From: Burkholderiales bacterium
Lineage (GTDB): Bacteria > Pseudomonadota > Gammaproteobacteria > Burkholderiales > Burkholderiaceae_E
Assembly: GCA_026399875.1 (NCBI GenBank)
Contig: JAPLQF010000013.1
Span: forward strand, 1-64,000
Direction of reading: 5' to 3'
DNA length: 64,000 nt
A program made the translations under genes and the position numbers. The notes beneath the pieces were generated by a model that was not told the DNA's origin, searched no databases, and saw only the letters and a list, made by a program, of their open reading frames with translations. Shown in pieces: positions 1 through 64,000 of the stretch (its first letter is position 1; every line of letters begins with the position of its first letter).

Positions 1-771
1 TCAGCGTATGGAAAATATGCGGCGCTGTTACTCGCCATGTGCGTCCTGACCATCGTCAGCATGCGCTTCAAGCACGCTCGCGACGACCTGGTTCAAGCCA
101 ACCGCTCCATTCAGGCACGCATTGAAGCGCGCGAGCTCGAACTGAACCTGAAACATGCCCAGGTGACCGCGATGGAGCGCGACAAGGCGACGGCCGAAGA
201 GCGCACCCGCGTCCTGCGCGACATGCACGACGGCGCCGGCGCCCACCTGATCACGGCCATCCGGCAAGTCGAGCGTGGCGACGCATCGCGCACCGAGCTT
301 TTACAGACCCTGCAGGAGTCACTGGACCAGTTGCGACTGTCGGTCGACGCGATCCACTTGCCCCAGGGCGATATCAACGCGCTGCTCGCGAGCCTGCGAT
401 TCAGGCTGGAGCGGCGGATCAAGGCGGCCGACCTGGGCCTGAAATGGCGCGCCGATGAGCTTCCTGTGCTCGCCAACTTTCACGCCACACAGATGCGGCA
501 TCTGCAGTTCGTGCTGATGGAGGCCATCTCGAATGTCATCCAGCACGCCCAGGCCAGTCATATCGCCCTGACCGCGGTCGCCGAAGGCCAGGACATCCGG
601 ATCGAATTGCAGGACGATGGCGTAGGCATGGGCGAGGCCAAGGGCAACGGGCGGCGAATCATGCAGGAGCGGGCCGCGCTCATTCATGCCCGCCTGTCGA
701 TCGACTCCACGTCGCAGGGAACCTGTCTGCGCATCACGCTGCCTGGCGCGCCGATCAAGCCTCAGGCCTGA
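1..771 (+). CDS. Sensor histidine kinase, NarL/HisKA_3 type, 3' part
   Basis: C-terminal part of a membrane sensor kinase; the frame is open through base 1, so the start and the sensory region lie outside the window. A hydrophobic segment at the left edge (about bases 16-60) is followed by a coiled-coil-like stretch, then the HisKA_3 dimerisation helix with the phospho-accepting His in the MHDGAGAHL motif (bases 226-228). A HATPase_c domain follows, with the N box around EAISNVIQHA and the G1 box DDGVGMG. The order fits the NarX/DesK/UhpB families, which phosphorylate LuxR-type response regulators. No partner regulator is visible, so it is probably upstream. The stimulus cannot be read from this part. 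Confidence 0.9.
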   Translation, partial: SAYGKYAALLLAMCVLTIVSMRFKHARDDLVQANRSIQARIEARELELNLKHAQVTAMERDKATAEERTRVLRDMHDGAGAHLITAIRQVERGDASRTELLQTLQESLDQLRLSVDAIHLPQGDINALLASLRFRLERRIKAADLGLKWRADELPVLANFHATQMRHLQFVLMEAISNVIQHAQASHIALTAVAEGQDIRIELQDDGVGMGEAKGNGRRIMQERAALIHARLSIDSTSQGTCLRITLPGAPIKPQA

Positions 772-858
772 CGCGGTCTTTGTCGGCGCAGCGCTGATCG
801 GCACGATCCTGCACGGCCGGCGCTGTGCCAGCCGCGAGGAACGGTCTGCTTGTTTTCC

Positions 859-3174
859 TTACCGGCATCCATTGAGCAAGGGCCTTTGGGGCGGCACACA
901 GGGCGGCAACAGGTTAGCCGGTGGCTTGGTCAGGGTTGTCCACAGCGTGGCAGGGCCACAGCCCAAGGTGTTGCAGGCGGCAACCCGAAAGCGAGTGACC
1001 AGACTGCCAATCGGCAACACCACTTGCTGTGCCTCGACCGCACTGCGTCGAATGACGCCGTTGTCGTCGAGTTCGAGCGTTGAATACATGCGGGAGGGTG
1101 CCAGGTCTGCCCACGCGATGGGAATCTCGGGAGCAAGCTGATTGATCGTCGTACCACCGCTGGCAATGATGCGCGGCGTGTGGGTCGGTACTTTGACCTC
1201 GACATCGAGCGCAATACTTTCAGCCGAACAGATTTCGGATGGCCCAGTAAGACATGCCTTGACAGTCAGACTGCCAATCTGTCCGGGCAAGGTCACCGTC
1301 AGGCGCGTCGCATCTCCCGCAGCGGTATCGAGGGCGCCGCCGACAGCGTTACGGATCACGGTCTTCGATTCGATGCTGTTGATGTCGTCCCACTGCAGCG
1401 TCACCTGGCTGCGTCCGTTGCGAACCGCAAACTCGACGGGCTTGAACCGGGTCGGTGTGCGGGGCGTGAACCGTTTTTCCAGTTCGGTTTGCAGCGCCGC
1501 CTGATAAGCCGGTTTGTAGGCCTCACTCTGACCGGCTTTGTTTGGATGGGCCAAACCTGCGCTCAAGGTCAGTGGATTCCCGGCGGTCCAGTAATCGCGA
1601 CCCTGAGTCGCCAGTGCTGTCGTGTTGTCGTTCCACCAGGGTCGGTCTGTGCAGATTCCTCGACCGGTTTCTGTGCCGACGTGCGATGAGATGATGTTCC
1701 ATTTGTGCTCCGCCTTGGTCTTACCCACCTCGGTGTTGACCGTGGCCAGCACGCTGCCGGCGAAGACGCTGTCCTCGTCCGAAATTTGCGCGAACAGTAC
1801 GTCGCTGAATTCAAGTCCCGAGCAAAGATCAGTGGCGGTGCGGCTCAGCGGATTGGGGTGCATGGTGAGATGCACATTGGCTGGCGGCAGCCGACTTTCA
1901 GTGAACCTGACAGCCAACTGACTGTACCAGCCGCGTACATCGATCTGCCCCTGGGCCAATACCCTTCTTGCGTTGCTGTCTGCATCGCCACAACTGCCGC
2001 TCAGGCATTCCGCAATGATTTTGCCAAAGCCCATGTCGTTGCCGCCAACGGACATGACCACCGCATCCGCGCTCAAACGCTGAGCTCTCAGAAAATCAAG
2101 TGCTGCGGTCCATTGCGGGGGCAGCGATTGGCTCGGCAAGTCGTCGGCCAACTTGTAGCAGTCCCGTCGCTGGTCAGCATTGTCCAAAGCCGCGCAATTG
2201 GCCTGGCCACTGACGGAGTTCTCGATCAGGTCAGCAACGATCGCGCCGGAGCAGGCAAAGGTCTGGTGCACGAGCGCCACCCCCGGCCACAGCGTCTGCA
2301 GATCGGCCACAGCCAGTCCAAGACCGGATGCGCCACGATGGCAGGCCCGGGCCTCGGCCAGCAGCTTTGTCTGGGTGGCCGCATCGATGCTGAGGTTGGC
2401 CCCCAGAGGCATGCCCGACGACCATGTCTCCGACCGGCCTCTTTCCCCGTTGTCGGTGTGAAAGCCCGAAGTCACCGGGGCGCCTTCGCCCGACATGAAC
2501 GAGTCGCCCATGCCGATGACAGTGAACTTCGGGGCGACATTGGCGGTGCGCAAGGCGCTGGTCGGGGTCAAGGCGGCAGGTGTCAATCCGGAAAAGACCA
2601 CGCAGTTGTCGCAGGTAAACCGATCGCCAATCAAACTGCTGTTCAGGCTGACAGCCCCCGCTCGAATCACACCGCGCTGCTCGCCGTCGGGCAGCTTGAT
2701 CCAGCCGCCCAATATCCGCTGCGCGCCAAGAAAGGTTTCTGCGCGAAACAGGGCCTCGCCCTGTACTTTGGGCAACTCGAACTGCGTGACGGTATCGCCA
2801 TCCACCAGGCGGCCGATCACGGTGCTGTCATCGAGCGACAGCAGAAGTTTCTTGCCTGCGCTGTCAATCAGTTCAACGATTGAATCGCCCGGCACGCCGC
2901 GAAACCAGTAGTCGCGCTGGCCATCACAAAAATAGGCTTCGATGCCGGTGGTGTGCGTCACAACCGCACCGAAAAGATTGCTGTTGCTGGTTCGTCCGGC
3001 GAATGTCGCCTCTTTCAAGGTGACCGGAGTCGCCTGCTGCAGTGTGCTGTCTGCCTCACTGCTGTTGCCTCCGCATGCAACCAGCATCGAGACGGCGATG
3101 ATCATCCAGAGATTGTTGAAACAGGTTCGACGCGACCGCCACAACCAGTTAAACGAGCCAGCAAGAGAGAACAT
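859..3174 (-). CDS. GDSL/SGNH-hydrolase-like lipoprotein with C-terminal Ig/Fn3-like region
   Basis: 771-residue exported lipoprotein. An N-terminal hydrophobic segment ends in a lipobox with Cys34 (MLVAC), so it should be lipid-anchored. Residues about 50-210 are of unknown fold. SGNH block I is GMGDSFMSGEG with nucleophile Ser225; the GGND block follows (SVGGNDMG), and block V is AHPNKAGQ near residue 560. The usual Asp three residues before the catalytic His is not seen (GLAH), so the triad may be incomplete or use a backbone carbonyl. Residues about 590-760 look like two beta-sandwich Fn3-type repeats. Family members are esterases or lipases; the substrate is unknown. It is divergent from the serine hydrolase at 3411 and convergent with the kinase. 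Confidence 0.8.
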   Translation of the reverse strand: MFSLAGSFNWLWRSRRTCFNNLWMIIAVSMLVACGGNSSEADSTLQQATPVTLKEATFAGRTSNSNLFGAVVTHTTGIEAYFCDGQRDYWFRGVPGDSIVELIDSAGKKLLLSLDDSTVIGRLVDGDTVTQFELPKVQGEALFRAETFLGAQRILGGWIKLPDGEQRGVIRAGAVSLNSSLIGDRFTCDNCVVFSGLTPAALTPTSALRTANVAPKFTVIGMGDSFMSGEGAPVTSGFHTDNGERGRSETWSSGMPLGANLSIDAATQTKLLAEARACHRGASGLGLAVADLQTLWPGVALVHQTFACSGAIVADLIENSVSGQANCAALDNADQRRDCYKLADDLPSQSLPPQWTAALDFLRAQRLSADAVVMSVGGNDMGFGKIIAECLSGSCGDADSNARRVLAQGQIDVRGWYSQLAVRFTESRLPPANVHLTMHPNPLSRTATDLCSGLEFSDVLFAQISDEDSVFAGSVLATVNTEVGKTKAEHKWNIISSHVGTETGRGICTDRPWWNDNTTALATQGRDYWTAGNPLTLSAGLAHPNKAGQSEAYKPAYQAALQTELEKRFTPRTPTRFKPVEFAVRNGRSQVTLQWDDINSIESKTVIRNAVGGALDTAAGDATRLTVTLPGQIGSLTVKACLTGPSEICSAESIALDVEVKVPTHTPRIIASGGTTINQLAPEIPIAWADLAPSRMYSTLELDDNGVIRRSAVEAQQVVLPIGSLVTRFRVAACNTLGCGPATLWTTLTKPPANLLPPCVPPQRPLLNGCR

Positions 3175-3410
3175 TTTTTACCTTAGTCGGGTTGCCAAAA
3201 TCAGCTGAAACGATCCGGATTCCGGGCTTGCTCAGCTACCCATATTCATGGGGGTGTCAGCCATGCGCGCGTCGCGCCTGACGCAGTCGTCTGCGATCGG
3301 TCTTTTCACCGCCGATTGCTCCTATCATCGGAAGCTTGATTTGAACGAGCGCATCGCCCCTTCGACACATCATCCCAACCCCATCACTACAACCCCATCA
3401 GGAAACCTGC

Positions 3411-4583
3411 ATGAGTCATCAGGCCCGCATCGATCATCTGCTCAGTGACGCCGCCCAACGCGGCGATATCCCCGGCGTGGCGGCGATGGTCACCTCGTCC
3501 GAGCGCACGCTCTACGAAGGCGCCTTCGGCGTGCGCAGCCTGGCTCGCAGTGAGCCGATGACGATCGACACGGTGGTGGGCATCGCCTCGATGACCAAGG
3601 CGATCACCTCGAGCGCCGCGCTGCAACTGGTGGAGCGCGGTTTGCTCGAACTCGACGCACCGGCCAGCGCGGTGGTGCCGGCGCTTGGCAATTTGAGCGT
3701 GCTGACCGGCTTTAGTGCCGATGGGCAGCCGCTGATGCGCGCGCCCCGTCGGGCGATCACCCTGCGCCATCTGCTGACCCACTCGGGGGGCTTCAGCTAC
3801 GAGCTCTGGAACGCCGACATCAAGCGCTACAAGGACCTGATGAAGATCCCGGGCATCGAGACCCGCACCAACGAGTCGATCACTATTCCCTTGATCGCCG
3901 ATCCGGGCGAGCGCTGGGAATATGGTGTGAATACCGACTGGGCCGGCAAGATGGTCGAGGCCGCCAGCGGCAAGCCGCTGGGCCGGTATTTTCAGGACCA
4001 CCTGCTCGGCCCGCTGGGCATGAGCAGCACCGCCTACCGACCGAGTGAGGCGATGCGCGCGCAGATGGCCGGCATGCATCAGCGCGCAGACGACGGGTCG
4101 CTCGCGCCGATCACCGGCATGGGCCCGCCACCACCTCCCGATGTCGACCAGGGCGGCGGGGGTTTGCTCAGCACCGCGCGCGACTATCTCAAGTTCACGC
4201 GCATGATCCTGAATCACGGTGCCGGCAACGGCGAACGCGTGCTGCGACCCGAGACCGTCGCACTCATGGGCATGAACCACCTGGGCGACAGTCGGGTGAC
4301 GAGGCTGAAAACCGTCAGCCCGACCCGCTCCAACGATGCCGAGTTCTTTCCGGGCACGCCCAAGACCTGGAGCCTCGCCTTTCAGATCAATATGCGCCGT
4401 GCGCCCACCGGGCGGGCCGCCGGATCGATGTCCTGGGCGGGTCTGACCAACTGCTACTACTGGATCGACCCGACCAGCGATCTGGCCGGCGTCCTGATGA
4501 CCCAGATCCTGCCCTTTGCCGACGTCAAGGCACTGCCGCTGTTCGAGGCCTTCGAGACCGCGGTCTACGATGCGCAGACATGA
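3411..4583 (+). CDS. Serine hydrolase of the beta-lactamase (class C/EstB) family
   Basis: 390 residues, preceded by an AGGA ribosome site. The SxxK motif SMTK gives nucleophile Ser60 and general base Lys63, and the second motif is YGVN (Tyr171, Asn174), as in EstB-type esterases and penicillin-binding-protein-like hydrolases. There is no signal peptide, so it is probably cytoplasmic, which argues against an antibiotic-resistance beta-lactamase. Family members hydrolyse short-chain esters; the natural substrate is unknown. The cupin gene follows after 50 nt on the same strand, so the two may be cotranscribed. Confidence 0.85.
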   Translation: MSHQARIDHLLSDAAQRGDIPGVAAMVTSSERTLYEGAFGVRSLARSEPMTIDTVVGIASMTKAITSSAALQLVERGLLELDAPASAVVPALGNLSVLTGFSADGQPLMRAPRRAITLRHLLTHSGGFSYELWNADIKRYKDLMKIPGIETRTNESITIPLIADPGERWEYGVNTDWAGKMVEAASGKPLGRYFQDHLLGPLGMSSTAYRPSEAMRAQMAGMHQRADDGSLAPITGMGPPPPPDVDQGGGGLLSTARDYLKFTRMILNHGAGNGERVLRPETVALMGMNHLGDSRVTRLKTVSPTRSNDAEFFPGTPKTWSLAFQINMRRAPTGRAAGSMSWAGLTNCYYWIDPTSDLAGVLMTQILPFADVKALPLFEAFETAVYDAQT

Positions 4584-4633
4584 GCTGAGCACCTCAGCAA
4601 CAATGAACAACAACGACAAACAAAGGAGACAAC

Positions 4634-5065
4634 ATGGCCCTGCAGAACATCTCGCCGATCAATGACCAGCTTGCCGACATCATCGTTCGCGCGAACGAAC
4701 CCTGGATTGAAACCAGCCCCGGCATGGCCTGGACCAAGGTGCTCTGGACCGGCCCCGAGACCGGCCGCTGGGTGGCGCTTTATCGCTGGAAAAAGGGCTT
4801 CGTGGCGCCGCCGCACAAGCATCTGTCGGATGCCCACACCTATGTGCTCAAGGGCAAGCTGCAGGTGCGCGACGGCATTCTCGAAGCCGGCGACTATGAC
4901 TACGAACCCAATGGCGTGCTGCATGGCTCGACCACCGCGCTTGAAGACACCGAATACCTCTTCGTGTGCGAAGGGCCGGTGGTCTTTTTCGACGAGAACG
5001 GCATTACCGCCTACAAGAGCTGGGAAGAACTGCAGCGGCTGAAGGATTCGGCTGCGAAGCCGTGA
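4634..5065 (+). CDS. Cupin-domain protein, dihydroxyacetophenone-dioxygenase-like
   Basis: 143-residue single-domain cupin with a strong ribosome site (AAAGGAGA) just upstream. The first cupin motif reads PPHKHLSDAHTYVLKG, supplying two or three His metal ligands, and a second His lies in GVLHGST. The layout resembles the ChrR-like/2,4'-dihydroxyacetophenone dioxygenase subgroup, mononuclear Fe or Mn enzymes that cleave C-C bonds in aromatic ketones. Fold assignment is firm; the dioxygenase activity is inferred only. It probably forms a two-gene unit with the hydrolase upstream. Confidence 0.75.
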   Translation: MALQNISPINDQLADIIVRANEPWIETSPGMAWTKVLWTGPETGRWVALYRWKKGFVAPPHKHLSDAHTYVLKGKLQVRDGILEAGDYDYEPNGVLHGSTTALEDTEYLFVCEGPVVFFDENGITAYKSWEELQRLKDSAAKP

Positions 5066-5270
5066 GTTCGCGCCGGGGCAACCCGGGCTGAGGGCAAGCA
5101 CACCGGGGCGGTCACGAGCAAAGCGGTCGCGTTCGGCCCCAAAACCGAGATTAGCCTTTTCGGCACTCGATTCTGTGCGTTTTGTCACATTCGGGGTCTA
5201 GCCTTTTTGATTGGTCTGGCGCGTCACAGCACGCCACTCGTCAATCAATCCCACCCCGGAGTTTCACATC

Positions 5271-6746
5271 ATGCAGGCCCTGTTCGCTGCGTCGCCCGTG
5301 CGCGCCAAAACCCCCAACCCGATCTTTCGCCTGGCGCGCAGCGCCTCGCTCGCACTTTGCGTGGCGGCGATGTTTGCATCGGGTGCTCAGGCCGCGCCCG
5401 GGCTGCTCGCGATCGGCACCCTCAATGGCTCGAGCGATCTGTCCGGACTGACCGGGCCGCTAGAAAACGGCCTTGCCGGCAATGTGCTCGGCGGCATGGG
5501 ATCGGGCATGGCCTGGGCAGGCGGCAACACCTTCGCGACACTTCCCGATCGCGGGCCTAACGCCGCGCCCTACAACGCCGCGGTCGATAACACCGCCAGC
5601 TACATCAGCCGCTTTCAGACGGTGAACATGACGCTTGCGCCCAGCAGCAGCGGCTCCGGGCTGCCGATGATCCTCACGCCTGTGCTCACCCAGACCACCC
5701 TGCTGTCGAGCTCGCAGCCGCTGGTCTATGGCAGTGGCGCGGGCATCAATCTAGGCACCGGCGCGCCGGCGAGCAACACCGCGAGCACCTTCTATTTTTC
5801 GGGTCGTTCGGACAACTTCGGCGGATCGAACTCGGGCAACGCCTTGAACGGACGCTTCGATCCGGAAGCCATCCGGGTCTCGGCCGATGGCCGTTCGGTG
5901 TTCATCTCCGACGAATACGGTCCTTATGTGCGCCAGTTCGACCGCACGACCGGGGTGCTGATCAGAAACTTCGAGTTGCCCGCCAAGTACTACGCGCCGA
6001 ACCAGAACGCAGTCGGCGATACCGAGATCTCGGGCAACACGATTGGCCGGGTGTCCAACAAGGGCATGGAAGGCCTGGCGATCACGCCCGACGGCAAGAC
6101 GATCGTCGGTATCGTTCAGGCGCCGATGGCCCAGGATGCGGCCATCTCTGCCAGCAACAAGCTGCTGCGGATCATCGCCATCGATGTCGCCACCGGCGCG
6201 ATCAAGGGCGAATACGGCTACAAGCTCACCACCGGCTCGGGCGTGAGCGAGATCACCGCGATCAACGACCATGAATTCCTGGTGCTCGAGCGCGACGGCA
6301 AAGGTCTTGGCGACGGCACAAATGCCGCAGTCAAAACGCTGTTCAAGATCGATCTGACCGGCGCCACCGACATCAGCACTCTGAGTGGCAGTGCGGCCGC
6401 CAATGCCGCAGTCGCCAAGACCTCATTCCTCGACATCGTCGCGGTGCTGGGCGCCAACGGCATCACGAAGGCGAATGTCCCGGCCAAGCTCGAAGCCCTG
6501 GCTTTCGGTGCGGATATCCTGGTCAACGGCACGCTCACCCACACCCTGTGGATGGCCAATGACAACGACTTCCTGCCGACAGTCGCCGGCACGAACAACT
6601 TCTATGTGTTCGGCGTGACCGATGCCGATCTTGGCGCGTCGCAGTATGTCGGTCAGTCGATTCCGGTGCCCTCGACGCTGGCGCTGACACTGCTGGCACT
6701 GGCAGGTCTGCCGGCAGTGCGCCGTCTGCGCCAGACGAAGGGCTGA
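5271..6746 (+). CDS. Exported esterase-like phytase-family protein with PEP-CTERM-like tail
   Basis: 491 residues from ATG 5271, chosen over an earlier in-frame ATG at 5211 because GGAG precedes it and a signal peptide with an Ala-x-Ala site (about residues 20-42) then starts properly. The body matches the phytase-like esterase domain (PF13449 type), with a beta-propeller-like run around RFDPEAIRVSADG, SDEYGPYVRQFD and KGMEGLAITPDGK. The C-terminus has the tripartite exosortase layout: PVPSTLAL, a hydrophobic helix, then an Arg-rich end (RRLRQ). The usual Glu of the Pro-Glu-Pro motif is Val here. The protein is probably exported and either cell-surface anchored or released; the exosortase is not in this window. 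Confidence 0.82.
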   Translation: MQALFAASPVRAKTPNPIFRLARSASLALCVAAMFASGAQAAPGLLAIGTLNGSSDLSGLTGPLENGLAGNVLGGMGSGMAWAGGNTFATLPDRGPNAAPYNAAVDNTASYISRFQTVNMTLAPSSSGSGLPMILTPVLTQTTLLSSSQPLVYGSGAGINLGTGAPASNTASTFYFSGRSDNFGGSNSGNALNGRFDPEAIRVSADGRSVFISDEYGPYVRQFDRTTGVLIRNFELPAKYYAPNQNAVGDTEISGNTIGRVSNKGMEGLAITPDGKTIVGIVQAPMAQDAAISASNKLLRIIAIDVATGAIKGEYGYKLTTGSGVSEITAINDHEFLVLERDGKGLGDGTNAAVKTLFKIDLTGATDISTLSGSAAANAAVAKTSFLDIVAVLGANGITKANVPAKLEALAFGADILVNGTLTHTLWMANDNDFLPTVAGTNNFYVFGVTDADLGASQYVGQSIPVPSTLALTLLALAGLPAVRRLRQTKG

Positions 6747-6803
6747 CGCAGAGCTTGAGGCAGGCCTTGAGTTAAACCTTGAGGCCGCGCTTGAGGCAAA
6801 GCT

Positions 6804-6832
6804 GATTGCGCGCGCAGACACCGCGCGCAATC
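6804..6832. terminator. GC-rich hairpin between convergent genes
   Basis: Perfect 11-bp stem (GATTGCGCGCG with its complement) and a 7-nt loop, lying between the 3' ends of the phytase-like gene and icmF. There is no T-run on either strand, so it may be a transcript-end stabiliser or a weak bidirectional terminator. Just before it, CTTGAG occurs four times within about 50 nt (6754-6800). Confidence 0.5.
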
Positions 6833-6846
6833 GCTGCCCACCCCCG

Positions 6847-9800
6847 CTACATATTCCGACGGTACTGCCCACCCACTTCAAAGAGGGCATGGGTGATCTG
6901 CCCGAGCGAGCAGACGCGCACCGCGTCCATCAGCACCGCAAAGACATTGTCGTCATCAATCACCGCCTGACGCAGCCGCGCGATCATCGCCGCCGACTCA
7001 CCGGCATGGCGTGACTGGAAGTCGGCCAGGCGCGCCAGTTGCGACTGCTTTTCCTCGTCGGTAGAACGCGCCAGCTCGAGCTTTTCGGGGGTCGGGTCGC
7101 CGTGCGGATTGCGGAAGGTGTTCACGCCGATGATCGGGTACTCGCCGGTGTGCTTCAGATGCTCGTAGTGCATCGACTCGTCCTGGATCTTGCCGCGCTG
7201 ATAGCCGGTCTCCATCGCACCCAGCACGCCGCCACGCTCGGCGATCCGCTCGAATTCGGCCAGCACCGCTTCTTCGACCAGTTCGGTGAGCTCGTCGACG
7301 ATGAAGCTGCCCTGCAGCGGATTCTCGTTTTTCGCCAGACCCCACTCGCGATTGATGATCAGCTGGATCGCCATGGCACGGCGCACGCTGTCTTCGGTCG
7401 GCGTGGTAATCGCCTCATCAAAGGCATTGGTATGCAGGCTGTTGGCATTGTCGTAGGTGGCAATCAGCGCCTGCAGCGTGGTGCGGATGTCGTTGAACTG
7501 GATCTCCTGCGCATGCAGGCTGCGTCCGCTGGTCTGGCAGTGATACTTGAGCTTCTGGCTGCGATCGTTGGCGCCATATTTGTCGCGCATGGCGACCGCC
7601 CAGATGCGCCGCGCCACGCGGCCGAGCACGGTGTATTCCGGATCCATGCCGTTGCTGAAGAAAAAGCTCAGGTTGGGCGCGAAATCATCGACCTTCATGC
7701 CGCGCGCCAGATAGGCCTCGACGAAGGTGAAGCCATTGGACAGCGTGAAAGCGAGCTGGCTGATCGGGTTGGCCCCGGCCTCGGCGATGTGATAGCCGCT
7801 GATCGAGACCGAATAGAAATTGCGCACATCGTGCTGCACGAAATACTGCGCGATATCGCCCATCACCTTCAGGCTGAACTCGGTCGAGAAGATGCAGGTG
7901 TTCTGACCCTGGTCTTCCTTGAGGATGTCGGCCTGCACCGTGCCGCGCACATTGGCCAGCGTGAAAGCGCGAATGGTTGCGGCTTCGTCGGCGGTGGGTT
8001 CGCGATCGTGCTTGGCTGTGAAGGCGTCGATCTGCTGGTCGATCGCGGTGTTCATGAACATCGCCAGGATCGAGGGCGCCGGGCCGTTGATCGTCATGCT
8101 GACGCTGGTGGCCGGGTTGCACAGATCGAAGCCCGAATAGAGCACCTTCATGTCTTCGAGCGTGGCGATCGACACACCCGAGTTGCCGACCTTGCCGTAG
8201 ATGTCGGGGCGCAGATCGGGGTCGTTGCCGTAAAGGGTCACGCTGTCAAACGCAGTGGAAAGCCGCTTGGCGGCCATGCCCTCGGAGAGCAGCTTGAAGC
8301 GGCGATTGGTGCGAAACGCGTCGCCCTCGCCGGCAAACATGCGGGTCGGGTCTTCGCCCTCGCGCTTGAAGGTGAAGACGCCGGCGGTATAGGGGAAAGC
8401 GCCCGGAACATTTTCGAGCATCAGCCACTTGAGCAGCTCGCCGTGGTCTTCGTATTGCGGCAGCGCCACTTTTCGGATGCGCGTGCCTGACAGAGAGGTG
8501 GATGTGATGGCGGTGCGGATTTCGCGATCGCGAACGGTCACGACAAACTCGTCGCCGGCATAGGACTCGCGCAGTGCCGGCCAATCGGACAGCAGTCGGC
8601 GGGCCGCGCCGTCGAGCCCGGCTTCGCGCCGCTCGGCCAGTGCCATCACGGTGTCGCGCGCGCCCTGGCTCTGGGTATCGTCGTCATGCAGCATGCGTGC
8701 GGTTTCGCGCAGCTGCTGGATCTCGCGGGCAAGCCGCGCCTGGGCGCGCGCGCGCTGCTTGTAGCCGCGCACCGCGTCGGAAATCTCGGCGAGGTAACGC
8801 ACGCGGGCAGCCGGCACAATCACAGAATGATTGCTGGTGTGGCGGCTTGCCACCCGCGCAAGACGGCCACCAGTTTTGGCGGCAGCGGCCGCCTGATCGC
8901 CGCGACGCGCGTTGTCGCCCAGCGGCAGCGCCAGGCCGAGCGCGACCAGCTTGGGCAGCATGCCCTGATAGAGCGCGGTCACGCCGTCATCGTTGAAGCG
9001 CGAGGCCTGGGTGCCGAAGACCGGCATCTGATCGGGCGCGGTGGTCCAGAGTTCGCGATTGCGCTGGTACTGCTTGCTGACATCTCGCAGGGCATCGAGC
9101 GAGCCCTTGCGATCGAACTTGTTGATCGCCACGAAATCGGCGAAATCGAGCATGTCGATTTTTTCGAGCTGGCTGGCGGCACCAAACTCCGGCGTCATGA
9201 CATAGAGCGTCGCATCGACCAGCGGCACGATCGCAGCATCGCCCTGACCGATGCCGGAGGTCTCGACCACGATCAGATCAAAGCCCGAGACCTTGCAGGC
9301 GGCGATCACATCGGGCAGCGCCTGGCTGATCTCGCTGCCGGCATCGCGGGTGGCCAGCGAGCGCATGAACACATTGGGATGGTCGATGGCATTCATGCGA
9401 ATGCGATCGCCAAGCAAGGCCCCGCCCGACTTGCGTCGCGTGGGGTCCACCGAAATGATCGCGATGCGCAGCGCATCGTCCTGATCGAGACGCAGGCGGC
9501 GTACCAGCTCGTCGGTCAGACTCGACTTGCCGGCACCGCCGGTGCCGGTAATCCCGAGCACTGGCGTGGCCACCAGATCGGCGCGCTGGCGCAGATCGGT
9601 GCGCATCGCGGCGAACGCGGCGGCGTCAAGCCCGCCTGGCGGGGTGTCGTTTTCGAGGGCAGTAATGAGCTGAGCCAGCGAGCGACGCGAACGGGCGATG
9701 TCGGCACGCCCCGACGCATCACCGGCGCGGGCACCCGGAGGCAGCACGATCGGATCGAGAGAGACCGGCGCGAACGACGAGAGGTCGAGATCGCAACGCG

Positions 9801-10239
9801 CGATCATGTCGCCGATCATGCCGGCCAGGCCGAGCTTTTGCCCGTCTTCCGGGGAGTAGATGCGGGTCACGCCATAGGCATGCAGCTCGCGGATCTCGGG
9901 GGGCACGATCACGCCGCCACCGCCGCCGAAAACCTTCACATGACCCGCACCATTGGCGCGCAGCAGGTCGATCATGTACTTGAAGTACTCGACATGACCG
10001 CCCTGATAGGACGACACCGCGATGCCCTGCACATCTTCCTGCAGCGCGCAGTCGACCACCTCGCTCACCGAGCGGTTATGACCCAGATGAATCACCTCGC
10101 AGCCCATGCTCTGCAGAATGCGCCGCATGATGTTGATCGACGCATCATGGCCGTCGAAAAGCGAGGCCGCGGTCACGAACCGGACCTTGTTCTTCATGCG
10201 GTATTCGGCGAGTTTCTTGGCGTCTGACAGGTCGGTCAT
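6847..10239 (-). CDS. icmF: Fused isobutyryl-CoA mutase (B12 domain, G3E GTPase, mutase)
   Basis: 1130 residues, the usual IcmF size, in the usual domain order. The B12-binding domain (about 18-150) carries the lower-ligand His31 in DGHDASIN. The MeaB/ArgK-type GTPase chaperone (about 210-440) has Walker [10 protein letters not shown] with Lys238 and NKFD at 373-376. The linker is followed by the TIM-barrel mutase (about 560-1130). By alignment from memory to methylmalonyl-CoA mutase, Tyr89 becomes Phe622 and Arg207 becomes Gln779; this pair marks isobutyryl/n-butyryl-CoA mutase rather than methylmalonyl- or pivalyl-CoA mutase. The reaction is adenosylcobalamin-dependent interconversion of isobutyryl-CoA and n-butyryl-CoA. 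The thiolase gene lies 44 nt upstream on the same strand, suggesting one operon for branched acyl-CoA use. Confidence 0.93.
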
Positions 10240-10283
10240 CGGGGTCTTCCGTGCGTCGGATCGGGGTCGGTTCAGGCCGGGGA

Positions 10284-11462
10284 TTACAGGCGCTCGACGA
10301 TGGTGACGTTAGCCAGGCCACCGCCTTCGCACATCGTCTGCAGACCATAGCGCTTGCCGCGCTTGTGCAGGGCATGGATCAGGGTGGTCATCAGCTTGGC
10401 GCCCGAGCCGCCCAGAGGATGGCCGAGCGCGATCGCGCCGCCGTTCACATTCAGACGCTCGCGATCGGCGCCGGTGGCCTTGAGCCAGGCAAGCGGCACC
10501 GAGGCGAAGGCTTCATTGACCTCGAAAAGATCGATGTCGTCGATCTTCATGCCGGCCTTCTTGAGCGCACGCTCGGTCGCAGGCAGCGGCGCCTCGAGCA
10601 TGATCACCGGATCATGGCCGATCAGCGTCATGTGATGCACGCGCGCCAGCGGCGTCAGGCCGAGGGTTTTCAGGCCGCGCTCGTTGACCACCAGCAGACC
10701 GGCCGAGCCGTCGCAGATCTGGCTGGCGTTGGCCGCGGTGATCGCGCCGCCTTCCTGCAGGATCTTGACCGCTGAGATGCCGGCCAGGCTGGCATCGAAA
10801 CGGATGCCTTCATCGACGGTGTGCATCTCGGTCGTCACCGTGCCGTCAGCCATGCGAACCGGCAGCGGAATGATCTCGTCGGCAAACGCGCCCGATTTGG
10901 TTGCGGCAATCGCGCGCTGATGGCTCGAGAAGGCGTATTCGTCAAGCTGGTCTTTGGTCAGGCCATATTTCTTGACCATCATCTCGGCGCCGAGGAACTG
11001 GCTGAAATCGGGGCCGGGGTAACGATCGTGAATCGCCTGGCTCATATAGCTGCCCATGCCGTTCTTGGCGGGCAGCGAACTTGGCATGCCCATCGGCACG
11101 CGGCTCATGCTCTCGACGCCGGCGGCAATCACGATATCCATGGTGCCCGACATGACCGCCTGGGCCGCAAACTGCAGGGCCTGTTGCGAAGAGCCGCACT
11201 GGCGATCGACCGAGGTGCCAGGCACGCTCTCGGGCAATTTGGACGCCAGCACCGCATTGCGAGCGACATTGGCTGATTGCTCGCCGGCCTGGCCGACGCA
11301 ACCCATGATCACGTCTTCGACCAGCGCCGGATCGATACCGGTACGGGCGATGAGTGCATCGAGAACCTGTCCGGCGAGGTCGGCCGGGTGCCAGCCCGAC
11401 ATGCGACCGCCCTTGCGACCGCCGGCAGTGCGCGCCGCGGCAACGATGAATGCTTCAGCCAT
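10284..11462 (-). CDS. Thiolase family protein (acetyl-CoA C-acyltransferase)
   Basis: 392 residues, standard thiolase length. The nucleophile is Cys89 in [10 protein letters not shown], His348 is in [10 protein letters not shown], and the second Cys (378) is in the C-terminal CEGGG motif, so the active site is complete. It catalyses thiolytic cleavage or Claisen condensation of 3-ketoacyl-CoA. Start ATG 11462 is preceded by GGAGGAGAC. The icmF gene follows after 44 nt, so n-butyryl-CoA made by IcmF could, after oxidation by enzymes encoded elsewhere, be cleaved to acetyl-CoA here. Chain-length preference cannot be told from the sequence. Confidence 0.92.
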
Positions 11463-11558
11463 GGTCTTGTCTCCTCCAGAATGAATCCTGCGGTTTTAGC
11501 ATGAAAGTGGTCTGTTCGGCATCCCGGCGGGCGTCGCCGCGCAAGGCTTTGCGCAAGC

Positions 11559-12377
11559 TCAGGACACCTGTTCGGACCCAAAGAGCGGCCCGTGCCAGCG
11601 TTCGGCATTTTCGCGATCGATGATGACGAAAGCGCGGTGCTCGTCGCGATAGGCGAGCACATCGCCAGAGCCGATGTCGAACCACCAGCCGCTCAGCGTG
11701 AGCGTGCCGGCCTCGACCTGGTCACGCACCACCCGATAGGTCATCAAGTGTTCGAGCTGCGCCAGCACATTGAGCTGCGAGAGCTGGTCATGCTCGCTCA
11801 GACTCGGATCGAGCCGGTCGCCACTGGCAAGTCGCCTGGCCGCCGGGTGGGCATGATGCAGCCACTTCGCCAGATTGGGCAGCAGGCTGTCGGCCTTGCC
11901 GCCCAGCACCGCCTTCATCGCGCCGCATTCGGAATGTCCGCAGACGACGATATTCGGCACCTTCAGCACCGAGACCGCGTACTCGATGGCGCTGGCCTCC
12001 GACAGGTCGCCCTCCGAGTGGCCCTGATGGTCGGCAGGCGGCATCAGATTGCCGACATTGCGCACGGTAAAGAGGTCGCCCGGCTCGGTCGAGACCATCA
12101 GGTTGGGTACGACCCGGCTGTCGGCGCAGGTGATGAACAAGGCGTCGGGCATCTGTTCGTAGGCCAGATCGCGAAACCGCTGCGCGTGATCGGGCAGCTT
12201 TTGCTCACGGAATTCGACGATTCCTCGGATGAGTTTTCTCAAGGCGGCGTGCTTTTCGGGGGCATTGACAGGCGATTGACGAGCGATTGACGAGCGATCG
12301 GCAGGCGACATCAGCCAGCCTGCCATCACCGAGCTTAGCATCGGGCGCGTGACGGTCGATGCTGGCGCCTGGGTCAT
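11559..12377 (-). CDS. Beta-class carbonic anhydrase
   Basis: Zinc enzyme for reversible CO2 hydration. The ligands are Cys84, His148 and Cys151 (motifs CADSR and CGHSECGAMK), with Asp86-Arg88 forming the catalytic dyad. The open frame gives 272 residues, about 40-50 more than is usual. The first residues (to about 22) do not look like a signal peptide, and a start at Met23 (base 12311) is a credible alternative. The rest of the family fold is intact, including the C-terminal GWWFDIGSGDVL segment. It lies 96 nt upstream of the thiolase gene on the same strand and is divergent from the crotonase gene. Confidence 0.9.
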   Translation of the reverse strand: MTQAPASTVTRPMLSSVMAGWLMSPADRSSIARQSPVNAPEKHAALRKLIRGIVEFREQKLPDHAQRFRDLAYEQMPDALFITCADSRVVPNLMVSTEPGDLFTVRNVGNLMPPADHQGHSEGDLSEASAIEYAVSVLKVPNIVVCGHSECGAMKAVLGGKADSLLPNLAKWLHHAHPAARRLASGDRLDPSLSEHDQLSQLNVLAQLEHLMTYRVVRDQVEAGTLTLSGWWFDIGSGDVLAYRDEHRAFVIIDRENAERWHGPLFGSEQVS

Positions 12378-12412
12378 CGCGGCCCGAATCGACTTTGCGG
12401 CATCATCTGCCG

Positions 12413-13150
12413 ATGGACACCATCGACTCCGCCCCCCTGCTCGACATCGACGGCCCGCGGGCCACCCTTCGACTGAACCGACCCTCGCAGCACAATCGCA
12501 TCGACCCCGATGATGTGCCGGTGATGCAGGGCTATCTCGATCAGATCCTGGCCCGACCCGAGATCCGCGTGCTGGTGATCGCCTCGAATGGTTCGAAGAG
12601 TTTCAGTTCGGGCTACACCCTGCAGGCGATTCTCGAGCGGCTGCAGGAGCGCGGCTTCGAGGCCTTCCTCGATCGACTCGAGACCCTGCCGCTGCCCACG
12701 ATTGCCGCGATTCATGGCGGCGTCTATGGCGGGGCGACCGACCTTGCCCTGTGCTGCGATCTGCGCATCGGCGTGAGCAGCAGCCGCATGTTCATGCCGG
12801 CTGCAAAGTTCGGGCTGCACTACTACCCGGGCGGCATGCGGCGCTATGTCGAACGGCTCGGTCTGACCGCCTCGACCCGGCTCTTTCTGACAGCGGGCAC
12901 CATCGATTCGGATGAGATGCTGCGCATCGGCTTTCTGACCGAGCGGGTCGAGCCGGATGCGCTCGCTGCTGCCATCGACCGGACGGTGGCCGATCTGGTC
13001 GCCACCGAACCTCTGGCGCTCGCCGCGATGAAACGCAGTCTGGCCGAGCTTGGCACCACACGCGCTGCGGTGGCCCCGATCGAGTCACGCTACCTCGACT
13101 CACTGGCCTCGCCGGCGCTGCACCAGCGTCTGAAGCAGCGTCTCGGCTGA
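12413..13150 (+). CDS. Enoyl-CoA hydratase/isomerase (crotonase) family protein
   Basis: 245 residues from ATG 12413; upstream in-frame codons overlap the divergent gene and add no domain. The crotonase fold is clear: a SFSSGYTL oxyanion-hole segment, then GGVYGGATDLALCCDLRIG and the MFMPAAKFGLHYYPGG helix region. Aligned from memory with rat crotonase, catalytic Glu144 is replaced (GGATD, not GGGCE) and Glu164 is replaced (PAAKF, not PEILL). It may therefore be an isomerase, thioesterase, decarboxylase-type or other crotonase member rather than a true hydratase. Its position opposite the thiolase-icmF unit suggests acyl-CoA work. Confidence 0.83.
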   Translation: MDTIDSAPLLDIDGPRATLRLNRPSQHNRIDPDDVPVMQGYLDQILARPEIRVLVIASNGSKSFSSGYTLQAILERLQERGFEAFLDRLETLPLPTIAAIHGGVYGGATDLALCCDLRIGVSSSRMFMPAAKFGLHYYPGGMRRYVERLGLTASTRLFLTAGTIDSDEMLRIGFLTERVEPDALAAAIDRTVADLVATEPLALAAMKRSLAELGTTRAAVAPIESRYLDSLASPALHQRLKQRLG

Positions 13151-13177
13151 GCTGGTTCCAATCGTTCGCGAGCGCGG

Positions 13178-13660
13178 CTATTTCGTACCCGACAGCCGCG
13201 CCGCCATGGCGAGCCAGCTGGCGCCCACGCTTGCGAGCGCGCCCACACTCAAGACGATGCGCAGCGTCAGAAACCATCGCGGCACCGGCGTGCCGCGATA
13301 CAGGACCAGATCGATGACCAGTGCCGCAAGCAGTCCGAAGAACAGCAGCGGAAGCGCCATATCGATCGGATAGAGGGTCACGATCCAGCAGAAGGCTGCC
13401 GGCGTCACGCCCCAGAACAGCCGCGTTGCCGCCGGTGTATCGACGATCGTGGGCGAGGAAAGGGTCACGCCCCAGTGCACCGCGCCGAGAAAGGTCAGGA
13501 TGGCGGCGGCATAGTGGACCTGCGAGCGCAGCACCCCCGCCAGTTCGACCGGCGGCGACAGCCAGGAAAAAAGCGCCTGCGCCACGAAGGGCAGCAGTCC
13601 GGCCAGCCCCAGGATCCAGGCAAAACGCTTTGTGGCAGGTATATCTCTTGAATCGGACAT
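13178..13660 (-). CDS. DUF3429 family membrane protein
   Basis: 160 residues with about five hydrophobic segments, beginning after a short polar N-terminus. The central GAVHWGVTL segment and the WGVTPAAFCWI segment are what I recognise as the DUF3429 signature. Function is unknown for the family. It lies 14 nt after metW on the same strand, so it is likely the last gene of the metX-metW unit, though no link to methionine synthesis is known. Confidence 0.8.
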   Translation of the reverse strand: MSDSRDIPATKRFAWILGLAGLLPFVAQALFSWLSPPVELAGVLRSQVHYAAAILTFLGAVHWGVTLSSPTIVDTPAATRLFWGVTPAAFCWIVTLYPIDMALPLLFFGLLAALVIDLVLYRGTPVPRWFLTLRIVLSVGALASVGASWLAMAARLSGTK

Positions 13661-13674
13661 GAGAAGGCAAAGCC

Positions 13675-14289
13675 TCAGCGGATGCGGAATCGATAGATTG
13701 CCTGCGTGCAGCGCAAGCCCGGAAGAAAGCCGATCGGCTGTCCGTTGGCCATATAACCGCGGCGAGTGACGACCAGTCCGAGCTTGTCGAGCAGGTCCTC
13801 GAAATCCAGCGGGGTACTCAGATGCAGGTTGGGGGTGTCATACCACTGGTAGGGCATCTCGCGTGACATCGGCATGCGCCCGCGCAGGATCGACATCGCA
13901 TGGGTCCAGTGGCCGAAGTTCGGAAACGACACGATGCCTTCGAGCCCGACCTGACTCATCTCGCGCAGCACCCGCTCGGTATGCTTGGTCGCCTGAATCG
14001 CCATCGACAGGACCACCACGTCGAAACGGCTGCCGGCAAACATGTCGAGCCCGGCTTCGATGTTCTGCTGGATCACATCCACACCGCGGTGAGCACAGGC
14101 CAGCACCTGGGCGTCGTCGATTTCGACGCCATAGCCGCTGCAGCCTTTGGCATGCTGAAGATGATCGAGCAGCGCGCCATCACCGCAACCCAGATCGAGC
14201 ACACGCGAGCCGGGCGCGATCCAGTCGGCAATCTCGGCGAGGTCCGGCCTCAGACCATGACGATCGAGGGCACGCTGGGTCAGGTTCAT
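13675..14289 (-). CDS. metW: MetW, methionine biosynthesis protein
   Basis: 204 residues, a class I SAM-methyltransferase-like fold with the glycine-rich motif [12 protein letters not shown] near residues 31-42. MetW proteins are encoded beside metX in many proteobacteria and are needed for full homoserine acyltransferase function, probably as a partner of MetX. The gene overlaps the metX stop by 4 nt, so the two are translationally coupled. The C-terminal part ([25 protein letters not shown]) matches the family. Confidence 0.94.
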
Positions 14290-15443
14290 GTCGCAAGCCC
14301 CGTGGCAATCCGATCGAAATAGGCCCTCATCAACGCGTGATAGCGCGAGTCATCGAGCAGGAAGGCGTCGTGTCCATGCGGCGCATCGATCTCGGCGTAG
14401 GTCACCCGCCGGCGATTGGCCAGCAAGGCGGCCACGATCTCGCGACTGCGCTCGGGCGCAAATCGCCAGTCAGTCGAAAACGAAGCCAGCAGGAAATCAC
14501 ATCGGGCCGGTGCAAGCGCCGCGGCCAGATCGCCGCCGTGTTCGCGGGCCGGATCGAAATAATCGAGCGCACGGGTGATCAGCAGATAGGTATTGGCGTC
14601 GAAATAGCGCGAGAACTTCTCGCCCTGATAGCGCAGATAGGACTCGATCTCGAACTCGACATCGAAGGTGAACTGGTAATCGTTGCCAGGCGAGGCGTCC
14701 TGCGCCGGGCGCCTGAGCGTGCGGCCGAAGCGCTCGGCCATGGTGTCGTCGGACAGATAGGTGATGTGGCCGATCATGCGTGCCACCTGCAGGCCGCGCG
14801 CCGGCAGGGTATCGAAGTCGTAGAAGCGTCCGCCGTGAAAGTCGGGATCGGTCACGATCGCTCGCCGCGCCACTTCGTTGAAGGCAATGTTTTGCGCCGA
14901 CAGCCGGGGCGCGGTCGCAATCGCCACGCAGTGCGCCAGGCGATCCGGAAAAAGCGTGCTCCACGCGAGCGCCTGCATCCCGCCGAGCGACCCGCCGATC
15001 ACCGCGGCAAATCGTTCGATTCCGAGCGCATCGGCCAGTCGTGCCTGGGCATTGACCCAGTCCTCGACGGTCACGACCGGAAAATCAGGCCCATAGGGCT
15101 TGCCGGTGGCCGGGTTTGGCGACATCGGTCCGGTCGAGCCGAAGCAGGAGCCGAGGTTGTTCACACCGATCACGAAAAACTGGTCTGTATCGACCGGCTT
15201 GCCCGGGCCGACCATGTTGTCCCACCAGCCGATGTCCTTGGCGTCGCTCGCACTGACGCCTGCCACATGATGCGAAGCATTGAGCGCATGGCAGACCAGC
15301 ACCGCATTCGAGCGCGAGGCGTTCAGACGACCATAGGTCTCATAGACCAACTCGTACTGATCGATCGACGCGCCGCTGGACAGCGCGAGCGGCGCATCGA
15401 AACGCAGGCGTTGCGGGGTGGTCACCCCGACCGAATCGGTCAT
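14286..15443 (-). CDS. metX: Homoserine O-acyltransferase MetX (probably succinyl-type)
   Basis: 385 residues from ATG 15443; the open frame runs to a GTG at 15521, but family members begin near this Met ([13 protein letters not shown]). Alpha/beta-hydrolase fold with nucleophile Ser in GGSLGGMQ, Asp in STDWRF and His in PHGHDAF. It transfers an acyl group from acyl-CoA to homoserine, the committed step to methionine. From family knowledge, betaproteobacterial MetX paired with MetW is usually assigned as a succinyltransferase (MetXS); acetyl-CoA use cannot be excluded from sequence alone. Overlap with metW points to one operon. Confidence 0.93.
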
Positions 15444-15706
15444 CAGGTCAATCCGTGGAAGTATGGCGCCCCGACCGTCGTCGGGCACTGAAGCGACCGG
15501 CTTGCCGCGGCGCTCGGGCACAGGAGGCTTTTCCTGTACACCGCTTTAGCCGCATTTTTTAGGCGCCCGCAAGCTGGTCACAAATCGGCGCGGGGCTCAC
15601 CTTAGCGGGGCGGCCGCGGGGTGTCAACGCGGCCCTGCCGTGGACCCGCTTGCTGCACCGCTGCTGCACAGCGCCGTGCGGCAGCCGCACTGGAGCCATG
15701 AGCGGC

Positions 15707-17373
15707 TCAGTTTTCGCGCAGACGCCTGAGCCCGGCCTGGACCTTGACCGGATCATCTGACCCCAGCAGCCGCGAGACACGCGTGCGAAGTCGGGCCGCA
15801 TCGCAGCGAAGAATCTCGCGCTTGACCCGCAACAGACTCGCCGGATGCATCGAGAAAGACCGCAACCGGCCCGCACGGCCGCACGGATGGTCTGCGACAC
15901 CAGGTGCAGCACCGCCGGATGGAAGGGGTCATAGAGTGATGCGACCGCATGATCGGTGCGGTCGATCGCCAGGGTGTACTGGATCAGGTCATTGGTGCCG
16001 ATCGACAGAAAATCGAGACGTCGGGCGAACATGCCGGCGGTGAGCGCCGCCGCAGGCACCTCGATCATGCCGCCCACCGGTACCTCGGGCCCTGATCGCC
16101 GGGTGCGCACCGACACCTGCTCACGCGCCTGGGCGATCAGCCGCAATGACTGCTCGACCTCATGACCATGGACGAGCATCGGTATCAGCAGACGGACAGG
16201 CCCGTGCTCGGCCGCGCGATGAATCGCACGCAACTGCTCCAGAAACATATCGGGCTCGGCGAGGCTATAGCGGATTGCCCGCTGGCCGAGCGCCGGGTTG
16301 GCAGCCGCCGCCTGATCATGGCCTTCGTCATCGCCGCGCAAGGGCTTGTCGGCACCGATGTCGATGGTTCTGATCGTGACCGGGCGGCCTCGCATCGCAA
16401 TGACCGCGGCGGCATAAGCCTCGTATTGCTCGTCTTCGCCCGGCCGGTCGTCGCGATTCATGAACATGAATTCGGTGCGAAACAGTCCGATACCGGCCGC
16501 ACCCGCCTCGATCGCCTGCTCGGCCTCGGCCGGCAGCTCGATGTTGGCATGCAGCTCGATCGGAACACGGTCGACGGTCGCCGTGGGCACATGCACCAGC
16601 CGCCCGAGCTGCTTGCGCTCGAGCAGGCCCAACATCATGCGGTGCCGATACTCCTCGAGCACGATGGCGTCGGGCGCAACCATCAGCACGCCCGCGTCGC
16701 CGTCGAGCACCACCCAGTCATCGTCACGAACCAGCAGACTGCCGGTGTTCAGCCCGACCACCGCCGGCACATTCATGCTGCGCGCCAGAATCGCGGTGTG
16801 CGAGGCGGTGCCGCCGAGGTCGAGCGCGAAGCCACCGGCCTGTTTCAGGTGCAGCATGTCGGCCGGCGCAACATCATGGGCAATGAAGACCAGCGGCACG
16901 TCGCCCGGCTTGGGCCGCTCGGGCAATCGGCGGCCAGATCCGGAAAGCGCCTTGAGCACCCGATCGGCAACCTGCGTCAGATCACGGCCGCGCTCGCGCA
17001 GATAGGCATCCTCGAACTGTTCGAATTGCGCAGCCAGGTGTTCGACCTGCGCGAAGAACGCCCACTCGGCATTCTGGCCATGCAGCTCGACCGCCAGTCG
17101 CGTTTGCTCGACCAGCGACGGGTCTTCGAGCATCATCGCGTGGATCTGCAGCAAAGCCTGAGCCTCGGGTGGCGCATCGACTGGCAACTGTTCGCCGAGA
17201 TTGGCCAGCTCGAGCCTCACCACGTCGATCGCGCGGTCGAGCCGACCGAGTTCGGCGGCACGCTGCTCGGGCGTGATGCGATAACGCGGCACATCGATCA
17301 GCCGAGATTCGAGCACGACCGCACGGCCGACGACGATGCCGCCGCCGATGCCGGTACCGTGAAGGCTGAACAT
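15707..17373 (-). pseudogene. ptsI: PTS enzyme I (PtsI), damaged by a ~70-nt deletion removing the Cys loop
   Basis: Phosphoenolpyruvate-protein phosphotransferase, first step of the PTS. The N-terminal and swivelling domains are intact, with phospho-acceptor His192 in GGTASHTAIL, and the TIM barrel reads normally to TIRAAVRAG (Gly503). The frame then shifts. The expected continuation (LRSFSMHPASLL to RRLREN and a stop at 15707-15709) is present in another frame. The segment missing between them should hold the CGEMAGD loop with the catalytic Cys. The frame offset requires a loss of 1 modulo 3, which fits 70 nt, at about 15865-15868. As read, translation runs on to 15559 in the wrong frame. 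It sits 19 nt after ptsH. Either the gene is inactivated or the assembly is wrong here. Confidence 0.85.
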
Positions 17374-17392
17374 GGTGTGTGCGCCGCCGGTC

Positions 17393-17686
17393 TCAGCGCT
17401 CGGGCGGATCGGCCGGGCTCACGCCCTCCCCGAATCCCGAGCCGACCAGGTCGAGGAGCGCCGCAAGCGCCGCATCCTCATCGGGGCCGTCGACATCGAT
17501 AACCAGGTTTGCCCCGCGCGCCGCCGCGAGCATCATGACGCCCATGATGCTTTTGGCATTGACGCGACGGCTGCCCTTGCTGATCCAGACATCGGACTTG
17601 AAGCGACTCGCCAGCTGGCTGAGCGCGGCTGAGGGCCGGGCATGCAGACCCAGCTTGTTCACGACCACCACCGTTGCCTTTTTCAT
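17393..17686 (-). CDS. ptsH: HPr phosphocarrier protein
   Basis: 97 residues from ATG 17686 (MKKATVVVVNKLGLHARPSA). The active-site His lies in GLHARPSA and the regulatory-site region reads SIMGVMML, as in HPr. It accepts phosphate from EI and passes it to EIIA proteins. The start overlaps the EIIA stop by 4 nt, so the two are coupled. The C-terminus is about 8 residues longer than usual, ending Pro/Glu-rich. With the adjacent ptsI damaged, its phosphorylation would need another EI. Confidence 0.93.
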   Translation of the reverse strand: MKKATVVVVNKLGLHARPSAALSQLASRFKSDVWISKGSRRVNAKSIMGVMMLAAARGANLVIDVDGPDEDAALAALLDLVGSGFGEGVSPADPPER

Positions 17687-18093
17687 CCGGGATTCTCGTC
17701 GGGGTCCAGAGCATGCACCGTGCGAATCGTCTCGCGAACGCCATCGAGCAGCTTGTCGGTCACTTCTTCGAGCGCCCCGCGCCGATGGGTGATGGCCTTT
17801 ACGAGCAGCGGCAGGTTGACACCGGCGATGACGGTGATGCGATTGGGTTCGGCCAGGCAAGCGGCGATGCGCGCGGGTGTCGCGCCATAGAGATCGGTCA
17901 GCACGATCGCACCAGTACCGTCATTGATGCGTTTGAGCAGCTCGCGTGCTGCGCCGAGCGCAAGCTCGGGGTCTTCATCGGGAATGACATCAAGCGCGGC
18001 CAGTTGCGGTGGCAGACGCCCGAAGATGTGACGGGTGCAATGCAGCAGCGCCGTGCCCAGCGGCTCATGCGAGATGAGCAGGATGCCGATCAT
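17683..18093 (-). CDS. PTS EIIA component, mannose/fructose family
   Basis: 136-residue EIIA(Man)-type protein with phospho-acceptor His9 in LISHEPLG. No EIIB or EIIC gene is nearby, so this looks like the regulatory PTS found in many betaproteobacteria, where phosphorylation of EIIA reports carbon status rather than driving sugar uptake. The frame overlaps gshB (4 nt upstream) and ptsH (4 nt downstream), forming a tightly coupled run. Confidence 0.9.
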   Translation of the reverse strand: MIGILLISHEPLGTALLHCTRHIFGRLPPQLAALDVIPDEDPELALGAARELLKRINDGTGAIVLTDLYGATPARIAACLAEPNRITVIAGVNLPLLVKAITHRRGALEEVTDKLLDGVRETIRTVHALDPDENPG

Positions 18094-19064
18094 ACGATGC
18101 GCACCGCCTCGCGCTCGAGAGACTCAAGGAACAGTGCGGCGACATCGAAACCGGTCTGGTCGGCAATCTCGCGAAAGCAGGTCGGACTGGTGACATTGAT
18201 CTCGGTGAGGCTGTCGCCGATGACATCGAGCCCGACCAGAAACAGGCCACGTGCCCACAGACGCGGCGCGAGCCACTCTGCGATCTCGCGGTCGCGCGCC
18301 GACAGCGGCTGCGCCCGGCCGGTCCCGCCAGCGGCCAGATTGCCCCGGGCCTCGCCGGCCTTGGGCACCCGCGCCAGCGCATAGGGCACAACCTGCCCGC
18401 CAATCAGCAGCACCCGCTTGTCACCCTCGGCGATGGCAGGCAGATAGCGCTGGGCCATCACGCTGCGGGCACCAAACTGATTCAGCGTCTCGATGATCAC
18501 CGACAGATTGGGATCGTCGCTGCGCGCCCGGAAGATCGATGCGCCGCCCATGCCGTCGAGCAGCTTGAAAACCGCTTCGCCATGATGCTCGGCGAAGGCG
18601 CGCAGCTTGACCGGATCACGGGTCACGATGGTGGGCGCGGTGAATTGCGCGAACTCGGCGATCGAATACTTCTCACCATGGTCGCGGATCGCCTTGGGAT
18701 CGTTGAACACCTTTGCCCCCTCGCGCTTGCCATGCTCGAGCAGCCAGGTGGCATAAACATATTCCTGATCGAAGGGCGGGTCCTTGCGCATCAGGACCGC
18801 ATCGAAGTCGCTCAGGCGCGAGGTCACCGATTCGGCGCAGCGATACCAGTCGTGCGGATCATGGCCGGGATCGCCAAGCTGCGGCCCAGTGAGCGTGAGC
18901 GCAGACGCATCGGCCCAGACATGGCCGTCGGCCAGCCACAGTTGCGGGACTTCGCACACCACAATCGAGTGACCGCGCGCCGCGGCCGCCATCATGATGG
19001 CGTAGGTCGAATCCTTGTAGGTCTTGATCGACTCCAGCGGGTCGAGAACAATAAGAATGCGCAT
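18090..19064 (-). CDS. gshB: Glutathione synthetase
   Basis: 324 residues, ATP-grasp family and normal GshB length. The N-terminus (MRILIVLDPLESIKTYKDST) and later motifs FKLLDGMGGAS, RYLPAIAEGDKR and NVTSPTCFREI match the family. It joins gamma-glutamylcysteine and glycine using ATP. The gshA gene is immediately upstream (41 nt), so the two steps of glutathione synthesis are cotranscribed, with the PTS genes following. Confidence 0.95.
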   Translation of the reverse strand: MRILIVLDPLESIKTYKDSTYAIMMAAAARGHSIVVCEVPQLWLADGHVWADASALTLTGPQLGDPGHDPHDWYRCAESVTSRLSDFDAVLMRKDPPFDQEYVYATWLLEHGKREGAKVFNDPKAIRDHGEKYSIAEFAQFTAPTIVTRDPVKLRAFAEHHGEAVFKLLDGMGGASIFRARSDDPNLSVIIETLNQFGARSVMAQRYLPAIAEGDKRVLLIGGQVVPYALARVPKAGEARGNLAAGGTGRAQPLSARDREIAEWLAPRLWARGLFLVGLDVIGDSLTEINVTSPTCFREIADQTGFDVAALFLESLEREAVRIV

Positions 19065-19105
19065 GGGATGGGCTGCCCTTCTGGAGAGAGAGACCGCGCG
19101 GACCT

Positions 19106-20398
19106 TCAGCCAGCTCGGTCTTGATTCGGGTCGGTCTGTTCGAGTTCGAGCGAGGCAGCAAGCAGCGCCAGCCGGGCGACCACACCATAGGCATAGAAGC
19201 GGTTGGGCGGACAGTCGACGGTCGCGCCAGCATCGGGCTGGTTGCAGGGCGCAGCGAACGGCAGCGGCACGAAGTGGGCGCCGGGCGAATTGAGGTTTTC
19301 ATCGCGACCACGTTCGGCATTGACTCGATAAAAGCCACCGACGACATAACGGTCGACCATATAGACCACCGGCTCGGCGACACCATCTTCGACGGTTTCG
19401 ATGGTGGGCACGCCTTCCTGGATGATGACCTCGCTGACCTCGAGGCCCTCCTTGACCACCGCCATCTTGTTGCGCTGGCGGCGATTGAGGTTCTGAACTT
19501 CGGAGGCATCCTTGACCGTCATGACACCCATGCCATAGGTGCCGGCATCGGCCTTGACGATCACGAAGGGCGTCGCGTCGATCTGATATTCCTTGTACTT
19601 CGCGCGGATGCGCTGCAGCGTGACATCGACCTGTTCGGCCAGTTGCGCCTCACCCTCACGAGCATGGAAATCGAGACCCGAGCTGCCGGCAAAATAAGGA
19701 TTCACCAGCCAGGGGTCGACCTCGAGCATGGCACCGAAGTCCCGAGCAACGACATCGTAGGCCGCAAAATGATTGGTTTTGCGCCGCACCGCCCACCCGG
19801 CATGCAGGGGCGGCAAAAGGATCTGCCCATGCAGCCCACCGAGCACCTCGGGTATACCCGCCGACAGATCGTTGTTGAGCAGGATGGCGCAGGGGTCGAA
19901 ATCCTTCAGACCGACACGGCCCTCACGGCGCACCAGCGGCTCGACCGTGAGCGACTGGCCATCGGGCAGCTCCAGGCGCGTCGGCTCAAGCACCTCAGGG
20001 TTGAGCGACCCGAGTCTCACGGTCAGGCCGGTCTGACGCAGCAAGGCCTGAATACGAAGAACATTCTGCAGGTAGAAGGTGTTGCGGGTGTGGTTCTCGG
20101 GGATCAGCAGCAGATTGCTCGCATCAGGGCAATATTTCTCGATCGCCGACATCGCCGCCTGGACCGCCAGCGGCAGGGCTTCGGTCGACAGGTTGTTGAA
20201 GCCACCCGGATAGAGATTGGTGTCGACCGGCGCGAGCTTGAAGCCGGCATTGCGCAAATCGACCGAGCCATAAAAGGGCGGCGTGTGCTCCTGCCACTGG
20301 AGACGAAACCACCGTTCGATGCGGGGTGTTGCGTCGAGAAACTTGCGTTCCAGCTCGAGCAGCGGGCCAGTCAGTGAGGTGATGAAATGAGGAACCAT
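19106..20398 (-). CDS. gshA: Glutamate-cysteine ligase (betaproteobacterial/Acidithiobacillus type)
   Basis: 430 residues. This is the non-E. coli type of GshA (TIGR02049-like), recognised by its N-terminus (MVPHFITSLTGPLLELE), the central VDTNLYPGGFNNL and GTYGMGVMTV motifs, and its pairing with gshB. It makes gamma-glutamylcysteine, the first step of glutathione synthesis. It is probably the first gene of a run continuing to metW or DUF3429: gshA, gshB, EIIA, ptsH and ptsI lie within a few tens of bases of each other, while the gap to metX is larger. Confidence 0.92.
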   Translation of the reverse strand: MVPHFITSLTGPLLELERKFLDATPRIERWFRLQWQEHTPPFYGSVDLRNAGFKLAPVDTNLYPGGFNNLSTEALPLAVQAAMSAIEKYCPDASNLLLIPENHTRNTFYLQNVLRIQALLRQTGLTVRLGSLNPEVLEPTRLELPDGQSLTVEPLVRREGRVGLKDFDPCAILLNNDLSAGIPEVLGGLHGQILLPPLHAGWAVRRKTNHFAAYDVVARDFGAMLEVDPWLVNPYFAGSSGLDFHAREGEAQLAEQVDVTLQRIRAKYKEYQIDATPFVIVKADAGTYGMGVMTVKDASEVQNLNRRQRNKMAVVKEGLEVSEVIIQEGVPTIETVEDGVAEPVVYMVDRYVVGGFYRVNAERGRDENLNSPGAHFVPLPFAAPCNQPDAGATVDCPPNRFYAYGVVARLALLAASLELEQTDPNQDRAG

Positions 20399-20478
20399 CG
20401 GATGGGGCTGCCTTCGTACGGGCGCTTATTGTAGCGCCGGGGCGCCCGACTGGATGACCGGCCTGGGCACTTCGGGAG

Positions 20479-21339
20479 TCAGCGAAACACCACTGTGCGA
20501 CTGCCGTTGAGCATCACGCGGTCTTCGAGGTGATAGCGCAGCGCTCGCGCCAGCACGGCTCTTTCGACGTCACGGCCGTAACGGATAAGGTCATCAACCG
20601 TGTCGTTATGCTCGACCCTGACCACGTCCTGCTCGATGATCGGCCCCTCATCGAGATCCTCGGTGACATAGTGACTGGTGGCGCCAATCAGCTTGACCCC
20701 TCGCTCAAAGGCACGGTGATAAGGCTTGGCACCGATAAATGACGGCAGGAAACTGTGGTGGATGTTGATGATTCGACCGGGATAGCGGGCACACAGATCG
20801 GGCGGCAGGATCTGCATGTAGCGGGCGAGCACGATGGTGTCGACCTCATTGTCCTCAAGCAGCCGGGTCAAGCGCTCGAATGCCCCGGCCTTGTCGTCGG
20901 GCGAGACAGGCACGCAGTGAAAGGGCACGCGGTGAATTTCGACATCACCGCGCAGATCTTCGTGATTTGAAATCACACACGGGATATCGCAGGGCAACTC
21001 GCCCGCGCGCCAACGGTAGAGCAGGTCAACCAGGCAGTGGTCAAGGCGGCTTGCCAGCAGCGCGACCCGACGCGGTCGGGCCGAATCGGACAGTCGCCAG
21101 CGCATCTCGAGGCGCTGCGCGAGCGGCGCAAATCCGGTCGAAAAATCCTTGATGCCCCCGGGTAAGGAATCGGCCAGGATCGCATTGCGCATGAAGAAGC
21201 GCTTGGTGTCTCGATCGGCGTGGTGGTTGGCTTCGAGGATCCAGCCGCCGCGCTCTGCAATGAAGCGGGAGACTTCGGCAACAATGCCCACGCGGTCGGG
21301 GCAATCGATGGTCAGGGTGAAGTGGCGTTCGGAGATCAT
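20479..21339 (-). CDS. purU: Formyltetrahydrofolate deformylase
   Basis: 286 residues, family length. An ACT domain at the N-terminus (TIDCPDRVGIVAEVSRF, residues about 9-85) precedes a formyl-transferase-like hydrolase domain with the NIHHSFLPSF motif and ATSHYVTEDLDEGPI. It releases formate from 10-formyl-THF, supplying formate for purine synthesis and balancing one-carbon pools. It lies between gshA and the amtB terminator and is probably transcribed by itself. Confidence 0.95.
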   Translation of the reverse strand: MISERHFTLTIDCPDRVGIVAEVSRFIAERGGWILEANHHADRDTKRFFMRNAILADSLPGGIKDFSTGFAPLAQRLEMRWRLSDSARPRRVALLASRLDHCLVDLLYRWRAGELPCDIPCVISNHEDLRGDVEIHRVPFHCVPVSPDDKAGAFERLTRLLEDNEVDTIVLARYMQILPPDLCARYPGRIINIHHSFLPSFIGAKPYHRAFERGVKLIGATSHYVTEDLDEGPIIEQDVVRVEHNDTVDDLIRYGRDVERAVLARALRYHLEDRVMLNGSRTVVFR

Positions 21340-21375
21340 CCCGAATTATCGCAGAGCCCGCGTGGACTCCTGATG

Positions 21376-21406
21376 AAAAAACCGCGCCGGGCGAACCCGA
21401 CGCGGT
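21376..21406 (-). terminator. Intrinsic terminator after amtB
   Basis: On the minus strand a GC-rich stem of about 11 bp (ACCGCGTCGGG pairing with CCCGGCGCGGT) with a TTCG tetraloop is followed by six T residues. It lies about 40 nt past the amtB stop and should end the torF-glnK-amtB transcript before purU. Confidence 0.88.
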
Positions 21407-21447
21407 GTGAGACCTGAGCTCTCAGGAGAGGAGGCAGGAGAAGCCGC

Positions 21448-23040
21448 TCAGGAGTGGTAGGCGGTCTCGCCGTGCGAACTGATGTCGAGGCCTTCGCGCT
21501 CTTCGTCTTCCGCCACCCGCAGACCGACGATCATGTCGACCACCTTGAAGGCAATGAACGAGACGATAGCCGACCACACCAGCGTGGTCAGCACGGCCTG
21601 CAACTGGATCCAGACCTGGCTGCCGATCGAATACTCCGCACCGGCTGCGTTGGCAACATAGTCATAGATGCCGGTGCCGCCGAGCGACGGTGCAGCGAAT
21701 ACACCGGTGAGCAGCGCACCCAGGATGCCGCCGACGCCATGCACGCCGAACACGTCGAGGGAATCATCGGCGCCCAGCAGGCGCTTCAGACCATTGACAC
21801 CCCACAGGCAGACGAAGCCAGCCGCCAGACCGATGACGATTGCACCCATCGGGCCGACGAAGCCGCACGCCGGCGTGATGGCCACCAGACCGGCAACCGC
21901 ACCCGAGGCCGCGCCAAGACCCGACGGCTTGCCCTTGCTCATCCACTCTGCGAACGACCAGGCCACGGTGGCTGCGGCGGTGGCGACGAAGGTGTTGACG
22001 AAAGCCAGAGCGGCCACGCCATTCGCTTCGAGGTTGGAACCGACGTTGAAGCCGAACCAGCCCACCCACAGCAGCGCTGCACCGACCATGGTGAAAGCGA
22101 GCGAATGAGGCGCCATGCTTTCGCGGCCCAATCCGACACGTTTGCCGAGCATGTAGGCACCCACCAGACCGGCAATACCGGCGTTGATGTGCACGACGGT
22201 GCCGCCAGCGAAGTCGAGCGCGCCCTTGGCCCACAGGAAGCCTGCGCCGGCGGTCACCGCTTCAAGCGTCTTGGCATCGGTGATTGCATCCGGACCATCC
22301 CAGTACCAGACCATGTGGGCGATCGGAATGTACGAGAAGGTGAACCACAGCACGCAGAACAGAAGCACGGCCGAGAACTTGATGCGCTCGGCAAAGGCGC
22401 CGACGATCAGCGCCGGCGTGATGGCCGCGAAGGTGCACTGGAAAGCAATGAAGATGTACTCAGGGATATAGACACCCTTGCTGAAGGTGGCTGCTACCGA
22501 GTCAGGCGTGACGCCCTTCAAAAACAGCTTGTCGAAGCTGCCGAAGAAAGTGCCCGCACCACCGAAGGTGAGCGTATAGCCGTAGATGACCCAGAGCACG
22601 GTGATCACCGAAAAGACCATGGTCACTTGCATCAGAATCGACAGGAGGTTCTTCGAGCGGACCAGGCCACCGTAGAAGAGCGCCAGACCCGGAATGGTCA
22701 TCATGATCACCAGCACGGTGGCCACGATCATCCAGGCGGTGTCGCCCTTGTTGGGCACGGGGGGTGCGGCAGCGGCGGCCGGTGCATCTGCCGGTGCAGC
22801 CTCTTCCTTCTTGACGACGGGGGCCGCGGCGGCAACAGGTGCTGCCTCTTCTTTCTTGGCTTCGGCCGGGGCGTCGTCCTTCTTGACTTCGGTCGTGGCC
22901 GCCTGGGCGAGCAGCACAGGAGCGACCTTGGCCATGGGAGCGACCTCGGTCGCGGGAGCGCCGGTGACGGCAAAAGCGCCGGCCCATGGCGCGAGGCCCA
23001 GCGCTGCAATCAGCGCGAGCGATCGTGCAAAGCGGTTCAT
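21448..23040 (-). CDS. amtB: Ammonium transporter AmtB with extended N-terminus
   Basis: 530 residues. It begins with a signal-peptide-like segment (1-24), then a roughly 60-residue Ala/Lys/Glu/Pro-rich stretch (about 37-97), then the 11-TM Amt core from about residue 103. Core motifs include DFAGGTVVHINAGIAG and GVHGVGGILGALLTG, which hold the pore twin His. It imports ammonium and is gated by uridylylation-sensitive PII (GlnK), encoded 30 nt upstream. The C-terminal tail (RVAEDEEREGLDISSHGETAYHS) is the usual GlnK-contact tail. The low-complexity extension should lie in the periplasm if the signal peptide is cleaved. Confidence 0.94.
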   Translation of the reverse strand: MNRFARSLALIAALGLAPWAGAFAVTGAPATEVAPMAKVAPVLLAQAATTEVKKDDAPAEAKKEEAAPVAAAAPVVKKEEAAPADAPAAAAAPPVPNKGDTAWMIVATVLVIMMTIPGLALFYGGLVRSKNLLSILMQVTMVFSVITVLWVIYGYTLTFGGAGTFFGSFDKLFLKGVTPDSVAATFSKGVYIPEYIFIAFQCTFAAITPALIVGAFAERIKFSAVLLFCVLWFTFSYIPIAHMVWYWDGPDAITDAKTLEAVTAGAGFLWAKGALDFAGGTVVHINAGIAGLVGAYMLGKRVGLGRESMAPHSLAFTMVGAALLWVGWFGFNVGSNLEANGVAALAFVNTFVATAAATVAWSFAEWMSKGKPSGLGAASGAVAGLVAITPACGFVGPMGAIVIGLAAGFVCLWGVNGLKRLLGADDSLDVFGVHGVGGILGALLTGVFAAPSLGGTGIYDYVANAAGAEYSIGSQVWIQLQAVLTTLVWSAIVSFIAFKVVDMIVGLRVAEDEEREGLDISSHGETAYHS

Positions 23041-23070
23041 GTTGGATTCCTCAGTTTTCGTAATCAGGGT

Positions 23071-24568
<1,498 letters not shown>

Positions 24569-24817
24569 ATGGACAAACAGGCCTTCCTTCACGATTTTCA
24601 GCAACGCATTGCCGAACTCATCAAATCGAGTCCGGCCGCCGATATCGAACGCAACCTCAAGGCCGTGCTCGCTCAGGGCTTCCAGAAAATGGATCTGGTC
24701 ACTCGCGAGGACTTCGAGATCCAGGTCGCACTGGTCGAGCGTCTTCGTCATCGTCTCGATCTGCTCGAGGCGCGTCTGGAGACCCCTCCGGCCGATCAGT
24801 CGACATCAGGGCGCTGA
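24569..24817 (+). CDS. ubiK: Ubiquinone biosynthesis accessory factor UbiK (BMFP domain)
   Basis: 82 residues from ATG 24569. A short helical protein with a C-terminal coiled coil (LVTREDFEIQVALVERLRHRLDLLEARL), the signature of the YqiC/UbiK family. UbiK binds UbiJ and aids aerobic ubiquinone synthesis in E. coli. It starts 57 nt upstream of comM on the same strand, an arrangement common in betaproteobacteria. Confidence 0.88.
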   Translation: MDKQAFLHDFQQRIAELIKSSPAADIERNLKAVLAQGFQKMDLVTREDFEIQVALVERLRHRLDLLEARLETPPADQSTSGR

Positions 24818-24874
24818 TCAGGCACCTGCAAAGCCGCGTCCACACTGCTCGCCCCCTCTTTCCCCCGGGCAGCC

Positions 24875-26389
24875 ATGTCGTTGGCGGTCGTTCGCAGCCG
24901 CGGTCTGGTCGGTGTCGAGGCACCGTCGGTCTCGGTTGAAGTGCATCTCGCCAACGGCCTGCCTGCGTTTCACATCGTCGGCCTGCCAGACACCGAGGTT
25001 CGCGAAAGCCGTGAACGGGTGCGCGCAGCATTGCTGCAGGAAGGCTTCGAATTTCCCAACCGGCGGATCACGGTCAATCTTGCGCCGGCCGATCTGCCGA
25101 AAGGGTCGGGGCGATTCGATCTGCCGATCGCGATCGGCATCCTGAGCGCCTGCGCAGGCATCGCGCCGGAAGTACTCGAGCGAGTCGAATTGATGGGCGA
25201 GCTTTCGCTCACTGGTGAACTGCGGCCGATCCGGGGGGCGCTCGTTCTGGCACTGGCCGTGCGCCGCGACCCGGCCGCTCGACTCCTGGTCCTGCCGGCC
25301 GCCAGTGCGGCCGAGGCAGCGGTGGCAGGCTACCCCGGCACGCGCGCCGCACATTCCTTGCGTGAAGTTTGGCAAGCCCTGGTCGAGGGCGTGGCCCTGC
25401 CCTCTCCCGCCGCCGGACCTGCTCCAGCGCCGCTGCGCCTCAGTGCAGCCCCGGACCTCGCTCAAGTCAGGGGGCAGGCCGGCGCCAGGCGTGCACTCGA
25501 AATCGCGGCCGCAGGCGGCCACAGTCTGCTGCTCATCGGGCCGCCCGGCACCGGCAAGACCATGCTTGCGCAGCGACTGCCAGGCCTGCTGCCACCGATG
25601 ACCGACCTGGAGGCGCTCGAGTCGGCAGCCATTCTGTCTCTGTCGGGCTCCGGCTTTCGGGCAGGCGACTGGGGCGTACGCCCCTTCCGGTCGCCTCATC
25701 ACACTGTTTCTGGCGCCGCGCTGGTGGGCGGCGGGTCGATGCCGCGCCCGGGTGAAGCATCGCTCGCCCATTGCGGCGTTCTGTTTCTCGACGAACTCGG
25801 CGAATTCCGACGCGATGTGCTCGAGACCCTGCGCGAGCCCCTGGAAAGCGGCCGTGTCTCGATCTCGCGGGCTGCGCGACAGGCGGAGTTTCCGGCCGCC
25901 TTCCAACTGATTGCCGCCATGAATCCCTGCCCCTGCGGCTATCTGGGCGATCCCAAGGGGCGCTGCCGCTGCCAGCCCGATGAGATCTCGCGTTATCGGC
26001 ATCGCCTGTCCGGGCCGCTGCTCGATCGCATCGACATGCATGTCGATGTCCCGCCGGTGTCGCAGTCCGACCTGCTGGCCAGTGCTGCCGGCGAGGCAAG
26101 CAAGCCGGTGCGCGAGCGGGTAAGCCTTGCCCGAGACCGGGCCCTGGCACGCCAGGCCACGCCGAACGCCGGCCTGAGCGCCGCCGAAACCGAACGTCAT
26201 TGCCGGGTCGACGATGCCGGCAACTCGCTGCTGTCGGCCGCCATCGAGCGACTCGGACTCAGTGCAAGAGCACTGCCACGACTGCTGAGGCTCGCCCGAA
26301 CCATTGCCGATCTGGCGCAGTCAGAGAACATCGTGGCCCGGCATGTGGCCGAGGCCATCGGCTATCGCCGCCTCGCCGGCGTAAAATGA
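24875..26389 (+). CDS. comM: YifB/ComM family Mg-chelatase-like AAA+ ATPase
   Basis: 504 residues. An N-terminal Lon-protease-like domain (to about 170) is followed by the AAA+ Mg-chelatase domain with Walker A GPPGTGKT (222-229), Walker B VLFLDELGEF and the Cys-rich insert NPCPCGYLGDPKGRCRC. A C-terminal helical domain is present. ComM is a branch-migration helicase that promotes integration of incoming DNA during natural transformation; in non-competent species its role is less clear. The start overlaps no other gene, and the DsbA-like gene follows closely. Confidence 0.92.
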   Translation: MSLAVVRSRGLVGVEAPSVSVEVHLANGLPAFHIVGLPDTEVRESRERVRAALLQEGFEFPNRRITVNLAPADLPKGSGRFDLPIAIGILSACAGIAPEVLERVELMGELSLTGELRPIRGALVLALAVRRDPAARLLVLPAASAAEAAVAGYPGTRAAHSLREVWQALVEGVALPSPAAGPAPAPLRLSAAPDLAQVRGQAGARRALEIAAAGGHSLLLIGPPGTGKTMLAQRLPGLLPPMTDLEALESAAILSLSGSGFRAGDWGVRPFRSPHHTVSGAALVGGGSMPRPGEASLAHCGVLFLDELGEFRRDVLETLREPLESGRVSISRAARQAEFPAAFQLIAAMNPCPCGYLGDPKGRCRCQPDEISRYRHRLSGPLLDRIDMHVDVPPVSQSDLLASAAGEASKPVRERVSLARDRALARQATPNAGLSAAETERHCRVDDAGNSLLSAAIERLGLSARALPRLLRLARTIADLAQSENIVARHVAEAIGYRRLAGVK

Positions 26390-26405
26390 CTTGATGGAGG
26401 CCCTC

Positions 26406-27053
26406 ATGTCCGAACCCGAAACCATCGATGTCATCTCCGATGTCGTCTGCCCCTGGTGCTACATCGGCAAACGGCACCTTGAAGCCGCGCTGAGCAAGCT
26501 GCCGGTTGATGAGCGCCCGCTGGTTCGCTGGCACCCTTTCCAGCTCAACCCTGATCTGCCGGCTGCCGGGGTCGATCGCCGCAGCTATCTCGAAGAAAAA
26601 TTCGGCGGTGCCGAGCGGGCCTCCACGATCTACGATCGCGTGCGGGCGGCCGGGCGCGAAGCGGGTCTGGCGCTCGACTTCGATCGCATCGAGCGTCAGC
26701 CCAACACCCTCGACGCCCATCGTCTGATCGCCTGGGCGCAGGCCAGCGGGCGCGATGTCGAGCCGCTGGTCGAGGCACTCTTCAAGGCCTATTTCGTCGA
26801 AGGCCGTTTCATCGGCGATCGCAAGGTCTTGGCAGAAGTCGCTGGTGAAGCGGGCTTCGACGCCGGCGCGTCGCTCGAAATGCTGGAGGGGCAGACTGCC
26901 ACGGCCGAGATCGCCGAGATGGATCTGCGCACACGCCAATCGGGTATCGGCGGCGTACCCTTTTTCATCTTCAACGAGAAAATTGCGGTATCCGGCGCTC
27001 AAGGAGCCCCAGTACTGCTCGATGCCCTGGCGCAGTCCCGCCCCTCGACCTGA
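26406..27053 (+). CDS. DsbA-family oxidoreductase (FrnE-like)
   Basis: 215 residues from ATG 26406, chosen because TGGAGG sits 5 nt before it. Thioredoxin fold with CPWC (Cys15-Cys18) in DVVCPWCYIGKR and the cis-Pro segment GVPFFIFNEK near the end. There is no signal peptide, so it is cytoplasmic, like FrnE and 2-hydroxychromene-2-carboxylate isomerase relatives. The CPWC motif favours disulfide or thiol chemistry over isomerase activity. It follows comM by 16 nt. Confidence 0.88.
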   Translation: MSEPETIDVISDVVCPWCYIGKRHLEAALSKLPVDERPLVRWHPFQLNPDLPAAGVDRRSYLEEKFGGAERASTIYDRVRAAGREAGLALDFDRIERQPNTLDAHRLIAWAQASGRDVEPLVEALFKAYFVEGRFIGDRKVLAEVAGEAGFDAGASLEMLEGQTATAEIAEMDLRTRQSGIGGVPFFIFNEKIAVSGAQGAPVLLDALAQSRPST

Positions 27054-27141
27054 ACCTGAGCTTGCGCCGGCTTCGCCCCCGGCGCGAGCTAGAATCAGTT
27101 TCCCCCCCACAACAAGACAGGCCCAAGGCCGTCCCCGAGAC

Positions 27142-28191
27142 ATGTCCCCAACACACTCCCAGTCAGCCGACGCCGGCCCCCTCGAGGGCATCCGGATCAT
27201 CGAACTCCATGCCATCGGACCGGTGCCCTTCGCAGGCCAGTTGCTGCGCAGTCTGGGGGCGAGCGTCTCGCGCATCTCGCCACCGGCCGACCCCGGCCTT
27301 GGCGTGGCCACCGATCCTCGGTTCGACCTCAGCAACTACGGCAAGACGCCGCTTGCGATCGACCTCAAGCGTCCCGAAGGACTGGCCGAAGCGCTGGCGC
27401 TCATCGACAAGGCCGATGTGCTGCTCGAGGGCTTTCGCCCGGGCGTGCTCGAGCGTCTGGGCATGGCGCCAGCCGACCTGCTGGCACGCAACCCGCGTCT
27501 GGTGATCGGTCGGCTGTCGGGTTGGGGCAATGCCGGCGCACTGACCGAGCGGGCCGGCCACGACATCAACTACCTCGCGATGGCCGGGCTGCTTAATGCC
27601 ATCGGCACCAAGGAGACCCCGGTCGCACCGCTCAATGTGGTCGGCGACTACGGTGGCGGCGCGATGCATCTGGCAGTCGGTGTCCTGGCACAGCTGGTGC
27701 GTCGCTCGATCGATGGTCGGGGCGGAGCGGTGGTCTCGAGCATCCTTGCCGGATCGGTCGGCCTGTCGCCGCTGTTTTTCGGCCTGATCGCCGCCGGCCG
27801 CTGGAGCGTCAATCGCGCCGACAACATGCTCGATGGTGCCACGCCCTATTACCGGGTCTACCCGACATCGGATGGCCGCTTCGTGGCGGTGGGCGCGATC
27901 GAACCCAAGTTCTACCGCGAATTGCTGAAGGTCACAGGCCTCGAAGGGCAGATCGACCCGGCCCGCCAGAACGACCGCTCGACTTGGCCCGCCACCATTG
28001 CGCTTTTTGCGCAGCAATTTGCCAAACGGACCCGCGATGAGTGGGAAAAGGACGCCGAGAAGGTCGACGCCTGCCTGTCACCGGTCCTCGACTTCCTCGA
28101 AGCCGCCAAGCATCCGCACAATCTGGCCAATGGCCTTTATGCCCACGAGCCGTTCCCGCAGCCCGATCGGGTGCTGAACTTCAGCCGTTGA
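27142..28191 (+). CDS. Alpha-methylacyl-CoA racemase (CaiB/BaiF family III)
   Basis: 349 residues from ATG 27142; the open frame extends further upstream, but that part overlaps the DsbA-like gene. All catalytic residues known from the mycobacterial racemase MCR have counterparts: His140 and Tyr144 in GHDINY, Asp169 in NVVGDYGGG and Glu254 in GAIEPKF, so racemase rather than CoA-transferase activity is likely. It inverts the 2-methyl centre of branched acyl-CoAs so that beta-oxidation can proceed, which fits the IcmF/thiolase genes elsewhere in the window. Confidence 0.9.
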   Translation: MSPTHSQSADAGPLEGIRIIELHAIGPVPFAGQLLRSLGASVSRISPPADPGLGVATDPRFDLSNYGKTPLAIDLKRPEGLAEALALIDKADVLLEGFRPGVLERLGMAPADLLARNPRLVIGRLSGWGNAGALTERAGHDINYLAMAGLLNAIGTKETPVAPLNVVGDYGGGAMHLAVGVLAQLVRRSIDGRGGAVVSSILAGSVGLSPLFFGLIAAGRWSVNRADNMLDGATPYYRVYPTSDGRFVAVGAIEPKFYRELLKVTGLEGQIDPARQNDRSTWPATIALFAQQFAKRTRDEWEKDAEKVDACLSPVLDFLEAAKHPHNLANGLYAHEPFPQPDRVLNFSR

Positions 28192-29189
28192 CCGACGCAG
28201 GCGCCCGGCAAGGCCTCGGGCTGGGGCTGGCCTGCGCGATCGGCGCAGGTCTGGCATGGGGTCTGGTCTTCGTGGCGCCGGTGATGCTGCCGGACTATCC
28301 GCCACTGGTGCTGTCCGCCGGACGCTACCTGGCCTTCGGGCTGGTTGCGCTCGTCATGGCCTGGCCCGGTCGCCAGGCGCTGCAGCAACTGTCGCGTGCC
28401 GACTGGATCAAGGCCGGCTGGCTCTCGCTGATCGGCAATCTGGTTTATTACGTCTTTCTGGCCGCTGCCATCCAGACCGCCGGCGTGCCGATACCGACCA
28501 TGCTGATCGGCACACTGCCAGTGGTGATTGCGCTGGTGTCGAACCTGTCTGACCGCGCCCTGCCGTGGCGACGACTCGCTCCTTCGCTCGCAGTCATTCT
28601 GGCCGGCATCCTGCTGGTGAACCACGCCGAAGTCGCCGCGCTGACCGGCATCGATCCATCGACCGGAAGCGGCCATCAATCGGCACTGTCGCGACTGGCG
28701 CTCGGCGCGATGCTGGCCCTGGTGGCCGTCGTCTGCTGGACCTGGTATCCGATCAGCAATGCCCGCTGGATGCAGCGCAATCCCAAGGTGAGCGCTTCAA
28801 CCTGGGCAACTGCACAGGGTCTGACCACCCTGCCGCTGGCGCTGGTCGCATGGGGTCTTGCACTGGTGATCGAGACCGTCGCCCCCTCTGCAGGCGGCGC
28901 TTCGCAAACGCGATTCGACTTCCCGCTGGGTCAGCAGGCGCTGCACTTCGTGCTGCTGATGACGGTGCTCGGACTGGTTTCGTCATGGCTGGGCACACGA
29001 CTGTGGAACCAGGCTTCACGCCTGTTGCCGACCTCCCTGACCGGCCAGCTGATCGTCTTCGAGACCCTGGCTGCCCTGGCCTACGGTTATGCCTGGCGAG
29101 GTGACTGGCCTGCCCCGACGGCAGCGCTCGGCATTTGCCTGCTGATCGCGGGTGTGGCGATCGGCGCCAACGCATTTCGGCCGCGCTGA
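28188..29189 (+). CDS. EamA/DMT-family membrane transporter
   Basis: 333 residues if it starts at TTG 28188, which overlaps the stop of the racemase gene by 4 nt. An ATG further up in the same frame lies wholly inside that gene. About ten hydrophobic helices form two EamA halves; the first half begins GAGLAWGLVFVAPVML and the second GAMLALVAVVCWTWYPI. Drug/metabolite-type exporters of this kind move amino acids or small metabolites; the substrate is unknown. Translational coupling to the racemase is likely. Confidence 0.82.
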   Translation: MTDAGARQGLGLGLACAIGAGLAWGLVFVAPVMLPDYPPLVLSAGRYLAFGLVALVMAWPGRQALQQLSRADWIKAGWLSLIGNLVYYVFLAAAIQTAGVPIPTMLIGTLPVVIALVSNLSDRALPWRRLAPSLAVILAGILLVNHAEVAALTGIDPSTGSGHQSALSRLALGAMLALVAVVCWTWYPISNARWMQRNPKVSASTWATAQGLTTLPLALVAWGLALVIETVAPSAGGASQTRFDFPLGQQALHFVLLMTVLGLVSSWLGTRLWNQASRLLPTSLTGQLIVFETLAALAYGYAWRGDWPAPTAALGICLLIAGVAIGANAFRPR

Positions 29190-29224
29190 GTCGGCCGCTC
29201 TGAGTCGGCCAATCAGACCCGCAT

Positions 29225-29788
29225 TCAGCGCCGAACCAGGCGAACAGAGTCGAGAAACATCGTGGCCTGTTCCCGGTCGGGTTTGGGTCCGAGCACGACG
29301 ATCTGCCAGACCCGTTTATCGACACCTGCAAAGCGCGCGATCAGTGTTGCCTCCTGCCCGCGCATTCGACCGACCGCTTCAACCTCGATGCCATTGACAC
29401 TGCCAACCACCGCACCCGACCCATCGATCAGCGAAAAACTGACCGGACGCGTCGCTCGCTCCTCGCCTTCGATATTGCGCACCATCGCCCGGCGCATCGC
29501 ACTCAGCGCCTGCTCGCTCACCGCCTGGCCAGCGTCTGGCGGCAAGCTGGCAGTCGCCACGGTATAAGCGACCTCGCGCACCAGCGAGCCCTGCATGCTC
29601 ATCGTCAGCGTCAAACCGTCGAGGTCGACCGGCTGAGTCATGCGGGCCGGGCGCGAGGGCATCATCGCGACGAAGCCGTCTTCGCCGGCACGGATCTCGC
29701 GCCAGTCGTGCTCGGGGGTACAGGCGGTCAAACACATCAGCAGCGCGGCGAAAACAACGCTTGTCAGAGCATGGATCGGCGCATTCAT
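29225..29788 (-). CDS. Small lipoprotein of unknown function
   Basis: 187 residues. The signal peptide ends in lipobox LTAC with Cys23, so this is an outer- or inner-membrane lipoprotein. The rest is a mixed alpha/beta domain (GFVAMMPSRPARMTQ, VAYTVATASLPP, ATLIARFAGVDKRVWQIVVLGP) that resembles many small proteobacterial lipoproteins without a named role. It is divergent from the DUF1840 gene and converges on the DMT transporter. Confidence 0.75.
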   Translation of the reverse strand: MNAPIHALTSVVFAALLMCLTACTPEHDWREIRAGEDGFVAMMPSRPARMTQPVDLDGLTLTMSMQGSLVREVAYTVATASLPPDAGQAVSEQALSAMRRAMVRNIEGEERATRPVSFSLIDGSGAVVGSVNGIEVEAVGRMRGQEATLIARFAGVDKRVWQIVVLGPKPDREQATMFLDSVRLVRR

Positions 29789-29891
29789 TGGCAGTGGCTC
29801 GTCATGGACATCCGGTATTCAAACGCTGCTCGAATCGCGTACTGTAAGCTGATCAGCCGACTCGGCCGATTTGCGCGACCAGGACAACACC

Positions 29892-30221
29892 ATGCTCTAC
29901 GAATTCAAATCGAAAGCCGCGGGCACAGTTGTGATGACCGGCGCGGTAGGTGATCGCATGCTGGCCATCATCGGCAGGGCACCCGAACCGAAGGGCGTCT
30001 TCACTTCCGAGCAGTTGGGTGCGGCGATCGAGGCACTGCAGGCCGCCATCACAGCCGAAAAACTTGCACCGCAACAACCGACCACTGATTCGCACGACAA
30101 GGACGATGAAGCGTCGGAAAAGACCGGCGATGAGATCTCGCTCGCCCAGCGCGCATTGCCGCTGATCGAATTGCTCGTCGCGGCCCGCGCAGCCGGCAAG
30201 CCGGTCACCTGGGGCGTCTGA
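29892..30221 (+). CDS. DUF1840 family protein
   Basis: 109 residues from ATG 29892, with AGGA upstream. The N-terminal half (MLYEFKSKAAGTVVMTG, LAIIGRAPEPKGVFT) is the DUF1840 signature as I know it. A charged linker (DSHDKDDEASEKTGDE) leads to a short helix, AQRALPLIELLVAARAAGKPVTWGV. Cytoplasmic and of unknown function, but common in Burkholderiales. Confidence 0.85.
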   Translation: MLYEFKSKAAGTVVMTGAVGDRMLAIIGRAPEPKGVFTSEQLGAAIEALQAAITAEKLAPQQPTTDSHDKDDEASEKTGDEISLAQRALPLIELLVAARAAGKPVTWGV

Positions 30222-30235
30222 GGCCTGGCGCCACC

Positions 30236-30304
30236 GGCGCCAAAGCAAAAAACAAGCGCCCCAAGGCGCCAAAGCAAAAAACAAGCGCCCCAAGGCGCCA
30301 AAGC
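30236..30304. repeat. 29-nt tandem repeat with inverted-repeat arms
   Basis: Two perfect 29-nt copies (30236-30264 and 30265-30293) and a partial third, each with GGCGCC, an A-rich middle and GCGCCCC, so each can also fold. They lie directly before the BON-gene terminator and look like stepwise duplications of the terminator region. Confidence 0.85.
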
Positions 30305-30331
30305 AAAAAAAGGGCGCCCCAGGGCGCCCTT
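30305..30331 (-). terminator. Intrinsic terminator of the BON-domain gene
   Basis: On the minus strand the self-complementary arms AGGGCGCCC and GGGCGCCCT form a stem, followed by seven T residues. It is placed about 70 nt after the BON gene stop. Confidence 0.85.
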
Positions 30332-30400
30332 GTCGCAAACAGTCCTGGCGATCAGAGCGATCGCGAGCCCTGCTCGCATCAAAGCCGATCTGATCGTCGA

Positions 30401-30703
30401 TCAGGGCCTGATGATGACATTGTTGACAACCGACTTCACGCCGTCGGTCTTGCGAGCGATTTCGACGGCCTTGGCAACGTCGGCCTGGTTCTTGGCAAAG
30501 CCTGACAGCTGCACCACGCCGTTTTTGGTCTCGACATTGATGTCACTCCAGATTGCCGGGGACGCGCCCATCTGCTCGGTCTTGAGCTTGGTGGTGATCC
30601 AGGCATCGCTGCCCCACTTGTTGGCCGAGTCGACAGCCGCGCAGCCGCTGATTGCTGCGGCGAGCACTGCTGCGGTCGTCAGAGAAAAAATCGTTTTTTT
30701 CAT
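30401..30703 (-). CDS. BON-domain lipoprotein
   Basis: 100 residues from ATG 30703, with AAAGGA 6-7 nt before it; an upstream in-frame start adds 15 residues of no family match. Signal peptide with lipobox ISGC (Cys21), then one BON domain (about 35-100: DAWITTKLKTEQ, INVETKNGVVQLSGF, VKSVVNNVIIRP). BON proteins of the OsmY type are periplasmic and bind phospholipid or stabilise envelopes under stress. It is a single-gene unit with its own terminator. Confidence 0.88.
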   Translation of the reverse strand: MKKTIFSLTTAAVLAAAISGCAAVDSANKWGSDAWITTKLKTEQMGASPAIWSDINVETKNGVVQLSGFAKNQADVAKAVEIARKTDGVKSVVNNVIIRP

Positions 30704-30897
30704 TTTGATTCCTTTGAAATGAAGCGCTCGTCGCGTTTGAAATGCCATGCCACACAGGCCGTGGCTTTCGCGCGACGCTTACGCCGGAACGCAGAGACTA
30801 GCCGATCAGGACGTCAAAACGCGAGGGGGCGTCGTCTTCAGACGACAAATCGCCATCCTCTGACACGTGTGCGATCCGGCAAACCGGCCCTTGCACA

Positions 30898-31362
30898 CTA
30901 TTCGAAATAGCGACGCGACGAACCGTCGGGCTTTTCCTCGCCGATCGGTTTGACGATGCCGTCGACCCGCAGCACAGGCTGCCCGTCGACGCTGTAAATC
31001 CCTTGGCAAAACACGAGTGTACGGGTCGTGCGCAGAATGTCGAGCCGGCCTTCGAGCCAGGCGTCCTGTGCAACCGCCGCCATGAAGTCGGCCGACAGGC
31101 TGACCGTGGTCATGAACCGGTTCAGGCCGGTCTGCACATTGGCGCCAAGCACAATCAGCATGTCGGCCATGGTCATCAGCATGCCGCCATGTGCAAAGCC
31201 CGAGGGGCTGCAATGGCGCGGCTCGATACGGATGCCCATCACCAGTCGACCGGCAAGCCCTTCTTCGCGATGCCCGTAGAGCGGCCCCACCGAATCGACG
31301 AAGGGATTGGTGCCAAGCGCGAGCTTGACGAAGCCCTCAGGAATACGAACCACAGAACTCAA
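30898..31362 (-). CDS. PaaI-type hotdog thioesterase
   Basis: 154 residues with the hotdog motif [14 protein letters not shown], the HGG active-site loop of PaaI-like acyl-CoA thioesterases. It probably hydrolyses short or aromatic acyl-CoAs. Its start overlaps the metH stop by 4 nt, so it is translated from the metH transcript. Link to methionine metabolism is positional only. Confidence 0.85.
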
Positions 31363-34300
31363 GACAGGCTCCCGGAAAGTGCGCGACGCAGTTCGCCTTC
31401 GCTGCGCCCGGAACGCCGGGCAATGTCGTGCAACTGGTCTTCGCCGATACGGCCGACGTTGAAGTACTGCGATTGCGGATGCGAAAAATAAAAACCCGAA
31501 ACGCTTGCCGCCGGCGTCATCGACATCGACTCGGTCAGCGCCATGCCGATCTCGTCGGCCTTGAGCACCTCGAACATCTCGCGCTTGATGCTGTGCTCCG
31601 GGCAGGCCGGATAGCCGGGTGCCGGGCGGATGCCGCGATAGCGCTCGCTGATCAGGTCTTCGTTGCTGAGTTGCTCATCAGCCGCATAGCCCCACAGGTC
31701 GAGGCGCACGCGCTTGTGCAGACACTCGGCAAAGGCCTCGGCAAGCCGGTCGGCGATCGCCTTGAACATGATCGACGAATAGTCATCAAGCAGGGCCGCG
31801 AACTCGGCTTCCTTCTTTTCGGCACCCAGGCCGGTGGTGACCGCAAAGAGGCCGATCCAGTCCTCGATGCCCGAGGGCTTGCCGTCGATGTCACGCGGCG
31901 CGATGAAATCGGCCAGACACTTGTTGTCGACACCCTCGCGCTTGGCGGTCTGCTGTCGCAGTCCTCGCCATGTCAAGGCCACCTGTGTGCGCGTGGCATC
32001 GGTATAGATCTCGATGTCGTCGTCATCAACCGTGTTGGCCGGCAGGAAAGCGACCGAGGCATTGGCAGTGAGCCAGCGTCCGTCGATGATCCGCTTGAGC
32101 ATCGACTGGCCATCCGAGAACACCCGGCGTGCCGACTCGCCGACCACCTCGTCGTTGAGGATCGCCGGATAGGGGCCATGCAGGTCCCAGGTCTGGAAGA
32201 AGGGCTGCCAGTCGATGTGACGCGCGATGTCGGCCAGGTCGTAGTTGCGAAAGTGGCGTCGCCCAATGAACTTGGGTCGCGGCGGCTGGTAGTCGTGCCA
32301 CACGATTGGCGGCTTGTTGGCCCGCGCCTGCTCCAGGCTCACCAGGGTGGGACCCTTGCGGCCGGCATACTGGGCACGCACCGTCTCGTAATCGGTGCGA
32401 AGCTGCTCGAGGTAGGGCACGCGCGACTCGTCGGACACCAGGTTCTGAGCCACCGGAACCGAGCGCGAAGCGTCAGTCACATGAATGACCGGGCCGGAAT
32501 AGTGCGGCGCGATCTTGACCGCGGTATGCACCCGCGAGGTGGTGGCCCCGCCGATCAGCAAGGGAATCTTGCGCATGCGGAACCACTCGTCGCGCTCCAT
32601 CTCGGCGGCAACATAGGCCATCTCTTCGAGCGACGGCGTGATCAGGCCCGACAGTCCGATCATGTCGGCGCCTTCGACCTTGGCGCGCGCAAGAATCTCG
32701 TTGCACGGCACCATCACGCCCATGTTGACCACATCGAAATTGTTGCACTGGAGCACGACGGTGACGATGTTCTTGCCGATGTCATGGACATCGCCCTTGA
32801 CGGTCGCGATCACGATCTTGCCGCGGGCGCGCAAATCGCCTGCCGCAGCCTTCTCGGCCTCGATATAGGGCACCAGGTGGGCGACCGCCTGCTTCATCAC
32901 GCGCGCCGACTTCACCACTTGCGGCAGAAACATCTTGCCGGCACCGAAGAGATCGCCGACCACATTCATGCCGTCCATCAGCGGACCTTCGATCACCTCG
33001 ATCGGGCGCCCGCCGCGGGCTTCGATCTCGAGGCGGGCAGACTCGGTGTCCTCGACCACGAACTGGGTGATGCCGTGGATGAGCGCATGCGACAGGCGCT
33101 GCGCAACCGGCTGGGCGCGCCAAGCGAGGTCTTCCTCGCGACGCGCAGCACCACCGGTGAGGGTGGCCGCGAATTCGATCATGCGTTCGGTCGCGGTCTT
33201 GCCATGATCGGGTGCATCGGCGGCAAGGGTCGATGGCCGATTGAGCACGATCGCCTCGACCCGCTCGAGCAGCGGCGCCGGGATCTGCTGGTAAACGCCG
33301 AGTTGGCCGGCATTCACGATGCCCATGGTCATACCGGCTTGAATCGCGTGATAGAGGAAGACGGTGTGGATCGCCTCGCGCGCAGGGTCATTGCCGCGAA
33401 ACGAGAAGGACACGTTCGAGACGCCGCCCGAGACCTTGGCATGGGGCAGATTGGCGCGAATCCAGCGGGTCGCCTCGATGAAGTCGACGCCATAGTTGTC
33501 GTGCTCGGCAATGCCAGTGGCGATCGCAAAGATGTTGGGGTCGAAAATGATGTCTTCAGCCGGAAAGCCCACCTGCTCGGTGAGCAGCCGATAGGCCCGC
33601 TGGCAGATCGAGGTCTTGCGCTCGAAGGTGTCGGCCTGCCCCTGCTCGTCGAAGGCCATCACGATGACCGCTGCGCCATATCGCCTGCACAGCCTGGCCT
33701 GGCGCAGGAACTCGGCCTCGCCTTCCTTCATCGAGATGCTGTTGACGATGGATTTGCCCTGCACGCAGCGCAGCCCAGCCTCGATCACCGACCACTTGGA
33801 GGAGTCGATCATGATCGGCACCCGCGCGATATCGGGCTCGGAGGCAATCAGATTCAGGAAGCGCGACATCGCGGCCACCGAATCGAGCATCGCCTCGTCC
33901 ATGTTGATGTCGATGACCTGTGCGCCGTTCTCAACCTGCTGGCGCGCGACCTGCAGCGCCTCGTCGTACTGCTCGGCCAGGATCAGCCGTGCAAAAGCCT
34001 TCGAGCCGGTGACATTGGTGCGCTCGCCGACATTCACGAAGAGCGTCGATTCATCGACATTGAAGGCCTCAAGGCCCGACAGTCGCAGCGCCGCGGGGCG
34101 CTCGGGCACCTTGCGGGGTGGCATCGAGTCGATGGCCTGCGCAATCGCGGCGATATGTTCGGGGGTCGTGCCGCAGCAGCCCCCTGCAATGTTCACGAAG
34201 CCGGCCTGCGCAAACTCGGCCAGCAGCGCCGAGGTGACCTCGGGCGTCTCGTCGAAGCCGGTGTCGGACATCGGATTGGGCAGCCCGGCATTCGGATAGA

Positions 34301-35150
34301 CGCAGATGAAGGTGTCGGCCTTCTTGGCGAGCTCCTCGATGTAAGGACGCATGAGGGCCGCGCCGAGTGCGCAGTTAAGACCCACCGTGATCGGGCGTGC
34401 ATGACGGATCGAATTCCAGAAGGCCTCGACCGTCTGGCCCGACAGGATGCGCCCCGAAGCATCGGTGACCGTGCCGGAGATCATGATCGGCAGGCGCCGG
34501 CCGAGCCGCTCGAAGCACTCGTCGATCGCAAAGAGCGCCGCCTTCGCGTTCAAGGTATCGAACACGGTTTCAACCAGCAGAATGTCGACACCGCCTTCGA
34601 TCAGCGCCTCGGTCTGCTCGACATAGGCCACGCGCAGCTCCTCGAAGCTGACGTTGCGGGCACCCGGATCATTGACGTCGGGCGAGATCGATGCGGTTTT
34701 GGGCTGTGGGCCGAGTGCACCGGCCACGAAACGCGGCTTGTCGGGCGTGCTGAAGCGGTCGGCCGCCTCGCGGGCGATGCGGGCCGAGGCGAGGTTCATC
34801 TCGCGGGCGAGCTCGGGCATGCGGTAGTCGGCCTGCGCGATGATCGTCGCACCAAAGGTATTGGTCTCGATGATGTCTGCGCCGGCAGCCAGATAGTCGG
34901 CATGAATCTCGGCAATCACCTGCGGACGGGTGATCGAGAGCAGCTCGTTGTTGCCTTTGACGTCGTGGGCGAAGTCGGCCAGCCGCTCGCCGCGGTAGTC
35001 GGCCTCGGTGAGCTTGTAGCGCTGGATCATGGTGCCCATGGCGCCGTCGAGGATCAGGATGCGCCTGGCGAGCAGTTCGCGCAGGCGAACTTCGATCGGA
35101 CTTGCGGCCTGATCGGGCGAAGACAAAAGAGCGCTGGCAGATGTGGGCAT
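31359..35150 (-). CDS. metH: Cobalamin-dependent methionine synthase
   Basis: 1263 residues from ATG 35150; the open frame reaches a GTG at 35225, but that would run through the leader hairpins. Full domain set: homocysteine-binding barrel with Zn Cys in GLNCALGAA and [10 protein letters not shown]; pterin-binding domain ([13 protein letters not shown]); B12 domain with VHDIGKNIV, whose His is the lower ligand; and the C-terminal SAM-binding activation domain ([25 protein letters not shown]). It methylates homocysteine from 5-methyl-THF. Translationally coupled to the thioesterase gene. No B12 or SAH riboswitch was recognised upstream. Confidence 0.97.
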
Positions 35151-35167
35151 GAACCGGAGTGTTTTTG

Positions 35168-35214
35168 GCAGGCGAGGCCTGCGATGGTAGCGCGTCGCCG
35201 TTGCCGGCGACGCG
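35168..35214 (-). promoter_or_regulatory. Two stable hairpins in the metH leader
   Basis: In the metH leader a 10-bp hairpin with a GNRA-type GCAA loop (35191-35214) is followed by a smaller one, GCAGGC-CTC-GCCTGC (35168-35182), about 20 nt before the start codon. No Shine-Dalgarno lies between the second hairpin and the start. It could be a control element or a chance product of high GC. No known riboswitch core is seen. Confidence 0.4.
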
Positions 35215-35269
35215 AAAACCCTCACACCGTCAATCGGTCCGCATCGAAGCGGCGACCGGCCATCGGCAT

Positions 35270-35294
35270 GGCTGGCGCGACGGTCGCGCCAGCC
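35270..35294 (-). terminator. Strong hairpin after the luciferase-like gene
   Basis: Perfect 11-bp stem (GGCTGGCGCGA with its complement) and a 3-nt loop just after the stop of the LLM gene and before metH on the same strand. No T-run, so it may work as a Rho-assisted or structural terminator. Confidence 0.6.
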
Positions 35295-35306
35295 GGCAAA
35301 CGCGCC

Positions 35307-36482
35307 TCAATGCATCCGATTCGAGGTTTCGGCCGCGAAACGCTCGGTCGCCACCTCGACCGCCTTGGCATGCACCTCGGCCAGTGCCGGGCGCGACTCG
35401 CGGGCCCTGGTCGCCGCATCGATCGTTGACAGATGCTGCCCCTGGAAGCGCGGAAAAACATGCCTTGCGATCAGGTCATAGCTCTTGCGGGTGGCATCGA
35501 AATTGGCCCAGTTGTGAGCGAGCATCAGATAGGCGCCAAAGCCCCCGTTGGACTGCTTCCAGAGCCGGTCGATCTGCGCATTGACCATATCGGGGGTGCC
35601 GATCGCACCAAACCCGGACTCGTTCACGAAGGCGATCATCTCCTTGATGTTGCTGCCGGGCACCGCCATCTGCGGAAACGCGGCGACCGTCTGGAAGTAG
35701 TCGAACCACTGCTCGATGCCGTACTCGACATCGCGATATGCCTGATCCATGGTTTCGGCGCAGTGGACCAGGCCAACAAGGCGCCACTTGTTGCGATCGA
35801 CATGGGTCTTGTAGTGCGCGGCCTGCTGCTGCATGACATCCCAGTGCAGCGCGAGCGCATCGAAGCCGGCCGCGGAGGTCGCGCCGATCGAGAGCAGCCC
35901 GGCGCCATGCATGCCGGCAAGCTTGGGGCCGGTGGGCGACGCCACCGCAGCCACCACCACGTCGAAGAGCGGATTGGAGTAAGGCCGCAGATGCAGGCGG
36001 GCATCGTGAAGCTCCCAGCGGTCGTTACGGAAATTGACCGGCTCGTTGGTGGTGAGCAGTTTCATGATTACGCCCAGGCCATCTTCGAGCAACTGACGGG
36101 TCTGTGACTGCGACAAGCCGATCATCGCGCCATCGGTGGGCAGCGAGCCGGGGCCCACGCCCAGCATGACGCGTCCGCGGGTGAGGTGGTCGAGTTGCAC
36201 GATGCGCTCGGCAACCCAGAGCGGGTTGTGATACGACACGCTCACCACGCCGGTTCCGAGCTTGATGGTGCGGGTTCGCTGCGAGGCGACCGCAATGAAG
36301 ATCTCGGGCGAGGCACTCAGTTCGGAGCCGGCCGAATGGTGTTCGCCGCACCAGACCTCGTCGTAGCCGCAACGATCGAGCCACTGAACCAGCTCCAGGT
36401 CCTGCTCGAGTGCAAGCGTGGGATTGATGCCAGGTTTATGAAAGGGCGCGAGAAAGATGCCAAACCGCATGCGATGACTCAT
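35307..36482 (-). CDS. LLM-class flavin-dependent oxidoreductase
   Basis: 391-residue bacterial-luciferase-fold enzyme from ATG 36482, preceded by AAGGAG; a longer frame start was rejected. N-terminus MSHRMRFGIFLAPFH, then GYDEVWCGEHHSAG and LGTGVVSVSYHNPLWVAE are typical of the family, which uses reduced FMN (or F420) for monooxygenation or hydride transfer. The divergent neighbour at 36641 encodes an NAD(P)H:FMN reductase, the usual supplier of FMNH2, so a two-component monooxygenase is plausible. The substrate is unknown. A hairpin follows the stop. Confidence 0.88.
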   Translation of the reverse strand: MSHRMRFGIFLAPFHKPGINPTLALEQDLELVQWLDRCGYDEVWCGEHHSAGSELSASPEIFIAVASQRTRTIKLGTGVVSVSYHNPLWVAERIVQLDHLTRGRVMLGVGPGSLPTDGAMIGLSQSQTRQLLEDGLGVIMKLLTTNEPVNFRNDRWELHDARLHLRPYSNPLFDVVVAAVASPTGPKLAGMHGAGLLSIGATSAAGFDALALHWDVMQQQAAHYKTHVDRNKWRLVGLVHCAETMDQAYRDVEYGIEQWFDYFQTVAAFPQMAVPGSNIKEMIAFVNESGFGAIGTPDMVNAQIDRLWKQSNGGFGAYLMLAHNWANFDATRKSYDLIARHVFPRFQGQHLSTIDAATRARESRPALAEVHAKAVEVATERFAAETSNRMH

Positions 36483-36640
36483 CTCTGATCTCCTTGGTGA
36501 CCTGCTTTTTATGGTTGAACGCCGGTATCGCTGGCACTGCCCCGCCTGTTCCTGCCAGCCGCTCCCGGTCGCGACCCATGCTAGCATCGGCGAAAATCAG
36601 GTCGCAAGGGCGGCCTCGCTGGCGTTCGGATCGAACAGGG

Positions 36641-37225
36641 ATGGCGATGCAGGACAAACTATTCATCGTCGGCCTGGGCGGTACGACGCGTGCAGGCTCC
36701 ACTTCGGAAAAGGCTCTGGCGGCGGCGCTCGAAGCTGCTTCGCAAGCCGGTTGCGAGACACGGCTGCTCGGCGCAGGCGCCCTTCCCCTCGAGCCCTACG
36801 ATCCGACCCGACCCGAGCGCAGCATCGCGGCAACCGAACTGGTCGCGGCCCTGCGACGCGCCGATGGCGTACTGATCGCCTCGCCCGCGTATCACGGCGG
36901 CATTTCCGGACTGGTGAAAAACGCGATCGATTTCACCGAAGACATGCGCGACGATGCGCTGCCCTACTTCGAAGGCCGTGCGGTCGGCTGCATCGTGTGT
37001 GCCGACGGCGCGCAGGCGATGGGCTCGACCCTGGCGTCGCTGCGGGCGATCGTGCACTCGCTGCGCGGCTGGCCGACCCCCTATGCCGCCACGCTCAATT
37101 CGCGCGAGAAGCCCTTTGGCGTCGACGGCCAGGCCGCAGATCCGGTGGCGATCGAGGCCTGCCGACGGGTCGGAACCCAGGTGGTCGAATTCGCCCGGAT
37201 GGCGCGCAGCCTGCGATCGACCTGA
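36641..37225 (+). CDS. NAD(P)H-dependent FMN reductase
   Basis: 194 residues from ATG 36641 (a second ATG lies 6 nt on). Flavodoxin-like fold with GLGGTTRAGSTSEKAL for phosphate binding and SPAYHGGISGLVKNAIDF, the conserved loop of the PF03358 family. It reduces FMN with NAD(P)H and would release FMNH2 to a monooxygenase. Divergent from the LLM oxidoreductase with a shared control region of about 160 nt. MsrB follows on the same strand. Confidence 0.88.
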   Translation: MAMQDKLFIVGLGGTTRAGSTSEKALAAALEAASQAGCETRLLGAGALPLEPYDPTRPERSIAATELVAALRRADGVLIASPAYHGGISGLVKNAIDFTEDMRDDALPYFEGRAVGCIVCADGAQAMGSTLASLRAIVHSLRGWPTPYAATLNSREKPFGVDGQAADPVAIEACRRVGTQVVEFARMARSLRST

Positions 37226-37278
37226 TACACCGCGCAGGGCCGCGCTGTACCCGATGTGATTCGAACGGAGGACATGTC

Positions 37279-37683
37279 TTGACCGACAAGATCGACAAAC
37301 CCGACGCCGAGTGGCGCCAGACACTTTCCGGCGAGGCCTATCAGGTGCTGCGCCATGAAGGCACCGAGCGACCGGGCTCCAGCCCGCTCAATGATGAGAA
37401 GCGCGGTGGCACCTATGTGTGCGCCGGCTGCGATACGCCGCTGTTTTCGAGCGACATGAAATTCGACAGCGGCACCGGCTGGCCGAGCTTTTTCACCACC
37501 CTGCCCGGCGCCTTCGAGACCAGCCGCGATTTCAGGATGATCTGGCCGCGCATCGAATACCACTGCGCACGCTGCGGCGGCCATCACGGCCATGTCTTTG
37601 ACGACGGCCCGGCCCCGACCGGCAAGCGCTTTTGCAACAACGGCGTCGCACTCAAGTTCGTGCCCGACGACTCCCCCTCCTGA
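37279..37683 (+). CDS. msrB: Peptide-methionine (R)-S-oxide reductase MsrB
   Basis: 134 residues starting at TTG 37279, chosen because GGAGGA lies 6 nt before it; the nearby ATG is out of frame and ends at once. Two CxxC zinc pairs (CAGC and CARC), SGTGWPSFF and the catalytic Cys in RFCNNGVAL are all present. It reduces methionine-R-sulfoxide in proteins with thioredoxin. No signal peptide, so cytoplasmic. It follows the FMN reductase by 53 nt. Confidence 0.92.
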   Translation: MTDKIDKPDAEWRQTLSGEAYQVLRHEGTERPGSSPLNDEKRGGTYVCAGCDTPLFSSDMKFDSGTGWPSFFTTLPGAFETSRDFRMIWPRIEYHCARCGGHHGHVFDDGPAPTGKRFCNNGVALKFVPDDSPS

Positions 37684-37699
37684 CTCCTGGAGCGTGCTC

Positions 37700-38392
37700 A
37701 TGAGCCTTGTCATCGCAGCCCCCGCGCCGATCACGATCCCGGTTGCCGGCGGCGGCAGCTTTCCTGTGCGACGCATCTATTGCGTCGGTCGCAACTACGA
37801 AGAACACGCCAAGGAGATGGGCTTTACCGGCCGCGAGCCGCCCTTCTTCTTCATGAAGCCGGCCGATGCGATCGTGAATGTCGCCGAGGGCACGATCGGT
37901 GAGATTCCTTATCCGGCGGGCACCAGCAATCTGCACTACGAAATCGAACTGGTTGCGGCCATCGGCATCGGTGGCGCCAATATCAAGGCCGCCGACGCGA
38001 TGAAGCATGTCTGGGGCTATGCGGTGGGTCTGGACATGACCCGGCGCGATCTGCAGGGCGTGGCGAAAAAAGAAGGCCGGCCCTGGGAAATCGGCAAGGC
38101 CTTCGACCAGTCGGCCCCGATCGGTCCGATCGTGCCGGCCGCGGCCGCCGGCAATCCGGGCAATGCCGCGATCACCCTGTCGGTCAATGGTCAGATGAAG
38201 CAGTCGAGCAGCACCAGCAAGCTGATCTGGAGCATCGCCGAAAGCATCGAGCACCTGACCACTTACTGGCGTCTGGAGCCAGGCGACCTGATTTTCACCG
38301 GCACGCCCGAGGGCGTGGGTGCGGTGGTCTCGGGCGACCTGATGGAAGGCGCGGTTGCCGGCGTCGGCAGCCTGAAAGTGAAGGTTCGCTGA
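37700..38392 (+). CDS. Fumarylacetoacetate hydrolase-family protein
   Basis: 230 residues from ATG 37700 (GGAG upstream). FAH fold with YCVGRNYEEHAKEMG, the metal-binding HYEIELVAAIG and TGTPEGVGAV loops, as in acylpyruvate hydrolases (FAHD1-like, YcgM). It probably cleaves C-C bonds in acylpyruvates or decarboxylates oxaloacetate. It lies 17 nt after msrB, so cotranscribed, and converges with the MscS gene end-to-end. Confidence 0.88.
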   Translation: MSLVIAAPAPITIPVAGGGSFPVRRIYCVGRNYEEHAKEMGFTGREPPFFFMKPADAIVNVAEGTIGEIPYPAGTSNLHYEIELVAAIGIGGANIKAADAMKHVWGYAVGLDMTRRDLQGVAKKEGRPWEIGKAFDQSAPIGPIVPAAAAGNPGNAAITLSVNGQMKQSSSTSKLIWSIAESIEHLTTYWRLEPGDLIFTGTPEGVGAVVSGDLMEGAVAGVGSLKVKVR

Positions 38393-39784
38393 TCAGGCGT
38401 CGTAGGGGCGTGCCGGCGACGCGGACTGCGGTGCCGGCGGCGGGGACGCAAAGCCGGCCGGCAGTTCGGCAATCGACGTCTTGATGCTGATCTCGCGCTG
38501 CGGCACCGGAATCCCGATACCGGCCTGCTTGTAGGCGTGATAGATGCCGAGGTTGATCGCCGAGGTAAGCAGCTGCGTGCCGTTCTGCGGATCAGGAATC
38601 CAGAAGCCGACCTCAAGCGTGATCGCCGAATCGCCGAAGGCGACCAGAAAGGCCCGCGGTGGCGGTTGACTCATCACCCGATCCTGGGCTGTGGCAACGT
38701 CGATCAGCAGCTGCATCGCCTGTTCGACATCGCAGTCGTAGCTGACCCCGACCCGCACCGCGACTCGGGTCGATGAGTCGGTGAAGGTCTCGCTCTCGAC
38801 GACCGAATTGACCAGCATCTCGTTGGGCACGATCGAGTCGACACCGTCGAGCCCCTTGATCACGGTGTAACGGGTGCGGATCTCGGACACGATGCCGCGA
38901 AAACGATCGATGCGAATCAGTCGACCGGGCTCGATCGAGCGGTCGAGCAGGATGATGAAACCCGAGATGTAGTTGGCAGCGATCTTTTGCAGGCCGAAAC
39001 CCAGGCCCACACCCACCGCGCCGCTGAAAACCGACAGGGTGGTGAGATCGATGCCGACCGCCGGCAGGGCGATCAGCAGCGAGAGCATCAGCAGCACCGG
39101 CTGTGCAACCCGGCTGATGACGGCCCGTACGCCCTGATCGACACCGGAGATCGCAGCCAGTCGTGAATCGATGGCGCGGCTCAGCCACAGCGCCACCACC
39201 GTGGCCAGCATCAGTGTGCACAGGCCGGTAAAGAGCTGCAGCAGGCTCAGACGCGACTTGCCCATCGGGATCGCAATGCTGTCGAGGGTATCGACCACCG
39301 TACCCAGCAAACCCAGCAGGTGCAGCGCAGCCAGCGACCAGAGTGTGATCGCTATGACCCGCTCGAAAGCGTTGATCACGGGTGTATCGGGGAAGGTCTG
39401 CTCGACCAGCAGCAGCAGCGCGCGCACGCCGAGCAAAGCCAGGACCAGTTGTGCGCCAACTTCCAGGACCGTGACGTCGACGACTTTCGACAGCACCGAG
39501 CGGACCAGCATCAGGATGACCCAGGCGATCACCGGCCCGCTGAGGCGGTCGATCCAGGCCCGGGTCAGTGTTCCGACCTGTTTGCCTTCGCCTTCGAATC
39601 GCCGCTGCATCGCGCGGCGCACGAGAACGGCAAACGCGAGAGACACCAGCAGCGCGCCCACCGCCCACCATCCCCGGGGCGCAGAGAGCTCGCTGATCAT
39701 GTGATTGATCAGCGGGCCGAGCATGTTCAGGTTGAACGGCGCCGATTCGGCAGTGACAGTGGCAGTGACATCGTTGGCTTGCAT
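38393..39784 (-). CDS. MscS-family mechanosensitive channel
   Basis: 463 residues from ATG 39784; an upstream extension in frame is unsupported. Several TM helices are followed by the pore-lining TM3 and beta domain (GVGLGFGLQKIAANYISGF, LDRSIEPGRLIRID, IVPNEMLVNS), the signature of MscS. It opens under membrane tension to release solutes on hypo-osmotic shock. The C-terminus ends in a short Pro/Ala-rich tail. Confidence 0.9.
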   Translation of the reverse strand: MQANDVTATVTAESAPFNLNMLGPLINHMISELSAPRGWWAVGALLVSLAFAVLVRRAMQRRFEGEGKQVGTLTRAWIDRLSGPVIAWVILMLVRSVLSKVVDVTVLEVGAQLVLALLGVRALLLLVEQTFPDTPVINAFERVIAITLWSLAALHLLGLLGTVVDTLDSIAIPMGKSRLSLLQLFTGLCTLMLATVVALWLSRAIDSRLAAISGVDQGVRAVISRVAQPVLLMLSLLIALPAVGIDLTTLSVFSGAVGVGLGFGLQKIAANYISGFIILLDRSIEPGRLIRIDRFRGIVSEIRTRYTVIKGLDGVDSIVPNEMLVNSVVESETFTDSSTRVAVRVGVSYDCDVEQAMQLLIDVATAQDRVMSQPPPRAFLVAFGDSAITLEVGFWIPDPQNGTQLLTSAINLGIYHAYKQAGIGIPVPQREISIKTSIAELPAGFASPPPAPQSASPARPYDA

Positions 39785-39848
39785 CCCGCAAGGATAGCCG
39801 AGGCCCGCGCTAACATCGGGATCAGGACAACACAGGAGACCGCAGACC

Positions 39849-40952
39849 ATGGCTGATTCAATCGTTCACCCCGAAAAACTGCATGACTGGATGGTCGCGC
39901 TCTGGCAGCGCGCAGGCTCGAGCGAGTTGGAAGCCCGCCTGACCGCCGACCATCTGGTGGGCGCCAACCTGGCCGGCCATGATTCGCACGGCGTGGGCAT
40001 GGCGCCGCGCTATGTGAAGTCGTGGCATGCAGGCGAGCTGATGCTCAACCGCAAGGTCGAGATCGTGCTCGACAACGGTCCGCTGGTCACGATCGACGGC
40101 ATGCGAGGCATGGGGCAATCGGTGACTGCGCAGGCAATGACAATCGCGATTGAACGCGCCCGCGAGCATGGTGTGTGCGTGATGGGGCTCAGAAATTCGC
40201 ATCACCTCGGTCGCGTCGGCCACTGGGCCGAGCAGGCGATTGCCGCCGGCCTGGCCTCGGTGCACTTCACCAATGCGGTGGCCGCGTCGGCGATGGTCGC
40301 GCCCTATGGCGGCGCGTCGGCGCGCTTTCTCACCAATCCCTTCACCGTCGGCATCGCACGGCCCGATGGCGAACCGATCGTGCTCGACTTCGCGACCAGT
40401 GCGATTGCCCACGGCAAGGTGCGGGTGGCCTACAACAAGCAGCAATCAGACCCCTCGGTGCAATTGCCGGAGGGCTGCATCATTGACGCTCAGGGCAAGC
40501 CGAGCCGCGACCCGTCGGTGATGTTCGAGCCGGCAGGCGGCCCGCACGGTGCACTGCAGACCGCGGGTGGCCATAAAGGCCATGCGCTGGCGATGGTCTG
40601 CGAATTGCTGGGCGCCGCGCTCACCGGTGGCGAAACCTCGGCGCCGGCCAACCGGTCGATGAAATTTGCGGTCTGGAACAACATGTTCACCATCGTCTTC
40701 GATCCGAAGCGCATCGGACCGGCCGAGCGTTTCGCTCAGGAAGCCCGGGCCTTTACCGACTGGGTCGAGTCGACACCGCTGTCGGGTGCCACCGACCGGA
40801 TCATGATGCCGGGCGACCCGGAGCGGGCCTCGCGCGCCGCACGCGCCCAGGGCGTGCCGATCGACGCCGGGACGCTGGCCGAGCTTGATGAAGCCGCCCG
40901 CACGGTCGATAGCGCGCTGCCGAGCCTGTCGTCGATTGCGCGACATGCCTGA
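39849..40952 (+). CDS. Ldh-family malate/L-lactate-type dehydrogenase
   Basis: 367 residues with a good ribosome site (AGGAGA). It belongs to the non-Rossmann NAD(P)-dependent dehydrogenases (YbiC/YlbC/ComC type): VGANLAGHDSHGVGM, LRNSHHLGRVGHW with the catalytic His, and the HKGHALAMVCELLGAALTGG segment. Likely oxidises a 2-hydroxy acid; the substrate is not defined. The Pat-like gene follows after 44 nt. Confidence 0.9.
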   Translation: MADSIVHPEKLHDWMVALWQRAGSSELEARLTADHLVGANLAGHDSHGVGMAPRYVKSWHAGELMLNRKVEIVLDNGPLVTIDGMRGMGQSVTAQAMTIAIERAREHGVCVMGLRNSHHLGRVGHWAEQAIAAGLASVHFTNAVAASAMVAPYGGASARFLTNPFTVGIARPDGEPIVLDFATSAIAHGKVRVAYNKQQSDPSVQLPEGCIIDAQGKPSRDPSVMFEPAGGPHGALQTAGGHKGHALAMVCELLGAALTGGETSAPANRSMKFAVWNNMFTIVFDPKRIGPAERFAQEARAFTDWVESTPLSGATDRIMMPGDPERASRAARAQGVPIDAGTLAELDEAARTVDSALPSLSSIARHA

Positions 40953-40996
40953 TCAGGATCATCACCGGGAGGGCCGCGCAACCGGATAATCGCCGG

Positions 40997-43486
40997 ATGG
41001 CACGTCATCGGCTGTCCGCGCTCTTCGATCCGACCTCGGTGGCGGTGTATGGCGCCACCGAGCGGCCCGGCGCCATCGGTCGCCGACTGCTCGAAGGCCT
41101 GCGGGAGGGCGGCTTTTCGGGCGGCATCGGCGCGGTCAACCCGCATCATCGGTCGGTGCTCGACCAGCCCTGCGTGGCGAGCGCCACTGCCCTCGATTTC
41201 GTCCCTGATCTGGCGCTATGCGCCGTACCCGCGGCTGCGCTGCACGATGTGATCACCGACTGTGCTCGCCGCGGGACCCGCTTTATCGTGGATTACAGCG
41301 GCGGCTTCGACCTGGCGACACCCGGTGGGCGCGCCGCCCAGCGCGATTGTCTGACCCTGGCGCGCACTCGGGGCGTGCGCATCGTCGGCCCCCACTGCAC
41401 GGCGCTGATGCGCCCGGCCAGCCGGCTCGAAGCGGGCTTTACGCCCGGCCGTCTCAAGGCCGGCGGAATCGGGCTGCTGTCGCAGTCGGGCGCGGTGGTG
41501 ACCGCACTGCTCGACTGGGCCAATGCCGCCGGACTCGGTTTTTCGTCGGTGCTCTCGCTCGGTCAGGCCCTCGACCTGGATCTGCCCGAACTGCTCGACT
41601 GGTATCTCTTCGACAGCCAGACCGACAGCGTCCTGCTCTTTCTGGAGAGCATCCGGGATGCGCGCGGCTTCATGTCGAGCGTGCGGGCACTGGCGCGCGT
41701 CAAGCCGGTGATCATCATGAAAGCCGCACGCCGCCAGGATCTGCCGGCCACGCGGGCAGCCTCCTTCGCGCCGGAGATGTTGCAACTGATCGACGCCGAC
41801 CAGGTGTTCGGTGCGGCGATCGCACGGGCCGGCGCGGTCAGGGCCGACACCACCCTGCAGCTGCTGTCGGCCGCGCGCCTGCTTGCACCGCGCCGACCGC
41901 CCACCGGGCCGCGGATAGCCATCGTCGCCAATGGCGGCGGACCAGGCACGATTGCGGCTGACGCACTCAAGCGATCGTCGCTGCGGCTGGCGCAACGGCG
42001 GCCCGACACGCTGGCCAACCCCCTGAATCTGCTTGCCGACGCCGACGCTGCGCAGATCGAAGCCGCGCTTCGCGCGACCCTGGCTGACGAGGGCGTCGAT
42101 GCGGTGCTGATGCTCTTCATGCCGCAGACCGCCACGCCGTCGACCGATGCGGCCGGCGCCATCATCGCGGCCGCCAGCGGCCAGACCAAACCGGTCGCGG
42201 CGGTACTGGCGGGCGGCGCGTCGATTGCGGCCGGCCAGCAGCTGCTTGATGCCGCCGGCATCCCGACCTTCATCACACCCGAAAACGCGGTCGATGCGCT
42301 GGCGCTGCTCGAGCGCTTTGCCCGCAACCAGCGCAGCCTGCGGCAGGTGCCGGTAGCGATCGACACCGGCTTTGCGCCTGATGTGGCCGCCGCGCACGCG
42401 ATCTGCCGCCAGGCCATCGGCCGCGGACAGCAGGTGCTCGACGCGCAACAGGCGAGCGGCGTGCTGGCGGCCTTCGGGATAGCGGCTGACAGCGCTTTGA
42501 GTCGGCCGGATAAGACTGATCGCGCCAAGACCGCGGCACGAACTGCCGAGCAGCGGGAGGCTTTCGTCGGCATGACCCGCGACCCGGTCTTCGCTGCGGT
42601 AATCGCCTTTGGCGCCGGTGGACTGGCCCGTGCGCAGATCGACGATATCGCGGTCGAGCTGCCGCCGCTCGATGCGACGCTGGCCCGCGCGCTCATCGGC
42701 CGCACCCGACTCGTGCGCCGTCTGCGCGGCTATCGCGACATTGCGTCGATCGACTTCGAGCGGCTCGAGCAGACGCTGGTTCGCGTGTCGACGCTGGTCT
42801 GCACCTGCCCGATGATCACGCGACTGGACCTCAACCCGCTGCTGGTCGATGCACAGGAAACCATGGCGCTCGGCGCGCACATCGAGGTCGGCGATTCGCA
42901 GGCAGGCGGCAGGGCGCCATGGCGCGGACCCTATGGCCATCTGGCGATCCATCCTTATCCGCGCGAGCTCGAGACCCTGATCACGCTGCGCGACGGGCAA
43001 TCGGTGCTGCTGCGCGCGATCCGCCCGGAAGATGCCGAGATGGAGCGCGTCTTCATTACCCAGCTCTCGCCCGAGACCCTTTATCGCCGCTTCATGATGC
43101 CGGTCAAAGCCCTGCCCGACAGCCTGATCGAGCGATTCACCCAGATCGACTACGACCGGGAGCTGGCATTGGTCGCGATGCAGACCGGGGCGTTGCCGGC
43201 ACGAATCGTCGGTGTCGCACGGATCACGCCGACCTGGGAAGAGGGCGTTGCCGAATTCGCAATCGTGGTGGGCGACTGGCTGCAGCGCTCGGGGCTGGGG
43301 CGCGAAATGATGGCGCGGCTGATCGAGGCAGCCCGCAGCAGGGGCTATCGGACGCTCGAGGGTCGGGTGCTTGGCACCAATGTGCCGATGCTGCAGTTCT
43401 GCGAACGGCTGGGGTTTTCGGTTGCCTTCGACCCCGAGGACATGGCCGAGCGCATCGTCAGGCGCTCGCTCGGCAGCGCGGCGTGA
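40997..43486 (+). CDS. Acyl-CoA synthetase (NDP-forming)/GNAT acetyltransferase fusion, ATP-grasp domain truncated
   Basis: 829 residues, PatZ/AcsD-like layout: CoA-binding Rossmann domain (about 5-130), two succinyl-CoA-synthetase-like domains (SQSGAVVTALLDW; ANGGGPGTIAADAL), a remnant of ATP-grasp (about 479-615) and a C-terminal GNAT (about 660-829: TLRDGQSVLLRAI, LQRSGLGREMMARLI). In relatives the ATP-grasp part has about 90 residues after the AAFGI segment, with the ATP-binding Lys and the THKSDVGGV loop. Here AAFGI is followed within about 25 residues by TRDPVFAAVIAFGAGG, so that part is gone in frame. GPNCLG-type motif also altered (GPHCTA). Probably a protein lysine acetyltransferase whose synthetase half is non-catalytic. 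Confidence 0.85.
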   Translation: MARHRLSALFDPTSVAVYGATERPGAIGRRLLEGLREGGFSGGIGAVNPHHRSVLDQPCVASATALDFVPDLALCAVPAAALHDVITDCARRGTRFIVDYSGGFDLATPGGRAAQRDCLTLARTRGVRIVGPHCTALMRPASRLEAGFTPGRLKAGGIGLLSQSGAVVTALLDWANAAGLGFSSVLSLGQALDLDLPELLDWYLFDSQTDSVLLFLESIRDARGFMSSVRALARVKPVIIMKAARRQDLPATRAASFAPEMLQLIDADQVFGAAIARAGAVRADTTLQLLSAARLLAPRRPPTGPRIAIVANGGGPGTIAADALKRSSLRLAQRRPDTLANPLNLLADADAAQIEAALRATLADEGVDAVLMLFMPQTATPSTDAAGAIIAAASGQTKPVAAVLAGGASIAAGQQLLDAAGIPTFITPENAVDALALLERFARNQRSLRQVPVAIDTGFAPDVAAAHAICRQAIGRGQQVLDAQQASGVLAAFGIAADSALSRPDKTDRAKTAARTAEQREAFVGMTRDPVFAAVIAFGAGGLARAQIDDIAVELPPLDATLARALIGRTRLVRRLRGYRDIASIDFERLEQTLVRVSTLVCTCPMITRLDLNPLLVDAQETMALGAHIEVGDSQAGGRAPWRGPYGHLAIHPYPRELETLITLRDGQSVLLRAIRPEDAEMERVFITQLSPETLYRRFMMPVKALPDSLIERFTQIDYDRELALVAMQTGALPARIVGVARITPTWEEGVAEFAIVVGDWLQRSGLGREMMARLIEAARSRGYRTLEGRVLGTNVPMLQFCERLGFSVAFDPEDMAERIVRRSLGSAA

Positions 43487-43501
43487 TGAGGCGGCGCATG
43501 A

Positions 43502-43873
43502 TCACCGCCCCCTGATCACCGCCCAGGCGAATGCCAGCCAGCCTGCCATCAAGGCCAGCCCGCCGATCGGGGTGATCGCGCCAAGCCATCGCTCGCCGGT
43601 CAGGACGAGCGCATAGAGGCTGCCTGAAAAGACCAGGGTTCCAACCAGGAACAACAGTCCGGCAACCCGCAGCGAGGTGGTTCGCAAAGCCTGGGCGGCA
43701 AGGCCCACTGCCAGCATCGCGAGCGCGTGATACATCTGATAGCGGGCGGCGGTTTCCCAGGTGACCAATGCCTCGGGACTGAACGAGGCTTTGAGTGCGT
43801 GCGCACCAAACGCGCCGGCTGCCACCGACAGACAGGCCGACAGCGCGCCCAGGACCAGCCACTGGCGGTTCAT
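43502..43873 (-). CDS. DUF423 family membrane protein
   Basis: 123 residues with four TM helices. SVAAGAFGAHAL near the N-terminus and YQMYHALAMLAVG are the family signature. Function unknown. Its start overlaps the stop of the alpha/beta-hydrolase gene by 4 nt, so it is coupled to it. Confidence 0.88.
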   Translation of the reverse strand: MNRQWLVLGALSACLSVAAGAFGAHALKASFSPEALVTWETAARYQMYHALAMLAVGLAAQALRTTSLRVAGLLFLVGTLVFSGSLYALVLTGERWLGAITPIGGLALMAGWLAFAWAVIRGR

Positions 43874-44742
43874 GCCTGCACCCCGGTCGCCGATGGCGCA
43901 CGCATCGCCCGCTCCTTGAGCCAGCGGATCAGGTCGCGCTCGAAGTCAGACCGGCTGATGTCGTGATGCACCTCATGCCGATTGCCCGGATAGAACTTGA
44001 GCGTGCAGTCGGGATGGCCACAGGCAGCGTGAAACGCCCTGGTGCCGGCGGGCGCATTGATCGGATCGTCGCTGCCCTGCAGCAGCAGCAGCGGCAGGGC
44101 AAATCGGCCGGCCTGCGCCAGGGTGGCCGGCATGATCCGCAGGATTTCGGCGCCCCAGCGCATGGTCGTGCGGTCGCTCACCAGCGGATCGGCCAGATAG
44201 GCAGCCACTTCCTCAGGCTGGCTGGAGATGCCCGCCGGATCGAGGCCAAGGCGCGTGCCGGCGCGCGGCACAAGCCGCGAGAGCAGCCGCGCGGCGATCT
44301 CGAGCAGCGGCTTTCGCGCCCCCCCCGGGATCAGCGCCGGTGCGCTTGCCACCACGCCGGCCAGGCCCTCGGGATGTTGCAGGGCATAGTCGAGGACGAT
44401 CAGCCCGCCCATGCTGTGACCGAAGAGGAATACCGGTCGGTCGGAGGCAAGCAAGGCCGCCTGTGCCACGATGGCCGCGGCATCGCGGCGATAGTCATCC
44501 CAGCGCTCGATATGGCCGCGCGGACCGGGTGAGTGTCCGAATCCGCGCAGGTCGGCGGCGGCGACCGCAAAGCCGGCAGCATTGAAGGCCCGATGCAAGG
44601 GCTGGTAGCGACCGGCATGCTCGCCAAAACCGTGGATCATGGCGATGGCACCGATCGGCTCGCGCATTGGCAGACAGCGCAGGCCTGCCAGTTCGACGCC
44701 GTCGTCGGTGCGAAACAGAACCGGATTCGCTGAATTCGACAT
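43870..44742 (-). CDS. Alpha/beta hydrolase, monoacylglycerol-lipase-like
   Basis: 290 residues from ATG 44742; a longer in-frame start at 44844 adds no fold. Oxyanion HGFGEHAGRY, nucleophile in GHSMGG, Asp in LQGSDDPI and His in NRHEVHHD complete the triad, as in lysophospholipase/monoacylglycerol lipase proteins. No signal peptide, so cytoplasmic. Divergent from the PcaDC gene. Confidence 0.87.
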   Translation of the reverse strand: MSNSANPVLFRTDDGVELAGLRCLPMREPIGAIAMIHGFGEHAGRYQPLHRAFNAAGFAVAAADLRGFGHSPGPRGHIERWDDYRRDAAAIVAQAALLASDRPVFLFGHSMGGLIVLDYALQHPEGLAGVVASAPALIPGGARKPLLEIAARLLSRLVPRAGTRLGLDPAGISSQPEEVAAYLADPLVSDRTTMRWGAEILRIMPATLAQAGRFALPLLLLQGSDDPINAPAGTRAFHAACGHPDCTLKFYPGNRHEVHHDISRSDFERDLIRWLKERAMRAPSATGVQA

Positions 44743-44876
44743 CGAAAAAACCCTTCTCTGGGCGACCATGGCGGAGCTTGACTTTACCGTGCCGATGCGC
44801 GCCGCGCACGACACCCTCACCTGCCCTCCTGGACCCAGCGCCACCGCCTGAGATAATCGGCTTTTAGGAAGACACC

Positions 44877-46139
44877 ATGCCCTTCGTCACACATGCCGGC
44901 GCCCGTCTCTTCTGGCGCGCAGACGGCGACCCTGCCCTGCCGCCCCTGATGCTGGTGAACTCGCTCGGCACCGACCATGCCCTGTGGGATCCGGTGATGC
45001 CGCGGCTGGCCGATTTCTTTCGCGTCATCCGGATGGACACCCGCGGCCATGGCGCCTCGGATGCGCCGGCCGGCGACTACAGCGTCGAGCTGCTCGCCCG
45101 CGACGTGCTGGCGGTGGCCGATGCCGCCGGGCTCGAGCGCTTCGATTACTGCGGCATTTCGCTGGGCGGCATGATCGGCCAGTGGCTGGGCATCCATGCC
45201 GGCCAGCGGCTGCGCCACCTGCTCCTGTGCAACACCACCGGACGCGTCGAGGCAGCCGGCCAGATCGAACGCATCGCGAAGGTCAAGGCCGGCGGGATGG
45301 CGGCGGTCGCCGAGATGGGGATGTCGCGCTTTTTCACGCCGCGCTTCATTGCGCGCGGCAATGCGCACTTTCACACCGTTCGCCAGACCCTGCTCGCGCT
45401 CGACCCGGAGGGTTATGCCGGCTGCTGCGCCGCGGTGCGCGACCATGATCTGCAGGAGCAGCTGCATCGCATCACGACGCCGACCACGGTGCTGATCGGC
45501 AGCTTTGATGTGGCCACACCGCCGGCGATGGGCCGGGCGATTGCGACCGCGATCCCGGGTGCGCGGCTGGCAAGCCTGGACACCGCGCATCTGCCGCACT
45601 CGGAAGACGCGCCCGGGTTTGTAGCGATGCTGATGACCGCGCTCGCGCCGCAGCGCGGCCAGCACGCCCCGCAAACCGGCGCGCATCCCGGCAGCGGCGC
45701 ACTGCCCGAGGGCGCGTCGCCGGTCACCGGTCTGCCGATGGACGCGAGCCTGGCGGCGCAGTACGCACGCGGCATCGCCCGCCGCAAGCAGGCTCTGGGC
45801 GAGGACTATGTCAGCGCCCGGCTGGTGGCGCCCGAGGCCTTCAATGCCGAGTTCCAGGACATGATCACCCGCTGGGCCTGGCATGACGTCTGGACCCGGC
45901 CGGTGTTCGATGACCGCATGCGCCGGCTGATCGTGCTGGCCATCACCAGCGCACTCGGTCGATGGGAAGAGTTCAGGCTGCATGCCCGCGCCGGTCTTGC
46001 GGCCGAACTGTCGCCGACCGATGTCAAAGAGCTGCTGCAGCAGGCCGCCATCTATGCCGGCGTGCCGGCGGCCAACACCGGTTTCCAGATCGCCGGCGAG
46101 CTGCTCAAAGAGCGCGACGCCGAGCGCCGCGAAATCTGA
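44877..46139 (+). CDS. 3-oxoadipate enol-lactonase/4-carboxymuconolactone decarboxylase fusion
   Basis: 420 residues: an alpha/beta-hydrolase PcaD domain (1-260, nucleophile Ser95 in GISLGGM) joined through an Ala/Gly/Pro-rich linker to a PcaC domain (about 285-420: RWAWHDVWTRPVFDD, GRWEEFRLHARAGL). The two consecutive steps of the protocatechuate beta-ketoadipate pathway are thus on one chain, as in PcaL of actinobacteria and PcaDC of some proteobacteria. No other pca gene is in the window. The FAD monooxygenase follows after 12 nt. Confidence 0.88.
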   Translation: MPFVTHAGARLFWRADGDPALPPLMLVNSLGTDHALWDPVMPRLADFFRVIRMDTRGHGASDAPAGDYSVELLARDVLAVADAAGLERFDYCGISLGGMIGQWLGIHAGQRLRHLLLCNTTGRVEAAGQIERIAKVKAGGMAAVAEMGMSRFFTPRFIARGNAHFHTVRQTLLALDPEGYAGCCAAVRDHDLQEQLHRITTPTTVLIGSFDVATPPAMGRAIATAIPGARLASLDTAHLPHSEDAPGFVAMLMTALAPQRGQHAPQTGAHPGSGALPEGASPVTGLPMDASLAAQYARGIARRKQALGEDYVSARLVAPEAFNAEFQDMITRWAWHDVWTRPVFDDRMRRLIVLAITSALGRWEEFRLHARAGLAAELSPTDVKELLQQAAIYAGVPAANTGFQIAGELLKERDAERREI

Positions 46140-46151
46140 TCGGACCCGACC

Positions 46152-47489
46152 ATGGCACAGCAAGATCATCGCAAGCCGCTCGATGTCGCCATTATCGGTG
46201 GCGGCATCGGCGGACTGGTCACCGCGCTCGCGCTGCATGCCGCCGGCATCCGGTGCACGGTCTTCGAATCGGTGTCCGCCCTGCGTCCGCTGGGCGTGGG
46301 CATCAACCTGCTGCCGCACTCGGTGCGGGTGCTGGCCGCGCTCGGGCTGCAGCCGCAGCTCGCGGCCACCGCCATCGAGACCGCAGCGCTCGCCTTTTAC
46401 AACCGTCACGGCCAGCTGATCTGGTCGGAGCCGCGCGGTATTGCCGCAGGATATGCCTATCCGCAGTTCTCGATTCATCGCGGCGACCTGCAGATGCTGC
46501 TGCTGGCGGCGGTGCGCGAGCGGATGGGCGAGGCGGCGGTGCTCACCGGCCATGCGCTCGAGCGCTTTGTTGACGAGGGCGATGGCGATGCAGACGCGAT
46601 CAGGCTGCACTTCGTCGACCCGCAAGGCGCGCCCCGCGAGGTGGTTCGGGCGCGAGCCGTGATTGCCGCCGACGGCATCCATTCGGTCGTGCGCCGCCAT
46701 TTCCATCCCGATGAGGGTGCACCGCGCTTTTCGGGCCGACTGCTGTGGCGCGGCACCTGTGAGGGCCTGCCCTTCCTGGACGGGCGCACCATGATCCAGG
46801 CCGGGCATGCCAATCAGAAGTTCGTCTGCTATCCGATCTCGCGAAAACTCGCCGATGCAGGGCGCGCGCGCATCAACTGGATCGCCGAACTCTCGGTGGC
46901 GCACGACACGCCGCCGCGCCAGGACTGGAGCCGGCGGGTGGATGCCTCGATCTTTCGCGAGCCCTTTGCCGGCTGGCGCTTCGACTGGCTTGATGTGCCG
47001 GCACTGATCGACGCAACTGATGCGATCTACGAGTATCCGATGGCCGATCGCGATCCGCTCGGACGCTGGACCCACGGGCGCATCACGCTGCTGGGCGATT
47101 CAGCCCATCCGATGTATCCGATCGGCAGCAACGGCGCATCGCAGGCGATCCTGGATGCCGAAGCGATGGCGAGCGCTCTGGTCGAGACCGGCTTTGCACG
47201 CAACGGTGCAAATGGCGGTACAAGCGGCGGTGCAAGCGGCGATCGCCATCCGGCCGAGGGCTTTGCCCGCTATGAGGCGATGCGGCGCGAGGCCACCGGG
47301 CAGATCGTGCTGGGCAATCGGGCCGGCGGGCCGGATCAGGTGATGCAGATCGCCGAGGAGCGTGCGCCCGGCGGATTTGCCCACATCCATGAGGTGATTC
47401 CGCTGGCCGAACTCGAGGCGATCTCGGCACGCTACAAGCAGCTCGCCGGATTCAGCCGCGAACAGGTCAACCGGCCGCCCACCCGCTAA
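46152..47489 (+). CDS. FAD-dependent aromatic-hydroxylase-type monooxygenase
   Basis: 445 residues with FAD motifs GGGIGG (16-21) and GDSAHPMYPIGSNGASQ, and the YRGD-type site in SIHRGDLQML, as in class A flavoprotein monooxygenases such as PhzS and hydroxybenzoate hydroxylases. A Gly/Ser/Asn-rich insert (near residues 350-362) is unusual. It probably hydroxylates an aromatic ring. Position 12 nt after the PcaDC fusion suggests a joint role in aromatic breakdown. Confidence 0.86.
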   Translation: MAQQDHRKPLDVAIIGGGIGGLVTALALHAAGIRCTVFESVSALRPLGVGINLLPHSVRVLAALGLQPQLAATAIETAALAFYNRHGQLIWSEPRGIAAGYAYPQFSIHRGDLQMLLLAAVRERMGEAAVLTGHALERFVDEGDGDADAIRLHFVDPQGAPREVVRARAVIAADGIHSVVRRHFHPDEGAPRFSGRLLWRGTCEGLPFLDGRTMIQAGHANQKFVCYPISRKLADAGRARINWIAELSVAHDTPPRQDWSRRVDASIFREPFAGWRFDWLDVPALIDATDAIYEYPMADRDPLGRWTHGRITLLGDSAHPMYPIGSNGASQAILDAEAMASALVETGFARNGANGGTSGGASGDRHPAEGFARYEAMRREATGQIVLGNRAGGPDQVMQIAEERAPGGFAHIHEVIPLAELEAISARYKQLAGFSREQVNRPPTR

Positions 47490-47524
47490 GCCCGGTCGCA
47501 CCCTGAGTCCGGGCTCGCCGCCGC

Positions 47525-47776
47525 TCAGTGCAGGACCAGCGGCTGGAGCATCAGCCCCTCGAAACCGCTCAGAAAGTCATCGACCTCTTCAACCGACGGC
47601 TCGGTGGCAATCAGCTGGCTGACATCGAAACGGAACTTGTCGGCCAGCATGCCCCCCAGAAAGATCTCGCGCTTGCCGGTCTTGTCCATGATCTCGTAAC
47701 CGCCGGCAAACGGTTCTCCCTCGGCCGATTTGAACTCGACGACGCAGTAGTTCGGGCTGTTGTAGATCATGTTCAT
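47525..47776 (-). CDS. DUF3567 family protein
   Basis: 83 residues from ATG 47776, with GAGGA 10 nt before it; the longer frame lacks family match. NSPNYCVVEFKS, GGYEIMDKTGKREIFLGG and the C-terminal LMLQPLVLH are family-typical. Small, cytoplasmic, function unknown, found mainly in Burkholderiales. Convergent with the monooxygenase gene. Confidence 0.87.
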   Translation of the reverse strand: MNMIYNSPNYCVVEFKSAEGEPFAGGYEIMDKTGKREIFLGGMLADKFRFDVSQLIATEPSVEEVDDFLSGFEGLMLQPLVLH

Positions 47777-48192
47777 CAGGAGTCCTCGCTGAGCTTCAGG
47801 GCAAGGTTGGCGCCCGTGCCCGGGCCGGAACAACGCCCGCCGATGACCGTGCAGCCGCGACCGACAGGCGTCGCCAGGCATCACGAAGCGTCGGAACCGC
47901 GCCACTGCCGTGGCCCGGACGACCGGGAAATGCAGCATGCACACCCTCCGGTGCTGATCATCTTGGGGGCGAAAGCGGTCAGCACAAGCGCAGCCGGGCG
48001 CCTTCGATCAGCCAAGCACCAGCCAAGCATCACAAGCGACTACCTGCTCAATGCACCACGTGGCGAGCCGCTGTTGCTTGAGTAGTCCCAGTCGGCCATT
48101 CGGGATATCGCCCTTTAACACCTGATCAAATGGAGCCAGCCCGCCTGCGTTCCGAGGTGGGTCGGCTCACGCACTGATTGCGCAACAGGCAG
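47777..48192. other. Non-coding stretch between DUF3567 and vapC
   Basis: About 415 nt. It must hold the DUF3567 promoter and the end of the vapBC transcript. I saw no convincing gene, repeat or hairpin with a T-run. It marks the left edge of the accessory segment. Confidence 0.5.
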
Positions 48193-48591
48193 TCAGGGGC
48201 AGATCAGCTGCAATTTTGGAAAGTACGACCTGAATCGTGTTGTGTCGCGCGTAAGGATCGGACACCCGAGGTCGGCGGCATGCGCGCCGATGACAAAGTC
48301 TGGGAGCAATCCCGATCGGGTTCCGCCACGTCGTCGGTACATAGAACGGGCGCGGCCAGCAAGATAGGTCGCAGCGCTTCTGGGCGCTCGCAACTCCAGT
48401 TCAGCGGTGGTGACGAACGACTCCAGCATTTCAATCGAATCAAATCCGCTGGCAAGCTCGGCGTACACCATGCCGTTGATGATGAGTGGGCCGCGCTTGC
48501 TCCACGAGTCGAGTTGCGCTGCGGACCAATCGGCCCAGTGCGGATCGCCACTGGCCAGGTCGATCAGCACGCCGGTGTCTACGAGGATCAC
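48193..48591 (-). CDS. vapC: VapC-type PIN-domain toxin
   Basis: 132 residues. PIN-domain acidic residues are present at Asp5 (LVDTGVLID), Glu45 (YAELASG), Asp98 (LPDFVIGAHA) and Asp116 (LTRDTTRF). Such toxins cleave RNA, often initiator tRNA or rRNA. The start overlaps the antitoxin stop by 4 nt, the usual antitoxin-first order. Located in the accessory stretch beside an istB scrap and a second toxin-antitoxin pair. Confidence 0.9.
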   Translation of the reverse strand: MILVDTGVLIDLASGDPHWADWSAAQLDSWSKRGPLIINGMVYAELASGFDSIEMLESFVTTAELELRAPRSAATYLAGRARSMYRRRGGTRSGLLPDFVIGAHAADLGCPILTRDTTRFRSYFPKLQLICP

Positions 48592-48911
48592 TTTGCGCGC
48601 TTGGCCCGCCCGGCGGGCGTCGTCAGACCCGGGTCCTTGGCATCCTCATCGTAGCCGCGCAACCATCCCATGATTTCTTCGGTGGACTTGAGCCCTTGCC
48701 GGGCCCAACCCTGTCGGTTGATGCCCTTGAGTTTGTCGAATTTGCTGGCCGACTTGCGTGCAGGCTTTGCCGGACCTGTTGCGGCAAGAATCACCACGCT
48801 CCCGTCGCTGGCGTAGGCAAATCGCACCGGCTCGCCCGGCTTCAAGCCCAGGTGGTCACGCATTGCTTTAGGGATCGTGACTTGGCCTTTGATGGTGAGA
48901 TTGGATTGCAC
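48588..48911 (-). CDS. vapB: AbrB/MazE-type (SpoVT) antitoxin of vapC
   Basis: 107 residues from GTG 48911, chosen because GAGG lies 6 nt before it; an upstream TTG overlaps that site. N-terminal swapped-hairpin AbrB domain (TIKGQVTIPKAMRDHLGLKPGE) followed by a Lys/Ala-rich linker and a C-terminal toxin-binding helix (TEEIMGWLRGYDEDAK). Neutralises the PIN toxin and represses the operon. Upstream AT-richer bases at 48921-48960 contain two GTAAT repeats that may be an operator. Confidence 0.87.
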   Translation of the reverse strand: MQSNLTIKGQVTIPKAMRDHLGLKPGEPVRFAYASDGSVVILAATGPAKPARKSASKFDKLKGINRQGWARQGLKSTEEIMGWLRGYDEDAKDPGLTTPAGRAKRAK

Positions 48912-49005
48912 CAGGAACCTCAAGGTAATACTAGATTTTCGAAGTAATGCGATCAGAATTCACCGAGACACTTGGCAACCCTCTTGCAGTCGTGCACCAC
49001 CCATC

Positions 49006-49200
49006 TCACTGAGTCCGATCCGTTGGGAAATGCCTGTGAGGAGCGCGATCCATCGGAGCACCTTGCAAGGCCCCTGGCCGCGAGGCGCCCTGCGACGAAC
49101 CCAGCCAAAGCCACGCCGCGGTAAGCACCAGCGAGGCGCTCGCGGCGGCGAATTTGAACCAGTCGACCTCGGGCATTTCTTGCAGATTGACAGCGGCCAC
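49006..49200 (-). CDS. Doubtful small membrane protein
   Basis: 64 residues from a GTG, or 56 from an ATG 8 codons later. One hydrophobic segment (FAAASASLVLTAAWLWLG) and a basic tail. No ribosome site, no family match, and it lies in decayed sequence, so it may be chance or a truncated gene. Confidence 0.2.
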   Translation of the reverse strand: MAAVNLQEMPEVDWFKFAAASASLVLTAAWLWLGSSQGASRPGALQGAPMDRAPHRHFPTDRTQ

Positions 49201-49220
49201 TAATACGGCGGCCGCACAGT

Positions 49221-49325
49221 TTGCTGCGCCCCGCCCACATCGTGCAGATCACCGGCAAGAGCTATCGGTTGAAGGACAAACGCAAAGCCAGTAAAGCGCG
49301 GAAAGGCATGCCGACGACCGCATAA
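49221..49325 (+). pseudogene. istB 3' fragment (IS21-family remnant)
   Basis: 34 codons and a stop reading LLRPAHIVQITGKSYRLKDK, the C-terminal end of IstB, the AAA+ helper of IS21-family transposases (typical pattern LLHHAxVxxIxGxSYRLKxK). All of istA and most of istB are missing. The frame is intact to its TAA. It shows that an IS21-type element once sat here and was largely lost. Confidence 0.7.
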
Positions 49326-49552
49326 CCCAAGGATCCCAGGTGGGTCAGTTTTACTCCGGCGTTGACACTCATTGAGACGGACGCGACCAACCAAGGTCAG
49401 CAATGTGTCGCGTCGCGGACCGTCGCGTGGCGGTTCCCTATGGCTCCTGCCGGCCAGAAGCGGGCGTTCAACACTGCGGTATCGAACTGTGGCATCAACG
49501 GACCGTTTGCAGACGTTCGGGTGATCGAGTGTCTAAAGCAGAGCCGGTTTAG

Positions 49553-49879
49553 TTAATCCGCAATGCCAAGCCAGACGGCGACAGCTCGCTCGATTTCAAT
49601 GAGTTGTTCATTCGCAATTGCGCCGAATTTCCCGCGCAGTTTGTCCCTAGAGACGGTATGAATCTTGTCGATCATCACGTCGGACGGCGCACGCAGGCCG
49701 TTTGTCTCGTCAGGAAACAGGCGCACTCGAAAGATCGGCGTCTCGCGCAGGTCGCTGCTCAGCGGCAATATCGTCACCGAAGGGTGGTCTGCAAACAAGT
49801 TGGACTGAATGACCAACGCAGGGCGAGGTTTGCCAAAATCGCCGGGCAGAGCAACGGTTGTCAGGTCACCGCGTCTCAA
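49553..49879 (-). CDS. MazF/PemK-type toxin
   Basis: 108 residues starting at TTG 49879, overlapping the antitoxin stop by 4 nt. The PemK fold is shown by RRGDLTTVALPGDFGKPRPALVIQ, SVTILPLSSDL and the C-terminal DKIHTVSRDKLRGKFG. Such toxins are sequence-specific mRNA interferases. It pairs with the small gene immediately upstream. Confidence 0.9.
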   Translation of the reverse strand: MRRGDLTTVALPGDFGKPRPALVIQSNLFADHPSVTILPLSSDLRETPIFRVRLFPDETNGLRAPSDVMIDKIHTVSRDKLRGKFGAIANEQLIEIERAVAVWLGIAD

Positions 49880-50094
49880 GCCGACCAGCCATCCGTATCA
49901 GCAACCTGCTCAATCCAGTCGAGTATTTCGCGCTCATGCGGGTCTGCATCCAGCAACGCCGACTGGCGCCGGCACTCGGCTGCAAAATCAGCACTGCGGG
50001 TATCTGGCACCCAAAGCTGAACCGGCCGCATGCCCCGCGCTTTGAGGCTGGCCCGGTGCTTTTGCACACGGGTAAAGGAAGACGTCTGAGCCAC
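49876..50094 (-). CDS. Antitoxin of MazF (DUF3018/MazE-like)
   Basis: 72 residues from GTG 50094 (CGGAG about 8 nt upstream). SSFTRVQKHRASLKARGMRP and the later HEREILDWIEQVADTDGW match short antitoxins found upstream of MazF-type toxins, with a basic N-terminal DNA-binding part. It probably represses its own promoter; a 12-bp palindrome lies about 45 nt upstream. Confidence 0.8.
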   Translation of the reverse strand: MAQTSSFTRVQKHRASLKARGMRPVQLWVPDTRSADFAAECRRQSALLDADPHEREILDWIEQVADTDGWSA

Positions 50095-50433
50095 ACCATC
50101 TCCGAACTGGAAAACTCCCAGAAAGCATAGCATTATTGTTTCATGAAACGGTGATGCTTCAAGCGTTCAATGGCGCGCTCGGACATTGATTTTGACCCTG
50201 CAATCCGGCTGCAGGCAATCGTGCAGTTTTCGAGTCTCCCGCATCGGCCAGAATCGGAAGCTCACCAAAGTCAGTTGCAGAAGCAGACATCGAGCAAACG
50301 AGGACGCGGTCGTTCAATGTCTGAGTTCTGTGGCCGCCGGAGGCGGTCCAAAGGAACGAGTTCCTATCGAATACTTTGGGTAAGCTTTCGCCCACATCAG
50401 CAGCGAGCTTCTCTTGCTGCCTAAGGGTCCGAT
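50095..50433. other. Region upstream of mazEF, no gene recognised
   Basis: 339 nt. It contains the mazEF promoter area, with the palindrome annotated separately. The remainder has short overlapping frames on both strands without family match or ribosome site. It forms the right edge of the accessory stretch, ending at the CobW-like gene. Confidence 0.45.
50138..50149 (-). promoter_or_regulatory. Palindromic operator candidate of mazEF
   Basis: Perfect 12-bp palindrome GTTTCATGAAAC. On the minus strand it is followed by AATAATGCTATGC, which offers a -10-like box, with TTGAAG upstream as a possible -35. Fits an autoregulated toxin-antitoxin promoter. Confidence 0.5.
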
Positions 50434-51093
50434 CTACAAATTCCAATGTAGCGGCATTGCCGCGAGTGCATCCGACAGCCGCACCTCGCCGTGGCGGCTC
50501 GACAGCAGCGCCGGCGATCGGCCGGACAGGCTGTTCAGCTGCTCGCACAGGGCGCGCTCGGCCGCCGGCGTCACCGCATCGGCCCGGCTGATCACCAGCA
50601 GTCGCGCCGAGTCGAGCTGGTCGAGGGCCAATTGATGGGCCGGATGGTGCGGGTCGAAAAACGGGTCGGGGCGTGTCGCATCAACCACCATGACCGTCGG
50701 GCGAATCGACAGCCGGGAGGCCAGCTCAGGGATCCGCAGCCGATCGACCAGCCGACCGGGATGACCAATGCCGCTGACCTCGATGATCAGCCGCTGAAAA
50801 GGCCCGCCTCGCAGCAGCCGGGTGAGCGTCACGCCGAACACCACCTGCCCCGAACAGCAGGGACAGCCGCCGGCCAGCATCGCCACCGTGACGCCCGGAT
50901 CGCGATCGGCACCGGCCAGCCCGGCGATGCCGTTGACCATCAGCGCCCAGCGTTCGGTGTCGGGACGCCCGGCCAGCCAGCCCTTGAGCAGCGTCGATTT
51001 GCCCGCCCCCGGCAGGCCGCAGATCAGCAGCACCTCGGTGGTGCGGGCGGAGTCGATGGCCGGGCGGCCATCAGGGGCAGGATGATCGGCCAA
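50434..51093 (-). CDS. Short CobW/G3E-family GTPase
   Basis: 219 residues (TTG start 51093). Walker A GLPGAGKST, the metal-binding-like GGCPCCSG in place of GCxCC, SGIGHPG and the SRADAV base motif show a G3E GTPase of the COG0523 type, which load or traffic metals. It stops after MPLHWNL and lacks the CobW C-terminal domain, so it is about 100 residues short of the usual. It is 21 nt after trkH, and its end meets the accessory stretch, so it may be cut off or a naturally short form. Confidence 0.78.
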   Translation of the reverse strand: MADHPAPDGRPAIDSARTTEVLLICGLPGAGKSTLLKGWLAGRPDTERWALMVNGIAGLAGADRDPGVTVAMLAGGCPCCSGQVVFGVTLTRLLRGGPFQRLIIEVSGIGHPGRLVDRLRIPELASRLSIRPTVMVVDATRPDPFFDPHHPAHQLALDQLDSARLLVISRADAVTPAAERALCEQLNSLSGRSPALLSSRHGEVRLSDALAAMPLHWNL

Positions 51094-51114
51094 GGCGCCG
51101 CCAGGTCAGCGAGT

Positions 51115-52572
51115 TCAGCGACGCCAGAAGGCCGGCGTGAACAGGACGAAGACGATCACCATCTCGAGTCGGCCGGCAAGCATCGCAAAGGCAAAGACCC
51201 AGGTCTGGAAGTCGTTGAGCGCCAGATAGCTCAGCGTCAGGCCCATTCCGCCGGGACCCGGTGCGGTGTTGTTCAGGCAGGTCACGACGCCGCTGAAAGC
51301 CGAGGTGAAATCGACCCCGGTGGCAACCATCAGCAGCGTCAGGCCAACCAGGGTGACGCCATAGAGCAGCATGAATCCGAGCACCGCCAGCACCAGCGGC
51401 TGGGCGACCACCTGCCCGCCGAGCAACAGCGGCTGCACCGCCCGCGGATGGCTCATCCGCAGCAACTCGCGCAAGGCCTGCTTGCACAGCACCAGCGAGC
51501 GGATCATCTTGATGCCGCCACCGGTCGAGCCCGATGAGGACGCGATCGAGCACAGCAGCAGCAGCAGCAAGCCGGCAAACATCGGCCACTGTGCCCCGCC
51601 CACGCTCGAAAAGCCGGTGGTCGTGCCCATCGAAACGGTATTGAAGACCGCATGCCGGATCGCCTGCGGCCATTGTTCGAAGACACCGGTCAGATGCAGA
51701 AAGACCGTCAGCAGCACCGCGACCGCGAGGATCGAGACAATCACCCAGCGGGCCTCGGGATCGCGCGCATAGGGCGAGAGCGAGCGATGCCGCAGGGCGA
51801 GGAAATGCGTCGTGAAATTGAGGCAGGCAATCAGCATGAAGACGATCAGCACCGCCTCGATCGCCGGCGAATCGAAGGCTGCGATATTGGCGTCGTGGGT
51901 CGAGTAGCCGCCCAGCGACATGGTCGAAAAGCCGTGGCAGATCGCCTCGAACCAGTTCATCCCGGCCATGCGCAGACACACGATGCACAGCACCGTGGCG
52001 CCGGCATAGACCAGCCAGAGATAGTTGGCGGTCTGGGTGATGCGCGGGGTGAGCTTGGTCTCTTTCATCGGGCCGGGCGTCTCGGCGCGAAACAGCTGCA
52101 TGCCGCCCACACCCAGCAGCGGCAGGATGGCAACCGCCATAACGATGATCCCCATGCCGCCGATCCATTGCAGCAGATGGCGCCAGAGATTGATCGATTG
52201 CGGCAGGGCGTCGAGTCCGACCAGCAGGGTGGCGCCGGTGGTGGTCAGTGCCGAGATGGTCTCGAAAAAGGCATCGGTGAATGACAGGCCGGGGATTTCG
52301 AGACGCAGCGGCAGGGTGGCGGCCGCCGCCAGGGTGATCCAGGTGATGACGACCAGCAGACAGCCGTCGCGCGCCTGCAGTTCGCGTTTGCCGCGCAGGG
52401 TCGGCGCCCACAACAGAAGCCCGGCGACGAAGGTGGCGGCCGCAGCGATCAGGAAGCTTTCGAGCGTGCCGTCCTGCGACAGGATCGACCAGCCGATGGG
52501 CAGCAGATAGGTCGCACCCAGCAGCATCAGCATGGCGCCCAGGATATGGGCAATCGACAGAAGCCGCCGCAA
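51115..52572 (-). CDS. trkH: Potassium uptake protein TrkH
   Basis: 485 residues (TTG start 52572, GGAG upstream), normal length. Four pore loops each with the selectivity Gly are visible, for example SALTTTGATLL, GFSTMSLGGYST, GTTTGFSSVGG and TCLNNTAPGPGG. It is the K+-translocating subunit that works with TrkA. In many Burkholderiales trkH lies next to trkA; here trkA is about 6.5 kb away. Confidence 0.94.
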   Translation of the reverse strand: MRRLLSIAHILGAMLMLLGATYLLPIGWSILSQDGTLESFLIAAAATFVAGLLLWAPTLRGKRELQARDGCLLVVITWITLAAAATLPLRLEIPGLSFTDAFFETISALTTTGATLLVGLDALPQSINLWRHLLQWIGGMGIIVMAVAILPLLGVGGMQLFRAETPGPMKETKLTPRITQTANYLWLVYAGATVLCIVCLRMAGMNWFEAICHGFSTMSLGGYSTHDANIAAFDSPAIEAVLIVFMLIACLNFTTHFLALRHRSLSPYARDPEARWVIVSILAVAVLLTVFLHLTGVFEQWPQAIRHAVFNTVSMGTTTGFSSVGGAQWPMFAGLLLLLLCSIASSSGSTGGGIKMIRSLVLCKQALRELLRMSHPRAVQPLLLGGQVVAQPLVLAVLGFMLLYGVTLVGLTLLMVATGVDFTSAFSGVVTCLNNTAPGPGGMGLTLSYLALNDFQTWVFAFAMLAGRLEMVIVFVLFTPAFWRR

Positions 52573-52602
52573 TCGGGTTGATCTCCGGGCAAAACCGCGA
52601 TT

Positions 52603-53631
52603 CTACCGGTCCGGCTCCAGGCCGGACTCAGCAGGAGACTGAGCAAACGCAGCATGGGCTGCTTCGACGATCATGCTGCGCAGCCAGACATGCGCGGCGC
52701 GCGAGGTGTGGCGCTGGTGCCAGAGCAGCTCGACATGCACGATCGGCAGATCAAGCGGCAGTGGTCGCACCACCAGTTGCGAGACGATGCCGGTCGAGGC
52801 GACGAAATGCCGGGGCACGACCGTGAGCAGGTCGGTCTGCGAGACCACCTGACCGGCGGTGAAGAACTGATTGAGCGTGAGTACCACCCGCCGGCTGCGA
52901 CCGAGTGCGGCCAGCGATTCGTCGACGAAACCGAAGGGGCGACCCGAAAAGCTGACCAGCAGATGCCGCGCCGCGCAGAAGGCATCCAGATCGAGGGGGG
53001 CTGACGCAAGCGGATGCCCGGCCCGCATCACGCAGACATATTCGCCGTCGTAGAGCCTGCGGTTGGCGATCGGGTCGACCGAACCTTCCTGCATTCGCGC
53101 CGCACCGATCGCGGCCAGGGCCGCCGGGAAATAGCCGATCACTGCATCGAGCTCGGAGCCGGCCAGCAGATTGCGCGGATCGCGGGTGAGCAACGGCCGC
53201 ACCCGCAGCGACACGCCGGGCGCCTGGGCCTCAAGCTCGCGCACCAGCGGCGGGATCAGCAACGCGGCGGTGGCATCGGCCATTGCCAGCACGAAGGTAT
53301 CGCGCGAGGCGCCCGGATCGAATTCGGCGCCCGACTGGACCGCCGATTGCAGGCTCTCGAGCGCAGCGCGCACTGCCGGCCACAGCTCAAGCGCCCGCGG
53401 CGTCGGCTGCACGCCATAACCCGACCGCACCAGCAGCTCGTCGTGGAGCGAGTCGCGCAGCCGGCGCAGCGCATTGCTGACCGCCGGCTGGGTCATCGCG
53501 AGATTGGCGGCCGCGCGGGTCAGGTTGCGCTCGGCCATCACCTGATCGAAGACCCGCAACAGGTTCAGATCGAGGGTGCGGAAGTTGGCGGGCGTGGGCG
53601 GCGACTTATCGGGGACGAATGGTACATCCAT
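52603..53631 (-). CDS. LysR-family transcription regulator
   Basis: 342 residues. The winged-helix domain (about 17-80: LNLLRVFDQVMAERNLTRAAANLAMTQPAVSNALRRLRD) is followed by a substrate-binding domain of type 2 (YVCVMRAGHPLAS, PLDLPIVHVELLWHQR). LysR proteins sense a small molecule and usually control a nearby gene set, here most likely the TRAP/cyclase operon to its right. The start is preceded by an AT-rich 120-nt divergent control region shared with the small ORF at 53751. Confidence 0.9.
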   Translation of the reverse strand: MDVPFVPDKSPPTPANFRTLDLNLLRVFDQVMAERNLTRAAANLAMTQPAVSNALRRLRDSLHDELLVRSGYGVQPTPRALELWPAVRAALESLQSAVQSGAEFDPGASRDTFVLAMADATAALLIPPLVRELEAQAPGVSLRVRPLLTRDPRNLLAGSELDAVIGYFPAALAAIGAARMQEGSVDPIANRRLYDGEYVCVMRAGHPLASAPLDLDAFCAARHLLVSFSGRPFGFVDESLAALGRSRRVVLTLNQFFTAGQVVSQTDLLTVVPRHFVASTGIVSQLVVRPLPLDLPIVHVELLWHQRHTSRAAHVWLRSMIVEAAHAAFAQSPAESGLEPDR

Positions 53632-53750
53632 ACAATCATTCTACTCATGAATAACTGGGATTACGAACATTCATTGGAATTTGATGTTGCATCGCCGCAT
53701 CATAGGGTATCGACGCAGTGTCTGCGGCCGATTATTGGAGAAATCAGATC

Positions 53751-54008
53751 ATGGCAACAATTCGACTTGCACCTGGCGCAAACGTCCTGACCGGAACCCA
53801 TCACGGCGGCGTTGACCGCATCTCGGAAGGCGCGAGCCTTCTCGCGCAGATGCTGCAGACAGCCATCAAGGCCCTCGAGACCTGGCATGAAGCTCGTGTT
53901 GCAGCGCACAACGACGCGATCACCGCTCAACTGGCTACCGGCGATCACCGTGTGCTGGCGGAACTGCGGGCGGCTTACTGCCACAACGATTTGCGGTCGG
54001 GGAAGTAA
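53751..54008 (+). CDS. Small protein of unknown function
   Basis: 85 residues from ATG 53751, with GGAG about 11 nt upstream. Mostly helical (ISEGASLLAQMLQTAIKALE, NDAITAQLATGDHRVLAELR), no signal peptide or TM. It is encoded between the LysR gene (divergent) and the cyclase gene (convergent). I do not recognise a family. Confidence 0.55.
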   Translation: MATIRLAPGANVLTGTHHGGVDRISEGASLLAQMLQTAIKALETWHEARVAAHNDAITAQLATGDHRVLAELRAAYCHNDLRSGK

Positions 54009-54055
54009 ACCGAACACGGTCGGGCTAAGGCCTAACAGGCCGACGCCCGGCCAGC

Positions 54056-55108
54056 TCACACAGTCGCCACCGGCGTCGCGGGTGAGCCGACCGCACCGGG
54101 CAGCCGCAAGGGCGGCGCAGTCAGCAGGAAGCGGTTGCGGCCGTTGGCCCGCAGCCAGGCTGCCAGTTCGCCCAGATACCAGAGCTCGCCCAGATGGACA
54201 CCGAGCTTGAACAGGCAGTGGTGATGCAAAGGCAGAGCGGGATAAGTGCCATCGCCTGGCGGCGGCACGGCGGGTGTCTGCTCGACCGCATAGTTGTCGG
54301 AAATCAGCGCGACCATGCCCGAATCGGTCACCCACTGCTGGATTCGCTCGTCATGACCATCGAGCGTGGCGCAGCTGCCGTGCAGTGACTCGGCGCTCGG
54401 CTTGCCCTTTTGCTCCAGGATGACCTGATCGAATCCGGTCCAAAGGCAGACCATGTCGCCCGGCTCGACCACCACGCCCTGGCTGTCCATGGCGGCTTTG
54501 AGGTCGTCCCATCCGATGACCTTGCGGGCCCGTCCGGCGACCGCATGCAGGTCGATCAGCACGCCGCGCCCCTGCACGCAGGCGGCGGCCATGGTCTCGA
54601 TGCCCATCTTGCGGGCCTGAACCCCCTCATTGCAGCACCAGTCGACCGGACCGTTGCGGTACGCCGGCGTGACCACGTCTTCACCGGCGCGAAAGCCGTT
54701 GTAGTAGACCGGCTCGGGCACGCCGTCGCCGTCGGCATCGAAGAGCGCGCCGACATGGGCGAAGCTGTCCCACTGAGTCGAATACTGCAGAGCCATCAGG
54801 ACGGCGTCGTCGCTGATCATGTCGATCTGACGCGGGTCGAGCAGGCGAAGGAGAAAGTTGAAGTTCGCCTGACCATTGCCACGCGCAGTGGCGAAGGTTC
54901 GCGGCGGATGGCGCCGCGGATTCAGGACATTGCCGCCCGGCAGGTCGAGGGGCAGCGACAGGCAGAACACCTTGCCAACCTGGACTTCACGCACCGCAGC
55001 CACTACCCGCTCGGGCGTCAGCAGATTGATCCGCCCGAGTTCGTCGTCATCGCCAAAGTCGCCCCAATTGGAGCCCGGCGGGCGATGGGTCCAGCGTTTC
55101 ATGGTCAT
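54056..55108 (-). CDS. Cyclase-family (isatin hydrolase/kynurenine formamidase-like) hydrolase
   Basis: 350 residues from ATG 55108, overlapping the permease stop by 4 nt. The PF04199 fold shows in DELGRINLLTPERV, the metal motif region QWDSFAHVGALFDADGDG and the C-terminal LHHHCLFKLGVHLGELW. Family members are metal-dependent hydrolases that open amide or lactone rings. It is the last gene of the TRAP operon, so it likely acts on the imported compound. Confidence 0.82.
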   Translation of the reverse strand: MTMKRWTHRPPGSNWGDFGDDDELGRINLLTPERVVAAVREVQVGKVFCLSLPLDLPGGNVLNPRRHPPRTFATARGNGQANFNFLLRLLDPRQIDMISDDAVLMALQYSTQWDSFAHVGALFDADGDGVPEPVYYNGFRAGEDVVTPAYRNGPVDWCCNEGVQARKMGIETMAAACVQGRGVLIDLHAVAGRARKVIGWDDLKAAMDSQGVVVEPGDMVCLWTGFDQVILEQKGKPSAESLHGSCATLDGHDERIQQWVTDSGMVALISDNYAVEQTPAVPPPGDGTYPALPLHHHCLFKLGVHLGELWYLGELAAWLRANGRNRFLLTAPPLRLPGAVGSPATPVATV

Positions 55109-57090
55109 TTCCCGTAAAGGAATTCGGGCAGCCACAGCGTCATGCCCGGGAAGTTGTACATCAGCACCATGCACAGGATGACGATCAGCATGTAAGGCAT
55201 CATCCCGGCAAAGATCTGATTGAGCGTCACATGTGGCGGCGAGACGCCCTTCAGATAGAAAGCCGACATCGCGACCGGCGGCGACAGGAAGGCGGCCTGC
55301 AGATTGACCGCCACCAGTGTGCCGAAGAACACCGGGTCGATCTGGAAATGCGCCAGCAGCGGCAGGAAGATCGGCACGAAGATCACGATGATCTCGGTCC
55401 ATTCGAGCGGCCAGCCGAGCACGAAGATCAGCGCCTGGGTGAGCATCAGGAACTGCAGCGGCGTCAGGTTCATGCTCATCAGCCATCGCTCGATCAGTTC
55501 CTGGCCACCGTGCAGCGCGAAGACCGCCGAGAAAAGGCCCGAGCCGACGAACAGCCAGCAGACCATCGCGGTGGTCTTGGCAGTCAGATAGATTGACTCC
55601 TTGAGCTTCTCGAAAGTGAAGTTGCCGGAATGCCAGGCCAGCAAAAAGGCACCCGCCGCACCGACACCGGCCGACTCGGTGGCGGTGGTGATGCCGAACA
55701 GGATCACCACCAGCACCAGCAAGGTAAGCAGCGCGAGCGGCATCACCGATGAATAGAGGAGGCGCTGGATCTCGAGATTCTCGGCGGTAAAGCTGCGGTA
55801 AAACACCGCGAGCCCAAGCATCGTGGCGGCGGCAAGCCCCCAGAACCACTTGTAAAAGCCCTCGGGCACCGCCGCGCGTGCGGCCTGCTCCTCGACCGCA
55901 GGCGGCGCGGTCAGCCCTTGCTCGACCTGTGCGGCGGCGGCGGCGGGCGCTGCGGCACCCTCGCTCGGCGGCTCCTGCAGACCGGCAGATGAAGCGGATC
56001 CGGCAGCCGACGGCGGCTCCTGGACGCTGCTTGCCGCAGCGGGCTCCTGCAGACCGGCGGATGAAGCGGACTCGGTGGCCGGCGGCGGCTCCTGGACGCC
56101 GCTTGCCGCCGGTGACTGCAAGCCGGCGCTTGACGAGGCCAGCTCGGACAATCCCTGCGAGGCCGAAACCGCTTCGACCTGCACCGGCTCGGGCGCGTTG
56201 TGGATCACCACATACCACCATGCGCCACCGAAGACCGTCGCCGCGATCAGGATCGGCCCGAGTGCCACGCCCAGACTGCCCAGCAGTCGGCCGACGCCGG
56301 GCACCTCACCGTGCGGATAGGCAGCCCGCAGGCGTGCCGGCGAGAACAGGCCACGGACCACCGCGCCGAGCGCATTGCCGCCGAAGGTGGCGGTGAGGCG
56401 CTCCAGCCAGTCGGGCACCTCCATGCGCTGCTCGCTTTCGGGCAGTTTGGGCGCCACCTTTGGATCGATGATCGCCCAGCCGACAACGTAGACGAAATAG
56501 AGGAAGGCAAGGAAAAAGCCCGGCACCATCGCCGCGGCATAGAGCTTGACCACCGATTGCCCGGCGACCGCCGCATAGACGATGATCATCACCGAGGGCG
56601 GGATCAGGATACCGAGCGTGCCACCGGCGGTGATCACACCGGCGGCCAGCCGCGTGTCGTAGCCGGCCTTGAGCATCGGTCGCATTGCGATCACGCCCAT
56701 CAGCACCACCACCGCACCGACGATGCCGCTGGCAATACCCCAGAAGGTGCACACCACCAGCGTAGCCACCGCCAGCGGCGCCGGCAGGCGCCGGAAGGAC
56801 AGCTGCACCGCGCGGAACATCTTGTCGACCAGCGCCGCGCGTTCGATCACATAGCCCATCAGCACGAAGAGCGGAATCGACAGCAGGGTGTCGTTGGTCA
56901 TGCCGCCATAGGTGCGCTGAACCATCAGATCGAAGATCCGGTTGGCCACCATGCTCTGCGTCGGATCAAAATAGGCGACATAGCCGAACAGCATGCCCAG
57001 ACCCATCAGCGTGAAAGCCGTGGGAAAGCCCATCATGATCGCCACCACGATCAGGCCGAGCATCAGAAGACCGAGATAGCCACTGGTCAT
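55105..57090 (-). CDS. dctM: TRAP transporter large permease (DctM) with long internal loop
   Basis: 661 residues, about 230 more than a standard DctM. The usual segments are there: MGFPTAFTLMGLGMLFGY, GGTLGILIPPSVMIIVYA at the start and FALHGGQELIERWL, EIIVIFVPIFLPLL, SPPVAMSAFYLKGV at the end. Between them lies an insert with an extra hydrophobic helix on each side (near 275-295 and 411-431) of a low-complexity Ala/Pro/Ser/Glu loop (about 300-408) that carries repeats. Likely a long-form large subunit. It overlaps the small permease by 4 nt. Confidence 0.9.
   Translation of the reverse strand: MTSGYLGLLMLGLIVVAIMMGFPTAFTLMGLGMLFGYVAYFDPTQSMVANRIFDLMVQRTYGGMTNDTLLSIPLFVLMGYVIERAALVDKMFRAVQLSFRRLPAPLAVATLVVCTFWGIASGIVGAVVVLMGVIAMRPMLKAGYDTRLAAGVITAGGTLGILIPPSVMIIVYAAVAGQSVVKLYAAAMVPGFFLAFLYFVYVVGWAIIDPKVAPKLPESEQRMEVPDWLERLTATFGGNALGAVVRGLFSPARLRAAYPHGEVPGVGRLLGSLGVALGPILIAATVFGGAWWYVVIHNAPEPVQVEAVSASQGLSELASSSAGLQSPAASGVQEPPPATESASSAGLQEPAAASSVQEPPSAAGSASSAGLQEPPSEGAAAPAAAAAQVEQGLTAPPAVEEQAARAAVPEGFYKWFWGLAAATMLGLAVFYRSFTAENLEIQRLLYSSVMPLALLTLLVLVVILFGITTATESAGVGAAGAFLLAWHSGNFTFEKLKESIYLTAKTTAMVCWLFVGSGLFSAVFALHGGQELIERWLMSMNLTPLQFLMLTQALIFVLGWPLEWTEIIVIFVPIFLPLLAHFQIDPVFFGTLVAVNLQAAFLSPPVAMSAFYLKGVSPPHVTLNQIFAGMMPYMLIVILCMVLMYNFPGMTLWLPEFLYGK
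55963..56133 (-). repeat. 72-nt imperfect repeats inside dctM
   Basis: The SSAGLQEP-type peptide recurs three times (residues about 320, 343 and 367), with the last two spaced 24 residues apart, and the DNA shows matching blocks of CTCCTGCAGACCGGC. The repeats build the low-complexity loop of the TRAP permease and may vary in copy number. Confidence 0.75.
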
Positions 57091-57773
57091 TTCGCACCTC
57101 CACCCGACTGGTTGGCGGCGGCCCCACCGAGGCGACCGTGGGCCGCCTCTTCGATGCCGGAGACATTCTCGATGGCGGCACGCCGGGCATCGTCATCGAC
57201 ATAAGTCGATTGTTCGAGCTGATCCTTGACCACATCGATTTCCTCGACGTCTTTCAGGCGCTCGGGCCACTTGCCGGTCTTCAGACACACCACACAACGC
57301 ACGACTTCGGCTACCCCCTGCAGCAGCACCAGCGCGCCGGCCAGCGGGATGACCGACTTGAACCAGTAAAGCGGCGGGCCGTCGGCGGTGATGCTCGAGT
57401 GCTCGCGGATCGCCCAGCTCGAGCCGGCGTAATCCCAGCCCGCGTAGAGCAGCGCGATGATCCCGGGAAAAAAGAACAGGAAATAGAGCACCAGATCGAA
57501 GCCGGCCTGACGGCGCGGCGGCATCGAGCCATAGAGAAAGTCGCCGCGCACATGGCCGTCCTGGGCCAGTGTGTAGGCACCAGTCAGCATGAAGAGCGCC
57601 CCATACATCATCACACTGAGCTCAAAACCCCACTGGCTCGGACTGTTGAGCGCATAACGCCGGAACACCTCGATGCACACCAGCGCGGTGAGCGCGATCA
57701 GCAGCCAGGCTGCGGCCTTGCCGACAGTCGTGCTGATCCGGTCGATCGCAAAGAGAAAGGATTGGATGGTCAT
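57087..57773 (-). CDS. dctQ: TRAP transporter small permease (DctQ)
   Basis: 228 residues with four TM helices: ALTALVCIEVFRRYALNSP, MMYGALFMLTGAYTL, FPGIIALLYAGWDY and VIPLAGALVLLQGV. QDGHVRGDFLY is the conserved loop of DctQ. The last 60 residues form a charged tail. It pairs with the large permease and overlaps it by 4 nt. Confidence 0.92.
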   Translation of the reverse strand: MTIQSFLFAIDRISTTVGKAAAWLLIALTALVCIEVFRRYALNSPSQWGFELSVMMYGALFMLTGAYTLAQDGHVRGDFLYGSMPPRRQAGFDLVLYFLFFFPGIIALLYAGWDYAGSSWAIREHSSITADGPPLYWFKSVIPLAGALVLLQGVAEVVRCVVCLKTGKWPERLKDVEEIDVVKDQLEQSTYVDDDARRAAIENVSGIEEAAHGRLGGAAANQSGGGAK

Positions 57774-57820
57774 CGAAAAATCCAGGCGGTGCGCCGCGGT
57801 GCGCCTGCCGCGTCAGATGA

Positions 57821-57846
57821 AACGGCCGGGCGCGTGCCCGGCCGTT
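57821..57846 (-). other. Hairpin between dctP and dctQ
   Basis: Stem of 11 bp, AACGGCCGGGC with its complement and a 4-nt loop, in the gap between the binding-protein gene and the small permease. In transporter operons such a structure often protects the upstream mRNA, giving more binding protein than permease. No T-run. Confidence 0.55.
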
Positions 57847-57871
57847 GCGCGTCTGAAACAGCGGCTGCCGA

Positions 57872-58984
57872 TCAGGCCTTCTTGCCGAAATAGTGATTGA
57901 AGGCCATGCGACGGTTGACGTTGGTGTCCATGTCCCAGCGCACGGTGCGCTCGGCAAACGCACGCTGCGACGCAATGATCTCCTTGAAGAGCACGCTGTC
58001 TGCCGCCTTCTTGACGATCACTTCGTCATAGAGCGACAGCTGCTTTTGCAGGATGGCGTCGGGCGTCTTGTAGAACTTCACGCCGACCTTCGACTGCATC
58101 TCGGAGTAGTCCTTCGAGTAGCGGTCGACCGCCTTCCAGGACATATCGGCAGAGGCCGCCTCAACCGCGTTGTCGATGATCGCCTTCATCTTCGGCGGCA
58201 GCGCATCGAGCTTGGCCTTGTTGAAGAGGATCTCGAACTGCTCGGCGTTCTGGTGAAAGCTCTGCAGCATGCAGACCTTCGAGACATCCGGAAAGCCCAG
58301 GATGCGATCGGAGGTGGCGTTGTTGAACTCGGCGGCGTCGAGCAGACCGCGATCCATCGCCGGGATGATCTCGCCGCCCGGCAGCGCATTGACCGCTGCG
58401 CCCAGGGCGGTGAACACGTCGATCGAGATACCGACGGTGCGGAATTTAAGGCCCTTGATGTCTTCGGCCTTGGCGATCGGCTTCTTGAACCAGCCCAGCG
58501 GCTGCGTGGGCATCGGGCCATAAAGATAGGAGTAGACGTTGGCGCCGATTGCCTCATAGGACTTGGCCAGCAGCTCCTTGCCGCCACCGTATTTGTGCCA
58601 CGACAGCAGCATGTTCGCATCCATGCCGAAGGCCGGGCCCGACCCCCACAGCGCCAGCGCGTTGTTCTTGCCGTAGTGGTAAACCAGCACGCCATGGCCG
58701 CCGTCGAGCGTGCCCTTGGAGACCGCATCGAGCAGGCCGAAGGCCGGCACCACCGATCCGGCGGGCAGCACTTCGATCTTGAGCTCGCCGCCGGTCATGT
58801 CATTGACCTTCTTGGCGAAGTCGTTGGCGTATTCGTGGAAGATGTCTTTGGCCGGCCAGGTGCTCTGGAAGCGCAGCGAGGAGGTCTGGGCCTTGACGAT
58901 GGCGGGGAACCCGAGCGCGCCGGTTGCAGCGGTGGCCGAGGCGGTCGCGATGAACTTTCGGCGGTTGCCGACGGTTGAACTCAT
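57872..58984 (-). CDS. dctP: TRAP transporter substrate-binding protein (DctP), Tat-type signal
   Basis: 370 residues. The N-terminus has a twin-arginine motif (NRRKFIATA) and a hydrophobic segment ending in IVKAQ, so it is exported folded by Tat. The solute-binding fold follows: LKFRTVGISIDVF with the conserved binding Arg and AAEFNNATSDRILG. It belongs to the DctP group of carboxylate/organic-acid binders. Ligand not predictable. First gene of dctP-dctQ-dctM-cyclase. Confidence 0.92.
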   Translation of the reverse strand: MSSTVGNRRKFIATASATAATGALGFPAIVKAQTSSLRFQSTWPAKDIFHEYANDFAKKVNDMTGGELKIEVLPAGSVVPAFGLLDAVSKGTLDGGHGVLVYHYGKNNALALWGSGPAFGMDANMLLSWHKYGGGKELLAKSYEAIGANVYSYLYGPMPTQPLGWFKKPIAKAEDIKGLKFRTVGISIDVFTALGAAVNALPGGEIIPAMDRGLLDAAEFNNATSDRILGFPDVSKVCMLQSFHQNAEQFEILFNKAKLDALPPKMKAIIDNAVEAASADMSWKAVDRYSKDYSEMQSKVGVKFYKTPDAILQKQLSLYDEVIVKKAADSVLFKEIIASQRAFAERTVRWDMDTNVNRRMAFNHYFGKKA

Positions 58985-59031
58985 GGGGTGTCTCCTGACT
59001 TGTTGTTGGAATTTGTGAAACGCAGGCCAGT

Positions 59032-60423
59032 CTAGAAGAAACCGACCGCAACCTGAAACAGTTTTTCAACCTTGGGAATCATTCGCTTGTTCGCCACGAA
59101 CACGATCACATGATCCTCGGACTCGATCACCGTGTCGTGATGGGCCATCAGTACCTCTGATTTGCCACCGACGCGCGCCCGCACGATGGCACCGATGATG
59201 GTGCCCGGCGGCAGATCGAGCTGGTCGATCCGTCGCCCGACGACCTTGCTCGACTTGCGGTCGCCATGGGCGATCGCCTCGAGCGCCTCGGCCGCGCCCC
59301 GGCGCAGCGAATGCACCGCCGCGACATCGCCGCGGCGCACATGCGTGAGCAGTTCACCAATCGTGGCCTGCGCCGGCACAATCGCGATATCAATGCGCCC
59401 GCCCTCGACGACATCGGCATAGGCGCGCCGGTTGACCAGCGCCAGCACGCGTTTGGCACCCATCTTCTTGGCCAGCAGCGAGGCCATGATGTTGTCCTCG
59501 TCGGAGGAGGTCAGCGCGCAAAAGAGGTCCATTTCACCGACGCTCTCCTCTTCGAGCAGGTCCTCGTCGGTGGCATCGCCATGGAGCACCAGCGTGCCGC
59601 TGGGCAACTGGGCGGCGAGCAGCTCGCAGCGCTTGAGGTCGGGCTCGATGATGCGCACATCGAGCCGCCCCGACAGCCGTTTGGCAAGGCGCAGACCGAT
59701 TCGACCGCCGCCAGCCAGCATGACCCGGCGCACCGGCTTGTCCATCTTGCGCAGTTCGGTCATGACCGTGCGGATGTGCTCGCTCGCGGCCACGATGAAG
59801 ACCTCGTCGCCCGGCTCGATCATGGTGTCGCCGTCGGGAGCGATCGTGCTCTCGCCCCGGAAGATCGCGACAATGCGCGAATCGACATTGGGGATGTGGG
59901 CGCGGATCTCGCGAATCGGGCGCTGCACCAGCTGCCCGCCGGCATAAGCCCGCATCGCGATCAGGCAGACTCGGCCGCCGGCGAATTCAAGTACCTGCAG
60001 GGCCTCGGGAAACTCCACCAGCTTGACGATCGATTCGGTGACGGTGTGTTCAGGGACGATCAGGTGATCGACCGAAAAGGCGCCCTCGCCGACCAGTTCG
60101 GGATGATCCTGGAAATCGGGCGAGCGCACCCGGGCGATGCGGGTGGGCACATTGAAGACCTGGGCAGCCAGATGGCAGGCCACCAGATTGGTTTCGTCGC
60201 TCGGGGTGGTCGCGATCACCATGTCGGCATCTTCGGTGCCGGCCTCGCGCAGCACCGAGGGCTGTGCGCCATTACCGACCACCGTGCGCAGATCGAGACG
60301 ATCCTGGAGTTCGGCAAGCCGCGCCGCATCGGTATCGACGACGGTGATGTCGTTCTGTTCGGACACCAGGCTTTCGGCCACCGAGGCGCCAACGCGACCC
60401 GCGCCGAGAATGACGATTCTCAA
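59032..60423 (-). CDS. trkA: Trk potassium uptake regulator TrkA
   Basis: 463 residues from TTG 60423, which gives the family N-terminus (LRIVILGAGRVG); the longer frame reads into the ntrX 3' end. Two RCK units each with an NAD-binding loop, GAGRVGASVAESL and GGGRIGLRLAKRL. It gates TrkH by nucleotide binding. The gene is 22 nt after ntrX, the arrangement seen in many betaproteobacteria. Confidence 0.92.
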   Translation of the reverse strand: MRIVILGAGRVGASVAESLVSEQNDITVVDTDAARLAELQDRLDLRTVVGNGAQPSVLREAGTEDADMVIATTPSDETNLVACHLAAQVFNVPTRIARVRSPDFQDHPELVGEGAFSVDHLIVPEHTVTESIVKLVEFPEALQVLEFAGGRVCLIAMRAYAGGQLVQRPIREIRAHIPNVDSRIVAIFRGESTIAPDGDTMIEPGDEVFIVAASEHIRTVMTELRKMDKPVRRVMLAGGGRIGLRLAKRLSGRLDVRIIEPDLKRCELLAAQLPSGTLVLHGDATDEDLLEEESVGEMDLFCALTSSDEDNIMASLLAKKMGAKRVLALVNRRAYADVVEGGRIDIAIVPAQATIGELLTHVRRGDVAAVHSLRRGAAEALEAIAHGDRKSSKVVGRRIDQLDLPPGTIIGAIVRARVGGKSEVLMAHHDTVIESEDHVIVFVANKRMIPKVEKLFQVAVGFF

Positions 60424-60445
60424 GGTCGCAACAACTGAGAGCCGA

Positions 60446-61210
60446 TCACTGCGACACCACGCCGCCCTTGCGGTAGGCACCCTTGGACAGGTCGATGCCG
60501 AGTTGCTTGAGCTTTCGGTAAAGGTGGGTGCGCTCAAGGCCGGTCTTTTCGGCAACTCGGGTCATGGAGCCGTGCTCGCGCGCCAGATGATGCTCGAAAT
60601 AGGCGCGCTCGAAGGCATCGCGGGCTTCACGCAGCGGCAGATCGAGCGCAAGCGACCGGCTGGCCGCCGACACGACGCCGGCAGACGCGAGCGGCACATT
60701 GACGAATTGCGCCGGCTGAGAGGCCTGCTGCGCTGCCGACAGGCCGTTGCTGACCGGCAGCATCATGATCGACGGCGATCCGCCGATGCCCGAGGAGATC
60801 GGCGCAAAGACCGGCGACGCCGGCTTGGGTGGCGGCATGGGCGGACGACTTTTCGCCAGGCCCTGCTCGACCGCCTTGAGCAGCTTTTGCAGTGCGATCG
60901 GTTTTTCGAGGAAGTCGAGCGCGCCGATCCGGGTGGCTTCAACAGCGGTGTCGATGGTGGCGTGGCCGGACATCATGATGACCGGCATGGTCAGCTTGCC
61001 GCCGCTGGCCCACTCCTTGAGGAGCGTGACGCCGTCGGTATCGGGCATCCAGATGTCGAGGAGCACCAGATCGACCGGATTGCGCTCCCGGACATCTCGC
61101 GCCTGCTGGGCGCTGTCGGCCAGCAATACCGAATGCCCCTCATCGCCGAGAATCTCGGACAGCAACTCACGAATGCCGATTTCGTCGTCGACGACGAGTA
61201 TCTCTGCCAT
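60446..61210 (-). CDS. ntrX: NtrX-like response regulator without an AAA+ domain
   Basis: 254 residues: a receiver domain (1-120; phospho-acceptor Asp52 in LLDIWMPDTDG, Lys103-type Lys in FLEKPI), a long Pro/Ser/Ala linker and a Fis-type helix-turn-helix (RVAEKTGLERTHLYRKLKQL) at the end. Classic NtrX has a sigma-54 AAA+ domain in between; it is missing here. Short versions like this are known beside ntrY in Burkholderiales. Partner of the kinase at 61217, 6 nt away. Confidence 0.92.
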   Translation of the reverse strand: MAEILVVDDEIGIRELLSEILGDEGHSVLLADSAQQARDVRERNPVDLVLLDIWMPDTDGVTLLKEWASGGKLTMPVIMMSGHATIDTAVEATRIGALDFLEKPIALQKLLKAVEQGLAKSRPPMPPPKPASPVFAPISSGIGGSPSIMMLPVSNGLSAAQQASQPAQFVNVPLASAGVVSAASRSLALDLPLREARDAFERAYFEHHLAREHGSMTRVAEKTGLERTHLYRKLKQLGIDLSKGAYRKGGVVSQ

Positions 61211-61216
61211 GGCGTC

Positions 61217-63496
61217 CTAGGTGTCAGTCGGTCGATCCAGCGCGATGACTGGCGACCCGGCTTCAGCAAGTGTTGTGTGCACACCGCAATTGTCGTCGTT
61301 TTTTACCAACTTAGTAAATAGAAGACTCACGGTGGCACCCAGAACCCTGCCCTGGTCGTCGGTCAGGTTGGCCGCTTCGATGCGCGCGCCATGTTCTTCG
61401 ACGATCTTTCGCACGATCGCCAGGCCGAGCCCGGTGCCCTTGGGCTTGGTCGTGACATAGGGCTCGAAGGCACGCGACATCGACCCCGGCGGAAAGCCAG
61501 GTCCGTTGTCGCGCACGATCAGGCGCACGCCGGGTGCCGATCCGCCAGGCCGCACTGCCTCGGTGATCACGTCGACCCGGCGCTCGGGACCGCGCTCGGT
61601 CGCCTCCAGGGCGTTCTTGATCAGATTGAGGATCAGGCGGCGCAGCTGCGAGGCATCGCCCATGATCAGCGAGACGCTGCTGTCGAGATGAGCGCGCAGC
61701 GGGCCGTTGGCATCCGGCGGGGCGTAGAGGGCCAGCACGTCCTGCACCAGCGCATTGAGATCGAGCGGCGCCAGCTTTGCCGCCGGCAGCCGCGCGTAAT
61801 CGCTGAATTCGTCGACCATCATATTGAGTACGCCGACCTGATCGACGATGGTCTTGGAGCTGCGGGTCAGCATCTCGGCATCGGCCGGCGGCAACTTGCC
61901 GACCAGCTTGAGCTGCATGCGCTCGGCGGCGAGCCGGATCGGGGTCAGCGGATTCTTGATCTCGTGGGCCAGACGGCGCGCCACCTCGCTCCAGGCAACG
62001 GCGCGCTGCGCCGACACCACCTCGCTGACATCGTCGAAGACCATCAGCCAGCCGCGCTGCGGGCCGGGCAGCGGTGCGCCACGCACCAGCAGGGTCAGTG
62101 CGGGCGCGGCATCGGCGCCTTCACGGGCATCACGGCGGATCACCAGCTGGCGCTGCCAGGATCGCTGCGGGCCGGTATCGAGCTCGGCGAAGGCCTCGGT
62201 GATCGCGGCACCCGCCTCGCCCAGCCGCGGCAGCTCGGTGATCGGCAATCCGATCATCGCAGCCGCACCGGACTCGAGGATGCGCTCGGCGCCGATGTTG
62301 GCGAGCGTGACATGCAGCCGGTCGTCGAGAACGATCACGCCGGCGGTCAGATTGCCCAGCACGCTGGCAAGCTGCGAGTTGGCGCGCTCGAGCTCCTGCT
62401 GGTTGCGCTCGACCAGGGCGCGCGCCTCCTCGAGCTGGCGGGTCATGGTGTTGAAGGACTGGGTCAGCATACCCAGCTCGTCGCGCCCGCTGTAATCCTT
62501 GACCGGGCGGAAGTCGCCCTCGGCAACCGCCCGCGTGCCGGCCGCCAGCATCGCCAGCGGGCCGGTCATCCAGCCGGCCAGCAAAAACGACGCGGCGATC
62601 GCCGAAAAGCCGGTCAGCATCAGGGTGACCGCCATGGTGATGCGAAAGATCCGTTTTAGCCCGGTGCGCGACAGCGATAGCGCCTGGTAGTCGCGCCAGC
62701 CCTGCTGAACCGCTTCGGCATTGCCGGCGAGCGTGGGCGGCACCGCCTGCAGCAGTTGCAGCAGGCGCGGTTCGCCGCCGAACTGGCCGGCGACCGTGAT
62801 CGATTCGATCACCCGAAGCTTCAGACCTCTCGACTCGCCGCTGGCATCGGTGGGCTCGACCGCAGCGTAGCTGCGCGAGGAGCGTGCCTGTCGCAGCGAG
62901 GCAAGCGTCGGCAGATCGGGCACCAGTTGCGCAAAACCGCCGCCGCTGGCCAGCACGATGCGGCCATTGCCGGCGACGATCAGGGCTTCCTGCGCTCCCG
63001 CGCGTTCGCGCAGCCGGTCGAGCATGCTCGGCCATTGACCAGGCGGCTGCTCGGCCAGCTCCAGCGCCATCGAGCGGGCCTTCGACTGCAGATCGGCCAG
63101 CAGCGCATCGAGCGAGGCGCGTCCGAGGGTCAGGCCGGATTCGAGCGCGCGCTCCATCGGCACGTCGTACCAGGACTCCACCGAGCGCCCCAGAAACTGC
63201 ACCGCCACCACGAAGATCAGCAGCGCCGGCAGCAGTGTCATGAGGGTGAAGGCCAGCGCCAATCGGGCCATCAGCCGGGTGCCGAACACCCCCGCGCGCC
63301 AGCGCTGCCAAAGGCGTCGGGCAAGTTCGGCCGACAGCACGAACAGCGCAACCCCGATCGCAATGTTCAGGCCCAGAAGCAAGCCGTAATGACGCTCGAG
63401 CAGGCGGTCGTTGCCGCTGGCCACCGCCAGCAGGGCCAGCAGGACAGCCGCCAGCACCAGCGACACCAGCAATGACAGGCGCAGCGCGCGAGTCAC
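61217..63496 (-). CDS. ntrY: NtrY-like membrane histidine kinase
   Basis: 759 residues from GTG 63496, which overlaps the DUF4390 stop by 4 nt; a start 15 codons upstream is also open. Several TM helices at the start, a periplasmic region (about 125-290), then HAMP (GWMTGPLAMLAAGTRAVAEGDF), PAS (ASVLGNLTAGVIVLDD), HisKA with phospho-His in RRLAHEIKNPLTPIRLAAERM and HATPase with NLIKNALEA and VRDNGPGFP. It senses an unknown nitrogen- or redox-related signal and phosphorylates NtrX. Confidence 0.93.
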   Translation of the reverse strand: MTRALRLSLLVSLVLAAVLLALLAVASGNDRLLERHYGLLLGLNIAIGVALFVLSAELARRLWQRWRAGVFGTRLMARLALAFTLMTLLPALLIFVVAVQFLGRSVESWYDVPMERALESGLTLGRASLDALLADLQSKARSMALELAEQPPGQWPSMLDRLRERAGAQEALIVAGNGRIVLASGGGFAQLVPDLPTLASLRQARSSRSYAAVEPTDASGESRGLKLRVIESITVAGQFGGEPRLLQLLQAVPPTLAGNAEAVQQGWRDYQALSLSRTGLKRIFRITMAVTLMLTGFSAIAASFLLAGWMTGPLAMLAAGTRAVAEGDFRPVKDYSGRDELGMLTQSFNTMTRQLEEARALVERNQQELERANSQLASVLGNLTAGVIVLDDRLHVTLANIGAERILESGAAAMIGLPITELPRLGEAGAAITEAFAELDTGPQRSWQRQLVIRRDAREGADAAPALTLLVRGAPLPGPQRGWLMVFDDVSEVVSAQRAVAWSEVARRLAHEIKNPLTPIRLAAERMQLKLVGKLPPADAEMLTRSSKTIVDQVGVLNMMVDEFSDYARLPAAKLAPLDLNALVQDVLALYAPPDANGPLRAHLDSSVSLIMGDASQLRRLILNLIKNALEATERGPERRVDVITEAVRPGGSAPGVRLIVRDNGPGFPPGSMSRAFEPYVTTKPKGTGLGLAIVRKIVEEHGARIEAANLTDDQGRVLGATVSLLFTKLVKNDDNCGVHTTLAEAGSPVIALDRPTDT

Positions 63497-64000
63497 TGAG
63501 CGCTTTTCGGGGGCTCCGGTTTGATATTGAACCGCTTCCATTCGGATTGAGGATTCCAGTCTCGGCTGGTGATGGCGGTGACCTGAAAGGGCTTGGGCAG
63601 CTGATCGGTATCGAGTCGCAACCTCAGCCAGCCCTCGTAGCTGACACCCGGACGCACACGCTCGCGAGGCATGACCCGCCAGCTGCGCAGACGCGACATG
63701 GCATCAAGGGCCTCGGACAGCGTCGAATAGCTGCCCGACACGCCGTTGAGCAGAACCCGATACTGCCGGGTGAGCGCATGGTAGGTAAGCCGGTGAGTCT
63801 GGGTTGCGACCGCTGCCCGATCATCCCACCAATACCAGCGCGGCCGGCGCAATTCGAATTCGACCAGGAAATAGAGCGGAATACCCCGGTTGACCGCGTC
63901 TTCGAGCGCCGGACTGAGGGAAAGCGAGAAATCGGATGACAGCAGCCAAGCCTCGCCGTCGGCAGACGGCTCGAAAGCGACCTGCACGACATCGATCGCG
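63493..64000 (-). CDS. DUF4390 protein, 3' part
   Basis: Frame open through the right edge; about 169 codons are seen. Sequences such as FSLSLSPALEDAVNRGIPLYFLVEFELRRPRWYWWDD and LTRQYRVLLNG are the DUF4390 signature. In Burkholderiales it lies between rsmB and ntrY; rsmB is expected just outside the window. Function unknown; probably exported. Coupled to ntrY by overlap. Confidence 0.88.
   Translation of the reverse strand, partial: AIDVVQVAFEPSADGEAWLLSSDFSLSLSPALEDAVNRGIPLYFLVEFELRRPRWYWWDDRAAVATQTHRLTYHALTRQYRVLLNGVSGSYSTLSEALDAMSRLRSWRVMPRERVRPGVSYEGWLRLRLDTDQLPKPFQVTAITSRDWNPQSEWKRFNIKPEPPKSAQ

Follow-up and report, generated by a model that had tools for sequence, protein, structure and literature searches.

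The closest described counterpart to the locus considered here is found in Ralstonia eutropha H16. As described in PMC3222305, EIIA-Man, HPr and enzyme I (EI) are encoded in that order by ptsM-ptsH-ptsI, EIIA-Ntr and HPr kinase lie elsewhere in the genome, and an additional PTS serves N-acetylglucosamine; the same account describes ptsI mutants that are viable, with growth and storage changed. A second body of work concerns draft assemblies, in which assembly error is documented as a source of many spurious pseudogenes (PMC11017572), with frameshifts and internal stops treated in general.

Here we analyse a ptsI gene that is broken in the deposited assembly of a Burkholderiales bacterium (GCA_026399875.1, contig JAPLQF010000013.1), a break that is probably not a real feature of the organism. 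The window, meaning the whole stretch of DNA that was analysed, comprises 64,000 nucleotides, positions 1 to 64,000 of that contig. On its minus strand the gene order is EIIA-Man, HPr, ptsI, and downstream of ptsI on the same strand follow an alpha/beta-hydrolase frame, which we take to be metX, and MetW. Elsewhere in the genome lie a single EIIA of PF00359, taken as EIIA-Ntr, and, about 600 bases from it, a single HPr kinase. No EIIC of PF02378, the EIIC family searched, was found in the genome, and the remark in the first-pass annotation that no EIIB/EIIC is present holds for EIIC of that family; its statement that EIIA and HPr are intact also stands, both being complete frames by Pfam. In gene order, and in the separate placement of EIIA-Ntr and HPr kinase, the genome is like R. 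eutropha H16 as described (PMC3222305), which in addition has its N-acetylglucosamine PTS; this genome differs further from H16 in that 70 nt of ptsI are absent, the frame is broken and the catalytic loop is lost as assembled. The features of the locus are as follows.

17683..18093, minus strand: EIIA-Man (PF03610) by Pfam, an open frame.
17444..17680, minus strand: HPr domain (ptsH) by Pfam, the sole HPr found in the genome.
15866..17373, minus strand: 5' part of ptsI, ending at the break (502 native codons and 2 nt), with PF05524, PF00391 and most of PF02896.
15865..15866, minus strand: ptsI junction, at which the relatives' gene has exactly 70 nt more, with no microhomology.
15707..15865, minus strand: what is left of the native C-terminus of ptsI (52 codons and the TGA), in a frame that differs from that of the 5' part.
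15559..17373, minus strand: mechanical 604-aa open reading frame resulting from the break, with about 100 C-terminal residues out of frame.

From its start at 17373, ptsI reads normally up to TIRAAVRAG and loses its frame at 15865|15866, just where the first-pass annotation had placed the break. Past the junction the gene reads out of frame until a stop at 15559, giving 604 aa, compared with 576-579 aa for ptsI in the four nearest relatives, and the native C-terminus (LRSFSMHPAS onwards) occupies 15865-15710 in a different frame and ends in a TGA at 15707-15709. Those relatives are same-genus genomes (G001-G004) with 95-96% protein identity to this EI over its first 498 residues. In all four ptsI is intact, both flanks align, and exactly 70 nt more lie between them; the absent stretch amounts to 23 codons plus 1 nt and encodes KPVSVCGEMAGDLEATRLLIGMG, so the earlier estimate of about 23 missing residues, CGEMAGD included, and of a 70-nt deletion proved exact. 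Since these 70 nt of coding sequence are absent, and not merely out of frame, programmed frameshifting was ruled out.

The N-terminal HPr-binding domain (PF05524, 1-121 of 121 by Pfam) is complete in the broken EI, and the swivelling phospho-histidine domain (PF00391, 6-72 of 72) is present, with its histidine motif GGTASHTAIL. The PEP-binding barrel (PF02896) is incomplete, at 2-254 of 293 compared with 2-290 in the homologue from G003. The CGEMAGD loop, which holds the active-site cysteine of EI, is absent here, although it is carried by all four nearest relatives and conserved in the solved EI 2wqd. Judged from its sequence, EI as assembled, deprived of the PEP-site loop and the C-terminal part, should be unable to charge HPr. 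The earlier proposal that the regulatory PTS cannot be driven by this EI, meaning loss of the pathway or use of a second EI, is partly supported and is not the best reading.

A real and recent 70-nt deletion that made ptsI a null allele in this strain is a reading to which we give some credence, though on balance we doubt it. Such an allele could still yield the HPr-binding and phospho-histidine domains, and its product could bind HPr; lacking the PEP-site loop and with its C-terminus scrambled, it would take up no phosphate from PEP. HPr and the EIIAs would then go without histidine phosphorylation, leaving HPr kinase to act by itself. The break does stand in the deposited sequence, and the genome holds neither a second EI nor a stray copy of the 70 nt that we could find: when 151 bases of G002 that bridge the missing stretch were used as query, the sole matches were the two flanks of the ptsI locus, with none on another contig. 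With PF02378 EIIC not found, sugar uptake need not depend on EI, and R. eutropha H16, whose ptsM-ptsH-ptsI operon is similar, tolerates the deletion of ptsI (PMC3222305, as described there).

The first-pass annotation had also offered use of a second EI, and had called for a search of the genome for another ptsI. None was found in the assembly. The EI N-domain (PF05524) has one match across it, and the two PF02896 matches are ptsI itself and an 832-aa frame on contig C4 that lacks the EI N-domain and is probably PEP synthase. Around 5% of the genome may be missing, which leaves a place for such a gene; yet further EI-type matches in same-genus relatives are, among the matches listed, distant, with identities of about 30-41% to a part of the query, and that a second EI elsewhere drives the PTS is barely conceivable.

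The ptsI gap has company. We aligned 12.4-32.3 kb of the window across four genomes and then widened the census of deletions to about 279 kb aligned with G003. In the four-genome alignment this genome has two private deletions of more than 3 nt, the 70-nt one in ptsI and one of 55 nt at 23561, neither of which keeps the reading frame, and G001 has private gaps of up to 54 nt, mostly at 12.4-13.1 kb. Over the wider alignment the clean, out-of-frame private deletions number four (70, 55, 74 and 164 nt), two in contig C24 and two in C4, 3.3 kb apart, with microhomology at the junctions of 0, 1, 0 and 0 nt, respectively. Those other than ptsI are listed here.

23561..23562, minus strand: second clean private deletion, 55 nt, breaking a Gcw_chp (PF09694) gene, presumably for an outer-membrane protein; the stretch is intact in all three relatives compared (G001-G003).
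Contig C4:62912 (locus L157): 74-nt private deletion that breaks a gene for an AcrB-family pump; in G003 this gene has an open frame of 3225 nt.
Contig C4:59577 (locus L156): 164-nt private deletion at the start of a 693-nt frame.

The AcrB-family assignment comes from Pfam on the downstream part of the gene in this genome. The 74-nt stretch is spanned in G001, G002 and G003, and the matches of G004 end on both sides of it, apparently at contig ends; the 164-nt stretch is spanned in all four relatives, including G003, the source of the query. G002 runs unbroken over both sites, and G001 covers both in two pieces that are not broken there.

For the census we used blastn pieces of more than 700 columns and more than 82% identity, and counted gaps of at least 10 nt with at least 22 of 30 matches on each flank. 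It returned 19 deletions in this genome and 18 in G003; the length is not divisible by three in 12 of the former and 5 of the latter, and in 5 of 8 and 1 of 2, respectively, of those that reach 50 nt. Two deletions in this genome, of 97 and 41 nt, fall in no coding-like frame of G003 and for this reason were not counted as gene breaks. By a stop-to-stop test, three gaps of 11-13 nt in this genome fall within frames that are open in G003, and the comparison of open reading frames flagged no break there. In-frame clean deletions of 60, 108 and 117 nt are likewise present in this genome. On the side of the relatives, an out-of-frame deletion of 83 nt in G003 falls in a frame that is weakly coding, and when relatives are compared with each other over the ptsI block, out-of-frame gaps of 53 and 61 nt appear in G003 and one of 23 nt in G001, which may or may not be coding.

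Natural gene decay is expected to bring small indels and nonsense codons besides deletions. We compared 190 open reading frames of G003, matched at 80% or more, with their copies in this genome, where the mid-gene breaks are deletions of 55-296 nt. No mid-gene nonsense codon was found in these copies, internal stops occurring just within about 10 residues of the match ends, and no clear 1-2 nt frameshift was found among them besides one gene on contig C8. Of the 13 copies flagged, the 55-, 70-, 74- and 296-nt breaks account for four and ends of contigs or of the compared stretches for three; a further four have stops near the match end, among them the copy by the 164-nt site (position 10 of 450), and the remaining two show frame changes that are ambiguous because identity on one side is 66-74%. 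Earlier screens of this kind had overlooked ptsI, the protein match having continued through the junction; a tighter extension flags it. The 296-nt break was detected by this comparison alone and not by the gap census: near 161560 on C8 (locus L176) a 335-codon frame lacks, relative to G003, about 296 nt at a direct repeat of 8 nt, and an additional 1-nt gap lies downstream. This gene looks truly decayed, and to that extent it speaks for real loss in ptsI as well. On the other hand, a real null at ptsI requires that several deletions of 55-164 nt, all clean and out of frame and with 0-1 nt of homology, arose independently and recently in a genome in which Ku was not detected, which is otherwise largely intact and which has almost no point-type lesions in genes beside the deletions.

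Before the break, ptsI in this genome has 34 synonymous and 9 nonsynonymous private substitutions, compared with 22:4 in G003 and 14:4 in G002 for that part; beyond the break the figures for this genome are 4 and 1. All of these are small counts. The ptsI codons around the break show no clear relaxation of selection. The pattern suggests that ptsI was under selection along almost the whole branch, as expected if the gap is an artefact or the loss very recent, and does not support an old pseudogene. Slippage between repeats at the ptsI junction was rejected, there being 0 nt of microhomology against every one of the four relatives. Because Ku (PF02735) was not found in the genome, homology-free end-joining has no obvious enzyme, and Ku end-joining was set aside as a deletion route. 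Of 200 random windows of equal length, 27%, 90%, 76% and 74% were as stable as the deleted segments of 70, 55, 74 and 164 nt, respectively, or more so; dropout at hairpins is thus not supported, the structure of the segments not being unusual, and no cause of sequencing dropout was found. It is unlikely, in our estimation, that the lineage lost EI catalysis very recently and kept HPr, two EIIAs and HPr kinase in a PTS rewired to ATP-dependent HPr-Ser signalling alone, with ptsI as one of many clean, homology-free 50-160 nt deletions left by an unrecognised, Ku-independent process.

The assembly comprises 4,010,973 bases in 46 contigs, with 94.5% completeness and 0.47% contamination. Runs of N of 8, 15 and 37 nt occur on contigs C2, C4 and C8 in the 902 kb read, so the assembly was apparently scaffolded in places. 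Our favoured explanation is that the ptsI gap is probably an assembly error. The organism would then have an ordinary, intact ptsI in a regulatory-type EIIA-Man/HPr/EI operon, and assembly would have introduced the 70-nt gap, for example where two sequence ends were joined over a short unread stretch with no Ns left behind. We infer the artificial nature of the join from four clean breaks that come without small indels or nonsense codons, with near-zero homology, in well-kept genes and with Ku not detected, and from the N gaps in the same assembly together with the published case that assembly produces spurious pseudogenes (PMC11017572). The locus is like the pseudogenes described there, in that a conserved gene is frame-broken in a draft assembly that carries similar breaks, with the difference that clean deletions of 55-164 nt take the place of frameshifts and internal stops in general. 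The retention of HPr, EIIA-Man, EIIA-Ntr and HPr kinase points the same way. Loss of the pathway, as the first-pass annotation had proposed, would be possible, but assembly error accounts better for the three further private deletions, which are clean, out of frame and have 0-1 nt of microhomology.

Several observations nevertheless speak against an assembly error. A zero-overlap join requires a scaffolding or gap-closing step or chimeric reads, and there are no Ns at the ptsI junction or across its 134-kb contig. Clean deletions that keep the frame exist as well, the C8 gene looks truly decayed, two frame changes are ambiguous, a few out-of-frame gaps occur among the relatives too, and recent real deletions would be expected to give the same substitution pattern. 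In a strain mixture, the contig would follow a minor, deletion-bearing variant while most cells carry an intact ptsI. The records of most near relatives are titled as metagenome-assembled genomes and this genome is itself an incomplete draft; however, an intact ptsI alternative was not found on other contigs and contamination is low, and we regard a mixture as very improbable. If the gap is an artefact, claims of gene loss from this assembly call for caution unless backed by reads, the breaks in the outer-membrane protein and efflux-pump genes included; if it is real, the strain would offer a regulatory PTS that is naturally null for EI, in which the roles of HPr and HPr kinase in the absence of EI could be studied.

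All 61 genomes that were searched return some match to the first 498 residues of EI. G016, of the same family and 98% complete, has a weak EI match only (E 9e-11, in an 843-aa frame) and no HPr that was found, which suggests that the PTS core was lost in one family member. The example bears on both readings: it shows that a member of the family can be without close EI and HPr, as a real null would have it, and in this one sampled family member the two are missing together, whereas here HPr is kept, as an assembly error would have it. In G009, where HPr was not found, EI is partial and lies at a contig start. In the single-contig genome G040, ptsI is divided between two frames with a TAA inside (G040:C1:1854027-1855501), and a second EI-like match lies in an 855-codon frame that includes an HPr domain. 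One record, CAMCXH010000035.1, is titled Bordetella parapertussis, yet it groups in the genus of this genome with metagenome-assembled genomes titled Burkholderiales, and by appearance is a probable mislabel.
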